Shown here: piece after piece, positions 1 through 64,000 of the stretch | Position numbering within the stretch: position 1 is the first letter of the stretch | Layout: every line of letters starts with the position of its first letter | Program-made: the position numbers and the translations under genes | Source: an uncultured Granulosicoccaceae bacterium | GTDB lineage: Bacteria; Pseudomonadota; Gammaproteobacteria; Granulosicoccales; Granulosicoccaceae | Direction of reading: 5' to 3' | Length of the DNA stretch: 64,000 bases | Assembly: GCA_937922015.1 (NCBI GenBank) | Contig: CAKZVB010000041.1 | Location: 1-64,000 of the forward strand | Notes under the pieces: model-generated | What the model was told of the DNA's origin: nothing | The model's input: only the letters and a program-made list of their open reading frames with translations | Database searches by the model: none

Positions 1-747
1 GCTTGTGTCACCGTCGTTTACATCACCAGCTTCAGTTTCGAAAGTGATTCCAAAGCTAGTCTTGCCAGCGCCGTAAGAAGCTTTGGCACTGATGGTTTCG
101 CGATTGTTGTCGAAGTCTTTGAACGCAAGACCGACTGACGCGCCACCAAGACCGAATGTAGCACCAACTGACATTCTGCTATCGTCGCCAACAGTACCTG
201 CGCCTATACCAATGCCAAAACCGCCAGCACTAAACTTAACACCAGCGCCAAAACGATCGCTGCTGCCTTCTGGAGACCAGTTCAGACCAATTGTCGCTCC
301 ACCGAATGAACCAGTGTAGCTGATACCAGCATTCTCACCGTCGATGTCCGAGCTTAACTGAGCTCCACCAACATCACCAGCTACCTGACCATAACCGATC
401 GCGTCAGGAACTTCACCGATACGGATATCGCCGAAATCACCCTTGATACCAAGGTGGATGTCGTCACCAGTAGCAGTGTCACCGACTAAGGCCAAATCTG
501 TACGATAGTTTGCGTAACCAGTCAGTCCATTATCCAGTTCGCCAGTGGCGTTTACGTTGATAGTAGAATCATCACCGAAAACAGTCAGGTCACCAGTTTT
601 TGTCACTGCACCAGTTTCGTCGACTACCTCGTCGCCACCGGTTATGCCGATTGCTACCTGACCTGTCAGGGTTACTTCTGCTTGTGCCATTGGTGCTACA
701 GCAATACCTGCCAGTGCCAATGCCGCTGCGGTCTTTGTTAATTTCAT
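1..747 (-). CDS. Gram-negative general porin, C-terminal part truncated by the window edge
   Basis: Reverse strand from ATG at 747 reads MKLTKTAAALALAGIAVAPMAQAEVTLTGQVAIGITGG..., a signal peptide followed by Gly-rich beta-barrel strands. It is open to position 1 and absent from the ORF track because no stop lies in the window. Confidence 0.85.
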   Translation of the reverse strand, partial: MKLTKTAAALALAGIAVAPMAQAEVTLTGQVAIGITGGDEVVDETGAVTKTGDLTVFGDDSTINVNATGELDNGLTGYANYRTDLALVGDTATGDDIHLGIKGDFGDIRIGEVPDAIGYGQVAGDVGGAQLSSDIDGENAGISYTGSFGGATIGLNWSPEGSSDRFGAGVKFSAGGFGIGIGAGTVGDDSRMSVGATFGLGGASVGLAFKDFDNNRETISAKASYGAGKTSFGITFETEAGDVNDGDTS

Positions 748-1194
748 TTTTTGTTCTCCAGTCGGGATCTGATCTGTGAAAGTTTCTAGTTTTACAATGC
801 GCCGCTGTTCAGGACGGCTGCGCTACAATTAGTGATACACATACACACAAAATGTTTTTTGCATCACAAATTAGACCGAAGTCTAAAAGCATCAGCGAGC
901 GCCTGAAGCACATTGCAACTGGCATCTCTAGCGACACAGTGTGTGGATGAAATCCTAACGAGGTATTTGCATAAAAACAACAGCTATTTGTGTTTTTGAG
1001 GGTAATAAAGGTTGCTGTTGTGAAAGATTGTGATAAAAAGCAAGTAAAATGCCCCATTTGACCTATGCAAAACCAATTTTGTGGTTATTTTACTACTACT
1101 TTGCAATCTTGCCAGCTATCGCCGGCCAAAGAATTGTTCAGTCAAAATCAAATAATGACTGAATATAATATTGTGTAGATTTATAATGGGCGGT

Positions 1195-2190
1195 ATGACC
1201 GTTGCTACCTCTAACCAAAATCGCTATCGCCAACTAAGAGCGTTCTGCCAGACGGCGAAAACCGGCAGTATTTCCAAGGCCGCCGCGCGCCTGGAGCTCA
1301 GCCAGCCATCTGTCTCACTGCAGATACAAGCGCTGGAGAAGGAACTGCAGATCCTTTTATTTGAACGACGGGGGCCGCGTATAAGGCTGACACCGGCTGG
1401 TCAGCTGCTGCTGGATATGGCTGAACCGCTGGTCGAAGGCATGGACAATCTGGTTGACACCTTTAGTTCTGCCGTCAGCGATGTCACTTCCGGACCATTA
1501 GACATCGCCGCCGGCGAGTCCACTCTCTTATACATACTGCCGGAACTCACCAAACGATTTATGGACACCTACCCTGCCATTACTGTGCGTCTGCACAATG
1601 TAACCGGCCGGGACGGTATGGCGATGATGCGGGACGATTCCGCTGATTTTGCCATCGGCGCAATGGATGATGTACCGGAAGACCTGATTTACTATCCAAT
1701 CTACAACTACGAGCCAATTCTGATTGCCCCGGTTGATCATCCACTGGCATCCAAAGACACTGTCACCCCTGAAGACATCAGTCCGTACGGGTTTATCCTG
1801 CCACCACGCAGCCTGAGTACTTTGAATCAAATAGATGCTGTTTTTAAAGAGAACGGGCTCAACTGCCAGGTGGTATTGGAAGTCGGTGGCTGGGAGGTCA
1901 TTAAGCGGTATGTTGAATTGGGATTGGGGATAAGCATAGTCACCAGCTTTTGTTTGCGTGGCCATGAAAGGCTGATAAAGATACCCGTCGATAATTATTT
2001 TCCCAGTCGCAGTTTTGGTGTTGTATTGCGACGAGGCAAATTTCTATCACCGCAGGCAAAGGCCTTTCTGGAATTCATGGACGCAGACTTTTTTAGCAGT
2101 CATGACTCATACGGACGGCCGGAATCTATGCGCGATGAAGACATCGCCGCCCTGTCTAAACTCAAACAACAATTAAACGCACCAGCGTAG
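1195..2190 (+). CDS. LysR family transcriptional regulator
   Basis: N-terminal HTH (RYRQLRAFCQTAKTGSISKAAARLELSQPSVSLQIQALEKEL) plus a LysR substrate-binding domain. The ORF opens at 1171; ATG at 1195 is a likely start. Confidence 0.88.
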   Translation: MTVATSNQNRYRQLRAFCQTAKTGSISKAAARLELSQPSVSLQIQALEKELQILLFERRGPRIRLTPAGQLLLDMAEPLVEGMDNLVDTFSSAVSDVTSGPLDIAAGESTLLYILPELTKRFMDTYPAITVRLHNVTGRDGMAMMRDDSADFAIGAMDDVPEDLIYYPIYNYEPILIAPVDHPLASKDTVTPEDISPYGFILPPRSLSTLNQIDAVFKENGLNCQVVLEVGGWEVIKRYVELGLGISIVTSFCLRGHERLIKIPVDNYFPSRSFGVVLRRGKFLSPQAKAFLEFMDADFFSSHDSYGRPESMRDEDIAALSKLKQQLNAPA

Positions 2191-2227
2191 GCATCACCTT
2201 GCGCGCCAGTGACAGCATGGATCTTTG

Positions 2228-2743
2228 ATGGTGGAAAACGGACTGAGCACGAACAACCCCGCAGACACAACAGACACGGCCGGGCCGACGATTTGGACAC
2301 CACACACAACGGTAGCTGCAGTGGTGGAACGCGACAATCACTTTTTGATTGTTGAAGAACCCAAAAACGGCCGCATTGTATTTAATCAACCTGCCGGTCA
2401 TCTTGAGGACAACGAAAGTCTTATCGATGCGATCATTCGCGAAGTGCGCGAGGAAACTGCCTGGGGGTTCACGCCAGAGTACCTTCTGGGTGTATACCTT
2501 TGGAAACTTCCCGAGAAAAGCCGGACATATCTGCGGTTTACGTTTGTTGGCAGCGTTCATGATCACGACCCGAACCAAACCTTGTTCGACGGCATACTGA
2601 GCGCCAACTGGAAAACACTATCTGACCTGCACAGCAACACCGCCCAACTCAGAAGTCCGATGGTGCTTAGCTGTATCAACGACTACCTTGCCGGTCATCG
2701 ATATCCGCTGGACCTGCTGCACAATATAAACCAGAAAAAATGA
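2228..2743 (+). CDS. Nudix hydrolase (NudJ-like phosphatase)
   Basis: Nudix box-like GHLEDNESLIDAIIREVREETAWGF. It sits directly upstream of mnmA with a 4-bp overlap (2740-2743). Confidence 0.85.
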   Translation: MVENGLSTNNPADTTDTAGPTIWTPHTTVAAVVERDNHFLIVEEPKNGRIVFNQPAGHLEDNESLIDAIIREVREETAWGFTPEYLLGVYLWKLPEKSRTYLRFTFVGSVHDHDPNQTLFDGILSANWKTLSDLHSNTAQLRSPMVLSCINDYLAGHRYPLDLLHNINQKK

Positions 2744-3846
2744 CTTTAAACAACACAACAGACAAAGAGCATGTCGTCATTGGTATGTCCGGTGGGGTTG
2801 ATTCATCTGTTGCTGCATGGCTGCTGAAACAAGATGAAAATATTCACCTTGAAGGGCTTTTCATGCAAAACTGGGAGGAAGACGAAGACGACTACTGCAC
2901 CGCTATTGAAGACTTTCGCGATGCATCAGGCGTTTGTGCGCAGTTAAAAATCCCCTTGTCGAGCGTTAACTTTTCTGCCGAATACTGGAAGAAAGTATTT
3001 GCAGGATTTCTTGAAGAATATAACGCCGGGCGAACACCTAACCCTGACATATTGTGCAACAAGGAAATAAAATTCCGCGCTTTTCTTGATCACGCTAAGG
3101 GAATCGGCGCAAGCGCAATTGCCACGGGTCACTATGTGCAAACCGACAAAGACCCGCACGGCAAAACCAGACTCCTGCGAGGCGCAGACCCGGGCAAAGA
3201 TCAATCGTACTTTCTACACACGCTGGATCAACAACAACTGTCCCATGCGCACTTTCCTGTGGGAGGGTTACTTAAAAGTGACCTCAGAGCCATAGCACAG
3301 GATCTTGGACTTCAGGTTCATAACAAGAAAGACAGCACCGGCATATGTTTTATCGGCGAGCGAAAGTTTGCAGATTTCCTGCGAGAGTATGTGGCGACAA
3401 AACCCGGTCCGATTACAAGCACAGATGGGGATCATCTGGGTACCCACAACGGCATCGCGTTTTATACGATAGGCCAACGACAGGGGCTGGGAATTGGCGG
3501 GAGCTCCAGACACAAACCAGACCCGTGGTATGTGGCAGATAAAAACACCAGCACCAATGAATTGATCGTCGCGCAGGGACATGACCACCCGAGGCTACAC
3601 AAGAAGTCGTTGCTGGCGAGCAACATCCACTGGATAAGGGAGATTCCTTTGACCGACTTTCAGTGCACAGCCAAAGTCCGCTATCGCCAACAGGACTGCC
3701 CATGCACCGTTCGACTGCAAAACTCCAACGAGGTGATTGTAGAGTTCAAAGACAGCGTACGAGCCGTTACCCCCGGCCAATCTGTAGTTTTTTACAATGA
3801 TGAAGAATGCCTGGGCGGTGGCATCATTGAATCCGCCTGTGAGTGA
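2740..3846 (+). CDS. mnmA: tRNA-specific 2-thiouridylase MnmA
   Basis: VIGMSGGVDSSVAAWLL PP-loop, GLFMQNW, TPNPDILCNKEIKF, ATGHY, KDQSYFL, STGICFIGER motifs. Confidence 0.96.
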   Translation: MTLNNTTDKEHVVIGMSGGVDSSVAAWLLKQDENIHLEGLFMQNWEEDEDDYCTAIEDFRDASGVCAQLKIPLSSVNFSAEYWKKVFAGFLEEYNAGRTPNPDILCNKEIKFRAFLDHAKGIGASAIATGHYVQTDKDPHGKTRLLRGADPGKDQSYFLHTLDQQQLSHAHFPVGGLLKSDLRAIAQDLGLQVHNKKDSTGICFIGERKFADFLREYVATKPGPITSTDGDHLGTHNGIAFYTIGQRQGLGIGGSSRHKPDPWYVADKNTSTNELIVAQGHDHPRLHKKSLLASNIHWIREIPLTDFQCTAKVRYRQQDCPCTVRLQNSNEVIVEFKDSVRAVTPGQSVVFYNDEECLGGGIIESACE

Positions 3847-4006
3847 CTTATTGAACCTGATACTTTTCACTCACACCAAACGCAGGTCAGGGTCGAGAAT
3901 TCTGATCTGCAAATTTGCAAAGCCCACCAGGCGAATGGTTGTATAATAAGCGACTAGTAAAAGCGCACTGCAATGACGCAATGCGCAATTACCTGATTCA
4001 CAAATA

Positions 4007-4666
4007 TTGGCTTTTCTACAACACACAACCTTTCGGTCACAGATGCCACAATCGCTGGAACATCAAACTATTTCACTAGCCGGTCTGTTTATGGCGACTG
4101 AGCTTGTTCAAAATATTGCCAACACGGGTGAATACGACGAGGGGATCATGCGTATTACTCTTGAATCGCTATTTGCTCTGGACGCGGAAAGCGTACCGGC
4201 AGTATTTGGTGGCAAGCAGAATATCCGCTCAGGATTTCAAAGACTGGTGTCTCAACTAGCGGGTTCTGACGCAAATCCGGACATGCAAATTACCCGTTAC
4301 GCGCTGACATTGCTCAAACTTGAAAGCAAACTGCCGTCCAACTCCTCAGCAATGGAACGCATCAGACGCGGATTGCAGGAAGCGGAAAAAATGCGCACAC
4401 ATTATGACACGCTGGATCCGAAAATCATCTCGATATTGGCCGACATCTACAGTGAGAACATCAGCAATTTGTCGCCCAGAGTCATTGTGCATGGCAACGA
4501 GGATTACCTTAAAGATGAAACCCGTGCCAATTGTATACGCGCCTGTTTACTGGCCGGCGTTCGTGCAGCTGTGCTATGGCGGCAATGCGGCGGAAGCCGC
4601 TGGAAGCTGGTTACCAGCAGGCAAAGATTTGTTAACCAGGCCAGCAAAGACCTCAGAGCGATTTAA
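4007..4666 (+). CDS. hflD: High frequency lysogenization protein HflD homolog
   Basis: TISLAGLFMATELVQNIA, ENISNLSPRVIVHG, AGVRAAVLWRQCGGSRWKLVTSRQRF are HflD-like, and it follows mnmA as in many gammaproteobacteria. TTG at 4007; ATG at 4043 is an alternative start. Confidence 0.85.
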   Translation: MAFLQHTTFRSQMPQSLEHQTISLAGLFMATELVQNIANTGEYDEGIMRITLESLFALDAESVPAVFGGKQNIRSGFQRLVSQLAGSDANPDMQITRYALTLLKLESKLPSNSSAMERIRRGLQEAEKMRTHYDTLDPKIISILADIYSENISNLSPRVIVHGNEDYLKDETRANCIRACLLAGVRAAVLWRQCGGSRWKLVTSRQRFVNQASKDLRAI

Positions 4667-4708
4667 CAGACCGTGGTTCCGTAAGCGTTTTGGATTAGCC
4701 GACGATAG

Positions 4709-5692
4709 CTAAACAACAGACTGAACCAGGCGAATAATTACAGCCGCCACAGCAAACAAAGCAGATAATAACGCCAGCACAATCACACTGTTCAACGCCC
4801 ACTTAATTGATAGATAAAGCGGACGATTCGTTTGTTTTAAGGCCTTGCCCTTCGCCAATATCGGCGACACTTTATAAAAGGTTCTGCTAAAAAGACCAGC
4901 ATCGTCTCCCGCCAGATTTGGCACCAGCATCATGCCCAATATTTTTTTGTACAAAAAATTGAAACCACGCCCGAGAAAAAACATCGGCCGTTCAACATCA
5001 CACATTAATATCAGTCTTGGTGTTTGCGTATCGTTGTGTGCAAAGTGCAGATAGGTTTCATCAAACAATAATGGCGTACCGTCCCGCCACGAATGAACGT
5101 TGCCATCGATTGAGATATAACAATCGTCATCGTTGGGCGTACTTAAGCCTAAATGATAGCGCAAAGAGCAGGCTATCGGATCAAGGTGCCGCGTAAGCTT
5201 TGACCCTGGTGGAAGTAACGTAAACATTGCACCATTGACAGAATCTATACTTTCCAATAGCGCAACCGTTTTAGGACAATGCTGTTGCGCTGAGTTATGA
5301 ACAGTTCCGTACCACTTGCAATAGAACTTGCTCCAGCCATATTTATAGAAAGTGCGGAACCCTACATCATAGTAACTTTGATTATTTACATCGGTGGTGG
5401 AATCAAAATAACCGTTTTTATAAAGCCCTAGCGCTTCTTCGCGAAGTGTTTCCCAGTTTTCTTGCAATACTGCCAACTCCGGGTAGTCCGCCAGATCCAG
5501 AATCGGGCTTTTGGCTTTGCGCTCAGAGAACCCGTAAAGCAAGACATTGAGCGGCGCGAATATCGGCCAGCCTTTTCGGAAGTACTCCACCGGCCCGGTG
5601 AACCGTTGCTCCCCTCGAAACTTGTACACATACATCAAAGAGGCGATCGGGAATAAAATAAAGCCGCAAAGTGCGATTGAGATTGGAGACAT
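4709..5692 (-). CDS. lpxO: Aspartyl/asparaginyl beta-hydroxylase family, lipid A hydroxylase LpxO-like
   Basis: FTLLPPGSKLTRHLDPIACSLRYHLGLSTPNDD...HSWRDGTPLLFDETYLHFAHNDT...RLILMCDVERP is a 2OG-Fe(II) beta-hydroxylase signature, with N- and C-terminal hydrophobic segments. Confidence 0.78.
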   Translation of the reverse strand: MSPISIALCGFILFPIASLMYVYKFRGEQRFTGPVEYFRKGWPIFAPLNVLLYGFSERKAKSPILDLADYPELAVLQENWETLREEALGLYKNGYFDSTTDVNNQSYYDVGFRTFYKYGWSKFYCKWYGTVHNSAQQHCPKTVALLESIDSVNGAMFTLLPPGSKLTRHLDPIACSLRYHLGLSTPNDDDCYISIDGNVHSWRDGTPLLFDETYLHFAHNDTQTPRLILMCDVERPMFFLGRGFNFLYKKILGMMLVPNLAGDDAGLFSRTFYKVSPILAKGKALKQTNRPLYLSIKWALNSVIVLALLSALFAVAAVIIRLVQSVV

Positions 5693-6182
5693 GCTCAGCC
5701 TTTAGATTCCGGATTTATCACTGTAGGTGTTTGCCGAAAAGGTGGTTAAAGCCTATGTTGCGCTATCGAGACCTGGATGGCTGCAGCGGCATGCCTGACT
5801 ATGCTTCATAGGCTACATACCTGTTTTCCAGCAGTGATTACACAACATGTAAGGCGTATCGGCCCAAATTCTAATCACACACACCGTGTAAATCCACCTC
5901 GAATACCTTCAAACAGGCAGTATTTGATTATTATTAGGCAAGACACGTTGCGCCGCTTTTTCCAAATTCCGACCGCCACATCTGCAAATGCACTACAATT
6001 TTCACGTCGTACGTGCATTCACTGGAAAAAAGGGACGGACAACTTAAAAAAATCAGCTTGTCTGCGACCCCGCTTCATCATTAGTTTGTGATACTCAGTG
6101 CCGATGGTTAGAATCACTGTTAACAGAACTGTACGTATTCAGGTGCAGCAGCGCCTGTGTAATCTCGGCATTTCAATATAAT

Positions 6183-7670
6183 TTGGGGGATAGTCTCATG
6201 GAAAGAACAATACACGCTGCCGTATATCTGGTATTGCTGGCCACCAGCTGCATAGCGTTTGGAGATGAAGCAAATTCACAAACGGCCTCTGCATCTGCAA
6301 TATTTACCGTGAGCGGCGAGGCTGGCGGGGGCCATGAGGGAGTCGACGCCCTGAAAGCCGAAATAGCAAGTCTTACATCAAAACTCGAAAATGCCGAGAC
6401 CGGACGCAGCTATCTGCAGGCAAGGGTTCGGGAAGTTCTGGAGGAATCCAGAGCCTCACAAAGTGCTTCGAGTGAACTGGCAAAACAAAATGCTGAACTC
6501 TCAAAATCATTGAATATGGTCACCGACAGCCGCGACTACTTTTCCAATGAACTGGACAGCCTCAAAAAGGTCAGCAATGAAAATGAACAGCTGGACGGTG
6601 AACTTCAGCGCGCCTTGAAAGGCAGAGAGTTTCTTAGCCGTCAATCAAATAGAAATCGAATCAAGCTGATGGAAGAAAGAAAAGAAAACGCCCGGCTATC
6701 ACTGTCGCTGGACAGAGCTCAGCAGGGTAGAAAATTTCTGAGTAAGAAATTCATCGGCAACCTCAAAGAACTGAAACAGAGCAAAAAGGCACTGGAACAA
6801 GAGACATTAGCGTTAGAGCAGGAAAAAGCAGAGTCCGCCAGACTGGCACTGGCTCTCGAACGGGCACTACTGGGCCGTGGCTATTATAGCGACCTGGTCA
6901 AGGAGAAAGAAGCTGAAGTACTGGCCGCTAAAAAAGAAACCGATCAGCTTGCCGAAGTATCCTTTGCGCAGATAAACAGCGCCACAGAGCAAGGAAAAGC
7001 TGCGTTGGAGCAGGAAAAGGCAGAGTCCGCCAGACTGGCACTGGCTCTCGAACGGGCACTACTGGGCCGTGGCTACTATAGCGACCTGGTCAAAGAGAAA
7101 GAAGCTGAAGTATTGGCTGCTAAAAAAGAAACCGACCAGATTGCCGAGGTATCTTTTGTGCAGATAAACAGTGCCATTGCTGAAGCCACCAAGGCAAAGC
7201 AGATGCTGGGAAGCACCGATTGGGCTGACAATCTATCAGCGGGCCTGACGGCCGCCTTTGCTGACCTGGATGGAACCGAAGTTACTTCACACAGCAACAA
7301 TAGCGTAGCAATTAAAGTTGGAAATACCGGCCTGTTCAGACGGGGTGGCACAGTGTTGAGTAACAGTGGACAAAGGCTGCTCGCCACTATCGGTAAAGAG
7401 ATCGCCGATCGAGGTGATTCGAATATAAAAATTGTCGGGCATACCGATAACATTCCAACCGGGGCAGACAGTCGCTTCGCCAGTAATAACGAATTGTCAC
7501 TGGCCCGTGCAGCATCAGCACTGTCTTATATGACCGGTTTCGGTATTCCAGCAGAACGTCTATCTGCATCCGGTGTTGGCGACATCAGCCCTGTTGCCAC
7601 GAATGACACAGAAGCAGGCAGAACGGCAAACCGGCGAGTAGAGATTATTCTCACCTCGTTGAGAAATTAG
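6183..7670 (+). CDS. OmpA-family protein with long repeat-containing coiled coil
   Basis: Signal-peptide-like N-terminus, long Glu/Lys/Ala coiled coil with internal repeats, C-terminal OmpA peptidoglycan-binding domain (IKIVGHTDNIPTGADSRFASNNELSLARAASALSYM...SASGVGDISPVATNDTEAGRTANRRVEIIL). Confidence 0.85.
   Translation: MGDSLMERTIHAAVYLVLLATSCIAFGDEANSQTASASAIFTVSGEAGGGHEGVDALKAEIASLTSKLENAETGRSYLQARVREVLEESRASQSASSELAKQNAELSKSLNMVTDSRDYFSNELDSLKKVSNENEQLDGELQRALKGREFLSRQSNRNRIKLMEERKENARLSLSLDRAQQGRKFLSKKFIGNLKELKQSKKALEQETLALEQEKAESARLALALERALLGRGYYSDLVKEKEAEVLAAKKETDQLAEVSFAQINSATEQGKAALEQEKAESARLALALERALLGRGYYSDLVKEKEAEVLAAKKETDQIAEVSFVQINSAIAEATKAKQMLGSTDWADNLSAGLTAAFADLDGTEVTSHSNNSVAIKVGNTGLFRRGGTVLSNSGQRLLATIGKEIADRGDSNIKIVGHTDNIPTGADSRFASNNELSLARAASALSYMTGFGIPAERLSASGVGDISPVATNDTEAGRTANRRVEIILTSLRN
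6811..7173 (+). repeat. Tandem in-frame duplication, 192-bp (64 codon) period, inside the OmpA-family coiled coil
   Basis: gagcaggaaaa(a/g)gcagagtccgccagactggcactggctctcgaacgggcactactgggccgtggctatta... occurs twice, 192 bp apart (for example 6812 versus 7004). Confidence 0.9.
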
Positions 7671-7688
7671 CAACCGACCGACTCTGGA

Positions 7689-7716
7689 AAAAAAGTCGAC
7701 ATCAGTCGACTTTTTT
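7689..7716. terminator. Bidirectional Rho-independent terminator between the convergent OmpA-family gene and glk
   Basis: Perfect inverted repeat aaaaaagtcgac-atca-gtcgactttttt between convergent genes. Confidence 0.8.
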
Positions 7717-7778
7717 AATCCTGGAGTAATTTCTTAACCGCCAACATCAAAAGCAAGGGCGCGTTCTTGCTACTCAGA

Positions 7779-8765
7779 CTACCCCGTGACGGTGAAGCCA
7801 AACTGATCATAGTGCTCATCGAGGCAGGTAAAGCTTCCATACAATGCGGGTTCACCTTCCATCACCAATCGAACCGGCATTTCTTTTACAAACTCACTAA
7901 ACCGTCCTTTGTTATGCAACCAGTACAAGAAGTCAGACTCTTTGAAGTATTCACCTAATCGCGGCACGATCCCGCCGGCAATATAAATACCCCCTGTAGC
8001 CCCCAGCGTTACCGCTAAATTACTGGCAACCACACCAAGCCACTTGCAAAACAATTGCATCACTTCGCCACAAACTGCGCAGCGTCCGGCTATTGCCGCG
8101 CCGCTTATTTGTTCGGCTTTTTCAAACGTCGCCGACAGACCATCAAGCTGACAAATAGCCTGATATAACTCAACGGTACCAATACCGGACAGGTACCGCT
8201 CAGCGGACACATGAGTGTATTTTTTTTCAAGTATTTTATAGATCGCGAGTTCACGCTGTGTTTGAGCTGCCATCGAAACATGACCACCCTGGCTCTGTAA
8301 CGGCAACCAATATTTTCCCGCGTTAACCAGACCAGACACTCCCAGACCGGTCCCCGGCCCTAACACAGCACGAGGGCCCTGCGGATCAGGACTACCCGGA
8401 GAAATTACTGACAGACACTCTGCTGGCAGGCTCATAATTCCCACCGCGGCTGCCGTAAAATCATTGACCACCCTGCACCGCTGCAATGAGAATCGATTCA
8501 ACAAACCGGAAACCGACAAACTCAAATCGCTGTTCGTCAGCTCCATATTGTCCTGATACTCGTGCGTACTGGCAAAAGAAAATGAAGCTTGTTGTACAGA
8601 AGTACAATTAATAAGCTGCAGATACTCTTCGACAGCATCTCCGAGGTTATTGTGGTTTATAACCGGAATTACCCTGAATGTATCAGCGGCGTAGTTGCCA
8701 TTTTCAAACAATACAAATCGCGCATTTGTGCCACCTATATCACCGGTTAGTACAGTATTCATCAA
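7779..8765 (-). CDS. glk: Glucokinase
   Basis: LTGDIGGTNARFVLFENG, VVNDFTAAA, VLGPGTGLGVSGLV, GGHVSMAAQT, GGIYIAGGIVPRLGEYF motifs. Confidence 0.92.
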   Translation of the reverse strand: MMNTVLTGDIGGTNARFVLFENGNYAADTFRVIPVINHNNLGDAVEEYLQLINCTSVQQASFSFASTHEYQDNMELTNSDLSLSVSGLLNRFSLQRCRVVNDFTAAAVGIMSLPAECLSVISPGSPDPQGPRAVLGPGTGLGVSGLVNAGKYWLPLQSQGGHVSMAAQTQRELAIYKILEKKYTHVSAERYLSGIGTVELYQAICQLDGLSATFEKAEQISGAAIAGRCAVCGEVMQLFCKWLGVVASNLAVTLGATGGIYIAGGIVPRLGEYFKESDFLYWLHNKGRFSEFVKEMPVRLVMEGEPALYGSFTCLDEHYDQFGFTVTG

Positions 8766-8872
8766 TTATTCAATTCACAAAAAGGCATGATCAATAGCTT
8801 TTGGGTATTAATCAATCAGCACGTTAACGAAAGCAACACCTAAAGACATTACCAGAGGCCTCAGCTGTTAAC

Positions 8873-9664
8873 TTATAGCTTGGGACGCGTGTAGAAGTTC
8901 ACACGCATAGGTTGAGTCAACGTGTAGGACCCGTGACTATCACGACAACTCTCAAAGCGGCTTTTAACGGCATCGCTGCGCACGTTGTCTGCTGAATAAT
9001 GGTTATAGCTCAAGTTCATGTAGTGATCTGCGAACTCATCAAAATTCCGGAAGGTACGATCAACGTCATAGTAGATTTCACGCATCGTTGTATATTGCGG
9101 CAGTGCATACTTTACCAGCGCGTTGTACGCATTAAGCCGCACCACAGTTTCGTCGTGGAACAATTCGATGGCGTGTTGATAAGTACCGTTTGCGACTGGC
9201 TCCATGACATACAGAAAACCATCTGCTCGCAAGATGCGAAGCATCTCATCAAAGACCATCGGGTAATGATCCGCGGGGACGTGATGCATTGAATTTGCAA
9301 AAATGACACCATCAACTGAACGTGTCTCAACCGGTATATCGCCAGCACCTGCCTGTGCAAACCCGACATTCTCGACAATCGGGGCAGTATTATTTTTCTG
9401 TGCCTGGACAGGGTCAGGCTCGATACCCAATACCCTGGCACCGCGTTTTGCCAGCGCGTAACTAAGCCCGCCCTCGCCACATCCGGCATCGACAATAAAG
9501 CGGTTGTTGAAATCAATTAATTTTTCCAGAACCTCTAAATCAGTCTGGTGTCCCCAGTCTTCGGCCATCTGCGGGCTCTCCAAATCAAAACCACTATATT
9601 GTAACAGGCCTGTGAACCCCGGCGAGTCAATTATCGCAGGCGATGCACCATTACAAACCTTCAA
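8873..9664 (-). CDS. Class I SAM-dependent methyltransferase
   Basis: FIVDAGCGEGGLSYALAKRGARVLGIEPDP motif I and VDGVIFANSMHHVPADHYPMVFDEMLRILRADGFLYVMEP. Confidence 0.85.
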   Translation of the reverse strand: MKVCNGASPAIIDSPGFTGLLQYSGFDLESPQMAEDWGHQTDLEVLEKLIDFNNRFIVDAGCGEGGLSYALAKRGARVLGIEPDPVQAQKNNTAPIVENVGFAQAGAGDIPVETRSVDGVIFANSMHHVPADHYPMVFDEMLRILRADGFLYVMEPVANGTYQHAIELFHDETVVRLNAYNALVKYALPQYTTMREIYYDVDRTFRNFDEFADHYMNLSYNHYSADNVRSDAVKSRFESCRDSHGSYTLTQPMRVNFYTRPKL

Positions 9665-9894
9665 GCACAGCGATTAGTGCAGCCGCCACCACAAAATTAT
9701 TGTCGAGATCCACTTTTGGCTGCCGGGTCCTTTTCAAATTCAGGCACCGGGCATTACCTGCAATCCACAAACTGCTAAACTGTCCCTGACAGTAAAGGAT
9801 GCCGGATCGCGTAACGGCTCTCTTATACCCGGCAGCATTTTTTTGTCAGCAACCTCACTGCCGCTGACCTTTGTTGATCACAGGACTGTTAGCG

Positions 9895-12477
9895 ATGAAA
9901 CATCTCCTCAAGCAAATAGTTTTTGCCAGCCTGTTGCTCTTTGTCTCATCGTCAGCAGCCGCACAACCGCCATGGCTGTCAAAAACGCTATCGAATGCTG
10001 ATGCGCGACACCTGATATCACGCACCGGATTCGGCGTCTCTGCCAACCAATTAAAAGCACTGCGCGGATTAAGCCGGGCACAGGCGATTGACTTCATTAT
10101 TCAAGGCTTTCGCAGCACGCCTGAGTTGCCAATGCCGGCCTGGACCGACGAGCCCGCCCCCCTTTTCTGGACACGACAGGATTTGTCGCCCGAAGAAAGA
10201 CGGCGCTTTGACCGCGAACGCGATTCAGAATTTATCGAGTTGCGTCAATGGTGGGTAAACAATCTACTTGCCACCAACTCCCCGCAAAGCGAGCGCATGG
10301 TTTTATTCTGGCACGATCACTTTGCCACCAGCTACCACAGCATTGACAGGCAATCGATTGCTCTGGCACGACAAAACCAGACATTCAGACAACAGGGCAT
10401 GGAAGATTTCAAAAAGCTTGTCAAAGCAATGATCAGAGATCCGGCACTGCTGAATTATCTGGATAACATTAGTAACCGCAAGGCAGCACCAAACGAAAAC
10501 CTCGCACGAGAACTTTTGGAATTGTTTACTCTGGGAGAGGGCAACTATGATGAACACACCGTACGGGAAGCCGCACGCAGCCTGACCGGTTACAACGTAT
10601 CTCAAAATAAAAATCTATCGTTTGAATTTCAGAGCTGGAGCCACGATAACGGCCGCAAAACGTTGTTTGGTCAATCGGCTGATTTCGATGGCGACGACCT
10701 CGTCGATAGACTGTTTCAACAACCGGCCCTTGCAAGATTTATTGCCACCAAATTCTGGCACGCATTTATCGCAGACCAGCCACCGTCAAGCGATAAGGCG
10801 GGGCACAATCCAGTAGAACAACTTGCCCGACATTTTAAGCAAAACGACTTCAACATTACCAGTCTCTATCGAGCCACACTTGAAAGCAAGGAGTTCTGGT
10901 CAGATGAATTTCGCGCCGGGCTTGTTAAGTCTCCGGCGCAACTTATCGTCGGTTTTGCACGTTCAATGGAATATCCGAAAAAAATCAACCAGCAGATTCC
11001 GTCGTTACTCGCACGCAGTGGCATGGATTTATTTGCCCCGCCCAACGTCTCCGGATGGAACGAAGGGGATGCCTGGATAACCACCGGCCGACTGTTAAAT
11101 CGTTACAACGCCATAGACAACCTGGCCATTAGCGGGAGCGACACCACCGCGGATATCGGCAATATGAATAGTATGTCTATGATAGCAACTGAAAACACCA
11201 TGACCGGCAACGGCAACCCTATGAACAACACGATGCCAACGCCTGCGTATTCAACACCGACAAGCAGCACCAATGAAAGCCGCCTGAAAGTACTGTTGGC
11301 TGCAGAAGACTACCATGGTCCGGTCAACTATAAGGTCGACTTGATTGACGCTGCTGACAACGAGTTGTGGAATAGCGGCAGACAAGAATTGGCCGGAGGC
11401 CACGACACCCGTAAGTACGGACGCCTCAGGATTCCTGAAGACTTAGCCTGGCAGACAGTTAATTTTGATATCCCTAAAACCACACTGGCTGAAGCCGCGT
11501 TGCTGCGCGTACATTATCTCAACGATAGTGCCGGGGAAGATGGCGATCGAAATATGTACGTCGACGGAATCAGCCTTGATCGCCAGTGGCTCGACAGCTC
11601 GCTGGGTCGACAGACCAGCAACTGCCCGCCAGGTGCGCTAGCCGATGCCGGCAACCTGTACTGTGCGGGCAACATAAGCCTGCCTCTTGAACAGACCCGG
11701 CTTCCTTCTGTACAGCCATCACTGGTAACTCCACAGGCGTCTTCCGTTCACATACACTGGGTTCGATGGAAAGAAAAGACGGATAAACTGGATCTCACAC
11801 TGACTCTGCAAAACTTACACACAGATAGCAGGACTTCACCTGTATTTTCGTTCCACTTGAAATCAAAGAACGGCGGTGAGCCAACACTCGAATTGAATTC
11901 CTTTGGCTGCTGGCCGGAGTGCGTTTCGCAGTGGCCGGATTGCAGTTGGACAGACCCTGACTCCCCGGATAGAAAATCAATGGTGTTTCCAATGTCCGGT
12001 GCGGCAGCAAATAAGAATTTGAAATGCCACTATGACTCCCTGACACAGACCGAAGAAAAATTGGTTTACAGCCTGATGGCAAGCGCTCCGTCCCTCTTAA
12101 AGGAAGCTGTAAGCTCACACCGGCCGATCAGGCCGGAGAAAAGACAAGCCATCGCACAATGGCAAAAGTTGTTTAAAAAATACCACAGCAAGTTAAGCAG
12201 TGGCCAATACGATTCGGCATCAGCTCCACAGATCACTATCAATAGAAAAATGAAAATCAACAAGCCTGAGCGGTGGCTGGCACAACACATTCCAGCCACT
12301 GCAAGCTCATTAGCTGAACACGGCGACAATCTGATCCGTGATGGAATTACGCTGTCTCAGCTGTTGTTGCCCGGTTTATCTGAAACCCGGTTTAAGGGCC
12401 TGGATCAACTACAGGAAAAACCAATTGCCGTACAACTGGAAGCACTGATAAATCACCCCGCTTTTCAACTCCACTAG
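9895..12477 (+). CDS. DUF1800 domain-containing secreted protein with long C-terminal carbohydrate-binding-like extension
   Basis: DUF1800 features (ARHLISRTGFGVSANQL, MVLFWHDHFATSY, NYLDNISNRKAAPNENLARELLELFTLGEGNYDEHTVREAARSLTGYNV, FAPPNVSGWNEGDAWITTGRLLNRYN), signal peptide, then an Asn/Met/Thr-rich linker and a beta-rich domain. The ORF opens at 9871; ATG at 9895 precedes the signal peptide. Confidence 0.85.
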   Translation: MKHLLKQIVFASLLLFVSSSAAAQPPWLSKTLSNADARHLISRTGFGVSANQLKALRGLSRAQAIDFIIQGFRSTPELPMPAWTDEPAPLFWTRQDLSPEERRRFDRERDSEFIELRQWWVNNLLATNSPQSERMVLFWHDHFATSYHSIDRQSIALARQNQTFRQQGMEDFKKLVKAMIRDPALLNYLDNISNRKAAPNENLARELLELFTLGEGNYDEHTVREAARSLTGYNVSQNKNLSFEFQSWSHDNGRKTLFGQSADFDGDDLVDRLFQQPALARFIATKFWHAFIADQPPSSDKAGHNPVEQLARHFKQNDFNITSLYRATLESKEFWSDEFRAGLVKSPAQLIVGFARSMEYPKKINQQIPSLLARSGMDLFAPPNVSGWNEGDAWITTGRLLNRYNAIDNLAISGSDTTADIGNMNSMSMIATENTMTGNGNPMNNTMPTPAYSTPTSSTNESRLKVLLAAEDYHGPVNYKVDLIDAADNELWNSGRQELAGGHDTRKYGRLRIPEDLAWQTVNFDIPKTTLAEAALLRVHYLNDSAGEDGDRNMYVDGISLDRQWLDSSLGRQTSNCPPGALADAGNLYCAGNISLPLEQTRLPSVQPSLVTPQASSVHIHWVRWKEKTDKLDLTLTLQNLHTDSRTSPVFSFHLKSKNGGEPTLELNSFGCWPECVSQWPDCSWTDPDSPDRKSMVFPMSGAAANKNLKCHYDSLTQTEEKLVYSLMASAPSLLKEAVSSHRPIRPEKRQAIAQWQKLFKKYHSKLSSGQYDSASAPQITINRKMKINKPERWLAQHIPATASSLAEHGDNLIRDGITLSQLLLPGLSETRFKGLDQLQEKPIAVQLEALINHPAFQLH

Positions 12478-12485
12478 ACTGCATT

Positions 12486-13646
12486 ATGAACCGACGTCAA
12501 CTACTACAACTACTGATAGCAGGAATCGGAATCCCTGCGGGCTTATCGGTCGTCAATGATGCATTGGCCAGCACCGGTAAACGACTGATATTAGTCGAAT
12601 TAACAGGCGCAAATGACGGCCTCAATACCCTGGTACCATTATCAGACGACAACTATCATAAAAGCAGACCCACCATTGCACTGAAGAACAATGACGTCAT
12701 TAAGCTCAATGACGATTTTTCAATTCATCAGTCGCTCAAGCCTCTTATGGAACTTTGGAATCAGGACAACATGGCATGGATACACGGGCTCGGCTACCCA
12801 TCTCCCAATCGGTCTCATTTTAAATCAATGGCGCTCTGGGAAACGGGCGGTGATGGAATTAAATCCGGCAGACAGGGATGGTTAACGCATGACATAGAAC
12901 ATCGTCTGGGGCGCAATATTATTGATGCACACGGCATCAGTCTGGCGGGTGATATGAATTTGTTTTCAAGCACTAGCGGTCACTGGCTTAGCATGACATC
13001 GCCAGAGCAGTTTCTTGCCGACAGACAACCATCAATATTAAAAACGAAGACCATGAACAAGTCCCTGCAGCTGGTCAGCCAACGCATGGAAAAACTTGAA
13101 AAATCGCTACAGGGATTATCGCGGAAACTTGAAAACACACCAAAGGTCCGTCGCCTGCCCGGAGGTAAGCTGGGTGCACAGTTGCAACAGGTGGTCAGAC
13201 TGATCAGAGCGGGTGTTGATACACCGGTATTCCGTGTTCAGCTCAGTGGTTTTGACACACACGAAAACCAGGCTTATAAACACTCTGAACTATTAGCAAC
13301 ACTTGCTAACGCCCTTGGTGCATTCGCGTCACAACTAACATTCGATGGCGAGTGGCAAAATACTCTGGTCATGAGTTACTCCGAATTTGGTCGCCGTGCC
13401 ACTGAAAATAAATCTGCCGGTACTGACCACGGTACTGCTGCACCACACTTTGTATTAGGTGGCAGTGTAAAAGGCGGACTCTATGGGACCCCTACTGATC
13501 TGGGCAACCTGGGCGAGGATGGTGATCCTGACTACACAATGGATTATCGCGCTCTGTACGATCAGGTACTAAATGGCTGGTTCGGCATAGCGCATAATTC
13601 TTTTGACGCTTATAGCGACGACAGGCTCAGGAAATTAGTTACCTAG
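12486..13646 (+). CDS. DUF1501 domain-containing protein with Tat-like signal
   Basis: MNRRQLLQLLIAGIGIPAGLS N-terminus; ILVELTGANDGLNTLVPLSDDNYHKSRPTIAL, GFDTHENQ, SEFGRRATENKSAGTDHGTAAPHFVLGG are typical DUF1501. Paired with the upstream DUF1800 gene. Confidence 0.88.
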   Translation: MNRRQLLQLLIAGIGIPAGLSVVNDALASTGKRLILVELTGANDGLNTLVPLSDDNYHKSRPTIALKNNDVIKLNDDFSIHQSLKPLMELWNQDNMAWIHGLGYPSPNRSHFKSMALWETGGDGIKSGRQGWLTHDIEHRLGRNIIDAHGISLAGDMNLFSSTSGHWLSMTSPEQFLADRQPSILKTKTMNKSLQLVSQRMEKLEKSLQGLSRKLENTPKVRRLPGGKLGAQLQQVVRLIRAGVDTPVFRVQLSGFDTHENQAYKHSELLATLANALGAFASQLTFDGEWQNTLVMSYSEFGRRATENKSAGTDHGTAAPHFVLGGSVKGGLYGTPTDLGNLGEDGDPDYTMDYRALYDQVLNGWFGIAHNSFDAYSDDRLRKLVT

Positions 13647-13893
13647 GAGCCGGCGCGGCAGAACCTCTGCTACTGCGAACGCGCCCTGACGGTGCGCCCA
13701 AGGCGATAGTAATTATCGATCATTTTCGGGACAATTGAACAACTATGCGCCTCAAATGATCGTACCATCTTTTACTAAGACAAGGGCCCTCGCCATGGCA
13801 CGTTCTCGCTACGCAGACTTCTACCGCGCAGACTCCTAGGCTGTCCGCAAATTCAGGAGGCGATCAGTGGAATTGACTGTATATTCGACACCA

Positions 13894-14898
13894 TCAACGC
13901 TGTAAATCCACAGTCGGGTCAAAAATTCTTTTCATGAGTAATTTGGCGTTTGAAAAATCTCTGGATGTTTCCGCCTCCAGACTCTTGACCGGCCTGACAC
14001 CTGAGTCGGTCACCTGCCCTACTGTAAACGCAAATATATACGCACCTTCAATCCCCATTCGCAGGTCAACCATCTGTACCTCATCAGCTGCCTGTTGCAC
14101 CTTATAAAACCCATGTGTGAACTCTTTTAGTCGCTGCACCGGCCAATGATCCTGAATATCGCTCAACAGACTTTCATCGGAGTGGTAGCTAAAGGTATCT
14201 AACACATTGTCGTCAGGATCAAGCAGCGAGTAATAACCGGTAAGATAACCATCGTCCTGCATAGCGACAAAACGCCAGCCTATGGTGTTAAACGGCATCG
14301 GGGTAGTGAGAAGTCTATGGTGAGTGATCGCCTGCCGGTCCAATGCTTCCAGCACCGCTTTTTCAACCATGAATTTAGCCATCACAGACCACGAGAGATA
14401 CGCAGCAGATAAAATTAAACCAGCCATATTCCATGCAGCGCCGTTTATACCGCGTCGACTGGCCAGCAACAATCCGCTTATTAACAATATGGTGTAGATC
14501 GGATCGATTATAAATACACTCGAACCCGATACCGGATAGTTGCTCACCGGCCAGAATAGCTGTGTGCCATAAACCGTAAAACCGTCGAGTAAAGGGTGTG
14601 TAACTAACGCCAGCCAGGTCATTAACCACCACTGCCTGAACAGCAGCTGCGGTTTTCGCCATAGACGTTGCAAAAGCAAGGCAATGCATGGAGACAACAG
14701 GGTAAGCACAATCAGGCTGTGACTGAAACCGCGGTGGTAGGTAAATGACTCAACCGCTCCGTCAAATGGAATAAGAACATCCAGGTCGGGCAAACTGCCG
14801 ACAATGGCGCCAACGATCATCGCCTTGTTGCCCAGACGCCTGCCAAGCACCATTTCGCCAATAGCAGCACCTAATGCCATTTGAGTAACCGAATCCAA
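13894..14898 (-). CDS. Membrane-bound metal-dependent hydrolase family (YbcI/DUF457-like)
   Basis: LDSVTQMALGAAIGEMVLGRRLGNKAMIVGAIVGSLPDLDVLIPF...YHRGFSHSLIVL...THPLLDGFTVYGTQLFWP. The track ORF opens at 15252, but a TTG at 14898 preceded by AGGAG matches the family N-terminus. Confidence 0.82.
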   Translation of the reverse strand: MDSVTQMALGAAIGEMVLGRRLGNKAMIVGAIVGSLPDLDVLIPFDGAVESFTYHRGFSHSLIVLTLLSPCIALLLQRLWRKPQLLFRQWWLMTWLALVTHPLLDGFTVYGTQLFWPVSNYPVSGSSVFIIDPIYTILLISGLLLASRRGINGAAWNMAGLILSAAYLSWSVMAKFMVEKAVLEALDRQAITHHRLLTTPMPFNTIGWRFVAMQDDGYLTGYYSLLDPDDNVLDTFSYHSDESLLSDIQDHWPVQRLKEFTHGFYKVQQAADEVQMVDLRMGIEGAYIFAFTVGQVTDSGVRPVKSLEAETSRDFSNAKLLMKRIFDPTVDLQR

Positions 14899-15437
14899 AA
14901 CAACTCCTGTATCGGGGACTTGCCCACACCTGCTCAAGCACATACGATGCATCGGGTGTGTCAAACAAACAAGAGCTAAAATAGAAATGTCGAAACAGCA
15001 AGCAGCGCAACAACTAGCCCACGCGTGTGGCAGCCAACAGCAGGTAGCGCTTGCACCATTCGCATCGATTGAAACACTCAACGACGCCTGCACCATGCAA
15101 TCTCTGGCCACGAGTGCTGACAACTCCCCAGACCAACACCGAAACCGGTGCGGCGGTACCGGGTCATCCGCTAAATTCACCGTTGTGGCTGCACACCCAC
15201 TACAATCAGGCAAGTCAGGGCTCAAAGCCAATGAATGGGTCAGTACCGGCACTTGCCTTGGTGTTATCTAAGCAGTTCCAGCTTCAACGGCTGACGTGCA
15301 ATTTAGCGAGTGCGGGCAGATCAGCTACGAGATTATCTGACATTGCAGTCCTGTGTCATACTACTGAAGGACGCCGGATTTAACCATGGCTGAAATGTTT
15401 ATCTATCTATCGCTTAAGCGTTTTCGGAATAACCAAC

Positions 15438-15872
15438 TTGAATGACACACCGCAACAACTCGTCATTACACGTGAGACCGCTACCCGGCGCTTTGACGAA
15501 ATCTTTGCCCCCTGGATTCAGGAGCTGAATATTTCCATAGAGAGGATCAACAGCGAGGAAGTAGTTATGCGCATGCCATACAGCGAAAAGCTATGCCGGA
15601 TCGGCGGCATGGTTTGTGGCCAGGCATTGATGGCAATGATCGATACCTGCATGGTGTACGTCTGTTTTGTGGGACTAAACAAGTTTACCAACTGCGCAAC
15701 AGTGAACCAAAATACCAGTTTCCTCAGACCTGTGGTCGGCAAAGACATCATCGCCACCGGCAAAGTTATTAAGGCGGGTAAAACACTGGTGTTTGGTGAG
15801 GTAACACTGCACGCAGACGGCGATAAAAGACCCGTCTGCAATGCAACCTTGACGTATGCGGTTCTCGCCTAG
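15438..15872 (+). CDS. PaaI-like hotdog thioesterase
   Basis: RMPYSEKLCRIGGMVCGQALMAMIDTCM...TVNQNTSFLRPVVGKDIIATGKVIKAGKTLVFGEVTLHADG hotdog fold pattern. Confidence 0.8.
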   Translation: MNDTPQQLVITRETATRRFDEIFAPWIQELNISIERINSEEVVMRMPYSEKLCRIGGMVCGQALMAMIDTCMVYVCFVGLNKFTNCATVNQNTSFLRPVVGKDIIATGKVIKAGKTLVFGEVTLHADGDKRPVCNATLTYAVLA

Positions 15873-16525
15873 CCCGCAGGCTTCTGGTTTTTTTTCACTG
15901 AAGGTCTGTTCGATACCGTGTCATACCAGCGCATAAGGCGCAGCTGATCTCGAGCAGGCTCAAGCTTTATCCATTTTGCAAAATCAATGCTTACCAGTGC
16001 AGTGATATCTGCCAATGAAAAGAATTCTCCTGCAATATATTCCCGATCAGACAAGTGTTCATCAAGCCAGCTGAAAAATTCCATCGCCCTTGACCGGCCG
16101 CGCTCTACTAATTGCGGAATTTGCTGATGTTGAACTTTTCCGGTAAACACATTGTTTGCAAATGCCTTTGATCGATTGCGAAATGCCTCTCCGACAGCTG
16201 CGAAGCCCTGTTGTTCAATTCGCCAGTCCAGGTCAATGACCTGCCCGCGCTCAACCGCATTGCGGCCCATCAATGGTGGCTGCGGGTGCACAGTTTCCAG
16301 GTAACTCATAATGCCAATACTTGTGGTTAACCTGGTACCACAGTCAAGTTCCAGCACCGGCACTGTACGATGAGGGTTAATAGAAATAAAAGCGTCCGAA
16401 TGTTGTTCCCGGTTTGCCAGGTCCACCTCAACAACAGGGATATGCAGACCTTTCTCGGCGATAAAAATACGCACTCGTGTCGGACTCGGCGCTGTCTGGC
16501 AGCTGTAAAATTTCAATGTGCTCAC
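15869..16525 (-). CDS. Glutathione S-transferase family protein
   Basis: FYSCQTAPSPTRVRIFIAEKGL, INPHRTVPVLELDCGTRLTTSIGIMSYLE, YIAGEFFSLADITALVSIDFA. Confidence 0.88.
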   Translation of the reverse strand: MSTLKFYSCQTAPSPTRVRIFIAEKGLHIPVVEVDLANREQHSDAFISINPHRTVPVLELDCGTRLTTSIGIMSYLETVHPQPPLMGRNAVERGQVIDLDWRIEQQGFAAVGEAFRNRSKAFANNVFTGKVQHQQIPQLVERGRSRAMEFFSWLDEHLSDREYIAGEFFSLADITALVSIDFAKWIKLEPARDQLRLMRWYDTVSNRPSVKKNQKPAG

Positions 16526-16643
16526 CGGTATTTATGCGTTAATTTGCTACAATATTGGACAAGTGAACTAAATTCAAAGCAATTCGTCTGATTTTGCTCT
16601 AACTCATATTGCTTTACCTTCAATCTAACTAATTTGGGGCCCC

Positions 16644-17306
16644 ATGAAGAAATTACTATTAACCGTACTGGTTACCGGATTTTGCACTGGCACCGCGCTG
16701 GCAGAAGTCGATTTGACTGACGAAAAATCAAAACGCAGTTATGCGCTGGGACTAATGCTGGCGGATCGCGTGACCAGTCGCTACGGTGATTTGGACTACG
16801 ATGCACTGATCGAAGCCATTCGCACCCAACACGAAGGCAAAGAGGCAGCCATGAATCTTCAGGATGCAGAATCTACGTTGCAGACGTATGAAAAAAAAGC
16901 AATGGCTGAAAAAAGCGCCAAATCCAAAGCCGAAGGCCTGGCTTACCTGGAAAATAATAAAAAGCGAGAAGGCGTTAAAGTGACAGAGTCTGGTCTTCAA
17001 TATGAAGTATTAGTCGAAGGCACCGGTCCCAAACCATCGGCTTCAGACTCCGTCAGCGTCCACTACGCAGGTACATTGATCAGCGGCAAGGAATTCGACA
17101 GCTCAATAAAACGCGGAAGCCCGGCTGAATTCAAACTAGGTGGTGTTATCGCCGGCTGGACAGAAGGCCTTCAGCTAATGAACACCGGCAGTAAATTCAA
17201 ATTTACTATCCCATCCGAGCTCGCCTATGGCGATCGCGGTGCAGGTGCTGACATTGGACCTGGTGAAACACTTATCTTTGAAGTAGAACTGCTGGAAATT
17301 AAATAA
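16644..17306 (+). CDS. FKBP-type peptidyl-prolyl cis-trans isomerase (FklB/Mip-like)
   Basis: Signal peptide; GTGPKPSASDSVSVHYAGTLISGKEFDSSIKRGSPAEFKLGGVIAGWTEGLQLM...PSELAYGDRGAGADIGPGETLIFEVELLEIK. Confidence 0.94.
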   Translation: MKKLLLTVLVTGFCTGTALAEVDLTDEKSKRSYALGLMLADRVTSRYGDLDYDALIEAIRTQHEGKEAAMNLQDAESTLQTYEKKAMAEKSAKSKAEGLAYLENNKKREGVKVTESGLQYEVLVEGTGPKPSASDSVSVHYAGTLISGKEFDSSIKRGSPAEFKLGGVIAGWTEGLQLMNTGSKFKFTIPSELAYGDRGAGADIGPGETLIFEVELLEIK

Positions 17307-17323
17307 TTTATTCTGATGCGTTG

Positions 17324-17356
17324 CAGAAGACAGAATCATATTCTGTCTTCTGTTTT
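17324..17356 (+). terminator. Rho-independent terminator downstream of the FKBP gene
   Basis: cagaagacagaat-cat-attctgtcttctg followed by tttt. Confidence 0.8.
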
Positions 17357-17359
17357 AAC

Positions 17360-18919
17360 CTAAGACCCGGGTACCATTATTTTACGCGGCAACATCACGT
17401 TAAATTCACTTCGTAGTGCCTCATCCAGCTCCGCTGAAATGTGTGCCGGATAGTGATTGCCCAGAATTTCTTCCACTTTCGCCGAAGCCGATTTTAACAG
17501 CTCCGGTCTGTTTTTCTCATACCATTCCTTGGGGCTGTTGCGGTCACCGATTTCAGGGTATAGATATTCCTTTTGCATCAGGTTCATTGTCTGCTGATGA
17601 CCCAGGTAATGCAGTGGTCCATCAATACAAACGTCCCGCATGGTTTGAATCGATAATGTTTCATCGTTGACATCGATACCCCTTACCGTTCTGTTTATCG
17701 CACCCAGCATATCATTGTCAATGACATAACTTTCCAGACACGCTCCCAACAGACTGGCGTGCATACCTGCAGATTCGTAGATCATGTTCGCGCCGGAGTG
17801 AGCAGCAAGTGTGACGGTGTAGCCTTTCTCATATCCCGATTGCGCATCAGGCAGCTTTGCGTCAGCCATGCCCGCGGCCACCCCCGTAGGTAAATTGTAG
17901 TAGCGACCCATTTGTCCACAGGCAGCCATGAGTACAGCCTGTTCACCGCTTCCACCACTCATCGACCCGGTACGCAGGTCAGAAACAAACGGCCAGGTAC
18001 CAAAGATAGCCGGATGCTTTGGTTTCAGCATATTCACATACACAAGGCCCGCCAGTACTTCAGCTACTGACTGAACAACTGAACCTGCAATCGCCGCAGG
18101 ACTGGTCGCCCCGGCCTGCCCTGCAGAGAGCAACAATACAGGCATGCCACCATGGACTGCTGCCTCAAGACAAGCGCAGGCATCTTCTGCAAACCGCAGT
18201 GGAGGTACAACAAAGCAGCATGACATCGAAACAAACGGACGGGCACGCCACGCCTCTTCTGAACCTGCGATACGGTGCAGAAATTTTAGTGACTGATCTA
18301 CATGTTCCGGAACCACCCAGCTGCTGCCAACATGTTTAGCGGTGCCTGAGACAGAGGCATATAAGGTATTAAAATCGAGATCTTCCGGTTCAACCATGTC
18401 GCGCGCGACAATTGATCGCTGAAAATAGTGAATGTGATCCATTTTGTCGACAATCCGGGCAATGTTATACAGATCCGCAAGCGTTGAGTCCCGATATTCC
18501 CGGCTTTCAACATCGACTATATGAACAGCGGCACCGGCGGTTCCAAAATACATTTTCGAGCTGCTGATATCGATATCGTGCTCGGGACGTTGGCCATAAA
18601 GTGTAAAATCACGACCACAATTGGCAATAGTGTCCTCAACCAGCGAACGGGGAAAATGCAAGCGCCCATCCTTGTACGTACCACCGCCTTTTTTTACCGC
18701 ATCAACACAAGAGGGAATCGCCTGTGAAAGCCCGATATTCTCAAGCACATCCATCACGGCTTCGTTGACTTTACTAATATCCGGATCAGACAGCGGTGCA
18801 AAGCGCCCACTCAACATACCCGGGTTTACAGCGCGCTCATCGACCGATAGCGGTCTGCCACGCTCCGCCATCTTCGCCGCTCGAGCACCACGTCTCGATC
18901 TTTTTTTCTTTTCAGCCAT
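17360..18919 (-). CDS. Trimethylamine methyltransferase (MttB) family protein, non-pyrrolysine type
   Basis: Continuous ORF with MttB/COG5598-like features (VMDVLENIGLSQAIPSCVDAVKKGGGTYKDGRLHFPRSLVEDTI, SGGSGEQAVLMAACGQMGRYYNLPTGVAAGMADAKLPDAQSGYEKG). No in-frame stop in the body. Track start is 18994; ATG at 18919 (MAEKKKRSRRGARAA) is more likely. Confidence 0.87.
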   Translation of the reverse strand: MAEKKKRSRRGARAAKMAERGRPLSVDERAVNPGMLSGRFAPLSDPDISKVNEAVMDVLENIGLSQAIPSCVDAVKKGGGTYKDGRLHFPRSLVEDTIANCGRDFTLYGQRPEHDIDISSSKMYFGTAGAAVHIVDVESREYRDSTLADLYNIARIVDKMDHIHYFQRSIVARDMVEPEDLDFNTLYASVSGTAKHVGSSWVVPEHVDQSLKFLHRIAGSEEAWRARPFVSMSCCFVVPPLRFAEDACACLEAAVHGGMPVLLLSAGQAGATSPAAIAGSVVQSVAEVLAGLVYVNMLKPKHPAIFGTWPFVSDLRTGSMSGGSGEQAVLMAACGQMGRYYNLPTGVAAGMADAKLPDAQSGYEKGYTVTLAAHSGANMIYESAGMHASLLGACLESYVIDNDMLGAINRTVRGIDVNDETLSIQTMRDVCIDGPLHYLGHQQTMNLMQKEYLYPEIGDRNSPKEWYEKNRPELLKSASAKVEEILGNHYPAHISAELDEALRSEFNVMLPRKIMVPGS

Positions 18920-19242
18920 CGCTATAAACTCACAGATTGTAGATGCATTAATACCACGCAACCTACCAATACGGATTGGCGATTTACGACACATTTTCGA
19001 GAAGTATATAGGCTCCGGTTTTTACACGGTGAGTGCAGTCGTTTTCGTTCACAGTACTTATCCGGGCAAAACCTCATCACCACCGCCGCGTAAGACAACA
19101 GCGGATCAATATAAAAAGGTATTTGGTCTTTTTGCCGTGAAAAGTGTCAGGCAACTTGCGGACAAGGCGTCGAATAGGTTATGGACGGCAAGCTACTTAG
19201 CTGACTAGTAAACATCTAAAGCAAATGACAAATCCGTACAAA

Positions 19243-19272
19243 TAAAAAAGGCGCTCACAGGGCGCCTTTTTG
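19243..19272 (-). terminator. Rho-independent terminator downstream of galU
   Basis: aaaaaaggcgc-tcacag-ggcgccttttt: GC-rich stem flanked by A/T tracts just past the galU stop. Confidence 0.8.
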
Positions 19273-19293
19273 CATCAACTGATAGTCAACAAA

Positions 19294-20199
19294 CTACCCA
19301 TTGGCAGCCTGCTTCTGCTCAATCGCACCCAAATCGAGAGTTGACAGGTAATCTCTGAAATCATCACCCACTTCATCATGTGCCAGCGCGTATTCAACCT
19401 GTGCCTGCAAATAACCAAGCTTACTACCGCAATCGAAGCGCTTACCTTTGAAGTTGTAAGCTAGTACACGTTGCGAACCTAATAGTCTGGCAATCGCATC
19501 GGTCAGCTGGATTTCATTTCCCGCACCGCGTTCCTGCGTCTCCAGCAGATCAAACAGCCTGGGCGTTAATATGTAGCGACCAACCACTGCCAGATTAGAC
19601 GGCGCATCTGCTTGTGCCGGTTTTTCAACCATGCCGTTAACTTCATAGACACGATCACTTGCATCACGGGCGTCAACCACACCGTATTGATGCACTTCTT
19701 CCATCGGGACTTCCTGAACACCCAATACAGAACAATGTTGATAGTTGTAGACATCAACCATCTGGCTCAGTACTGGTTGATCATCCGAGCTAATTAAATC
19801 ATCTGCCAGAATAACGGCAAATGGCTCGTCCCCGACAACAGGCTTGGCACAAAGCACAGCATGCCCCAGGCCCAGAGCCTCTGACTGACGTATAAACACG
19901 CACTTTGCATGTGGTGGCAGGATTTCGCGCACAATACGCAGCATCTTTTCTTTATTGCGTTCTTCCAGCTCACGCTCAAGCTCATAAGCAGTGTCGAAAT
20001 GATCTTCGATTGATCGCTTGTTACGGCCTGTCACAAAAATCAGGGTATCTATACCCGCCGCTACAGCTTCTTCCGCTGCATACTGTATCAGCGGTTTGTC
20101 CACGACTGGCAGCATTTCCTTGGGATTTGCTTTAGTTGCCGGTAAAAATCGTGTTCCCATTCCCGCTACAGGAAACACCGCTTTTCTGATTGGTTTCAT
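19294..20199 (-). CDS. galU: UTP-glucose-1-phosphate uridylyltransferase
   Basis: [45 protein letters not shown]..., [24 protein letters not shown]. Confidence 0.97.
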
Positions 20200-20415
20200 T
20201 TATTTTCCGTGACCTCACACACAAACTCAAAGAGCCGTACCATCCTCGCATGCACACATTCTTCATGCCAGACTATTTCTACTGCTGCCCTTTTCTCATA
20301 CTCACATTAGGGGTTGGCGCAGACACCGTACTCTACCGTAGTTATACTTCCCCGATAACAGGGACAGACACGAATTTGCATTGTATAAACCTTATGAAAC
20401 ACTATGTTACCGTCA

Positions 20416-21582
20416 TCAAACTGACTTGTCATCTGTAATATTGCGAATATTGGCCTCAGGGGAGGGATCAATCCAACTGCGTCTGCCTTTAATTGAACAT
20501 AACAATTCGTAGGGTATTGTACCCATGCCAGTGGCTATTTCATCGACTCGCAGTTTCTCATGGCCCCACAGAGTCACCGGGTAATCCAGAGGAGGAGCGA
20601 CAGATAAACCACTGACATCCACACTCATCGAATCCATCGACACGCGACCCACCACAGGGCACCGGCGATTACCAAACATGACACAGGTCCCGGCAGGAAT
20701 GGTGCGCGGATAACCATCGCCATATCCGGCACCCACTACGGCAACACGGGTTTGCCCTGAACACTCGTAAAGTCCACCATAGCCAATTCTGTCACCTCGC
20801 TTGAAATCCCGAATTGCGATCACCGGCGCAGTTACCCGCATCGCCGGCTGAAGACCGAAGTCGGTTTCCAATGGCCGCGCAGAAGATTGCATCGAATTTT
20901 CATCACTCTGGAATGGATCAGCACCGTAGAGCATGATGCCCGGTCGCACCCAGTCATAATGACTGTCACTGCGACTCAACAACGCTGCCGAGTTCGCAAC
21001 TGACCGGGGTATAGAGTCACCAGGGCGCAGCGAACGAAACACTTTTAACTGTCTTTCAGTGGACATATTCCTGCGGCTATCGGCCGCGGCCAGATGTGTC
21101 ATCACTCCGCCAACCGTGACAGAAGATTTGCCTAACATCTGAATAACCTCTGCAAACCGGGCTGGTTTCACACCCAGTCGCCCCATGCCGGTATCGACCT
21201 TCACCCAACAAACAAGCGAGGCGTTGTTAGTAGTTTCAAGCATTTTTATTTGATCGATATGGTGGATTACCGGCCAAAGTCCCGACTGAATACAATTGTT
21301 CAACTGCGATGTTGAGTAAAACCCCTGCAGCACCAACACGGGTTTTTCGGCATTGACCTGTCTGACCGCCAGCCCTTCTGGCACATTAGCAACCGCAAAG
21401 CCATCGGAATCCTGCAGTGCCCGCACAACTTGTTCAAGCCCGTGCCCATAGGCATCAGCCTTAACAACACTGAATATTTTCTTGCCGGGAGCGGCAGCAC
21501 GGACACGATTAAAGTTATGCCGTATGGCGGCAAGATCAATGCGTATATTGACGTAACGATTATGCCTGCTGATCGTATCCAT
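20416..21582 (-). CDS. alr: Alanine racemase
   Basis: VVKADAYGHGLEQV PLP-lysine motif, VDTGMGRLGV, DWVRPGIMLYGADPF, RVSMDSMSVDVSG. Confidence 0.96.
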   Translation of the reverse strand: MDTISRHNRYVNIRIDLAAIRHNFNRVRAAAPGKKIFSVVKADAYGHGLEQVVRALQDSDGFAVANVPEGLAVRQVNAEKPVLVLQGFYSTSQLNNCIQSGLWPVIHHIDQIKMLETTNNASLVCWVKVDTGMGRLGVKPARFAEVIQMLGKSSVTVGGVMTHLAAADSRRNMSTERQLKVFRSLRPGDSIPRSVANSAALLSRSDSHYDWVRPGIMLYGADPFQSDENSMQSSARPLETDFGLQPAMRVTAPVIAIRDFKRGDRIGYGGLYECSGQTRVAVVGAGYGDGYPRTIPAGTCVMFGNRRCPVVGRVSMDSMSVDVSGLSVAPPLDYPVTLWGHEKLRVDEIATGMGTIPYELLCSIKGRRSWIDPSPEANIRNITDDKSV

Positions 21583-21587
21583 CGATA

Positions 21588-22991
21588 TTACTCATCGAGA
21601 TCCTGAATACCGCCGTAATGTTCATTGGCGTAATTATCAAAGCGGGTCCACATACCGTTAAACGTTAACCGCACCATACCGGTCGGTCCATTACGCTGTT
21701 TACGAATCAATATTTCCGCGGTGCCTTTATCCGGTGATTCAGGGTTATACACCTCATCGCGGTAGACAAATGCAATGACATCGGCGTCTTGCTCTATCGC
21801 TCCGGACTCACGCAAATCGGACATAATCGGTCGACGATCGGGACGGCTTTCCAGGCTTCGGTTTAACTGCGACAACGCAATAACCGGCACTGATAGTTCT
21901 TTTGCCAACGCTTTAAGTGAACGTGAAATTTCCGAAATTTCCGTCGCTCGGTTTTCCGTACGGGTACCGGTTTGCATTAACTGCAGGTAGTCGATCACCA
22001 CCAGACCGATACCGCCGTGCTCGCGGTGCAGTCTTCTGCAACGCGCCCTGACTTCGGTAGGGGACATACCTGGAGTCTCATCAATATAGATACGGCTGTG
22101 CTGGTGAAGTATATTGGTTGCCGAGGTGATTCTTGCCCAGTCAGCATCATTGAGCAGTCCGTTACGTACCCTGTTCAACTCGATTTTGCTCAACGATGCG
22201 ATCATCCGCATACACAGTTGCTCACCCGGCATTTCCATACTGAACATTGCCACGGGCAAATCCTGATCCGGGTTTAACGCTACGTTCTCGACAAGGTTCA
22301 TCGCAAACGAGGTCTTACCCATTGAAGGTCGGCCGGCGAGAATAATCAGATCAGATTTCTGCAAACCAGAGGTGATTTTATCCAGATCGGTATAGCCCGT
22401 TGACACCCCTGTAAGTGAACTGGGGTTCTCGCCAAGCTCTTCCAGCTTTTCTTTGGTCGATTGCATGATTTCACCGACCTTTGTCAGTCCCGTCGTTGAC
22501 CGACTGGTTTGATCAGCAATCCTGAACATCTGGGTTTCGGCCGAGTCGAGAATTTCAGCCACTGTCAGACCTTCGGGCCGGAACGCCAGATCAGCAACTG
22601 AATTACACGTTGAAATGAGTTGCCGCAACACTGATCGCTCACGCACGATAGTCGCATAGGCTACAACATTGGTTGCACTGGGGGTGTGCTCTGCCAGTTC
22701 GACCAGGTAGGCCAGCCCGCCGGTTTCGGCGAGGTCACCGGCATTTTCCAACCGCTCGGATACCGTCACCGCATCACGCGGAGCGTTTAACTCTGAGAGA
22801 TATTCAATCGCCCGAAAAATGAGCCGGTGGTCGTTGCGGTAGAAATCCTCTTCTACGACGATATCCGCAATTTTATCCCAGGCATCGCCGGTCAGAATCA
22901 GCGCACCAAGTACTGAACGCTCGGCTTCGATTGAATGCGGCGGCAACCGGATGGCAGCGGAGTCGTTATCTAGCGGATATGGAGTAGCCAA
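21588..22991 (-). CDS. dnaB: Replicative DNA helicase DnaB
   Basis: PPHSIEAERSVLGALIL, ILAGRPSMGKTSFAMNLVENVA Walker A, VVIDYLQLM, LSQLNRSLESRPDRRPIMSDLRESGAIEQDADVIAFVYRDE. Confidence 0.98.
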   Translation of the reverse strand: MATPYPLDNDSAAIRLPPHSIEAERSVLGALILTGDAWDKIADIVVEEDFYRNDHRLIFRAIEYLSELNAPRDAVTVSERLENAGDLAETGGLAYLVELAEHTPSATNVVAYATIVRERSVLRQLISTCNSVADLAFRPEGLTVAEILDSAETQMFRIADQTSRSTTGLTKVGEIMQSTKEKLEELGENPSSLTGVSTGYTDLDKITSGLQKSDLIILAGRPSMGKTSFAMNLVENVALNPDQDLPVAMFSMEMPGEQLCMRMIASLSKIELNRVRNGLLNDADWARITSATNILHQHSRIYIDETPGMSPTEVRARCRRLHREHGGIGLVVIDYLQLMQTGTRTENRATEISEISRSLKALAKELSVPVIALSQLNRSLESRPDRRPIMSDLRESGAIEQDADVIAFVYRDEVYNPESPDKGTAEILIRKQRNGPTGMVRLTFNGMWTRFDNYANEHYGGIQDLDE

Positions 22992-23395
22992 TCGATGGGC
23001 CAGTTACGGATCACGGCCGGTTATTTTACCGAAATAATGAAGAGACATGACATTAAATTAGACGATAAATCTGACAAACAGCCATCCTTCTCACGGCACC
23101 AACTTACATCGAAATCTTTCTATTCAGCGCAATAAAATAACGCGACCGCAGCGCCCGCGGCCGGTTCGGGGTTGTGACTACATCGACTCGAACTACACAC
23201 CAGGCGCGAAGCCGTAGGATGGGGGGAACGATCTTTCTTGCCCGTTGTCCTGTTCATTTATCTACCCCGCTTCAGCACCGGATTCGACAGAACACAATTG
23301 GCAGAGGCACCAGAGGTGCCCGTTTGTACACATCTATTCAGGCACCCTGTCAGGCAGCCAGGATAACCCTGGCCAACCCGGTTAAGACAGATCAA

Positions 23396-23848
23396 CTACT
23401 CTTCTTCACCTTCAACAACAACCTTAACTGTCACATCCACCTCGGGATGTATGTGCAGCACGATTTCGTGCTCACCTGTGTTACGCAGTGGTCCCTCAGG
23501 CAAGCGCAATTCACGCTTTTCAACTGGCAGGTTGCTGGCGGCAAATGCATTGGCAATTTCTTCTCCGCCCACTGAACCGAAAAGCTTACCTTCATTACCG
23601 GCTCTGGCCAGAACCGTAACACTGGCACCTTCGAGTGACGCGGCACGCTGCTTGGCGGCTTCCAGCAATGAAGACTGCTGAGCTTCATACTCGGCTCGCT
23701 TGGTCTCAAACTCTTCGATATTGGCCTTGGTCGCCATTTGAGCTTTACCGGAAGGCAGCAGGAAATTACGCGCAAAACCCGGCTTAACCTCAACCAGATC
23801 ACCCAAGCTGCCTACATTACTGATCTTTTCAAGCAAGATGACTTGCAT
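23396..23848 (-). CDS. rplI: 50S ribosomal protein L9
   Basis: MQVILLEKISNVGSLGDLVEVKPGFARNFLLPSGKAQMAT. Confidence 0.97.
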   Translation of the reverse strand: MQVILLEKISNVGSLGDLVEVKPGFARNFLLPSGKAQMATKANIEEFETKRAEYEAQQSSLLEAAKQRAASLEGASVTVLARAGNEGKLFGSVGGEEIANAFAASNLPVEKRELRLPEGPLRNTGEHEIVLHIHPEVDVTVKVVVEGEEE

Positions 23849-23861
23849 ATTCTTTCACCTG

Positions 23862-24791
23862 TTAAGTTTCCCCGTCGTCACGGGTCTTGTTTCCAATTCT
23901 TGTTCTGTATTTGGTCCATGTGTCTGTTAAGCCCATCGCCGCTAAAAACAACAATGACTCAGGTAACAGAAACAACACCAACACATAAGCGCCGATCAAC
24001 CAGCCTCTGGTCAGATTACGCCGCGCAATCAGGGCATGAACAATAGCCATTCCCTGCAGCGAAAATACCGCACAAACTACTATACCAAGGCTGTAAAAAA
24101 CCTCGAGTCGTGTAATCACTGCCGCAAGTACAATCGCCAGCCCTGCAATACTTGCCGATACTCCATAACGAAGCTCGTGAAATTCTTTTTGCAATCCACC
24201 GGGATTGTACAAATGTGCCTGCCATGAACGCGCAAGCAATAAACTCAACGCTGCCAATACAAACAATATAGCCGCGTATAACCCAGTTACAAACTTGCTC
24301 GCTGTGGCCAGAAGATCCTGTACTTCTTCAGGTTTCAGCCCCTGCAAGTTACGCGGGGTCAGGTTGGGGTTGTCAAGCAATCGGGTAAAAAGCGCCTGCC
24401 AACTCGCCGCAGGATCAGGTACCACTACATAGACAACCAGTATAATCAACCCCACCAACACTGCACCGGCCAGCAAAGCCAGATTTAAACTGATGGTGTC
24501 GCGTAGTACCCACGCCATCACGATGACCGGTAACCACGATGAAATCATTACACCTGCCGGAGCAAGTGCCGGAAGCGCCGAAAATGAAGCGATGATGGTC
24601 GAAAGCAGCAGAGACAACCCTACCGCCAGTGCACCCGCCCCGGGGCCTGCACGCATCCAGACCAAAGCAACCACGGCGCTACTGACAACCACAAGTGGTG
24701 CCAGAAGCGTTGATAAAACCAGTGTACTCGAGGCGACTAACGCCGCCTGAAGAGGTCCACGCACTGCATAAGCTGCGAGCGCTTGAAACAT
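23862..24791 (-). CDS. Multi-pass membrane protein, DUF2232/YybS-like
   Basis: Multiple hydrophobic helices; located between rplI and rpsR, a common DUF2232 position. Confidence 0.65.
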   Translation of the reverse strand: MFQALAAYAVRGPLQAALVASSTLVLSTLLAPLVVVSSAVVALVWMRAGPGAGALAVGLSLLLSTIIASFSALPALAPAGVMISSWLPVIVMAWVLRDTISLNLALLAGAVLVGLIILVVYVVVPDPAASWQALFTRLLDNPNLTPRNLQGLKPEEVQDLLATASKFVTGLYAAILFVLAALSLLLARSWQAHLYNPGGLQKEFHELRYGVSASIAGLAIVLAAVITRLEVFYSLGIVVCAVFSLQGMAIVHALIARRNLTRGWLIGAYVLVLFLLPESLLFLAAMGLTDTWTKYRTRIGNKTRDDGET

Positions 24792-24827
24792 AAAGCTGTT
24801 ACTGGTCTACCTGACAAAATCCCTTCG

Positions 24828-25052
24828 CTAATGTTGATCGCTGTAAGGAAGCAATGCCAGAAAACGAGCACGCTTGACCGCTGTGGCCAACTGACGCTGG
24901 TAACGTGCGCTGGTGCCGGTGATTCGGCTTGGCACAATTTTACCGGTTTCAGTGACGTACGCCTTTAACAACTCAAGATCTTTGTAGTCGATGTGGGCGA
25001 TGTTCTCTGCAGTGAAACGACAGTATTTCTTACGTCTGAAAAAACGAGCCAT
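24828..25052 (-). CDS. rpsR: 30S ribosomal protein S18
   Basis: [67 protein letters not shown]. Confidence 0.97.
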
Positions 25053-25054
25053 GG

Positions 25055-25555
25055 TTATTCTCCTGATTCTGCGCTGTTGGTTTCAACTGGTTCTGATCCG
25101 GTTGATTCAGGTGCTGCCGCTGCTTCTTCAACGATTGAAGGCTCGCCTTCATTCACGTTGTACGCTGGTCGGTCTTCCGCGTCAGAAGAGCCGCTTGAAT
25201 CGCTGCGGTCTTCACGTGGACGACGGGTTTCTTCTTCTTCGCGTTTTAACAGAGGTGATTCAGCGGTTACTGCCTGCTTGCGCTGAAGAACCATGTGACG
25301 GATAACAGCGTCATTGAAGCGGAACGCACTTGTTAACTCTTCGAGCGACTCATGAGTAGACTCGATATTCAGCAGAATATAGTGCGCTTTGTAAACCTTG
25401 TTGATCGGGTAGGCAAGCTGGCGTCTGCCCCAGTCCTCTTCACGGTGCACAGCGCCACCGGAATTTTCAATAATGCCGCGGTATCGCTCTACCATGGCCG
25501 GGACTTGCTCACTCTGGTCTGGATGCACCAGAAAAACGATTTCGTAGTGTCGCAT
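25055..25555 (-). CDS. rpsF: 30S ribosomal protein S6 with Ser/Glu-rich C-terminal tail
   Basis: [53 protein letters not shown]. Confidence 0.96.
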
Positions 25556-25635
25556 TGCTGCTCCTATGGATTATTGCCCGCGCCATTATCAGCACTGGAC
25601 AAGGAGTTATTCGAATTGTGTACGGCTAACCGCCA

Positions 25636-25641
25636 ATTATA
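25636..25641 (-). promoter_or_regulatory. Putative -10 box (TATAAT) upstream of rpsF-rpsR-rplI
   Basis: Reverse strand reads TTTCAC-N18-TATAAT about 80 bp upstream of the rpsF ATG. Confidence 0.45.
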
Positions 25642-25778
25642 CCATATCTGTAAAGGATGGTGAAACTAATTTGAAGGTTGATATGGCTATTTGCCAATCG
25701 CAAAATCAATTATCCAGCGGGATGTTCAACTTTCGCTCCAGCAAATAAAATCACACTGCCCGCACCGCTCTCCCTGCA

Positions 25779-26522
25779 CTAATCGGCACGCTGACGGACT
25801 ATCTCATACAGACAAATGCCAGTCGCCACCGACACATTAAGGCTCTCGACGTATCCCGCCATCGGTATGCTAATTAGCCCGTCACACGCCTGTTTGGTAA
25901 GCCTGCGCAACCCTTTGCCTTCAGCCCCCATGACCAGCCCCACCGGTCCACGGTAATCTATCGAGCTGTACTCGACGGATTGCTCACCGGCCGCCGCGCC
26001 ATATAACCAGATCCCGATCGAACGCAGCTCCGCCAACGAGCGGGCCAGATTAGCTACCTGACAAAACGCCACCGTCTCTGCAGCCCCGGACGCCACCTTT
26101 CGAACCACCGGTGTAATACCCACGCTGGCATTTTTCGGTGCAATTACACAATGCACTCCGGCCGCATCTGCAGTTCGAAGAATAGCCCCGAGATTGTGCG
26201 GATCAGTGACCCCGTCAAGAATCAGAACCAGCGCCGGTGCCGAGAGACCGGAGAGCATCTTCAGCATTTGCGGCTCGCTCAGTGGCTCTTTTGGTTTACA
26301 TTCGGCAACCACTCCCTGATGCCGCTCGCCGCTGAAACGCCTGTCCAGTTCGCGACGCTCTATGCGCTCCAGTGCAACATTGTTTTCTTTTGCCAAAGAC
26401 TCAATGTCCGCCAGACGTTTGTCATTGCGATCATCCGATAGATAAACAATATTCACCGCCGCTGCATTTTTAGCGACAATTGCAGTAACTGCATGGATGC
26501 CAAAAACGGTATGCGACTTCAC
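25779..26522 (-). CDS. rlmB: 23S rRNA (guanosine-2'-O-)-methyltransferase RlmB
   Basis: GIHAVTAIV, LILDGVTDPHNLGAILRTADAAGVHCVIAPKNASVGITPVVRKVASGAAE, LVMGAEGKGLRRLTKQACDGLISIPMAGYVESLNVSVATGICLYE (SPOUT). Confidence 0.95.
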   Translation of the reverse strand: MKSHTVFGIHAVTAIVAKNAAAVNIVYLSDDRNDKRLADIESLAKENNVALERIERRELDRRFSGERHQGVVAECKPKEPLSEPQMLKMLSGLSAPALVLILDGVTDPHNLGAILRTADAAGVHCVIAPKNASVGITPVVRKVASGAAETVAFCQVANLARSLAELRSIGIWLYGAAAGEQSVEYSSIDYRGPVGLVMGAEGKGLRRLTKQACDGLISIPMAGYVESLNVSVATGICLYEIVRQRAD

Positions 26523-29233
26523 GTCTTCTTTGTCACGCGTTTTTTACGTACCACTTTACTGACCTTCTTTGCGGCAGATTTCTTTTTAGCAGCTGCTTTG
26601 CGCGCTACCGCTTTAGCTGCGGCTACTGTAGTGCCTGAAGATTTAGTTCCGACAGGTTCAGTACTGGTTGGTTTCGTACCGGTAGGTTTCGTACTGGCAG
26701 GTTTAGTACTGGCAGACTTTACACCGGTCGATTTACTGCGGCCTGAAGCTTCCTGTACAGTTTTAGTTTTCACCGCCCGGGTTTTACTGCCGGCTTTCTT
26801 TTTTTGAACCTTCTTGCGGCTTGTTTTCTTTTTGGCTTTTTTTGTTTCTTTTTTATTGCCTGCCGTCTTCTTGCCTGCCGACTTACTTCCCCGGTCCTTC
26901 CTCTTTTTCTGAGCATTGCCCCACGGACCGCCATCAGAATCACCATGCAGCACCGGTTGATTGTCGCTCAGTTGAAAATCAATTTTACGTTCATCCAGAT
27001 TTACTGCCGCGACCAGCACTTCGACTTTCTGCCCAAGCTCAAAGCTACGACCACCCGCTCGCCCAAGCAGGCGATGGTTGACCGAATCAAAGTCATAGAA
27101 ATCCTGTGGCAGAGAGGTGATATGAACCAGACCTTCCACGTGAATGTCAGCAAGTTCGACAAAAATACCAAACGACGTCACAGCGGTGACCACGCCACCA
27201 TGGGTAGTACCAATCTGATCCTGCATGTACTCGCACTTGAGCCAGGCAACCACATCGCGAACCGCGGCCTCTGCTCGACGTTCGGTGACAGAACAATGAT
27301 CACCTATTTCGGCGACTCTGGCTCCGTCGTAGGCAAAGCTGTCTTTGCTCTTGTGCACCAGCATGTGTTTAATGGCGCGATGAATCATTAAATCCGGATA
27401 GCGTCTGATTGGTGAAGTAAAGTGGGCGTATTCTTCAAGCGCCAGACCAAAATGGCCGTTATTGCGGGTGGTGTACACCGCCTGATTCATTGAACGCAAC
27501 AACACAGTTTGTATGACCAGCAGATCGGCACGCCCCTGCGCGTCTTGCAGTGTACGAGCATAATCAGATGCCTGTGGCTTGTCTCCACCACCTAATGACA
27601 ATGAACGCTGAGCCAGAAACTTGCGGACATCAACCAGCTTATCTTCACCTGGCCCTTCGTGGACTCTGAATAAACCTGGCACTCTGCGTTTTTCAACAAA
27701 ACGCGCCGCACTTATGTTTGCCGCAATCATGCATTCTTCAATCAACATGTGGGCATCATTGCGTATAACCGGCAGTAAATTCTCGATCTTTAAATCATCG
27801 TTAAAGACAATTCTTGTCTCGGTACTTTCAAACTCAATAGCGCCACGTGCAGCCCTCGCCTCACGCATTGCCTGATACATATCGTGCAGAGTGCGCAAGT
27901 GCTTGCCCAGCGCACCTATATGCTGCGCGGCGTCGATATCACCTTGCAGAAAATCATTTACCTGGGTGTACGTCAGTCTTGCATGCGAACGCATCGTGGC
28001 TGGATAAAATCGCGCCCGTTTGATTTCACCTTCATGGGTAATTCCCATATCGCAAACCATACACAAACGATTGACGTCAGGGTTAAGAGAACATAAACCG
28101 TTGGATAAGCTCTCCGGCAGCATGGGTATGACCCGTTGCGGAAAGTAGACTGATGTTCCACGGTTAAATGCTTCGTTATCAAGTGCCGAATTTACCTGTA
28201 CGTAGTGGGATACATCGGCAATTGCCACCACCAGTCGCCAGCCGTAAGGCTTCACTTCGGCAAACACAGCGTCATCAAAATCACGCGCGTCCTCGCCATC
28301 AATCGTCACCAGTGGTGTTGATCTAATATCTTTGCGCTCTTTGATCACGGCCGGGTCAACTTCAGTGGCAATTGCACCACTTTCTGACAAGACCTCCTGC
28401 GGCCAGACCTCGGGGATATCACGGGAGCGAATGGCAATATCGATCTCCATGCCCGGAGCCATCTGCTCCCCCAGCACTTCGATGACAGAGCCTATCGGCG
28501 AGCGTCGATTTGTCGGCTGCTCAATAATCTCTGCCAGTACAATCTGGCCGTCTTTGGCCGTACCGGTATCGCTAATCAATATTTCATGGACAATACGTTT
28601 GTTGTCCGGATGCAGCACCGCCACCCCCTGACTTATACCAAGCCGGCCCACTATTGTCTTATTGGCACGTTCGACTACATCGACTATCGAGCCCTCTGAG
28701 CGGCCACGGCGGTCAGTGCCGGTGATGTTTACTACTACGCGGTCACCATCGAGCACCCGCCGCATTTGCCGAGCACTCAGAAAGACATCGTCTCCACCAT
28801 GCTCATTAATCAGAAACCCGAAACCATCCGGATGGGCTGAAACCCGCCCTCTGATCAGGTTTTCTTCATCGACCGGAAGATAAGCGCCGCGCCGGTTACG
28901 GATAATCTGCCCGTCACGCGCCATCGCCCCGAGACGCTTGCCGAGCGCCTCAAACTTCTCATCACGCGCATACATTTCCAGCGCATCGGCGACCTGCTCA
29001 TGTGTCAGTGGGCTACCCGCTGTTGCCAGTAGCTCAAGCAGGGAATCACGACTGGCTATCTCAAACTGGTACTGCCTCGGGCTCTGAGCCGGCCGGCCCT
29101 TTTCACGGTCGCCTTTGGCACGGGAAGACTTCCCACCTGCACTTTTTCGTCCGCGAGATTTTCGATCTGCAGACTTATCATTTTTATTTTTTGGACGCGA
29201 GCGTCCGGGCTTTTTCTTAGCCATAGTTTTCAT
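26519..29233 (-). CDS. rnr: Ribonuclease R with Lys-rich, TKP-repeat C-terminal tail
   Basis: RNB domain (VTIDGEDARDFDDAVFAEV, GLFRVHEGP, HFTSPIRRYPDLMIHRAIK), S1 domain (GGVVTAVTSFGIFVELADIHVEGLVHI). Confidence 0.96.
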   Translation of the reverse strand: MKTMAKKKPGRSRPKNKNDKSADRKSRGRKSAGGKSSRAKGDREKGRPAQSPRQYQFEIASRDSLLELLATAGSPLTHEQVADALEMYARDEKFEALGKRLGAMARDGQIIRNRRGAYLPVDEENLIRGRVSAHPDGFGFLINEHGGDDVFLSARQMRRVLDGDRVVVNITGTDRRGRSEGSIVDVVERANKTIVGRLGISQGVAVLHPDNKRIVHEILISDTGTAKDGQIVLAEIIEQPTNRRSPIGSVIEVLGEQMAPGMEIDIAIRSRDIPEVWPQEVLSESGAIATEVDPAVIKERKDIRSTPLVTIDGEDARDFDDAVFAEVKPYGWRLVVAIADVSHYVQVNSALDNEAFNRGTSVYFPQRVIPMLPESLSNGLCSLNPDVNRLCMVCDMGITHEGEIKRARFYPATMRSHARLTYTQVNDFLQGDIDAAQHIGALGKHLRTLHDMYQAMREARAARGAIEFESTETRIVFNDDLKIENLLPVIRNDAHMLIEECMIAANISAARFVEKRRVPGLFRVHEGPGEDKLVDVRKFLAQRSLSLGGGDKPQASDYARTLQDAQGRADLLVIQTVLLRSMNQAVYTTRNNGHFGLALEEYAHFTSPIRRYPDLMIHRAIKHMLVHKSKDSFAYDGARVAEIGDHCSVTERRAEAAVRDVVAWLKCEYMQDQIGTTHGGVVTAVTSFGIFVELADIHVEGLVHITSLPQDFYDFDSVNHRLLGRAGGRSFELGQKVEVLVAAVNLDERKIDFQLSDNQPVLHGDSDGGPWGNAQKKRKDRGSKSAGKKTAGNKKETKKAKKKTSRKKVQKKKAGSKTRAVKTKTVQEASGRSKSTGVKSASTKPASTKPTGTKPTSTEPVGTKSSGTTVAAAKAVARKAAAKKKSAAKKVSKVVRKKRVTKKT
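26649..26735. repeat. Degenerate 15-bp tandem repeat in the rnr 3' end
   Basis: ttcagtactggttgg / tttcgtaccggtagg / tttcgtactggcagg / tttagtactggcaga / ctttacaccggtcga, encoding degenerate (S/T)-T-(K/E)-P-x pentapeptides. Confidence 0.75.
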
Positions 29234-29321
29234 TTCTCAATATGGCACCACACAAACACCATTCTGCCCTATGGCAGTTTCTTTTATCTGGTGAAATTCG
29301 ATACAAAAAGCCATCGGCCAA

Positions 29322-29350
29322 TTGACATGTGCGGTGCAGACTTCTATAGT
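29322..29350 (+). promoter_or_regulatory. Sigma70-like promoter of tRNA-Leu
   Basis: TTGACA (29322-29327), 17-bp spacer, TATAGT (29345-29350), then GC-rich ggcgcgc discriminator. Confidence 0.8.
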
Positions 29351-29376
29351 GGCGCGCTTAGATCTACTCCATCTTT

Positions 29377-29463
29377 GCCGAGGTGGCGGAATTGGTAGAC
29401 GCGCTAGCTTCAGGTGCTAGTGGGGGTAACCCCGTGGAGGTTCAAGTCCTCTTCTCGGCACCA
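29377..29463 (+). tRNA. tRNA-Leu (anticodon CAG), CCA encoded
   Basis: gccgaggtggcggaattggtagacgcgctagcttcaggtgctagtgggggtaaccccgtggaggttcaagtcctcttctcggcacca: acceptor stem, GGTAGAC D-loop, CAG anticodon loop, long variable arm, GTTCAAGTC T-loop, CCA. Confidence 0.97.
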
Positions 29464-29689
29464 TCTTATTTGTTTTTTTCCTAAAAACTGCCATTCGTAA
29501 AGCGACTGTGGTTTACTCCGAGCCGCTTGTCAATTGACTGCTTATAAGACACTTTTGTTTGTCTGCCTTGTGACGGTCAGACATTCTCAAGAGACAGCAC
29601 CCGCTGCTTTTGAGAACAATTTTCAGATCGACTAACGGTCGATCTCTCTTTGCCCGTCCCGGTTGCTGTCCGGAAACTACTGTCTGAGG

Positions 29690-30982
<1,293 letters not shown>

Positions 30983-32176
30983 CTAACAATTCTCCAGCAG
31001 CCAGTCGCTACCTTGTTCTACTAAAATTTGATCACACATAGATGCTTCACTCTTGCCAAGCTGCACAATGACGATTTCACCAGCTGATCGCAGTTGCTGT
31101 ATCTTCGCGCGCAGCCTCTGCGTGGCATCTGCTGATGATCCACTCATTGGCGCGAGAATACCTCGCTTCACAATGGATGGATCAGCTGATGACACCAGAC
31201 TCATTAACGTTTTTAAATCAGTACTATAACCGGTCGCAGGTCGGGCACTGCCGAACACTTCACCAATGCCGTCGTATCGACCACCCCGCGCTATCTCCGC
31301 GCCCCTGCCCGGCACATAGGCCGCAAACACTATCCCGTTGTGGTACTGGTACCCTCTCAGTTCTGCAAGATCATAGTGAACTACGGCACTATCATTGAGC
31401 ACACCGAGCGCCTGTCCAACCTTACGCAGGCCATCAATTGCGCCCAGCATCTTATCACCATAGACACCCAGAATCGTCTCTGCCCGGTCCAACACGCTCT
31501 CGTCACCATTCAGGGTACAAAGCTGACAAAGTAACTCCTTGTCTCGATCGGCGATACCAAGGGAACCTGCAAACTGGCTTATATCGGATTCTGCTTTACG
31601 CTGCAGTAAATCAAAAAGTGCTGCCTGATCAACAGAGGACAATTCGAGACGTTCCAGCAGGCTGCGATAAATTTCCACATGCCCCAGATCAAGATGAATA
31701 TCGCGCACACCTACATTGTTGAGTGCCGCCAGCATCAGCTGAATAATTTCGAGATCGCTGTCGATACCGCTATGGCCAAAAAGCTCGGCCCCCAGCTGCA
31801 GCGGACTGCGCCCACCAGCTCCGTCACCATAGGCACGTATTACCGTACCCAGGTAGAACAGTCGCGAGATGTCTATGCCGTTTAGCTGGTGCGCGTCAAT
31901 GCGCGCCACCTGCGGTGTCATGTCTGCACGCACCCCCATCATCCTGCCACTGGCGGGATCGACAATTTTAAACGTCTGCCGGTCAAAATCGCGCCCGGCG
32001 CTCGACAACAATGACTCCAGATACTCCACAAACGGCGGATGTACAGGCTGGTAGCCCCAGCTCAGGTGCAAGTCGTAGATACGACGCCTGAGGTGCTCAC
32101 GGATATGCGCCTCCTGAGGCAGCATTTCGTCCATGCCCTCTGGCAATTGCCAGTGGTTTTGGCCTTGCGTATTCAA
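30983..32176 (-). CDS. hisZ: ATP phosphoribosyltransferase regulatory subunit HisZ
   Basis: WQLPEGMDEMLPQEAHIREHLRRRIYDLHLSWGYQPVHPPFVEYLESLL, HisRS-like paralog between purA and DUF2065/hflC. Confidence 0.92.
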   Translation of the reverse strand: MNTQGQNHWQLPEGMDEMLPQEAHIREHLRRRIYDLHLSWGYQPVHPPFVEYLESLLSSAGRDFDRQTFKIVDPASGRMMGVRADMTPQVARIDAHQLNGIDISRLFYLGTVIRAYGDGAGGRSPLQLGAELFGHSGIDSDLEIIQLMLAALNNVGVRDIHLDLGHVEIYRSLLERLELSSVDQAALFDLLQRKAESDISQFAGSLGIADRDKELLCQLCTLNGDESVLDRAETILGVYGDKMLGAIDGLRKVGQALGVLNDSAVVHYDLAELRGYQYHNGIVFAAYVPGRGAEIARGGRYDGIGEVFGSARPATGYSTDLKTLMSLVSSADPSIVKRGILAPMSGSSADATQRLRAKIQQLRSAGEIVIVQLGKSEASMCDQILVEQGSDWLLENC

Positions 32177-32206
32177 TCGCTTAATTCTTTGGCTCAGGTT
32201 GAGAAG

Positions 32207-32428
32207 TTAATGCACAAACTGCAATAGTATCGTGCCCGCCACCATTAGTGCCAGACCTGTTATACGGATACCGCGGGAGGACTTCGACGCGAGCTCTAAA
32301 GCAGCTCGCTTATACGCAGATGGACTAATAGCAGGTAACAATCCCTCAATCACAAGGACGAGGGCGATCGCGGTTAGGATTTCTCCGGCCATGTCCAGGC
32401 TCTGGTTGCGGTTCATTGCGGCTTGCAT
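32207..32428 (-). CDS. DUF2065 small membrane protein
   Basis: Two hydrophobic helices (ILTAIALVLVIEGLLPAISP; ITGLALMVAGTILLQFVH), between hisZ and hflC. Confidence 0.8.
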   Translation of the reverse strand: MQAAMNRNQSLDMAGEILTAIALVLVIEGLLPAISPSAYKRAALELASKSSRGIRITGLALMVAGTILLQFVH

Positions 32429-32480
32429 TACAAGCCGTTGGTTTACCTGCTCTGGAGCGTCTGATCAATACTTCGCTATG

Positions 32481-33356
32481 TTAATTTCCGTCAGCACTAT
32501 TGAAGTACTTGAAAAACTGCGAGTCAGGCTTGATCAATAATACGTCATTTTTTCCACTAAAGGTGGTCTTGTAAGCATTGAGGCTTCTATACATAGTGTA
32601 GAAGTCCGGATCCTTACCATAAGCCTTAGCATAAATTTCCGCCGCTTCTGCATCGGCTTTACCGCGAATCTGCTCAGACTCGTTGTAGGCCTCTGCCAGT
32701 AGCACTGAGCGTTGCCGCTCGGCGTCGGCGACGATACCCTTGGCTTTTTCCTGACCTTTAGAGCGAAAGTCTTTTGCCACTTTCGCACGCTCCTGACGCA
32801 TACGGCTATACACCGAATCACTCACGTCTTCCGGAAGCTCGACTTTCTTCACCCGGACATCGACGATTTCGACTCCCAACGGCTTGGCTTGTATATTGGT
32901 CGCTACAGCGACTTCCCGCATGATTTCCAGTCGCTCACCAGAGATAACATCCTGCATTGTTCGCTTACCAATCGCATCCTTTATCCCTTTATTGATGAAC
33001 TGCGACAACAGCCTTTCTGCACGACGATTATCACCGCCGGTTGCTTTGAAAAACTCGTGCGGATCTTCGATCCTCCACTTCACAAACGAAGACACAATCA
33101 CGTTTTTCTTTTCACTGGTCAAAACACGCTCAGGGATGGCATCGATATTCATGATGCGACTGTCGAAGGTGTGAACGGTGTTGAAAAACGGCAGCTTGAA
33201 GTGCAGCCCGGGCTCGTATTGTCCCTCTTCAATTTCACCAAGAAAGAGTTTGATCGCAACCTCGCGCTCATCGACCTTAAAAAAAGGTGCCACTGTGCTG
33301 TTTACAGACACTAAAAACGCAACCACCGCTAAAGCGATTAATACTACTCTAAACAT
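32481..33356 (-). CDS. hflC: HflC protease modulator
   Basis: SPFH protein; FFKVDEREVAIKLFLGEI, ATNIQAKPLGVEIVDVRVKKVELPEDVSDSVYSRMRQERAKVAKDFRSKGQEKAKGI. Confidence 0.95.
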   Translation of the reverse strand: MFRVVLIALAVVAFLVSVNSTVAPFFKVDEREVAIKLFLGEIEEGQYEPGLHFKLPFFNTVHTFDSRIMNIDAIPERVLTSEKKNVIVSSFVKWRIEDPHEFFKATGGDNRRAERLLSQFINKGIKDAIGKRTMQDVISGERLEIMREVAVATNIQAKPLGVEIVDVRVKKVELPEDVSDSVYSRMRQERAKVAKDFRSKGQEKAKGIVADAERQRSVLLAEAYNESEQIRGKADAEAAEIYAKAYGKDPDFYTMYRSLNAYKTTFSGKNDVLLIKPDSQFFKYFNSADGN

Positions 33357-34546
33357 TATCTTGTCTCCCGTGATCGCGCCCGACTGCCGTCTGTACGCGT
33401 TGCCGGTAACAGGTCACTTGGCAATGAGTTTGTAAACTTGGTCCCGCTATTGTTATTGACGCTTTCAACAGCCGGACTGGAAATACCCGCACCGCCCATT
33501 AGCTTGTCAATTGGCAGGTACATCAGATTATTACCACCGTCAACATCAACCATTACCTTACTGCTGTTTGATAAAACAGCCTCCAGTGATTCAAGATACA
33601 AACGCTGCCTGGTCACTTCCGGTGCTTTTGTATACTCCGTTAACAGTGATTCAAATCGGGCGGCTTCACCCTGAGCAGCGTTGACCACCTGCGAGCGGTA
33701 CGCACGTGCTTGCTCGAGAGCAATAACCGCGTCACCACGCGCCTGAGGTAACAGACCGTTTTTGTAGGCTTCTGATTCGTTGATAAAGCGTTCCTGATCC
33801 TCGCGAGCCTTGATCGCATCTGAAAAGGCATCCTGCACGGCTTCCGGTGGCTGGGCACTTTGCAGGTTAATTGCAGTCACCAGCACGCCGGCTTCATAGC
33901 TGTCCAGAGTTTCCTGAATCTTTTCTTTGGTGTCCGCCTGGATAATACCGCGACCTTCAGTGATCACCTGGTCCATGACGGTTAAGCCCACCGTCTCACG
34001 CAGGGCACTTTCAGCAGCCTGGCGCAATGTCGAGTCAGGGTCAGTGACATTAAACAGGTACCCACCGGCATCTGAAATTATGTACTGTACCGACAGATCG
34101 ATCTCAACGATGTTTTCGTCTTTGGTGAGAATCTCCTGAGATTTAAGCTCAACGGCCCGGTTTTGGTCTACGTTCACACGCTGCACACTTTGCACAGGCC
34201 ACGGAAAGCGCCAGTGTGGCCCGGGTTGAGTCGTTTTAACGTACTTGCCAAACTGCTGCACCACACCACGCTCAGCAGGCTGAATGATGTAGATGCCACT
34301 AAGCAGCCACAGCAACGCCGCAACAAACAGCAGTGCCATCAATCCGATAGAGCCTAATTTGCCGGGGAAACCCAATCCACCGCCGCCACTGCCTCCGGTT
34401 CCGCCACCTCGCTTACCGCCAAAGATGCCTTCCAGCTTTTTCTGCAGATTGCGAAAAACCTCATCGAGATCCGGGGGACCGCTATCGTTGTTCTTCTTAT
34501 TACCCCAAGGGTCATTGTTATTGCCCCCAGGTTCGTTCCAGGCCAT
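33356..34546 (-). CDS. hflK: HflK protease modulator
   Basis: MAWNEPGGNNNDPWGNKKNNDSGPPDLDEVFRNLQKKL...GIYIIQPAERGVVQQFGKYV. Confidence 0.96.
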   Translation of the reverse strand: MAWNEPGGNNNDPWGNKKNNDSGPPDLDEVFRNLQKKLEGIFGGKRGGGTGGSGGGGLGFPGKLGSIGLMALLFVAALLWLLSGIYIIQPAERGVVQQFGKYVKTTQPGPHWRFPWPVQSVQRVNVDQNRAVELKSQEILTKDENIVEIDLSVQYIISDAGGYLFNVTDPDSTLRQAAESALRETVGLTVMDQVITEGRGIIQADTKEKIQETLDSYEAGVLVTAINLQSAQPPEAVQDAFSDAIKAREDQERFINESEAYKNGLLPQARGDAVIALEQARAYRSQVVNAAQGEAARFESLLTEYTKAPEVTRQRLYLESLEAVLSNSSKVMVDVDGGNNLMYLPIDKLMGGAGISSPAVESVNNNSGTKFTNSLPSDLLPATRTDGSRARSRETR

Positions 34547-34744
34547 GCCGACTCCAAGAAAATTACCAGACAGGCGCGCACGCGCCGGAATCCTAATGCT
34601 AGTAGAAAATATTGCGATTACCCGCTGAACAAGAAATTAGTCCCAACATATTCCATGGGACCAAGCAGCCAAGTTTAGGCGTACAGTGGGCGTCTATCAA
34701 CTCAAATATGAAAAAGGCTTTTACGCCCGAAAAGGTATATGGCG

Positions 34745-36025
34745 TCATACAGGACTGTTTACAAGCTCTGCCTCGACACCGGTTTGTTTCAGAAATCGCT
34801 GCCAGTCCTGTTCGGCGATTTCCAACTGCAGAATAAATTCGCCTGTGGAACCGATTTGTTCGTCCTTTACGGCGTCGTTTTCATACAGCAAGGCTCGTTC
34901 CCGCCCTTGCCGGGCAGACAGCGTAAGCCATCCACGACGCCGGTGAGGCCTGACTCTGTCGGCAATTCGCTGCAACAGCTTGTCAATTCCTTCACCGCTG
35001 ATCGCCGATACCGCCACCCCGTCCTCTCCCAGCAGCTCGTCCTTCAATTGCTCGCGAGCGCTGGCATCAAGCATATCTATTTTATTAAAAACCAGAATCT
35101 GCGGCACATCTGCGCCAATTTCCGTCAACACCTCCTGCACTTGCTGGCGCCGGTCTGTCAGTGCCGGGTCGGAGGCGTCCAGCACATGCAGAAGAACCGT
35201 TGCTTCACGAGTCTCCTGTAACGTAGAACGGAACGAGTCGATCAGCTCGTGCGGCAGGTTATTAATAAAACCCACCGTATCAACAATCAGGGCATGTTCC
35301 CCAGCGCCTAGCTCAAGCTTGCGTATGGTCGGGTCAAGAGTGGCAAAAAGCTTGTCGGCAGAATACACCACCGAGTCTGTCAGGCGATTAAACAACGTTG
35401 ATTTGCCAGCGTTAGTGTAGCCAACCAGCGATACGGTAGGCAGCTCGTTTTTCTTGCGGTTGCGGCGGCCCTGCTCGCGGCGGGCATCAACGCGCTGAAG
35501 CCGTTTTTGAATTTGCTTTATACGCGCACCAATTAAACGTCGGTCGGTCTCCAGCTGGGTCTCGCCGGGACCACGCAGGCCGATACCGCCCTTCTGACGC
35601 TCAAGGTGAGTCCAGCCACGCACAAGCCGCGTGGACAGATGCGCCAGTTGCGCCAGTTCTACCTGCAACTTTCCTTCGAACGAGCGGGCGCGCTGTGCAA
35701 AGATATCGAGAATCAAGCCGGCGCGATCAAGCACCCTGCATTTGAACAGCGCTTCAAGGTTGCGCTCCTGACTGGGAGACAGAGAATGATCAATAATCGC
35801 AATTTCGGCGTGGCTCTCTGCCACCAGCTCAGCAACTTCCTGTGCTTTGCCGGTGCCGAAAAAATATCTGGGATGTGGTTTTGCAACTTTGACGTCAATA
35901 CTGCCGACCACATTGGCGCCGGTAGATTTGACAAGCTCCATGAATTCCCCGGCGTGTTTTTCCTCGCCGGGGATTTCAATATTCACAACAACACAATCGT
36001 TTCCAAATTCCGGGCGGTCAAACAA
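34745..36025 (-). CDS. hflX: Ribosome-associated GTPase HflX
   Basis: QKGGIGLRGPGETQLETDRRLIGARIKQIQKRL; SLVGYTNAGKSTLFNRLT; FATLDPTIRKLEL. Confidence 0.96.
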   Translation of the reverse strand: MFDRPEFGNDCVVVNIEIPGEEKHAGEFMELVKSTGANVVGSIDVKVAKPHPRYFFGTGKAQEVAELVAESHAEIAIIDHSLSPSQERNLEALFKCRVLDRAGLILDIFAQRARSFEGKLQVELAQLAHLSTRLVRGWTHLERQKGGIGLRGPGETQLETDRRLIGARIKQIQKRLQRVDARREQGRRNRKKNELPTVSLVGYTNAGKSTLFNRLTDSVVYSADKLFATLDPTIRKLELGAGEHALIVDTVGFINNLPHELIDSFRSTLQETREATVLLHVLDASDPALTDRRQQVQEVLTEIGADVPQILVFNKIDMLDASAREQLKDELLGEDGVAVSAISGEGIDKLLQRIADRVRPHRRRGWLTLSARQGRERALLYENDAVKDEQIGSTGEFILQLEIAEQDWQRFLKQTGVEAELVNSPV

Positions 36026-36048
36026 ATCGATTTGACCTGATAAAACCT

Positions 36049-36300
36049 TTAGCTTTCAGCAGCTTCCTGCTCCTCTGGCGACGGCGGCACTATTTTTACA
36101 GCGCGTGCCGGCACAATCGTGGATATGGCGTGTTTATAAACCATTTGACTCACGGTATTTTTCAGCAATACCACAAACTGATCAAATGATTCGATTTGCC
36201 CCTGCAATTTTATACCATTTACAAGGTAAATAGAGACTGGTACACGTTCTTTTCGCAGCGTGTTCAAGAAGGGTTCTTGTAGCGATTGCCCTTTTGCCAT
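36049..36300 (-). CDS. hfq: RNA chaperone Hfq
   Basis: [66 protein letters not shown]. Confidence 0.98.
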
Positions 36301-36713
36301 TGGTCTGGCTCCCGGTTTTATTATTCTCTCCGGATCATGCAGTAAACGGACTGGTTTCGCTTACCGCCTGAGTCGCGGAGTACCATATTATTGTTTATGT
36401 CCGGGTTAGCGAGATTCGAGCATTTAACTGCGCCCGGTTGCATCGCACCCACCCTTCTGTCGCCAAGTCTGAATTGTTACCTAACGTTAACATCCTGTCA
36501 ATTTCTATAGCAGCTTCAGCGCACTGAAGAACCTCCTTCATCGCTATATTTACAATTATTCACCCGTTCCGGGTTTAATTACCGATATTTCTACGAACAG
36601 AGATTACTTTATTTAGCACATAAATACGTTTTCACAACACAGCAGCGTTGTCCGGATACGAGTTGTGGGCCACAATTGTCAGGCCTTTCCAACCGTTTGA
36701 ACGTGAGATACCG

Positions 36714-38612
36714 ATGCCTGGCTACCAAGAAGTATACGAATCATCAATCACCGACAGCAGAAAATTCTGGCTGGATCTGGCTCAGGACATCCACTGGTAT
36801 CAGGCACCCAGCCATGCACTCGACGACTCAAACCCGCCATTTTACCGCTGGTTTCCAGACGGAAAAACCAATGCCTGCTTCAACGCGGTCGATCTGCATG
36901 TGAACAATGGCCGCGGTGATCAGACAGCCATCATATATGACAGTCCGATTACCGGCAGCGCCGCGAAGATCTCCTTTCAGGAACTTCAGACCCGGGTAAG
37001 CCTGGTTGCCGGAATTATGGTGGACAACGGGGTTGTCGCTGGCGATCGGGTAATTATATATATGCCCATGATTCCCGAGGCGGCAATTGCAATGCTGGCT
37101 TGCGCGCGTATCGGGGCCATTCACTCAGTGGTTTTCGGCGGCTTTGCGGCCAATGAGCTGGCGGTAAGAATCGACGACTGCACGCCGAAACTGATTTTTG
37201 CAGCATCGTGCGGTCTGGAACCCGGGCGCACCGTGGAATACAAACCTCTGCTGGACAGTGCCATCTCCACGGCTACTCACCAACCCGACACCTGCGTAGT
37301 TTTACAGCGCCCGCAGGCCACAGCATCGATGATTGAAGGTCGCGACGTCGACTGGACAACAGCCGAATCCAGCGCCAGCCCGGCTGATTGTGCAGAGCTG
37401 GCGGCCGACCACCCGCTGTACATTCTCTACACATCCGGCACTACCGGACAGCCGAAAGGCGTAGTTCGTGACACCGCCGGTGGTATTGTCAGCCTGAAAT
37501 GGACCATGAAGAATATATACGGCGTTGAACCGGGTGATGTCTACTGGGCCGCCTCTGATGTTGGCTGGGTGGTGGGTCATTCATACATCGTTTATGCACC
37601 GTTGTTTCACGGCAACACCACCGTTCTATATGAGGGAAAGCCAGTGGGCACTCCTGACCCCGGTGCATTCTGGCGCGTGATCTCGGAGCACAACGTGCGA
37701 ATATTGTTCACCGCACCAACAGCCTTCCGGGCAATAAAAAAGGAAGACTCAAGCGGCGAGTACCTGAAAAAATATGACGTATCCTGCCTCAAAGCGCTGT
37801 TCCTGGCCGGTGAACGCTGCGATCCGGACACCCTGCACTGGGCAGAGCAAAAACTGGCCGTGCCGGTAATCGATCACTGGTGGCAAACCGAAACCGGCTC
37901 TTCCATCTGTTCAAATTATCTGGGATTCGATTTACTGCCGATCAAACCCGGCTCACCTACAGTTGCTGCACCCGGTTATCAAGTGGATGCACTCAACCCC
38001 CGGGGCGAACTCTGCGCCGCTGGCGAAATAGGCGCACTGGCAATCAAGTCACCGCTGCCACCCGGGACATTCACCAATCTGTGGAATGCGCCTGAGAGAT
38101 ACCAGCAGGCCTATTTTTCCACCTTCCCCGGCTATTACGAAACCGGCGACTCCGGCTACATTGATGAAGATGGCTATGTTTTTGTGATGGCCAGAACCGA
38201 TGACGTCATCAACGTGGCCGGGCATCGCCTGTCAACAGGGGCCATGGAAGAAGTACTGGCTGCACATCCGGATGTGGCAGAGTGCGCAGTGATTGGCGCT
38301 GACGACTCCCTTAAAGGACAGGTACCGGTCGGCATGCTGGTCCTCAACAGTGAATGCAACAAGAGCGAAGATGAAATTTGCAAAGAAGTTATTCAGCGCG
38401 TCCGCAACGAAATCGGCCCGGTCGCCGCCTTCAAGAGTGCAGTTGTGGTAAAGAGACTACCGAAAACCCGATCCGGCAAAATATTGCGTGCCACCATGCG
38501 CGCTATCGCTGACGGCAGCGACTGGAAAATGCCGGCTACCATTGACGATCCCGCTATACTTGATGAAATTGCAGGGTCACTGCGCAGCATTGGCTACCCG
38601 CAAAGAACCTGA
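36714..38612 (+). CDS. prpE: Propionyl-CoA synthetase / acyl-CoA synthetase (PrpE-like)
   Basis: MPGYQEVYESSITDSRKFWLDLAQDIHWY...LYILYTSGTTGQPKGVVRDTAGG...WWQTETGSSICSNYLG...RLPKTRSGKILRATMRAIADG. The ORF opens at 36648; ATG 36714 matches the family start. Confidence 0.88.
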   Translation: MPGYQEVYESSITDSRKFWLDLAQDIHWYQAPSHALDDSNPPFYRWFPDGKTNACFNAVDLHVNNGRGDQTAIIYDSPITGSAAKISFQELQTRVSLVAGIMVDNGVVAGDRVIIYMPMIPEAAIAMLACARIGAIHSVVFGGFAANELAVRIDDCTPKLIFAASCGLEPGRTVEYKPLLDSAISTATHQPDTCVVLQRPQATASMIEGRDVDWTTAESSASPADCAELAADHPLYILYTSGTTGQPKGVVRDTAGGIVSLKWTMKNIYGVEPGDVYWAASDVGWVVGHSYIVYAPLFHGNTTVLYEGKPVGTPDPGAFWRVISEHNVRILFTAPTAFRAIKKEDSSGEYLKKYDVSCLKALFLAGERCDPDTLHWAEQKLAVPVIDHWWQTETGSSICSNYLGFDLLPIKPGSPTVAAPGYQVDALNPRGELCAAGEIGALAIKSPLPPGTFTNLWNAPERYQQAYFSTFPGYYETGDSGYIDEDGYVFVMARTDDVINVAGHRLSTGAMEEVLAAHPDVAECAVIGADDSLKGQVPVGMLVLNSECNKSEDEICKEVIQRVRNEIGPVAAFKSAVVVKRLPKTRSGKILRATMRAIADGSDWKMPATIDDPAILDEIAGSLRSIGYPQRT

Positions 38613-38693
38613 ATCACAACCCTCCCGCGGGTCTCACCAGACTACAACACCATTGTCTTTCATCTGCGCAGGCGCGTAAGGTAACAAACAATA

Positions 38694-40226
38694 ATGCAAA
38701 CCATAGATCAACAATTGCAGGAACGTCGAGAAGCGGCACGAGCCGGTGGCGGTCAGGAGCGAATCGATAAACATCACGCCAAAGGAAAGCTCACCGCCAG
38801 AGAAAGACTCGAACTGTTACTTGATGAGGGCAGCTTCAAAGAATCAGATATGTTCGTGGAGCATCGCTGCACTGACTTTGGCATGCAGGATCAAAAAATC
38901 CCCGGTGATGGAGTAGTTACCGGCTGGGGAACGATCAACGGCAGACTGGTGTTTGTTTTCAGCCAGGACTTCACCGTATTCGGCGGTTCGTTGTCAGAAG
39001 CGCATGCCGAAAAACTTTGCAAGGTCATGGACCAGGCAATGAAAGCGGGTGCACCGCTAATAGGTCTGAACGATTCAGGTGGCGCAAGAATACAAGAGGG
39101 CGTTGCTTCACTGGGTGGTTATGCAGAGGTTTTTCAGCGCAATGTACTGGCATCCGGTGTTGTACCTCAAATATCAATGGTTATGGGGCCTTGCGCCGGT
39201 GGCGCTGTATATTCACCGGCGATGACTGATTTCATCTTTATGGTTCGCGATACCTCTTATATGTTTGTAACCGGGCCAGAGGTTGTAAAAACTGTCACTC
39301 ATGAAGAAGTCACACACGAAGAACTGGGGGGTGCAGATACACATTCTTCAATTTCCGGTGTCTGTGATATCGCGTTCGAAAACGAAGTTCATGCGCTGCG
39401 CAAGCTGCGTGAATTCTACGATTTTCTACCACTGAACAATCGTGAAAAACCGCCTGTACTTCCGTGTAATGACCCTGTCGACCGACGCGATGGTTCGCTG
39501 GATACACTGGTCCCGGACAACCCCAACCAACCTTACGATATGAAAGAACTAATACACAAGGTTGTCGATGACGCACATTTTTTTGAGCTGCAACCGGACT
39601 ATGCAAAAAACATCATTGTAGGTTTCGCACGCCTGAACGGCAGCACTGTGGGAATAGTCGCCAACCAGCCACTGGTGCTAGCGGGTTGCCTTGATATTAA
39701 ATCATCGATTAAAGCTGCCCGCTTTGTTCGATTTTGCGATGCCTTTAACATACCTATTGTCACCTTTGTCGATGTACCCGGATTTCTGCCCGGCACCTCG
39801 CAGGAGTACGGCGGCATCATAAAACACGGTGCAAAACTGTTGTTCGCCTACGCCGAATGCACAGTACCCAAAATAACCGTAATAACACGCAAAGCCTATG
39901 GCGGCGCCTATGATGTAATGGCCTCAAAGCACCTGCGTGGCGATGTCAACCTTGCCTGGCCCAAAGCCGAAATTGCCGTAATGGGTCCTAAGGGAGCAGT
40001 AGAGATTATTTTTAGAAAGGACATCGGCGATGCTGAAAAAATAGAAAAGCGCACCGAAGAATATCGCCAGAAATTTGCCAATCCCTTTGTCGCCGCCAGC
40101 CGCGGTTACATCGATGATGTCATAAAACCCTCCGGCACCAGACACCACATCTGCAGATCGCTTTCCATGCTTTCCAACAAACAACTGGAGAATCCATGGC
40201 GTAAGCACAGCAACATGCCACTGTAG
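38694..40226 (+). CDS. pccB: Acyl-CoA (propionyl-CoA) carboxylase carboxyltransferase beta subunit
   Basis: [109 protein letters not shown]. Confidence 0.93.
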
Positions 40227-40277
40227 AATTTAAAGCATCCAGAGCAGATACAAGCAACTAACACAGACACTAAATCC

Positions 40278-42287
40278 ATGGGTTCAAACACAAGTACCTT
40301 TAAAAAAATACTCGTCGCCAATCGCGGTGAGATTGCGTGCCGTGCAATGCGAACCGCGCGCAAAATGGGTATCGCCACGGTGGCAGTCTATTCCGAAGCA
40401 GACAGCACGGCTTTGCACACCACCAGCGCCGATGAAGCCATATGCATAGGCCCGGCTGCCTCCGCAGAAAGCTACCTCGTGATAGATAATATTATACAGG
40501 CGTGCAAATCCACCGGCGCTGATGCGGTATATCCGGGTTATGGCTTTTTATCTGAAAACTCTGACTTTGCAGCCAGACTCGAAGCTGAAAACATCAATTT
40601 TATCGGCCCGGGAAAACTGGCCATTGAAAGCATGGGCGATAAAATAACATCAAAAAAACTGGCCATAGAAGCGGGAGTCAGCTGCGTTCCCGGACACACA
40701 GACATCATTAAAAACCCTGATCACGCAGTCGAAATTTCCGCCGGTATCGGCTATCCGGTAATGCTTAAAGCCAGTGCTGGTGGTGGCGGTAAAGGCATGC
40801 GAGTGGCATGGGACGAAGCACAGTGCCGGGAAGGTTTTGAGCGCGCCAGCAATGAAGCGCGATCAAGCTTTGGCGATGACCGGGTGTTTATTGAAAAATT
40901 CTTAGAAGAACCGCGTCACATCGAAATTCAGGTACTGGCAGACAAACACGGCAATACAATATATCTCAATGAACGTGAGTGCTCCATTCAGCGTCGGCAC
41001 CAGAAGGTAATCGAAGAGGCCCCCTCCCCCTTCATCACTGAAACCACTCGTGCCGCGATGGGTGAACAAGCCTGCGCACTTGCTAAAGCCGTTAATTATC
41101 ACTCGGCGGGAACCGTCGAATTTATTGTTGATAAACATCAGAACTTCTACTTCCTTGAAATGAACACCCGCCTTCAGGTTGAACACCCGGTTACCGAAAT
41201 GATTACCGGACTTGATCTGATTGAACAAATGATCAACATCGCCGCAGGCCATGATCTGGCTATTAAGCAATCAGATATTGGCATTAACGGCTGGGCCATG
41301 GAAGCAAGGGTCTATGCTGAAAACCCTTTTAGAGAATTCCTGCCATCGACTGGCAGACTAACCAGTTACGCGGAACCCGCAGACATTGAAAACGTTCGTG
41401 TTGACAGCGGCGTCATTGAAGGCGGAGAAGTATCGATCTACTACGACCCGATGATCTCCAAACTGATTACCTGGGGTAGCGACAGACAAACAGCCATCCT
41501 CACCATGCAACACGCACTCGATCGCTATTTGATCAACGGGGTTACCACCAACATACCTTTTCTAGCGGCGTTGTTTGACCACAGTGATTTTCAAGCCGGA
41601 GATTTTTCAACCAATTTCATTGATCACCACTACCCTGACGGTTTTGCCAGACAACAACCCACGGCAACAGACTCACAGCAAATGGACGCCGCAGCGGCAG
41701 TAGCACACTTCCTGCTGGAACAACGCACAGCGCGAATAAGCGGCGCCATGCATGCAGTAGAGCCACCGCAGGCACTTGATTTATGCGTCATAGAGGGTGA
41801 TCGACACACAGCCGTAAACGTTCAGGCCGATGGCAACCAACAATACACACTGACAACTAATGGCAGCACCATGTCAATGCGCACTGACTGGCAGCCAACC
41901 AGCCCGGTCCTGACAGCACAATTTAACAACGGACCACAGGTTGTTTTTCAATGGAAACGAACCTTTATCGGCTACCAGTTATCCAATGGTCGCTATCTGT
42001 CCGAACTACTGGTCATGTCACCGCGCGCGGCGGAGCTTCATCAATTAATGCCGGTGCGCAAAGTTGCAGATACCTCAAAGTTGCTTCTGTCTCCTATGCC
42101 GGGTTTGTTAATCGACGTACTGGTCAGTGAAAACCAAAGCGTCCGTGCTGGCGATTCCCTGGCCATCGTCGAGGCCATGAAAATGGAAAACGTATTAAAG
42201 GCAGACCGCGACGCGGTGGTGTCAAAGGTGTTCGAATCAACTGGTGCGACACTGGATGTAGATCAAAAAATCCTCGAATTCGAATAA
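40278..42287 (+). CDS. pccA: Acetyl/propionyl-CoA carboxylase alpha subunit (biotin carboxylase + BCCP)
   Basis: KILVANRGEIACRAMRTARKMGI, KASAGGGGKGMRVAWDEAQ, ECSIQRRHQKVIEEAPSP, FYFLEMNTRLQVEHPVTEMITGLDL; C-terminal biotin site AIVEAMKMENVLKAD. Confidence 0.94.
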   Translation: MGSNTSTFKKILVANRGEIACRAMRTARKMGIATVAVYSEADSTALHTTSADEAICIGPAASAESYLVIDNIIQACKSTGADAVYPGYGFLSENSDFAARLEAENINFIGPGKLAIESMGDKITSKKLAIEAGVSCVPGHTDIIKNPDHAVEISAGIGYPVMLKASAGGGGKGMRVAWDEAQCREGFERASNEARSSFGDDRVFIEKFLEEPRHIEIQVLADKHGNTIYLNERECSIQRRHQKVIEEAPSPFITETTRAAMGEQACALAKAVNYHSAGTVEFIVDKHQNFYFLEMNTRLQVEHPVTEMITGLDLIEQMINIAAGHDLAIKQSDIGINGWAMEARVYAENPFREFLPSTGRLTSYAEPADIENVRVDSGVIEGGEVSIYYDPMISKLITWGSDRQTAILTMQHALDRYLINGVTTNIPFLAALFDHSDFQAGDFSTNFIDHHYPDGFARQQPTATDSQQMDAAAAVAHFLLEQRTARISGAMHAVEPPQALDLCVIEGDRHTAVNVQADGNQQYTLTTNGSTMSMRTDWQPTSPVLTAQFNNGPQVVFQWKRTFIGYQLSNGRYLSELLVMSPRAAELHQLMPVRKVADTSKLLLSPMPGLLIDVLVSENQSVRAGDSLAIVEAMKMENVLKADRDAVVSKVFESTGATLDVDQKILEFE

Positions 42288-42296
42288 GGCCGGGTA

Positions 42297-42701
42297 ATGA
42301 TAGGTAAATTGAATCACGTAGCGATCGCCGTGGCCGATCTGGACAAAGCTGTTGCTGTGTATCGCGATACCCTGGGTGCAAATGTCAGTGCTGCCACTGA
42401 CCTGCCGGAACACGGAGTCACTACCGTCTTTGTCGAACTGCCCAACACAAAAATAGAGTTATTACGACCACTGGGAGAGAACAGTCCAATTTCGCGTTTC
42501 CTGGAAAAAAATGCCGACGGTGGAATTCATCACGTTTGTTATGAAGTCGATGACATCACCGCCGCGACCGAGAAGCTTCTGTCACAGGGGGCACGAGTGC
42601 TGGGCGACGGCCAACCCCGCATTGGCGCTCACGGCAAACCCGTTTTATTCCTGCACCCCAAAGATTTTTGCGGAACGCTGGTCGAACTGGAACAGGTTTA
42701 A
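42297..42701 (+). CDS. mce: Methylmalonyl-CoA epimerase
   Basis: KLNHVAIAVADLDKAVAVYRDTLGANVS...VFVELPNTKIELLRPLGENSPISRFLEKNADGGIHHVCYEVDDI...PVLFLHPKDFCGTLVELEQV. Confidence 0.93.
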   Translation: MIGKLNHVAIAVADLDKAVAVYRDTLGANVSAATDLPEHGVTTVFVELPNTKIELLRPLGENSPISRFLEKNADGGIHHVCYEVDDITAATEKLLSQGARVLGDGQPRIGAHGKPVLFLHPKDFCGTLVELEQV

Positions 42702-42946
42702 CACAATACGGCGAATCCGTGAGCCACAGCCAGTATCGGGTTAAAAAAGCGACGATCAGACATTGCTACGGTGTATATAATTTTCCTGCTGCCGATACCC
42801 TCCCTCCATTGCACGCAACGGTTATAATCCGGTTGCGGTTTCTCACAAGGCAAGTTCAAATCCGTGTAACTGCGCCCACTTTGACTGCTCACCAGTTACT
42901 CCGGCATCCGCACTAACTACCCGCACCCAATAAACGGAAAACCACA

Positions 42947-44149
42947 ATGAAGCATGCATATATTTGTGAAGGCCTACGTACACCAATAGGTCGTTTTGGT
43001 GGAGCGTTAGCAAGCGTCAGACCCGACACTCTGCTGGGCGACATCCTGCATTCACTAATAAACGATGCCAGCTCGCTTGAACCTGAGATGATCGACGATG
43101 TTTATATCGGCTGCGCCAACCAGGCCGGTGAAGACAATCGTAACGTTGCACGCATGGCTGTACTTCTTGCCGGCATGCCAATCTCGGTGCCCGCGGTGAC
43201 TTTTAACCGACTGTGCGGTTCCGGGCTGGACGCCGTCGGCACAGCTGCCCGCGCAATAGCGGCCGGTGAAGCAGAAGTCATCATCGCCGGAGGCGTGGAA
43301 AGCATGAGCCGCGCACCTTTCGTCATGCCTAAAGCCGATACCGCATACTCACGCCGAGCCGAGATTTACGACACCACCATCGGCTGGCGATTCGTCAATA
43401 AGGCATTAAAAAATGCCTACGGCGTTGACTCCATGCCCGAGACCGCGGAAAACGTTGCCAGCCAATTTAAAATAAGCCGTGAAGATCAGGATGCTTTTGC
43501 GCTACGCTCACAACAGCGCGCCGCCGCCGCAATTACCAGCGGACGTATGGCAATGGAAATAGACACAGTAAAGATCGTCAACCACAAAAACGAATCAACA
43601 ATCGTCACAACCGACGAACATCCACGCGAGACAACTATTCGAAAACTCGCGTCGCTATCTACCCCTTTCAAAGCCGGCGGCTCTATTACCGCAGGCAATG
43701 CGTCAGGTGTAAATGATGGCGCGGCTGCACTGATAATTGCGTCAGAAGAAGCGGTTAAGCAATACAATCTAAACGCTCGTGCACGAATCACTGGTATGGC
43801 AACCGCCGGTGTCGAACCTCGAATTATGGGCTTCGGCCCATCGCCCGCCTCCAGGAAACTTCTGCAACGACAGAAACTCTCTATAACAGACATAGACGTA
43901 ATAGAACTCAACGAAGCCTTTGCCGCACAGGCACTGGCTGTTACCCGTGATCTTGGCCTCGCGGATGACAGCGAGATCGTCAACCCTAACGGCGGTGCTA
44001 TTGCACTGGGCCATCCATTAGGGATGTCTGGTGCAAGACTGGCACTCACCGCTGCCATAGAATTACAACAACAAAATAAGACACGCGCCTTATGCACCAT
44101 GTGTATCGGCGTTGGCCAGGGCATCGCACTGACCATGGAAAAAGTCTAA
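42947..44149 (+). CDS. Acetyl-CoA acyltransferase / thiolase (PcaF-like)
   Basis: EGLRTPIGRFGGALASVRPDTLLGDIL, NRLCGSGLDAVGTAARAIAAGEAEVIIAGGVESMSRAPFVMPK, ALGHPLGMSGARL, CTMCIGVGQGIAL. Confidence 0.93.
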   Translation: MKHAYICEGLRTPIGRFGGALASVRPDTLLGDILHSLINDASSLEPEMIDDVYIGCANQAGEDNRNVARMAVLLAGMPISVPAVTFNRLCGSGLDAVGTAARAIAAGEAEVIIAGGVESMSRAPFVMPKADTAYSRRAEIYDTTIGWRFVNKALKNAYGVDSMPETAENVASQFKISREDQDAFALRSQQRAAAAITSGRMAMEIDTVKIVNHKNESTIVTTDEHPRETTIRKLASLSTPFKAGGSITAGNASGVNDGAAALIIASEEAVKQYNLNARARITGMATAGVEPRIMGFGPSPASRKLLQRQKLSITDIDVIELNEAFAAQALAVTRDLGLADDSEIVNPNGGAIALGHPLGMSGARLALTAAIELQQQNKTRALCTMCIGVGQGIALTMEKV

Positions 44150-44170
44150 AACGTATAGCAGAACCTGGCC

Positions 44171-45136
44171 ATGTCAATCAAAGACTATCCTGAATTCGAA
44201 GATCCTCGCGCCAGACCACGGTACGTTGGTCTGCCGACTTTTCTTCGCGCTCCCTACCACGAAGATCTTCAACACACCGATGTGGGCATTATCGGTGTAC
44301 CGTTTGATGGCGGAGTCACTAACCGACCCGGTTCCCGCCACGGACCACGCGAGGTGCGTAATCAGTCCACTTTAATACGCATGAAAAACCAGTCCACCGG
44401 AATCGCCCCTCACGAACTATGCAGAGTCAGTGATATCGGTGACGCATGGGTGCCATCGCCCTTTGAGCTGGTCGGCAGTCACCTGGCCATTCAGGAAACT
44501 TTCGAGAAGGTACACGCAAAGGGCATCATACCCATCGCTGTAGGTGGAGATCATTCAGTATCGCTGCCAATCCTCAGAGCGCTGGCGAAAGACAAACCCG
44601 CAGGTATGGTGCACATTGATGCTCACTGCGATACCGGTGATGATTATATGGGCTCAAAGTTTCATCACGGCGCCCCGTTCAGTCGCGCCGTTGAGGAAGG
44701 ACTTCTCGATCCCAAACGCACCATTCAAATCGGTATCCGCGGATCCGTGAATGACCTGGATTTGTGGAAGTTCAGTCACGACAGCGGTATGCGCGTCATT
44801 TACATGCATGACTTCTATCAGATGGGCCTGGACAAAGTGATTAAAGAAATTCACAGAGTCACGGGCGATGGGCCGGTCTACATCAGCTTCGATATCGACA
44901 GTCTTGACCCGGCTTTCGCGCCGGGCACAGGGACACCGGAGATCGGAGGATTGACAACCCTTGAGGCTCAACTGCTCATTCGCGCATGCAGCGGGCTCAA
45001 TATTATCGGCGCAGACATGGTCGAAGTCGCCCCGCCATTCGACCCATCGGGTAACACCGCACTGGCAGGTGCCGGCATTTTGTTTGAATTGCTATGTGTC
45101 GTTTGTCAAAGCCTTGCCAACTCACGCGCAACCTGA
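44171..45136 (+). CDS. Agmatinase / guanidino-acid hydrolase family (ureohydrolase)
   Basis: GGDHSVSLPILRAL, VHIDAHCDT, YISFDIDSLDPAFAPGTGTPEIGGLTTLEAQ. Substrate not determined by sequence. Confidence 0.88.
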   Translation: MSIKDYPEFEDPRARPRYVGLPTFLRAPYHEDLQHTDVGIIGVPFDGGVTNRPGSRHGPREVRNQSTLIRMKNQSTGIAPHELCRVSDIGDAWVPSPFELVGSHLAIQETFEKVHAKGIIPIAVGGDHSVSLPILRALAKDKPAGMVHIDAHCDTGDDYMGSKFHHGAPFSRAVEEGLLDPKRTIQIGIRGSVNDLDLWKFSHDSGMRVIYMHDFYQMGLDKVIKEIHRVTGDGPVYISFDIDSLDPAFAPGTGTPEIGGLTTLEAQLLIRACSGLNIIGADMVEVAPPFDPSGNTALAGAGILFELLCVVCQSLANSRAT

Positions 45137-45683
45137 ATGCGCTCTACCATCGCATCGCTGACCACCTGCGCCGTCAAACTATCCCGGCCAGCTGATTAGC
45201 GCCAAAACCCGCAAGCTATAAGGGTCGCGAGGACATTTCAGCCGCCAAATCCACCATTACTGAACACTGATCAAGCGAATATCACGGTTATTGTCTATAC
45301 TCAGTGTGTTGGTGCAGATCTTTGCATAAACCGGCCGGATTGTTAGAAACCACACTGTCCGACACATTGCGTAGAGTTTAGACACAGTGTTATCCAACGC
45401 ATGCGCGCGCTGCAGTATTCAGAAATGCGCGGCGTCGGGTGATACAAAAGATCGAAAATTGACGCTATTTAGCGATAAGGTCGCAGCGTTGTTTGGTCGA
45501 TTGATCAGGGATTTGTAAGAATCTAACGAATTGTCTGGTACTTTAGTACAATAACGCCTGGACAGCTCAATACACGAATTTAGTTTTCCTTGAAAATTTT
45601 ATATAAAACTCTGTCAGTATAATTATCAATATTATTAGCCAGGGCCTGAATAAGACACTATTAACTAATATAAGGTAAATTCC

Positions 45684-46061
45684 ATGACCAGCCCGAATAC
45701 GTTATTCATACTGTCAAAGCATGGATTAAAGCTAATAGACAAAAAAGGCATCTGCGAGTCATGGATGTGGCTTCTCACCGAAGACGAGGAGACCATGAAG
45801 TATCTTTCCTTACACAAATCAAAATCAGATCGCGCCTACAAGGGCGGTGAAATTCTGGGTATTCGTGAAGCTACAGATGAAGAAGTGGTGCAACATCACG
45901 AGGAAATCGAAAAGGAAAACCCGGAGAAAGCAAAAAACAGAAAAATTGTAACCTTCCAGATTGATCGTGACTGGCACGCACTGTGGCCAAAAGATGCACG
46001 CAAAAATCCGATGGCTTACAAAGGTGTCGGCCACATCGAAAAAGAACCCGCACCTGAATAA
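45684..46061 (+). CDS. Hypothetical protein (125 aa, charged)
   Basis: Intact ORF in a long intergenic region; aaggta 11-16 bp upstream of the ATG; no family recognised. Confidence 0.55.
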   Translation: MTSPNTLFILSKHGLKLIDKKGICESWMWLLTEDEETMKYLSLHKSKSDRAYKGGEILGIREATDEEVVQHHEEIEKENPEKAKNRKIVTFQIDRDWHALWPKDARKNPMAYKGVGHIEKEPAPE

Positions 46062-46537
46062 TTTTTACAAAGACAAGTTCAATGTAAACTATCGACTAAC
46101 AAGTCAATGCGATCGAAGCAGTAAGCAGTTGTTATCGACATGGATGTCACAAACAAATACCAGGCAGTGCACATTCACTTCAGTTACCTGATGTCTATAG
46201 TCCATTCGTAGCGCATCTTATTATTGACTCGCCAGTAACGAAGACGTATCAAGATCTATACATAACAGGAATACGTTGTGTTCATTTTCCCAACGCAGCA
46301 GCGAAAATAGCAATTTTTGCGGCTTTTTCTGCCATTACCGTAGCCGTACGGAAAATACACACTGACACCCGCACCCAGCAACACTTTCAACTAAAAATTT
46401 TCATTCCTGCCGTAGAATTTTTCTTGTTTATTCTTAAATGTTTAATATACAAGGCGAAAATTCTGTTATCTTCAAGAGGGGATAAAGAATTTAGACCCGA
46501 TAAAAATGTAAAGTAAACATCAGGAATTGATAGAAAT

Positions 46538-46744
46538 ATGAGCAAAGGTACAGTTAAGTGGTTCAACGCTGACAAAGGGTTTGGTTTTATTACCCCTGAA
46601 GACGGCGGCAAGGATTTGTTTGTGCACCACTCGGAAATACAAGCCGGCGGCGGTTTCGCTACGCTTAATGATGGACAGGCCGTGGAATTTGAAGTTGGCG
46701 AAGGTCAGAAAGGCCCTTGCGCCACTAAAGTAGTAGCAATCTAA
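46538..46744 (+). CDS. Cold shock protein (CspA family)
   Basis: [68 protein letters not shown]. Confidence 0.97.
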
Positions 46745-47157
46745 GTAGAAAACGTATTACGTCGGGTTGGCACTTGGGCCACCCGGCGATCTAAACAATT
46801 TAAACACCCCGCTCCGTTGATCTACATCACACAGTTTGCAGCGCTACGCGTTCCTCCAATGCAATCGACTCAGGCAACCCGCTATACCCTATGCTACGCG
46901 CCTTCGTGAGTCCTTATTCAACCAATGGTCATAAACCCTGGTGCTTCACGCCGTGGGCTTCCAACCTTTATTGATCCCCGCCCGGACTTCCCGGAACATC
47001 ATGTGAATACGCGATTTAACAATGCGCTCGACCGGATTTTTTGCGTTGTTTGCAGCATGCCAGCGCACTGACCGAGCTAACTGACACTCCGGCGCAACCC
47101 TGCCGCACACAGCACCAAAGCTAAAACACACCTTCACCAAGCTCATTCGGCTGATAA

Positions 47158-47215
47158 TTTGCCCATTTACGGGCAAAATACTACCATTTTATCCACAACA
47201 CCGTTATTTTGCCCG
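47158..47215. promoter_or_regulatory. Triple TTTGCCCG/CGGGCAAA element forming nested inverted repeats, possible operator
   Basis: TTTGCCC (47158-47164), CGGGCAAAATA (47170-47180), TATTTTGCCCG (47205-47215). The last copy ends 1 bp before the ATG at 47217. Confidence 0.5.
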
Positions 47216-47216
47216 A

Positions 47217-47486
47217 ATGGATGACCTGCCTCTCAACGACCTGATCGAACACCTAAGCCGCACCAGAGCATTGGATTCTGATGAAGCGCAACAATTGGTG
47301 GCAGAGGTATTGGCCTATTTCCAGGAACCGGCTGAACACTACATCCGGCGGCGTCACCGGGAGATGCAACTGCAGGGCTACAGCAATGCCGATATTTTTA
47401 TCGCCATCAAAGCAGAAATGCAAAACCGCGTTTTCCCGATTGCAGAATTCTCTGAACGACAAATCAGACGAACTATTTACGGCTAA
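47217..47486 (+). CDS. Conserved hypothetical protein (89 aa) upstream of glmS
   Basis: Compact charged ORF ending SERQIRRTIYG, 48 bp upstream of glmS on the same strand. Start codon abuts the inverted repeat and has no clear SD. Confidence 0.6.
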   Translation: MDDLPLNDLIEHLSRTRALDSDEAQQLVAEVLAYFQEPAEHYIRRRHREMQLQGYSNADIFIAIKAEMQNRVFPIAEFSERQIRRTIYG

Positions 47487-47534
47487 CTCTTTATAAATCG
47501 CTAGCTACACCACAAACAATAACGGAATAAAAAC

Positions 47535-49367
47535 ATGTGCGGAATCATCGGTTATACCGGACCACAGGCCGCAGCGCCCATTTTAATCGACGGCCTGCGT
47601 CGGCTGGAATACCGCGGTTATGACTCTGCCGGTATAACAGTACATTCGAGAAAAAAGCTGCTTAGCTGGAAAGCTGCAGGCAAAATTGCGGTGCTGGAAT
47701 CCCAGCTACCGGAAACCATCAAAAGCAACAGCGGCATCGGCCATACCCGATGGGCAACTCATGGCGCCCCCACCGACAGCAATGCACACCCGCACCTGAA
47801 CAGCAACCAGACCTTGTCTCTGGTACACAATGGCATAATTGAAAACGCAGACACACTAAAAGAAGCGCTGCTCGATGACGGGATTGAATTTAAATCTGAA
47901 ACTGACACCGAAATACTGGTGCACTTGCTGTCAAGGACTGTCAATGACAACCAGCTTAGCCTGATAGATGCTATGCGGATCACGCTGTCAAAGATTGTCG
48001 GCACCTACGGCATTGCCGCCATCAGCAATAGTGACCCGGGCACGCTGGTACTGGCACGCAACGGCAGCCCCGTTATCATCGGTATCGGACAGGGAGAAAT
48101 GCTGGCGGCGTCTGATATGTCTGCACTTTCCCGCTACACACGTGAAGTGGTACATCTGGACGACGGCGAACTTGCGGTCATTAATCCCAACGGGTTTGAA
48201 GTCTCCACCATGGATGCCATTGCGAAAGACAAAGCATCAATCACCTTATCCAACAGCACCGAAGACTACGACAAGGGAGGTCACAAACACTATTTGTACA
48301 AAGAGATTATCGATCAACCGGAAACTGTGCGTCGCACGCTGAGTGGCCGACTGAATACACGCTTCAGCACTGCCCACCTCGGAGGACTTAACCTGGATCC
48401 CAGGGAATTACTGAAAATCACACGTATAAAAATTCTGGGCTGCGGCTCTGCGCTGTATGCGGGTATGGCCGGTTCGCACATGATCGAATCCCTGGCACGC
48501 ATCCCTACAGACGCAGAAGCTGCAGCAGAGTTTCGCTACCGCAATCCGGTTATCGAAGCAGACACCCTGTATATTGTCGTCAGCCAATCCGGTGAGACCT
48601 TCGACACACTGGCCGCCACACGAGAGATACAACGCAAGGGTGGGTTTGTTCTTGGCATTGTAAATTCTGTTGGCAGCACGATCGCCCGTGAAGTTGATGG
48701 TGGTATCTATATGCACGCCGGACCAGAGGTATCAGTGGCATCTACCAAGGCCTACACGTCCATGCTTAGCGTTTTTGCCTTACTGGCAATATTATTTGGC
48801 AGAAGCCGCGATATCTCTCCACAAAAAGGGACACAGTTACTACAGGAGTTACAGTCGATACCTGAAAAAATCACGGCAGTAATCGCACTGGAAAAACAAA
48901 TTGCCGCAATAGCGAAAAAATACTGTAAATGTCACAGTGCATTTTTCATTGGCCGAACCTCAGCCTATCCTGTCGCGCTGGAAGGCGCCCAGAAACTGAA
49001 AGAAATATCGTACATACATGCCGAAGCCTACCCCGCATCTGAATTGAAACATGGCCCGCTGGCTCTGGTAAGCAAAGACACTCCCTGCTTTGTGATATTG
49101 CCAGACACAGACTTGCTGCTTAAGTCTGTTGGCACACTAGAAGAAATCAAAGCCCGCAGCGCACCAGTGATTGCCGTGACCGACTCAAACAACAAACGCA
49201 TCGACGAACTGGCAGACCACGTCATCCGAACACCAACGTCAGACCCGTTGGTTCAGGGGATTATTTCAGGTATTGCACTACAGCTTCTGGCCTACCACAG
49301 CGCTGTAGCCCTTAAACGGGATGTGGATCAACCGCGCAATCTTGCTAAAAGTGTCACTGTAGAATAA
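47535..49367 (+). CDS. glmS: Glutamine-fructose-6-phosphate aminotransferase (isomerizing)
   Basis: MCGIIGYTGPQAAAPILIDGLRRLEYRGYDSAGI; GIGHTRWATHG; YKEIIDQP; SQSGETFDTLAA; AEAYPASELKHGPLALV; PRNLAKSVTVE. Confidence 0.98.
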   Translation: MCGIIGYTGPQAAAPILIDGLRRLEYRGYDSAGITVHSRKKLLSWKAAGKIAVLESQLPETIKSNSGIGHTRWATHGAPTDSNAHPHLNSNQTLSLVHNGIIENADTLKEALLDDGIEFKSETDTEILVHLLSRTVNDNQLSLIDAMRITLSKIVGTYGIAAISNSDPGTLVLARNGSPVIIGIGQGEMLAASDMSALSRYTREVVHLDDGELAVINPNGFEVSTMDAIAKDKASITLSNSTEDYDKGGHKHYLYKEIIDQPETVRRTLSGRLNTRFSTAHLGGLNLDPRELLKITRIKILGCGSALYAGMAGSHMIESLARIPTDAEAAAEFRYRNPVIEADTLYIVVSQSGETFDTLAATREIQRKGGFVLGIVNSVGSTIAREVDGGIYMHAGPEVSVASTKAYTSMLSVFALLAILFGRSRDISPQKGTQLLQELQSIPEKITAVIALEKQIAAIAKKYCKCHSAFFIGRTSAYPVALEGAQKLKEISYIHAEAYPASELKHGPLALVSKDTPCFVILPDTDLLLKSVGTLEEIKARSAPVIAVTDSNNKRIDELADHVIRTPTSDPLVQGIISGIALQLLAYHSAVALKRDVDQPRNLAKSVTVE

Positions 49368-49501
49368 CCGTACTCCGTATTTATACCGAGAAAATCCATG
49401 AATCCATCACAATAGTTAACACCGGTAACACTCAGATTTCCCGCGGTAAAACGATAACATCTCCACGAACATCAACAAGCAGCATCGAGGAGTAACAGCA
49501 G

Positions 49502-49870
49502 ATGATACCAATTGACAGAAATCGTATGAATATCCAGGTGGTAGGTCAGAACTCTCTTAACCTGGATGCCTTTAGCCGAATGTTCACTATTGACAAGCTG
49601 AACATAAGATCGGTTAATCGAAATAGATACGTTCAGAATTCGATTATTTACGGCATGACAGAGTTACTGGTCATTGATCTTGACGCCTGCGGCATGACTG
49701 ATACCAGCTTCCTGATATTTCTCGCCAAGAGTTTCACGCCAGCCACACCGATTGTACTCATGACAAGCAAGCCTATAGCGGCTTCACTTAAAAATCGCTT
49801 TCTCTCCGCTGGCGCACAAGCCGTAATACAGCTAAACGATTCATCAAAAAATGCAGTCATGATCGCTTAA
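49502..49870 (+). CDS. Hypothetical protein with possible receiver-like fold
   Basis: MNIQVVGQNSLNLDAFSRMF...ELLVIDLDACGMTDTSFLIFLAKSFTPATPIVLMTSKP...FLSAGAQAVIQLNDS resembles a stand-alone REC alpha/beta pattern. Confidence 0.5.
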   Translation: MIPIDRNRMNIQVVGQNSLNLDAFSRMFTIDKLNIRSVNRNRYVQNSIIYGMTELLVIDLDACGMTDTSFLIFLAKSFTPATPIVLMTSKPIAASLKNRFLSAGAQAVIQLNDSSKNAVMIA

Positions 49871-49909
49871 TTTGATCATTGAATTAAAAAAGCAGTGACT
49901 GGTCTGGCT

Positions 49910-50992
49910 TTAATCGGACCAGCGATTATTATTGTATAGACTGAGGTCCATATCCACCTGTTTACGATTATCCTTATCGTAAACACGATAACTTAACTGC
50001 ACCGGATCGCGGTCCCAGTGGATATCCAGTAAACTGAAGTTTAATCCAAAATAACTGTTCTCAGTACCATAATAATATTTAAACACCTGTGACACACGTT
50101 TTCTATTCATGTAGTGTGTAAGCCCGCTGCTCATAAACTCATGAAACTCCCGGCCCTTTACTGATTCCTTCAGGTGCGATGAAAAGTGCCTGTCACCGGT
50201 AAGAAAGATCACTCCGGGCAACTGGTATTGATCTATCAGCTTAAAAAGACGTTTACGGGACCACTTAAAATCGTTCCACTCCTCTGCAAACGGAATTTGA
50301 TCTGACAATACCGATACACCGGAGACTATAAAGTTAATGGTTGCGGTGCTATTCTTAATTTCGTTTTCAAGCCACTGCCATTGCACCTCACCAAGCAGAT
50401 CTGCGCGACCGGTGCCCGGGCGTTCCCGGTGGTAGCGTGTATCAAGCAGTATTAGCTTGACGCTGCGCTTACCACTGCCATAGGTGTAGGAGGTGTAAAT
50501 ACCCTGCTGTCGGCGCCTGGGTGAGTTCTCAGGCTCTCCTAGAAAATTTAAAAACTGGTGCTGACTCTGCGCTCTTATCGGATATTCTTTACCACCATTA
50601 TTGGCTCCGAAATCATGGTCGTCCCAAATACCAATCACCGGATATTTTCCGGAGAATTTTTTATAGTCGGAAACAGACAATTGCTGACGGTATTTTCTTT
50701 TCATCTCCTGCGGGTCGATTGTGTCTGCGTAGATCACATCACCGGTCCAGAGAAACAAATCCGGCTGATGAGAATCTATGACAGACCACATGGGTTGTTT
50801 AAGATGGGAGTGGTTGCACGAACCAAATGCAATAGTGTTTAATTCTGCCGCGTGCAGGCCCTGACAACACATCGACACGAACCACATCAACACTGCGGCC
50901 TGGCAACAACGGTTAACACGGCGTAACCGGGTCTTACAATCCGCAGAAACCACAGGCATGGGTAGTGTCGGAAAATTCAATACTGGACTCAT
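49910..50992 (-). CDS. Alkaline phosphatase D (PhoD)-like metallophosphatase
   Basis: IAFGSCNHSHLKQPMWSVIDSHQPDLFLWTGDVIYADT, VIGIWDDHDFGANNGGKEYP, ILLDTRYHRERPGTGRADLLGEVQWQWLENEI, GVIFLTGDRHFS. Confidence 0.85.
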   Translation of the reverse strand: MSPVLNFPTLPMPVVSADCKTRLRRVNRCCQAAVLMWFVSMCCQGLHAAELNTIAFGSCNHSHLKQPMWSVIDSHQPDLFLWTGDVIYADTIDPQEMKRKYRQQLSVSDYKKFSGKYPVIGIWDDHDFGANNGGKEYPIRAQSQHQFLNFLGEPENSPRRRQQGIYTSYTYGSGKRSVKLILLDTRYHRERPGTGRADLLGEVQWQWLENEIKNSTATINFIVSGVSVLSDQIPFAEEWNDFKWSRKRLFKLIDQYQLPGVIFLTGDRHFSSHLKESVKGREFHEFMSSGLTHYMNRKRVSQVFKYYYGTENSYFGLNFSLLDIHWDRDPVQLSYRVYDKDNRKQVDMDLSLYNNNRWSD

Positions 50993-51122
50993 TTAATCGA
51001 AAATTAACCTATACAATAGATCGGTGACTCACTGGCGTCGGTTACAAGGAAAGTACTGTGCCACAATTATGTATTAATATGCTAAGTAAGACACCACTGC
51101 ACACACGATTAAAAGGCAAGCG

Positions 51123-52355
51123 ATGAGCAAAAAAACCATTCTGATCGTCGGTACATACGATACCAAAGACGACGAACTCAATTATATGGCAACTCGCATC
51201 AGCGCCATGGGTGGCAACGTGCTGTCGATGGACGTCAGCGTGCTGGGTGACCCGACAAGCCCGTGCAATATCAGCAAACACGAGGTAGCCGAAGCGGCCG
51301 ACTCATCAATTCAGGCGGCCATAGACAGCGGCGATGAAAACACCGCCATGCAAATTATGGCCACCGGTGCTGCAGCCCTCGCCAGTAGATTACACGACAA
51401 GGGAAAATTCGATGGCGTAGTCATTCTGGGTGGCACCATGGGTACCGATCTGGCCCTGGATGTTTGTCAGGCACTGCCACTGGGAGTCCCTAAATACATC
51501 GTATCAACCGTGTCATTCTCACCGCTGATTCCACCTGATCGGCTGTCAGCAGACATACAGATGATCTTGTGGGCCGGCGGCCTGTACGGACTTAATTCAA
51601 TTTGTAAATCCTCGTTAAGCCAGGCGGCAGGTGCGGTGCTTGGCGCGGCCACCGCGGTAGAGCCACCCGGCAACGACAAACCATTAATCGGCATGACCTC
51701 GCTTGGCAGCTCATGTCTTAGCTACATGAAACTTATCAAACCGGAGCTCGAAGCTCGCGGTTATGAAGTGGCCATCTTTCATGCCACCGGTATGGGTGGC
51801 ATGGCCTATGAGAGCATCGCGAAAAATGGCGGCTTTTGTTGTGTGATGGACTTTGCCCTGCCGGAACTGGGCAACCTGTTAGCCGGCTCGGTAGTTCACG
51901 GCGGCGCAGATCGAATGCTAAATGCCGGCGCCTCCGGTATTCCACAACTCATCGCGCCCGGCTGCCTTGATCTTATCGACTTTGCCGGCTGGCAGGAGAT
52001 CCCGGACAAATATTCAGACCGACCATTCCATGCGCACAATCGACTAATCAAATCGTCGGCACTGAATGAACAGGAACGCCGGCAAACCGCACGTGAAATA
52101 GCAGATCGTCTGCAACAATCTGCGGCACCTGCCCACGTCATACTGCCCAATGGTGGCATTGAAGAATGGGACAGACCAGGTGACGTCGCCCACGACCCAG
52201 ACGGGCTGGCCGCTTTTCTCGATGAGATGCGCAGCAGCATAAAACCCCCACTACAGTTAACTGAAATAGACGCGCACATTAACGATCAGCTATTCGCAGA
52301 CACCGCGCTGGAAATATTCGATCAATGGGTCGCTGATGGCACAGTAAAAACGTGA
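51123..52355 (+). CDS. Tm-1-like ATP-binding domain protein (UPF0261)
   Basis: ILIVGTYDTKDDELNYMATRISAMGGNVLSMDVSVLG...VILGGTMGTDLALDVCQALPLGVPKYIVSTVSFSPLIPPD...LIGMTSLGSSCLSYM...VFHATGMGGMAYE-like (IFHATGMGGMAYES)...HVILPNGGIEEWDRPG. Confidence 0.88.
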   Translation: MSKKTILIVGTYDTKDDELNYMATRISAMGGNVLSMDVSVLGDPTSPCNISKHEVAEAADSSIQAAIDSGDENTAMQIMATGAAALASRLHDKGKFDGVVILGGTMGTDLALDVCQALPLGVPKYIVSTVSFSPLIPPDRLSADIQMILWAGGLYGLNSICKSSLSQAAGAVLGAATAVEPPGNDKPLIGMTSLGSSCLSYMKLIKPELEARGYEVAIFHATGMGGMAYESIAKNGGFCCVMDFALPELGNLLAGSVVHGGADRMLNAGASGIPQLIAPGCLDLIDFAGWQEIPDKYSDRPFHAHNRLIKSSALNEQERRQTAREIADRLQQSAAPAHVILPNGGIEEWDRPGDVAHDPDGLAAFLDEMRSSIKPPLQLTEIDAHINDQLFADTALEIFDQWVADGTVKT

Positions 52356-54403
52356 GCCGCTACGACCTACTGTTTGAACCCGTAAAAATCGGACCGGTCA
52401 CCGCACCAAACCGATTCTATGCCGTGCCGCATGCCACCGGCCACGGATGGTCCCAGCCGAATGGTGCTATCGCATTAAGAGCGACAAAAGCACAGGGCGG
52501 CTGGGGAGTTGTGGCCGCACAAATGCAGGAAATATCCGCCGACAGCGATCTCGCCAGTCACCCGATGGACCGAATATGGGATGACACCGATACGGCAGCA
52601 CACGTGGCCCAGGTACAGGCAATCAAATCTCACGGCGCACTCGCCGCAATAGAACTGGCGCATGGTGGCATGCGCTCGCGCAACCTGACCACCGGGTTGC
52701 CAGTGCGCGGACCCAGTCACTTACCCATACTAAGACCGGAACTGCCAATACAGGCACGTGCCATGAACAAAGACGACATAAAAAATTTCCGCCAGTCGCA
52801 TCTTGCCGCGGCTGGTCGCGCCATCGCCGCCGGCTATGATATTTTGTATGTCTACGCCGCACACGATCTCTCACTGCTCAGTCACTTTTTATCGCGACGC
52901 ACTAATCACCGCACAGACCAATACGGCGGATCACTCGGCAACCGCTTACGCCTGCTTCGCGAAGTACTCGAAGACACACTCGAGCTCGCCAATAAAAACA
53001 ACAGGGCAGTCGCTCTGCGCTTTAGTGTTGCAGAGCCAGACAGCGCAATCGGCCTTAGACAGGACGGGGAAGGCCGCGAAGTCGTAGAAGCACTGGCAGA
53101 ATTACCTGATCTCTGGGATGTTAATATATCCGGCTGGCCACAAGACAGCGCCACCTCCAGGTTTACCGAAGAGGGATATCAACTGAGCTTTACCGACTTC
53201 GTAAAATCAGTGACCACCAAACCAGTAGTCGGTGTTGGCCGCTTCACCTCCCCTGACTTAATGGTGTCGATGGTAAAGAACGGCCAACTGGATCTTATCG
53301 GTGCGGCACGCCCGTCAATCGCCGATCCATTTCTACCGGAAAAGATAAAACAGGATCGTCTCGAAGACATTCGTGAATGCATAGGCTGCAATATATGCGT
53401 AAGCATGGATGGTTACGGTGTACCTCTGCGTTGCACTCAAAACCCTACCATTGCAGAAGAATGGCGCCGCAACTGGCACCCTGAACATATACCACCGTCC
53501 AGCAACAAACAGTCCCATTTGATCATCGGAGCAGGTCCCGCCGGCCTGGAGTGCGCCTGGACCCTGCTGCGCGCAGGCCACAAAGTAACCATTGCCGATG
53601 CAGCCGATTTTGCCGGTGGCAGAGTCACCCGCGAAGCCGCCCTGCCCGGCCTGAACACATGGACACGGGTGCGCGACTACCGCGTGGCGCAAATTCAAAA
53701 GAGCAATCTGGCGGAACTCTATCTGTCGAGTGAAATGACGGTTGACAACCTCTGCGAATTTGACGCAGATCATATTGTGATTGCCACCGGCTCACACTGG
53801 CGGGGTGATGGCATTGGCTCATGCAGCATGCAGAAAATCGACTTCAACACCGATACCGTGCTGTCACCGGATGACATCATGAATGGCCATATTTTTGATC
53901 AACAGAACACTGACATAGTGGTCTACGACGATGATCACTTTTACATGGCCAGTGTGATCGCAGAAAAGCTGGCCGGCCTCGGCCATAACATAACCTACGT
54001 CACTCCTGCATCTACAGTGGCAAGCTGGACTGATTACACACTCGAGCAAAGCCGGATTATTCAGCGCATGAATGAACTGGCGATCAATATCAAAGTAAAT
54101 ACAGCACTTGAGGTATCGGGAGAATTTAAATCCACCCTCACCGGTCAGCCAATCACCATAGATCACACAGCCTTGATTATGGTCGGTGCAAAATCCCCTG
54201 ACGACACTCTGTTTCTTGCCGCCAGCGCCGACCCGCGGCTAAAGAATGTACATATCGCAGGTGACTGCCAGTCTCCGGGCATCATTCAGGCTGCGGTATT
54301 GTCGGGCCACACCTGCGCACGGCAGATTCTCTCCGGCAGCTCGGCACCGCTGCCATTTAAACGAGAATCTTCAATAGTAATAAGGCAGGATCAGCGCCCT
54401 TAA
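52352..54403 (+). CDS. TMADH/DMADH/histamine dehydrogenase-type FMN/[4Fe-4S] oxidoreductase
   Basis: OYE-type barrel then CIGCNICVSMDGYGVPLRCTQNPTIAEEWRRNWHPE (complete CxxCxxCx11C) and GAGPAGLECAWTLLRAGHKVTIAD dinucleotide-binding domain. GTG start overlapping the upstream stop (GTGA). Confidence 0.9.
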   Translation: MSRYDLLFEPVKIGPVTAPNRFYAVPHATGHGWSQPNGAIALRATKAQGGWGVVAAQMQEISADSDLASHPMDRIWDDTDTAAHVAQVQAIKSHGALAAIELAHGGMRSRNLTTGLPVRGPSHLPILRPELPIQARAMNKDDIKNFRQSHLAAAGRAIAAGYDILYVYAAHDLSLLSHFLSRRTNHRTDQYGGSLGNRLRLLREVLEDTLELANKNNRAVALRFSVAEPDSAIGLRQDGEGREVVEALAELPDLWDVNISGWPQDSATSRFTEEGYQLSFTDFVKSVTTKPVVGVGRFTSPDLMVSMVKNGQLDLIGAARPSIADPFLPEKIKQDRLEDIRECIGCNICVSMDGYGVPLRCTQNPTIAEEWRRNWHPEHIPPSSNKQSHLIIGAGPAGLECAWTLLRAGHKVTIADAADFAGGRVTREAALPGLNTWTRVRDYRVAQIQKSNLAELYLSSEMTVDNLCEFDADHIVIATGSHWRGDGIGSCSMQKIDFNTDTVLSPDDIMNGHIFDQQNTDIVVYDDDHFYMASVIAEKLAGLGHNITYVTPASTVASWTDYTLEQSRIIQRMNELAINIKVNTALEVSGEFKSTLTGQPITIDHTALIMVGAKSPDDTLFLAASADPRLKNVHIAGDCQSPGIIQAAVLSGHTCARQILSGSSAPLPFKRESSIVIRQDQRP

Positions 54404-54534
54404 ATTAACATAACTTATGGCGGCTGCATCAGTCCGAAAACAGGTCGCTGTGGATTGACAATGATGTTTCGATTTCAGGTATTTTGATTCTACTAAATCA
54501 ACGAACACCAGCAGTTTGTAAAAAGGATAAAGCC

Positions 54535-56580
54535 GTGTCTAAAGACCCGCTGTTACAACCGTTTCAACTAAAACACCTGACACTTCGAAACCGCATCATG
54601 ACCACCAGCCATGAGCCGGCCTATCCTCAGGACGGCATGCCGAAAGAGCGCTACACCGCCTACCATGCAGAGCGTGCAAAAGCAGGCGTAGCGTTAACCA
54701 TGACCGCCGGTTCAGCTGCTGTCAGCAAAGACAGCCCGCCCGTGTTCAACAACATTCTCGCCTACAAGGATGAAGTCGTACCGTGGATAAAAAACCTCAC
54801 TGACAGCTGCCATGACCATGGCTGTGCGGTGATGATCCAGCTCACCCATCTGGGCAGACGAACCAACTGGAATAAGGGCGACTGGCTGCCGTCTGTGTCA
54901 TCGTCCAAACACCGCGAACCCGCTCACCGGTCATTTCCCAAACTGGTTGAAGACTGGGACATCGAACGCATCATCACAGACTTTGCCGATGCCGCTGAAC
55001 GCATGCAGGCCGGTGGTATGGACGGCATAGAGCTTCAGGTGTACGGCCATCTGCTCGATCAGTTCTGGTCACCATTAACCAATGATCTGACCGGACCCTA
55101 CGGCGCAGACACGCTCGACAACCGCTTGCGAATGCCCATGGATGTTATTGATGCGATTCGCAAACGAGTTGGCAATGAGTTTATTATCGGCCTGCGTTAC
55201 ACGGCCGATGAAGTACAACAAGGCGGTATTACCGCAGCAGACGGCATCGAGATATCCAAACGCCTGGCCGACAGTGGCAAGGTTGATTTCCTTAACGTGA
55301 TACGCGGTCGCATACACACCGACCCCGCCATGACAGACGTCATCCCGGTGCAGGGCATGCCTGCAGCACCGCACCTGGATTTTGCCGGCGCCGTTAAAAA
55401 GGCCACAGGCATGCCCACTTTCCATGCGGCAAAAATCCCCGATGTAGCAACCGCCAGACACGCTGTGTCTGCCGGACTACTCGATATGGTCGGTATGACT
55501 CGCGCGCACATGGCCGACCCGCATGTAGTGCGTAAAATAATCGAGCGACGTGAACATGATATAAGGCCATGTGTTGGTGCCACCTACTGCCTTGACCGGA
55601 TCTATCAGGCCGGTGAAGCGCTCTGTATACACAACGCCGCCACTGGTCGCGAACTATCAATGCCACATGATATCCCGCCCGCTAAAATCAAAAAGAAAGT
55701 AGTCGTCATTGGCGCCGGCCCCGGAGGAATGGAAGCAGCGAGAGTAGCGGCAGAACGCGGCCACGATGTCGTCGTGTTTGAAGCCGCACAGGATGCCGGC
55801 GGCCAAATACGCCTGACCGCACAATCTCCGCGCCGCCGCGAAATGATCTCGATCATCGACTGGCGGGTGGCCCAGTGCGAGGCCCATGGCGTGGTCTTCC
55901 ATTTTAATACCTGGGCCGAGGTTCAGGACATTACCCCGCTGAATCCCGACGTTGTCATTGTGGCAACTGGTGGGCTGCCGAATACCGAACTCTTCGAAAC
56001 CAAAGGACAGCAGGCAGAAGTTGTTACCACCTGGGACATCATCGCAGGGGATGTAAAGCCTGCCGATAATATATTGATCTATGATGAGTCCGGAGACCAT
56101 CCTGCTCTGCAAGCCGCGGAGGTTGCCGCAAACAGTGGAGCGACCGTAGAAATCATGACCCCGGACCGCGTCTTTGCACCGGATGTCATGGCCATGAATC
56201 TGGTGCCTTACATGCGCACACTGCAAGACAAAGACGTAACCTTTACTGTCACCCGGCGACTACTGGATGTAGCACGCACAGGCAACAAACTGACAGCGAC
56301 GATCGGCACTGACTACAGCGATCACACCCATCAGGCCAAATATGATCAGGTGATCGTAAACTACGGCACGCTGCCATTGGATGAGCTCTACTTTGATCTA
56401 AAACCACTGTCATCCAATGGCGGTGCCGTGGATCAGGATGCGCTAATTAACGGTAATCCACAGAACATCGTGCGTAACAAAAAGGGGGATTTTCAGCTGT
56501 TTCGCATTGGCGATGCGGTATCTGCCAGAAATACACACGCCGCAATTTACGACGCATTGCGGCTGTTAAAAGATATCTGA
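54535..56580 (+). CDS. NADH:flavin oxidoreductase, TMADH-like / N-methylproline demethylase-like, with incomplete FeS motif
   Basis: SKDPLLQPFQLKHLTLRNRIMTTSHEPAYPQDGMPKERYTAYHAERAKAGVALTMT...CVGATYCLDRIYQAGEALCIHN...VVIGAGPGGMEAARVAAERGHDVVVFEAA. The track ORF opens at 54484; a GTG at 54535 preceded by aaaaggataaa matches the family start. Confidence 0.88.
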   Translation: MSKDPLLQPFQLKHLTLRNRIMTTSHEPAYPQDGMPKERYTAYHAERAKAGVALTMTAGSAAVSKDSPPVFNNILAYKDEVVPWIKNLTDSCHDHGCAVMIQLTHLGRRTNWNKGDWLPSVSSSKHREPAHRSFPKLVEDWDIERIITDFADAAERMQAGGMDGIELQVYGHLLDQFWSPLTNDLTGPYGADTLDNRLRMPMDVIDAIRKRVGNEFIIGLRYTADEVQQGGITAADGIEISKRLADSGKVDFLNVIRGRIHTDPAMTDVIPVQGMPAAPHLDFAGAVKKATGMPTFHAAKIPDVATARHAVSAGLLDMVGMTRAHMADPHVVRKIIERREHDIRPCVGATYCLDRIYQAGEALCIHNAATGRELSMPHDIPPAKIKKKVVVIGAGPGGMEAARVAAERGHDVVVFEAAQDAGGQIRLTAQSPRRREMISIIDWRVAQCEAHGVVFHFNTWAEVQDITPLNPDVVIVATGGLPNTELFETKGQQAEVVTTWDIIAGDVKPADNILIYDESGDHPALQAAEVAANSGATVEIMTPDRVFAPDVMAMNLVPYMRTLQDKDVTFTVTRRLLDVARTGNKLTATIGTDYSDHTHQAKYDQVIVNYGTLPLDELYFDLKPLSSNGGAVDQDALINGNPQNIVRNKKGDFQLFRIGDAVSARNTHAAIYDALRLLKDI

Positions 56581-56594
56581 AAAGGCGTGAACAA

Positions 56595-57842
56595 TCAGGC
56601 TGCCGCCTCATACTCTGCTGACGCCAGCTTAATGCAGCAGGCAACAAGCTCCATGGCCTGCTGGACTTCCTCAAGCGGCGGCCTGGTCGGGGCTAATCTG
56701 ATATTTCGATTTTCAGGATCTACCCCGTCCGGGTAGGTAGCACCGGTCGGTGTCAGTGCCAGGCCGGCTTCTTTGGCCAGTTCAACGACCCTGCTCGCGA
56801 CTGGCAGTGCTGTATCAAGACTCACAAAATATCCACCGCGCGGTACCGTCCAGCTTGCCACGCCTAAGTTGCCAAGCTCGGTGTTTAATACATCCTGCAC
56901 GCAGTCGAATTTCGGCTTGAGGATTTTTGCATGATCACTCATCAGGCCTTTCAGCCCACCGGGATATTTACGCAGAAACAGCACATGTCGCCACTGCTCT
57001 GCCTTATTAGGGCCGATCGTTTGCGTGTTCAGTGCCGACGACCAAAAATTTATATTAGCCTCACACATCCCTGCCAGCCCAAGCCCGCCACTGGCAAACG
57101 TCACCTTTGACGTTGACCCGAACAGCAGCACCCTGTTTTCAGTTCCGGCATCCTTCGCTAACTGCAACAGGTTTGCTGCAGGCTCCGGATTATCGACCAG
57201 ATGGTGTACAGAGTAGGCATCGTCTGCGAAAATCGTAAAGTCACTTGCCGCCGTCGGTATACTGACCAATCGCCGGGCGGTATCGGCTGACAGACTGTCA
57301 CCGGTAGGGTTGCTGTAAGTGGGCACAAAATAGATGCCTTTTACCGACGTATCGTTGCTGACCAATGCCTCAACTGCATCCATATCGGGGCCATTGGCTG
57401 TCATTGGCACACTAAGCAATTCGAATCCCAGCGCTTTCGCCAGTGTAAAATGACGGTCATAGCCCGGCACTGTGACGATCAGCTTTGGCGACTGATTAAC
57501 CCAGCCCTGCGCACTGCCGAGCACGCCTTTGAGCAGTGCCCAGGAAAACATACGCCCCATCAGATCCAGACTTGAGTTATTACTGATGATGACTTCATCC
57601 GGTGCTACAGAGAGTTGTTCGCAGAAGATTTCGCGCGCCTCTTTCAACCCCAGCACGCCACCGGGGTAGTTACGAATATCAACTCCGTTATCTGTCATAT
57701 AGTTAGACGCATCAACCTCAGACAGAATCGGTAAACTTAAATCAAAATTAGCATCAGCAGGCTGCCCCCGCTCCATATTTAAAGACGCCCCCGCACTTTT
57801 GTATTTCTCATACTGTGCTCTTAGGGAATTCAGGTCAGCCAT
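56595..57842 (-). CDS. PLP-dependent aminotransferase, putative type Ic aspartate aminotransferase family
   Basis: MERGQPADANFDLSLPIL...DIRNYPGGVLGLKEAREIFCEQLSVAPDEVIISNNSSLDLMGRMFSWAL...VPTYSNPTGDSLS...DDAYSVHHL...LLFGSTSKVTFASGGLGL. Confidence 0.85.
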   Translation of the reverse strand: MADLNSLRAQYEKYKSAGASLNMERGQPADANFDLSLPILSEVDASNYMTDNGVDIRNYPGGVLGLKEAREIFCEQLSVAPDEVIISNNSSLDLMGRMFSWALLKGVLGSAQGWVNQSPKLIVTVPGYDRHFTLAKALGFELLSVPMTANGPDMDAVEALVSNDTSVKGIYFVPTYSNPTGDSLSADTARRLVSIPTAASDFTIFADDAYSVHHLVDNPEPAANLLQLAKDAGTENRVLLFGSTSKVTFASGGLGLAGMCEANINFWSSALNTQTIGPNKAEQWRHVLFLRKYPGGLKGLMSDHAKILKPKFDCVQDVLNTELGNLGVASWTVPRGGYFVSLDTALPVASRVVELAKEAGLALTPTGATYPDGVDPENRNIRLAPTRPPLEEVQQAMELVACCIKLASAEYEAAA

Positions 57843-57951
57843 CGTTTATCCGCGATTAAAAATTAGAGGGGCATACTTTACCAGTATTTTGCAGTGTCGG
57901 AACACCAAAGCCGGTCACTGAAGCGCTGAAACCAATAACGACGCTCCGGAC

Positions 57952-59097
57952 CTATCCGACACCCTCGACGGCAGCAAGTCCCTGCGCCAGTTTGCGTATC
58001 AAATAATCGTGGAAGTTTTTTACTGAGCCCTCAAGATCTGCCGGCGCTAGCTGCCCGCCCTGATAAAAGGAAGATCTCAAGCCTCGCTGTAAGCACTTGA
58101 GAATGTTGTGGTCCTCGCGGTTTATCTCCTGCCATTTCTTTATTCGCTGATCCTTTTGCTCTTCGTCGAGGTCTTTTTCAAAGCTCGACAAGCCCCATTT
58201 GACTGATACCTTGTCTACACCGTCCGGTTGCATCGACAGATAGACCAGCGTATCCGGTGAGACAGAAACCACCACAGAGGGATAAATGCAGAACAACCGG
58301 GACTGACGTCTCTCATCTGCAGTCAACAGTGCAGAGTGATTCAGGCGCTCCGGTGCTGCCAACGCATAATTAGCGATATAGCCCGTGTAGGCACCATTAC
58401 TGGACATTGTCTGGCAAAGATTGGTCGGGGTCAGCGGTCGCAGCGTCTGCGGATGCACCACAGACAGATGATACCCGTCCATAAAATTCTCAATCAGAGA
58501 CTTCCAGTTGCAGTCCCACGTTTCATGGAAACAACTGATATGATGCATGCCCTCCATCTGGTAGTGCTCGATAGCCTCCTGCAATTCGCTAAGCTGACTC
58601 TCAAGACTTTCAGCCGCCTCATTGAGGGTGGCAAAAATAAACCCGCCCCAGCACTCAGACCGAATCACCGGCAACCGGCAACCTTTAAGTGACGCCTTGT
58701 CTTCCATAAGCGGCGCGCTGCGAAGCTTACCATCCAGCGCATAGGTCCAGGCGTGGTAGGGACAAACAAATTGACGGGTGTTGCCCGCACCGTTAGCCAC
58801 CTGCATGGCCCGGTGCTGACAGACATTGGCATACACGGACACTGTTGACGGATCAGACCTCACCACCACCAACGGCTCACTCAGCAAACTACTGGTGAAA
58901 TAATCTCCCACAGCAGGTATTTCATCTGCCCGACCAAGACACATCCAGCTGTCGCGAAAAATGAGTTGCTCTTCAAGTTGCAGATAGCCTTCATCTATAT
59001 AACAGTCCGACGGCAACGCCCTGTTTTTGCCCAGACAATTTTCTACAATGGTTTCAACTACGCTTTGACTGTCCGGCCTTGAGTTTATAGCTGTCAT
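57952..59097 (-). CDS. Rieske non-heme iron oxygenase alpha subunit (GbcA/CntA/stachydrine demethylase-like)
   Basis: Rieske motif CQHRAMQVANGAGNTRQFVCPYHAWTYALDGKL and mononuclear iron motif NFMDGYHLSVVHPQTL. Confidence 0.9.
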   Translation of the reverse strand: MTAINSRPDSQSVVETIVENCLGKNRALPSDCYIDEGYLQLEEQLIFRDSWMCLGRADEIPAVGDYFTSSLLSEPLVVVRSDPSTVSVYANVCQHRAMQVANGAGNTRQFVCPYHAWTYALDGKLRSAPLMEDKASLKGCRLPVIRSECWGGFIFATLNEAAESLESQLSELQEAIEHYQMEGMHHISCFHETWDCNWKSLIENFMDGYHLSVVHPQTLRPLTPTNLCQTMSSNGAYTGYIANYALAAPERLNHSALLTADERRQSRLFCIYPSVVVSVSPDTLVYLSMQPDGVDKVSVKWGLSSFEKDLDEEQKDQRIKKWQEINREDHNILKCLQRGLRSSFYQGGQLAPADLEGSVKNFHDYLIRKLAQGLAAVEGVG

Positions 59098-59181
59098 GAT
59101 CTACCGAAAACTCTGTTAATTAATCCACTATGCCTGCAGAGATACAAAAGAACTATTTTCCAGAAATATTTCCCGCTTAAA

Positions 59182-59784
59182 CTAGCCTGTCATACCGATA
59201 TAGCCAACCTGGTTTTTTACAGTGCCGAGCCAGCGCACAATACCGGGAAATCGATCAAGATCAATGCCCGCCTCATCTGCAACATGCGTATAGGCATACA
59301 AGCTGATGTCTGCTATTGAGTAGCTTTCACCGACCAGAAAGTCGTGTTCAGAAAGTCGCTTTTCCATCACGCCCAGTGCACGGTAACTGCCCTCTTCTTT
59401 TGCGTTGTATTCCACCAGCCGATCGGCCGGCAGGTTGAGGAATTTTTTTATAAACCGGCGCACCGCGATAGTCGGCTCGTGATTGTATTGCTCAAAAAAT
59501 TGCCACTCAAGCACTCGCGTGTGCAATAATTTTTCGGTGGGAACAAGGTCAGTGCCAGCCGCGAAATAATGCAAAACAGCGTTTGACTGCGTGAGCACTG
59601 TACCGTCGTCCAGAATCACTGCAGGGATCTGCCCGGCCGGATTCATCGATAAAAACTGCTCAGTTCTGGTCTCGCCCTGCGTGACCAGAATTTCACGCCA
59701 CTCATGTGCGATATCAAGCTGCGCAAACAGCAGAGCAATCTTGTAGCAGTTTCCGGACTGCATATCTCCGTAGACAATTGTCAT
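59182..59784 (-). CDS. Glutathione S-transferase family protein
   Basis: YGDMQSGNCYKIALLFAQLDIAHEWREI, MNPAGQIPAVILDDGTVLTQSNAVLHYFA, FLVGESYSIADISLYAYTHVADEAGIDL. Confidence 0.9.
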   Translation of the reverse strand: MTIVYGDMQSGNCYKIALLFAQLDIAHEWREILVTQGETRTEQFLSMNPAGQIPAVILDDGTVLTQSNAVLHYFAAGTDLVPTEKLLHTRVLEWQFFEQYNHEPTIAVRRFIKKFLNLPADRLVEYNAKEEGSYRALGVMEKRLSEHDFLVGESYSIADISLYAYTHVADEAGIDLDRFPGIVRWLGTVKNQVGYIGMTG

Positions 59785-59823
59785 CGTATATTTTCCATAA
59801 ATGCAGTATTCAACAGACTGAAA

Positions 59824-60690
59824 TCAGACGCTCAGTCTACTCACTTTTACACTCACATATAGCACTGTCACCAGCACCAGAGCGCCACCGACAAGCACAT
59901 TTACGTCAGGGTATTGATAATATAACGCCGCGGCTAGCACCACACCGTAAACCGGCTCCAGTCCGGCCGCGATAAGGCTTGCCACTGCCGCGTTCAGCTC
60001 ACGCATCGAGTTTATGAACAAGGTTTGCGCCAGTGCTGTACAAACGGTACCCAGAAAAATCAATTGCAGCCACTGCCCCCCGGAAATTTCCGGCAGATTG
60101 CCAAAAACAAACGGTAAAATCAAACAACAGGCGACGGCATTTTGAACCAGCGCCAATGACGTCGCACTATGGGTGGCGGTCAGCTTGCGATTCAGCAACT
60201 GCAGAAAAGCAAACGTCAATGCACTCACCAGCCCCCACAACACACCGGCACCGAAACGAATTTCACCTGCGTACACACCGGTCATTATTACTATGCCGAG
60301 CACGACAATGATCGCGGGTACAAGCGACCCTAAATCAAACCGCTCACGAAACAGCAAGGGCTCCAGCAACGCGATAAATATCTGGCAGGTTGAGAACATA
60401 ATTAACCCGACAGCCACCGTGGATACCTTAATCGAGGTGAAAAAGCAGATCCAGTGCAGACACAACAGCAGCCCGCTGAATAAAACGGTCACGTCTACAC
60501 CAGAGCTTAGTAGCGACGTATTTCTTTGCGTAAGAAATTTCCAGAAAAGCAATAGAGCGATGGTCGCAAACAGGGTGCGACCAAAGGTAATAAGCACAGG
60601 ATCAAGACCGGTCGACAGAACAAAGATCCCGGCAAGGCCGAAAAAAAAGGTGGCAACGTGCACCTGAAAAAGCGAAGAAAATGCTGGCAA
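59824..60690 (-). CDS. EamA/DMT superfamily transporter
   Basis: About 10 hydrophobic helices in two repeats; FINSMRELNAAVASLIAAGLEPVYGVVLAAALYYQYPDVNVLVGGALVLVTVL is a typical EamA C-terminus. Confidence 0.85.
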   Translation of the reverse strand: MPAFSSLFQVHVATFFFGLAGIFVLSTGLDPVLITFGRTLFATIALLLFWKFLTQRNTSLLSSGVDVTVLFSGLLLCLHWICFFTSIKVSTVAVGLIMFSTCQIFIALLEPLLFRERFDLGSLVPAIIVVLGIVIMTGVYAGEIRFGAGVLWGLVSALTFAFLQLLNRKLTATHSATSLALVQNAVACCLILPFVFGNLPEISGGQWLQLIFLGTVCTALAQTLFINSMRELNAAVASLIAAGLEPVYGVVLAAALYYQYPDVNVLVGGALVLVTVLYVSVKVSRLSV

Positions 60691-60779
60691 CAGGCTTAAT
60701 ACTCAGGAGATATTCAGGGTGAAGATTAGCACTGTGATAGCGCTTTCCAGTTGTGAATTCACGACACTAAAAAGGTATA

Positions 60780-61760
60780 TCAGTTAGCAGCCATCACGTT
60801 AATGGTTTTGCTGCTTTTCTTAATCGTCCAGCTAACACCACCATAGATTCCTGTATTGGTGTTTTCCTCAAACAATGGACTATTACTGTTTTTAGCCCCG
60901 TCGTGCAACGACAGTCTAACGCCTAAAAAGCCACTGACATCTTTATTGAATTGATGCCCGATACCCAACGACAACCCGGACCCCGTGTAACCGGCTTTCG
61001 CATCATAGGCTGCGCGCTGATCAGTAGCAAAAGCCGGATCAACCTGGTAGAAATAATCCATTAGCTGTTCACCCACCCAATAGGCACTGGCTGAAGCCGA
61101 TACAAATGAACGCGCGCCGAATAATCCGTCTCGCCGGTATTGCAATTCTGTTCCCAGAACAGGGCCACGCGATCGAATAGATTTTAAATCAGTAGAGACG
61201 GCTAATCGGAGCGCCGTAGACCAGTTAATCCGCCCGAACCTCTTCACGCCATCACTGCTTTGTTCAGACTCACTCTCCCACAGGCGAACATCGATCTTGG
61301 GGCCGAGCTCGAACAGATAGTCAAGGTCAGGCATACCCTGTCTGAGCGGTGTGTCTTCAGAATCAGCATTTAGAGAACCGCTAATAGACACATCAACAGT
61401 GACACGTTGATTCTGCAGTGCGATAAGCTTCAGACCCCCATCCTGCAAACGCACTTTGTCGCCACGGTAAATAAACCAGGGCAGCAGGAATCGACGTTCA
61501 CTGGAAACCGCAGATGCCGGATAGGCAGGCACACTCAGACCGGCTGCGGCCAGTCCAAACTCCCACTGCGGCTTAGCTTCAGTCTTAAAGACAGTGGTGC
61601 CCTCCACAGCGGTTTGGGCCGCTGCCTGCTGGTGTTGCTGTGCCATCGCCGGCACGGCCACCAGCACCGGGCAAAGCAGCAATACCATGGAAAATAGCGA
61701 AGACCGATGCGAGGTAAAACTAGTGTGCGGTGGAATCAAGATGCTTGTGCCCGTGTTCAT
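60780..61760 (-). CDS. MipA/OmpV family outer membrane protein
   Basis: WEFGLAAAGLSVPAYPASAVSSERRFLLPWFIYRGDKVRLQDGGLKLIALQNQRVTVDVSISGSLNADSEDTPLRQGMPDLDYLFELGPKIDVRLW. Likely start ATG 61760 (track 61802). Confidence 0.88.
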   Translation of the reverse strand: MNTGTSILIPPHTSFTSHRSSLFSMVLLLCPVLVAVPAMAQQHQQAAAQTAVEGTTVFKTEAKPQWEFGLAAAGLSVPAYPASAVSSERRFLLPWFIYRGDKVRLQDGGLKLIALQNQRVTVDVSISGSLNADSEDTPLRQGMPDLDYLFELGPKIDVRLWESESEQSSDGVKRFGRINWSTALRLAVSTDLKSIRSRGPVLGTELQYRRDGLFGARSFVSASASAYWVGEQLMDYFYQVDPAFATDQRAAYDAKAGYTGSGLSLGIGHQFNKDVSGFLGVRLSLHDGAKNSNSPLFEENTNTGIYGGVSWTIKKSSKTINVMAAN

Positions 61761-61998
61761 ATTGAGTTGATTCAGGTCGCCACAAAAATACCTGACAACC
61801 ACATCCTGATGAGTGGATCAAATAGCGCGTGGAGTGTGAGAGAGCTTGTCTGGCCTGCCAGTTACCTGAGAAATATACGACTGTGGTGTTTGACCATCAG
61901 AATTCATCATAATTCAGCCTGTTTTATCAGACCATTACCATGAGCCTGCCACGTTAAGAGACTTTAATAGCGATATCCCCTTCACCGGACTATCGCTC

Positions 61999-64000
61999 AT
62001 GAAAAACCACTTTGCCTCCGCCGCCGCCATTTGCCTGATGGTGATGTGCCTGTTCGCACACCACAGCGCGTTCGCCAATGCTCACGCCAATAGAGACATC
62101 ATCAATTCTACACAAAGCGGCACCCTGCTGATGAAAAGTGCCAACGACAGCCTTTTTAAATCGGCGAAGCTACTGGACACCCGCGTGAACATTACCGTGG
62201 CTGGTATGCTGGCTCGCACGCAACTGAATCAATCGTTTAGTAACGACAGTGACCAGTGGCTGGAAGCGGTTTATGTCTTTCCCCTGCCAGACAACGCCAG
62301 CGTCGACAGTCTGACGATGACCATTGGAGAACGAACCATAAACGGCAGGATTCAAACACGTGAACAGGCCAGGAAAACCTACGATAGAGCAAAAAACACT
62401 GGCAGGAAAGCCAGCCTGCTGGAACAGCAAAGAGCCAACCTGTTTACCAGCCGTGTCGCCAACATCCCACCCGGTGAGAAAATCGAAATCACCATTGCCT
62501 TTCAATCACAGGTTCGTTACCTGGACGGCTCTTTCAGTTTGAATTTTCCACTCACTATTACGCCACGCTATATGCCCGGCCACCGTTTAAAAACCACGAT
62601 CAAGGCTGACACAGATCAGTCCTACCGCAGCACTGACAACGGCTGGGGGCAAGCCATCGAAAACAGGATCACTGCAGGCGATGAAATTACCCCGCCAATG
62701 GTCGCCACGGAGTTGGCAGCGGAGACAACAATTACAATTAATATTGACCCGGGCCTGCCTCTGGAGTCAGTTGTTAGCGGCTCACATGAGATTACTACCG
62801 TACAAAACGGCGACAGCTGGCAGGTACAACTGGCCAACACCAGAATACCTATGGACAGAGACTTTCAGCTGAGCTGGCACCCCATTGCCGGGCAAAGTCC
62901 GCACGCCGCTATCTTCCGGCAAGACAGACACAGCGACTCGGGTTCTGATTCCTACGCCTCTATTATGCTAATACCACCTCAGGATTTGTTTGAACACCAG
63001 ACAAGTCTGCGCGAAGTCATCTTTGTCATCGATACCTCGGGCTCTATGCAGGGCAATTCAATCAAACAAGCACGCAGCGCACTGCGCATGGGAATCGACA
63101 GACTAAGCGACCAGGATACTTTTAACGTCATTGAGTTCGACAATGACACACACACACTATATCCAACAGCGGTGGCAGCAACGCCGGAGAATCGCCAGCA
63201 CGCGATAAGCTGGGTATCAGCGCTCTATGCTGATGGTGGCACAGAGATCGGTGAGGCTATAGATACTGCACTTGCCACACAGACGCCGGATGCAAATCGA
63301 CTGCGGCAGGTTATTTTTATCACCGATGGCAGCGTAGGCAATGAAGAAGAAATTTTTCAACACATAGAACGCGATCTGAAAGACAGCCGATTATTTACTA
63401 TTGCTATTGGCTCTGCACCCAACACCTGGTTTATGCGCAAAGCTGCCGAACTGGGTCGGGGAAGTTATACCTCCATTGCACGAGACACCGAGGTCAGTGA
63501 AAAAATGCTTGAACTCTTTAACAAACTGGAGCGCCCGGTTCTCACCAATATTGCCCTGAACTGGCAAGGCGTCGGCCAACCCGAACTCTACCCCTCCACC
63601 ATTCCAGACCTCTATGCCGGTGAACCGGTGCTGGCCGATGCGCGTTGGAACAATAAAGTAGCCAGTGGAGAACTGATCATCAGCGGCTCACACAGCGGTC
63701 AACAATGGAAAAGGCACTTGTCGCTTGGCACGCCATCCGCCGATACCGAACAAGCAGACAGCCAGCTATACAAACTATGGGCACGGCGAAAAATAGAATC
63801 CCTGGAAGACAGTCTGCTATTCAACGCCGACCCCGGATACATAAAAAACGAAATCACATCCACTGCACTGGACTATGGTCTGGTAAGTAAATACACAAGT
63901 CTTGTCGCTGTTGAAGATATAGTCGAACGAGACCCACTGGCCACGCCACTGGCATCCGCCGCCGTGCCATCGGCAATGCCGTCCGGCAATACCATGCCAT
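61999..64000 (+). CDS. VIT and VWA domain protein, marine proteobacterial sortase target-like, 3' truncated by the window edge
   Basis: ATG 61999 opens MKNHFASAAAICLMVMCLFAHHSAFANAHA (signal), VIT (LDTRVNITVAGMLARTQLNQSFSNDSDQWLEAVYVFPLPDNASVDSLTMTIGERTINGRIQTREQARKTYDRAKNTGRKASLLEQQRANLFTSRVANIPPGEKIEI), VWA (EVIFVIDTSGSMQGNSIKQARSAL). Open to position 64000, so missing from the ORF track. Confidence 0.88.
   Translation, partial: MKNHFASAAAICLMVMCLFAHHSAFANAHANRDIINSTQSGTLLMKSANDSLFKSAKLLDTRVNITVAGMLARTQLNQSFSNDSDQWLEAVYVFPLPDNASVDSLTMTIGERTINGRIQTREQARKTYDRAKNTGRKASLLEQQRANLFTSRVANIPPGEKIEITIAFQSQVRYLDGSFSLNFPLTITPRYMPGHRLKTTIKADTDQSYRSTDNGWGQAIENRITAGDEITPPMVATELAAETTITINIDPGLPLESVVSGSHEITTVQNGDSWQVQLANTRIPMDRDFQLSWHPIAGQSPHAAIFRQDRHSDSGSDSYASIMLIPPQDLFEHQTSLREVIFVIDTSGSMQGNSIKQARSALRMGIDRLSDQDTFNVIEFDNDTHTLYPTAVAATPENRQHAISWVSALYADGGTEIGEAIDTALATQTPDANRLRQVIFITDGSVGNEEEIFQHIERDLKDSRLFTIAIGSAPNTWFMRKAAELGRGSYTSIARDTEVSEKMLELFNKLERPVLTNIALNWQGVGQPELYPSTIPDLYAGEPVLADARWNNKVASGELIISGSHSGQQWKRHLSLGTPSADTEQADSQLYKLWARRKIESLEDSLLFNADPGYIKNEITSTALDYGLVSKYTSLVAVEDIVERDPLATPLASAAVPSAMPSGNTMP

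Follow-up and report, generated by a model that had tools for sequence, protein, structure and literature searches.

The seven genes described here probably form a mosaic of three units with separate functions (modules A, B, and C) that were joined in this lineage, rather than the single locus for betaine demethylation proposed in the preliminary description. A predicted N-methylproline demethylase, an apparent half-cluster for the degradation of aromatic amines, and an oxygenase operon of unexplained role happen to lie side by side in this marine bacterium. The roles assigned to these units, including all substrates and reactions, are predictions drawn from the gene identities, coupling, conservation, linkage, and residues that were observed. 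Seven open reading frames are present at positions 51123-60690 of the window (i.e., the whole 64,000-nt stretch of DNA that was analyzed), and they form two blocks that are transcribed convergently (Table 1). Their profile matches bear out the identities originally given: a UPF0261 protein, two flavoproteins, an aminotransferase, a Rieske oxygenase, a glutathione S-transferase (GST), and an EamA transporter. As previously described, no dedicated regulator was found within this stretch, and a scan for promoters yielded chance levels (8 found vs. 10.8 expected).

Table 1. Features of the three modules, with positions in the window.
Feature	Module	Coordinates	Strand	Remarks
UPF0261 / Tm-1-like protein	A	51123..52355	+	410 aa; PRK02399.1-4 subfamily; kept beside FMN1 in relatives and on S. 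fredii and Yoonia plasmids
FMN1, histamine-dehydrogenase/TMADH-like flavoprotein	A	52352..54403	+	683 aa; PDB 3k30 match
FMN2, StcD/HpbA ortholog, predicted N-methyl-L-proline N-demethylase	B	54535..56580	+	681 aa; orthology
Aspartate aminotransferase type Ic (PLP)	C	56595..57842	-	NF053594 above cut-off
Rieske non-heme iron oxygenase alpha subunit	C	57952..59097	-	Bridging Asp207; signature residues
Glutathione S-transferase	C	59182..59784	-	Directly upstream of the Rieske gene in 11 relatives
EamA/DMT transporter	C	59824..60690	-	Family match
MipA/OmpV family outer-membrane protein	C	60780..61802	-	Beyond the seven-gene stretch; same conserved gene order

We compared the locus across 47 Granulosicoccaceae relatives; extending the search to the order added nothing, since order and family comprise the same 48 genomes. 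The seven genes were found together in the present genome only, and modules A, B, and C were all present together in none of the relatives examined. The window Rieske gene and FMN2 co-occurred in 3/11 cases (odds ratio 0.42, p 0.31) and FMN1 and FMN2 in 6/19 (p 0.24), while the odds ratio for UPF0261 and FMN2 was 1.1. The Rieske gene and the two flavoprotein genes are not co-conserved as a single betaine-demethylation operon, and this lack of co-conservation across the locus as a whole, an outcome that the preliminary description had itself named as refuting its proposal, contradicts the earlier claim of one co-inherited pathway. FMN2 is located less than 10 kb from the Rieske operon in two relatives (G018 and G010), hinting at an older neighborhood common to modules B and C.

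The UPF0261 protein of module A presents both its N- and C-terminal domains (Pfam PF06792 and PF23189, above cut-offs) and matches NCBIfam NF002676 with 623 bits against a cut-off of 556. Its gene overlaps FMN1 by 4 bases (the GTG start of FMN1 is at 52352 and the UPF0261 stop codon ends at 52355), an arrangement of translational coupling. FMN1 orthologs adjoin UPF0261 in 16 of 18 relatives, and the coupling of a Tm-1-like protein to a TMADH-type oxidoreductase therefore stands. The pair is part of a larger cluster that also encodes a class III aminotransferase, a tricarboxylate-type transporter (TctABC), and an aldehyde dehydrogenase, and this cluster is repeatedly linked to homoprotocatechuate genes in Granulosicoccaceae. 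A distance of at most 25 kb from hpaD was found for UPF0261 in 8 of 26 genomes and for the class III aminotransferase of the cluster in 12 of 27 (naive chance about 0.3 in each case), counts that are not independent because the genomes are related. HpaD, HpaE, and HpaH beside UPF0261 all scored above curated cut-offs. In the present genome, the cluster partners are located on another contig (C27) together with hpaF-E-D-G. In many relatives module A is not linked to hpa genes, though contigs are short. The same cluster was detected on two alphaproteobacterial plasmids (S. fredii and Yoonia), near homogentisate genes. The classical hpa (4-hydroxyphenylacetate/homoprotocatechuate) operon does not contain the upstream genes for amine handling (UPF0261, FMN1, the class III aminotransferase, and TctABC); the likeness to this pathway consists of hpaD, E, F, and G/H, whose linkage to the UPF0261/aminotransferase/Tct cluster was seen both in the family and on C27 of this genome. 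We found no enzymatic function in the literature on UPF0261.

Both flavoproteins present the FMN plus FAD/NAD architecture of TMADH/DCR enzymes. Among solved structures, FMN1 matched PDB 3k30 (E 7.6e-187) and TMADH (6.5e-137), in agreement with the TMADH relatedness first noted for it. FMN1 shares full-length homology with histamine dehydrogenase (3k30, 6de6) and TMADH (1djn), and it retains the four cysteines of the 4Fe-4S cluster (CIGCNIC...C) and the equivalents of the catalytic residues W264/D267 and Y-x-x-H, which place it in the TMADH/HADH family; it differs from these enzymes in being coupled to UPF0261. It is not a trimethylamine dehydrogenase proper. In TMADH, Cys30 carries the 6-S-cysteinyl FMN and the aromatic bowl consists of Tyr60, Trp264, and Trp355, whereas FMN1 has Ala at the position of Cys30, as in PDB 6l6j, Met57 at Tyr60, and no Trp at 355 (Asp353 region). 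Among the UPF0261-linked FMN1 proteins, all those read at the N-terminus have Ala at the Cys30 position. Asp353 of FMN1 corresponds in the alignment to Asp358, a substrate-pocket residue of histamine dehydrogenase (3k30).

Our best guess is that module A serves the catabolism of arylethylamines. The compound would be imported via TctABC, its C-N bond would be oxidized by FMN1 acting as an amine dehydrogenase that is linked to ETF and binds FMN non-covalently, and the aldehyde dehydrogenase would form the arylacetate. The class III aminotransferase, a kinase/lyase, and UPF0261 may handle variants or intermediates, and the ring would be degraded via homoprotocatechuate (hpaD-E-F-G on C27) or homogentisate (S. 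fredii). UPF0261 and FMN1 would be the core, displaced from its partners, of a gene cluster that degrades an aromatic amine of the arylethyl type. We tentatively suggest that the Tm-1-like/UPF0261 protein is a dedicated part of this catabolism, together with a histamine-dehydrogenase-like enzyme with non-covalent FMN, feeding homoprotocatechuate/homogentisate ring cleavage. A second cationic group would be a better partner for the HADH-like Asp353 than a phenol ring, which counts against an arylethylamine substrate. Alternatively, module A might act on N-methylated arylethylamines (hordenine, N-methyltyramine, or synephrine type), with FMN1 and a GcvT-type oxidase removing methyl groups before deamination feeds hpa/hmg ring cleavage. 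The membership of FMN1 in the TMADH/HADH family is consistent with this, as is the gene order in S. fredii: PurU, EtfAB, an FAD/GcvT oxidoreductase, the aldehyde dehydrogenase, UPF0261, and FMN1, followed by the homogentisate genes. However, neither the FAD/GcvT gene nor PurU was found beside UPF0261 in the Granulosicoccaceae clusters and the TMADH aromatic bowl is mostly lost in FMN1, such that we consider this alternative rather unlikely. The literature on homarine and hordenine yielded nothing usable.

In module C, the order aminotransferase-Rieske-GST-EamA-MipA constitutes a conserved operon in the genus. The aminotransferase is of the aspartate aminotransferase Ic type (NF053594, 493 bits vs. 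a cut-off of 435), and in some relatives it is replaced by a BhcA-like class V aminotransferase. Two transaminases of unrelated folds, both linked to aspartate, alternate beside the Rieske gene, their best family matches being aspartate aminotransferase Ic and the L-aspartate-glyoxylate aminotransferase BhcA; the BhcA-like protein was not assigned as BhcA because its 353 bits fall below the cut-off of 650. The Rieske enzyme may attack a substrate whose keto-acid product, possibly glyoxylate, would be aminated with aspartate. Alternatively, albeit improbably, the substrate of module C could be a sulfur-containing amino compound or a glutathione adduct, which the GST would conjugate or process, the Rieske enzyme oxidize, and the aspartate aminotransferase deaminate, a TauE-type exporter of the relatives expelling the sulfur product. 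The GST gene adjoins the Rieske gene in 11 relatives, and relatives carry TauE/SafE genes right after the aminotransferase gene, but the window has no TauE gene, no sulfonate-specific gene was found, and the block of TauE, phosphoglycerate mutase, and CoA-transferase is also general synteny of the genus.

The Rieske protein contains the Rieske and Ring_hydroxyl_A domains, and the residues of its CxH...CxxH cluster and His-His-Asp iron site (C93/H95, C112/H115, H210, H215, and D329) are invariant in the alignment. Its best solved-structure match is CntA, which belongs to group V with GbcA and Stc2 and with which it shares the Rieske and 2-His-1-Asp sites. In contrast to these enzymes, it falls into a clade of its own, found with a GST and an aminotransferase, or with a second Rieske protein in other taxa. 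The bridging residue of CntA is glutamate E205, and E205D/Q variants were reported to be inactive (PMC7948474). The window protein has Asp207 instead, as do 15 of 15 close relatives examined, Glu being present only in two distant (39%) homologs. Some group V members have a Cys-x-x-Cys pair beside the mononuclear iron (CntA 206/209, Stc2 202/205; PMC10952381), which Gly208 and Leu211 replace here, and Phe takes the place of the cation-pi tyrosine (Tyr203) of group V enzymes. The GbcA model NF058607, whose curated cut-off is 670 bits, matched the N-terminal half with 142.6 bits; the Rieske protein of the P. pantotrophus hpb cluster scored 489 bits over its full length. These differences argue against the quaternary-amine demethylase that this protein had been taken for. 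Another Rieske protein of this genome (contig C77) does have the Glu and the Cys pair (NFLECYHC). An NdmE/GST-type methylxanthine demethylation was rejected, as methylxanthine demethylases match at only 1e-6. Overall similarity to CntA/GbcA is not sufficient to annotate the Rieske protein of this conserved GST-Rieske-aminotransferase operon as a betaine demethylase.

Module B consists of FMN2, whose orthology to StcD/HpbA predicts an N-methyl-L-proline demethylase, an already known type of enzyme. It is 70% identical to Paracoccus HpbA over 98% of the query, a name given by NCBI annotation (PGAP), and 69% identical to a candidate StcD of S. meliloti pSymB. The latter was identified as the single match on this replicon, where stcD is stated to lie. 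These full-length identities and the same altered Fe-S motif (CxxAxxC) uphold the original assignment to the N-methylproline demethylase type; enoate or dienoyl-CoA reductases, the best solved-structure matches, were dropped once the named relatives were found. The start of FMN2 is best placed at GTG 54535 rather than TTG 54484, based on the upstream aaaaagga and on the N-terminus, which then aligns with StcD/HpbA. FMN2 would oxidatively demethylate N-methyl-L-proline to proline, a step of stachydrine catabolism. The Paracoccus hpb cluster includes a TetR regulator, a cupin, the HpbD epimerase, a Rieske/reductase pair, and a betaine ABC transporter, none of which adjoin FMN2. No proline-betaine genes were found near it in the window, it usually stands alone in the family, and the S. 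meliloti pSymB gene likewise lies outside a full hpb cluster.

A single stepwise pathway is very improbable. In that reading, a quaternary ammonium compound would be opened or demethylated by the Rieske enzyme, both flavoproteins would strip off the methyl groups left on it, and its product would pass to the aminotransferase and EamA. In its favor, the genes adjoin in this genome, FMN2 is an N-methylproline demethylase ortholog found near the Rieske operon in two relatives, and the S. fredii cluster has one-carbon/N-demethylation parts (FAD/GcvT demethylase-like protein, EtfAB, and PurU). Nevertheless, the reading fails because the genes are not co-conserved across the 47 relatives. In addition, the two blocks are convergent, the Rieske protein lacks the group V residues and another one with NFLECYHC is encoded on C77, and, unlike in a real hpb cluster, the surroundings contain neither a Rieske reductase nor a betaine transporter or an epimerase. 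The participation of EamA and the GST in a betaine route is wrong or unsupported.

The claimed betaine locus thus dissolves, and taking it apart leaves a testable UPF0261 cluster that is common to gamma- and alphaproteobacteria. This provides a new metabolic context for the Tm-1-like family: an amine dehydrogenase, a class III aminotransferase, TctABC, and hpa or hmg genes. If the proposed role is true, it would give a metabolic role to the UPF0261 family, which is known chiefly from Tm-1, a virus-resistance protein of tomato.

The MAG that contains the window, as its contig C41, spans 5.03 Mb in 332 contigs (completeness 80.6%), and the comparison set comprised 48 genomes of the source family (Granulosicoccaceae) in the searchable collection. 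All seven genes of the preliminary description were found in the window by sequence and by family or profile assignment. The reading frames of UPF0261 and the first TMADH-like flavoprotein (FMN1) overlap by four bases, and 131 bases separate FMN1 from the second (FMN2), whose start codon is most likely the GTG at 54535. The remaining four genes face these three on the minus strand, where the gene order runs on into a MipA gene.

Coordinates of the genes discussed, in the window and on other contigs of the same genome
Feature	Location	Coordinates	Strand
UPF0261	window	51123-52355	+
FMN1	window	52352-54403	+
FMN2	window	54535-56580	+
Aminotransferase	window	56595-57842	-
Rieske oxygenase	window	57952-59097	-
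GST	window	59182-59784	-
EamA	window	59824-60690	-
MipA	window	60780-61802	-
Glutamine-synthetase-like	contig C27	L265:6833-8107	
TIM-barrel (TBST)-looking	contig C87	L062:10569-11399	
ABC-ATPase-UPF0261 fusion	contig C87	L062:11404-13578	
Second Rieske oxygenase	contig C77	L255:8878-10032	

We collected the UPF0261, FMN2 and Rieske neighbourhoods of the relatives and mapped all window proteins onto each. UPF0261 and FMN1 remain paired, and nothing matching the Rieske protein, FMN2, the window-type aminotransferase or EamA mapped near these pairs. In 11 relatives the Rieske gene still adjoins GST, and the aminotransferase, EamA and MipA often accompany the two; neither UPF0261 nor FMN1 mapped to these neighbourhoods. 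FMN2 orthologs (70-89% identity) stand alone in most genomes; G018 and G010 are the only ones where FMN2 is no more than 10 kb from the Rieske operon. In simple Fisher tests on these related genomes, FMN2 was correlated neither with the Rieske-GST pair (3/11 vs 17/36, p 0.31) nor with FMN1 (6/19 vs 14/28, p 0.24), whereas UPF0261 and FMN1 were correlated (18/30 vs 1/17, p 4e-4). Among the genomes examined, the three modules are side by side only in the window's own genome. Since the genes are not co-conserved, these results do not support the proposal that the locus encodes one stepwise demethylation pathway for betaines or methylated amines.

The assignment of FMN2 to the N-methylproline demethylase type does hold at the sequence level. 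It is 70% identical to Paracoccus proteins named HpbA (N-methyl-L-proline N-demethylase) by NCBI, whose gene belongs to a complete hpb cluster for proline-betaine catabolism, and 69% identical to its sole matching place on S. meliloti pSymB. This replicon carries stcD, an N-methylproline demethylase gene (PMC12239276), which is probably the match. One part of the locus is, judged by sequence, an already known enzyme; no other betaine-pathway gene lies next to it in the window. All StcD/HpbA clade members examined (FMN2; loci L169, L170, L166 and L126-L140) read C-x-x-[A]-x-x-C-x11-C, sharing a second cysteine changed to Ala. TMADH and dienoyl-CoA reductase have a four-cysteine 4Fe-4S motif, whereas this clade either lacks one of the cluster ligands or has another in its place.

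Among solved structures, FMN1 is closest to histamine dehydrogenase (E 7.6e-187), followed by PDB 6l6j and trimethylamine dehydrogenase (TMADH). All four of its Fe-S cysteines are retained, as are residues equivalent to TMADH Trp264 and Asp267, and its Asp353 occupies the position of histamine dehydrogenase Asp358. Unlike TMADH, it presents Ala at Cys30, the covalent FMN-binding residue, and Met in place of Tyr60, so most of the trimethylammonium-holding aromatic bowl is missing. This Ala was found in all UPF0261-linked FMN1 proteins whose N-terminus was read.

FMN1 orthologs (at least 53%, full length) adjoin UPF0261 in 16 of 18 relatives, the exceptions being G001, with UPF0261 on a different contig, and G032. 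The genes that follow or flank the pair in relatives encode a class III aminotransferase, an MBL-fold hydrolase, TctC-TctB-TctA, IclR and aldehyde dehydrogenases. Sinorhizobium fredii and Yoonia plasmids hold the same gene set (UPF0261 69-76%, FMN1 53-54%) with homogentisate dioxygenase and maleylacetoacetate isomerase close by; the S. fredii cluster also includes EtfAB, PurU and an FAD/GcvT oxidoreductase. In Ruegeria pomeroyi, a kinase, a class III aminotransferase-fold enzyme and an aldehyde dehydrogenase are followed by UPF0261. In the source family, homoprotocatechuate (hpa) genes also occur nearby: G024 has HpaE, HpaD and HpaH, all exceeding curated cut-offs, immediately downstream of UPF0261, and in G038 HpaD is near it. 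Within 25 kb of hpaD we found UPF0261 in 8/26 genomes and the cluster's aminotransferase in 12/27, each against ~0.3 expected under uniform placement.

The missing partners of UPF0261-FMN1 are on contig C27 of the same genome, in the order MBL, aminotransferase, TctB-A-C, glutamine-synthetase-like, MarR regulator, then hpaF-, hpaE-, hpaD- and hpaG-like genes (hpaD above its profile cut-off, the others called by eye or by alignment with locus L058). The glutamine-synthetase-like gene, seen by eye between TctC and the hpa-like genes, is possibly a gamma-glutamyl-amine synthetase. Judging from these neighbouring genes, the predicted substrate is an arylethylamine. Tm-1-like proteins usually have a TBST TIM-barrel partner. 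By eye, contig C87 encodes a 724-aa fusion in which a second, distant UPF0261 comes after an ABC-transporter ATPase domain, and a TBST-looking gene follows it.

The Rieske protein does not appear to be the quaternary-amine demethylase previously proposed. Alignment shows both iron sites retained, but it differs from CntA in having Asp207 where CntA has the bridging Glu205, Gly208 and Leu211 at the Cys-pair positions, and Phe205 in place of Tyr203, the ammonium-group-binding residue (PMC7948474, PMC10952381). CntA E205D was reported inactive (PMC7948474). The bridging Asp is conserved in 15 relatives with at least 50% identity, and the GbcA model gave 142 bits, against 489 for the hpb-cluster Rieske. 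A separate Rieske with bridging Glu and Cys pair (NFLECYHC), near the end of contig C77, also falls far short of the GbcA cut-off; by its sequence, it is this organism's candidate quaternary-ammonium oxygenase.

Beyond the family, proteins homologous to the window Rieske are usually encoded in tandem with a second Rieske, which carries a bridging Glu; genes resembling RidA, DUF1028, ArgE and flavin monooxygenase often accompany the two (by eye from sequence). This two-Rieske system is widespread in Rhodobacteraceae and Rhizobiaceae (loci L177, L178, L181, L185, L187, L188, L192-L199, L201); the copies that were checked combine a bridging-Asp with a bridging-Glu protein, and LysR genes are often present. 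In the window's genus, GST and aminotransferase take the place of the second Rieske. The aminotransferase belongs either to aspartate aminotransferase type Ic or to class V, in the latter case with BhcA (aspartate-glyoxylate aminotransferase) as its nearest match, and these unrelated folds interchange beside the Rieske gene (L126, L127, L151-L155 vs the window). This non-orthologous displacement offers a clue to the reaction: two unrelated folds with aspartate as common amino donor suggest a Rieske step that yields a keto acid, perhaps glyoxylate.

The locus is thus one known enzyme, a reduced part of an amine-catabolic cluster that is widespread and supplies UPF0261 with a context, and an uncharacterised operon of known families.
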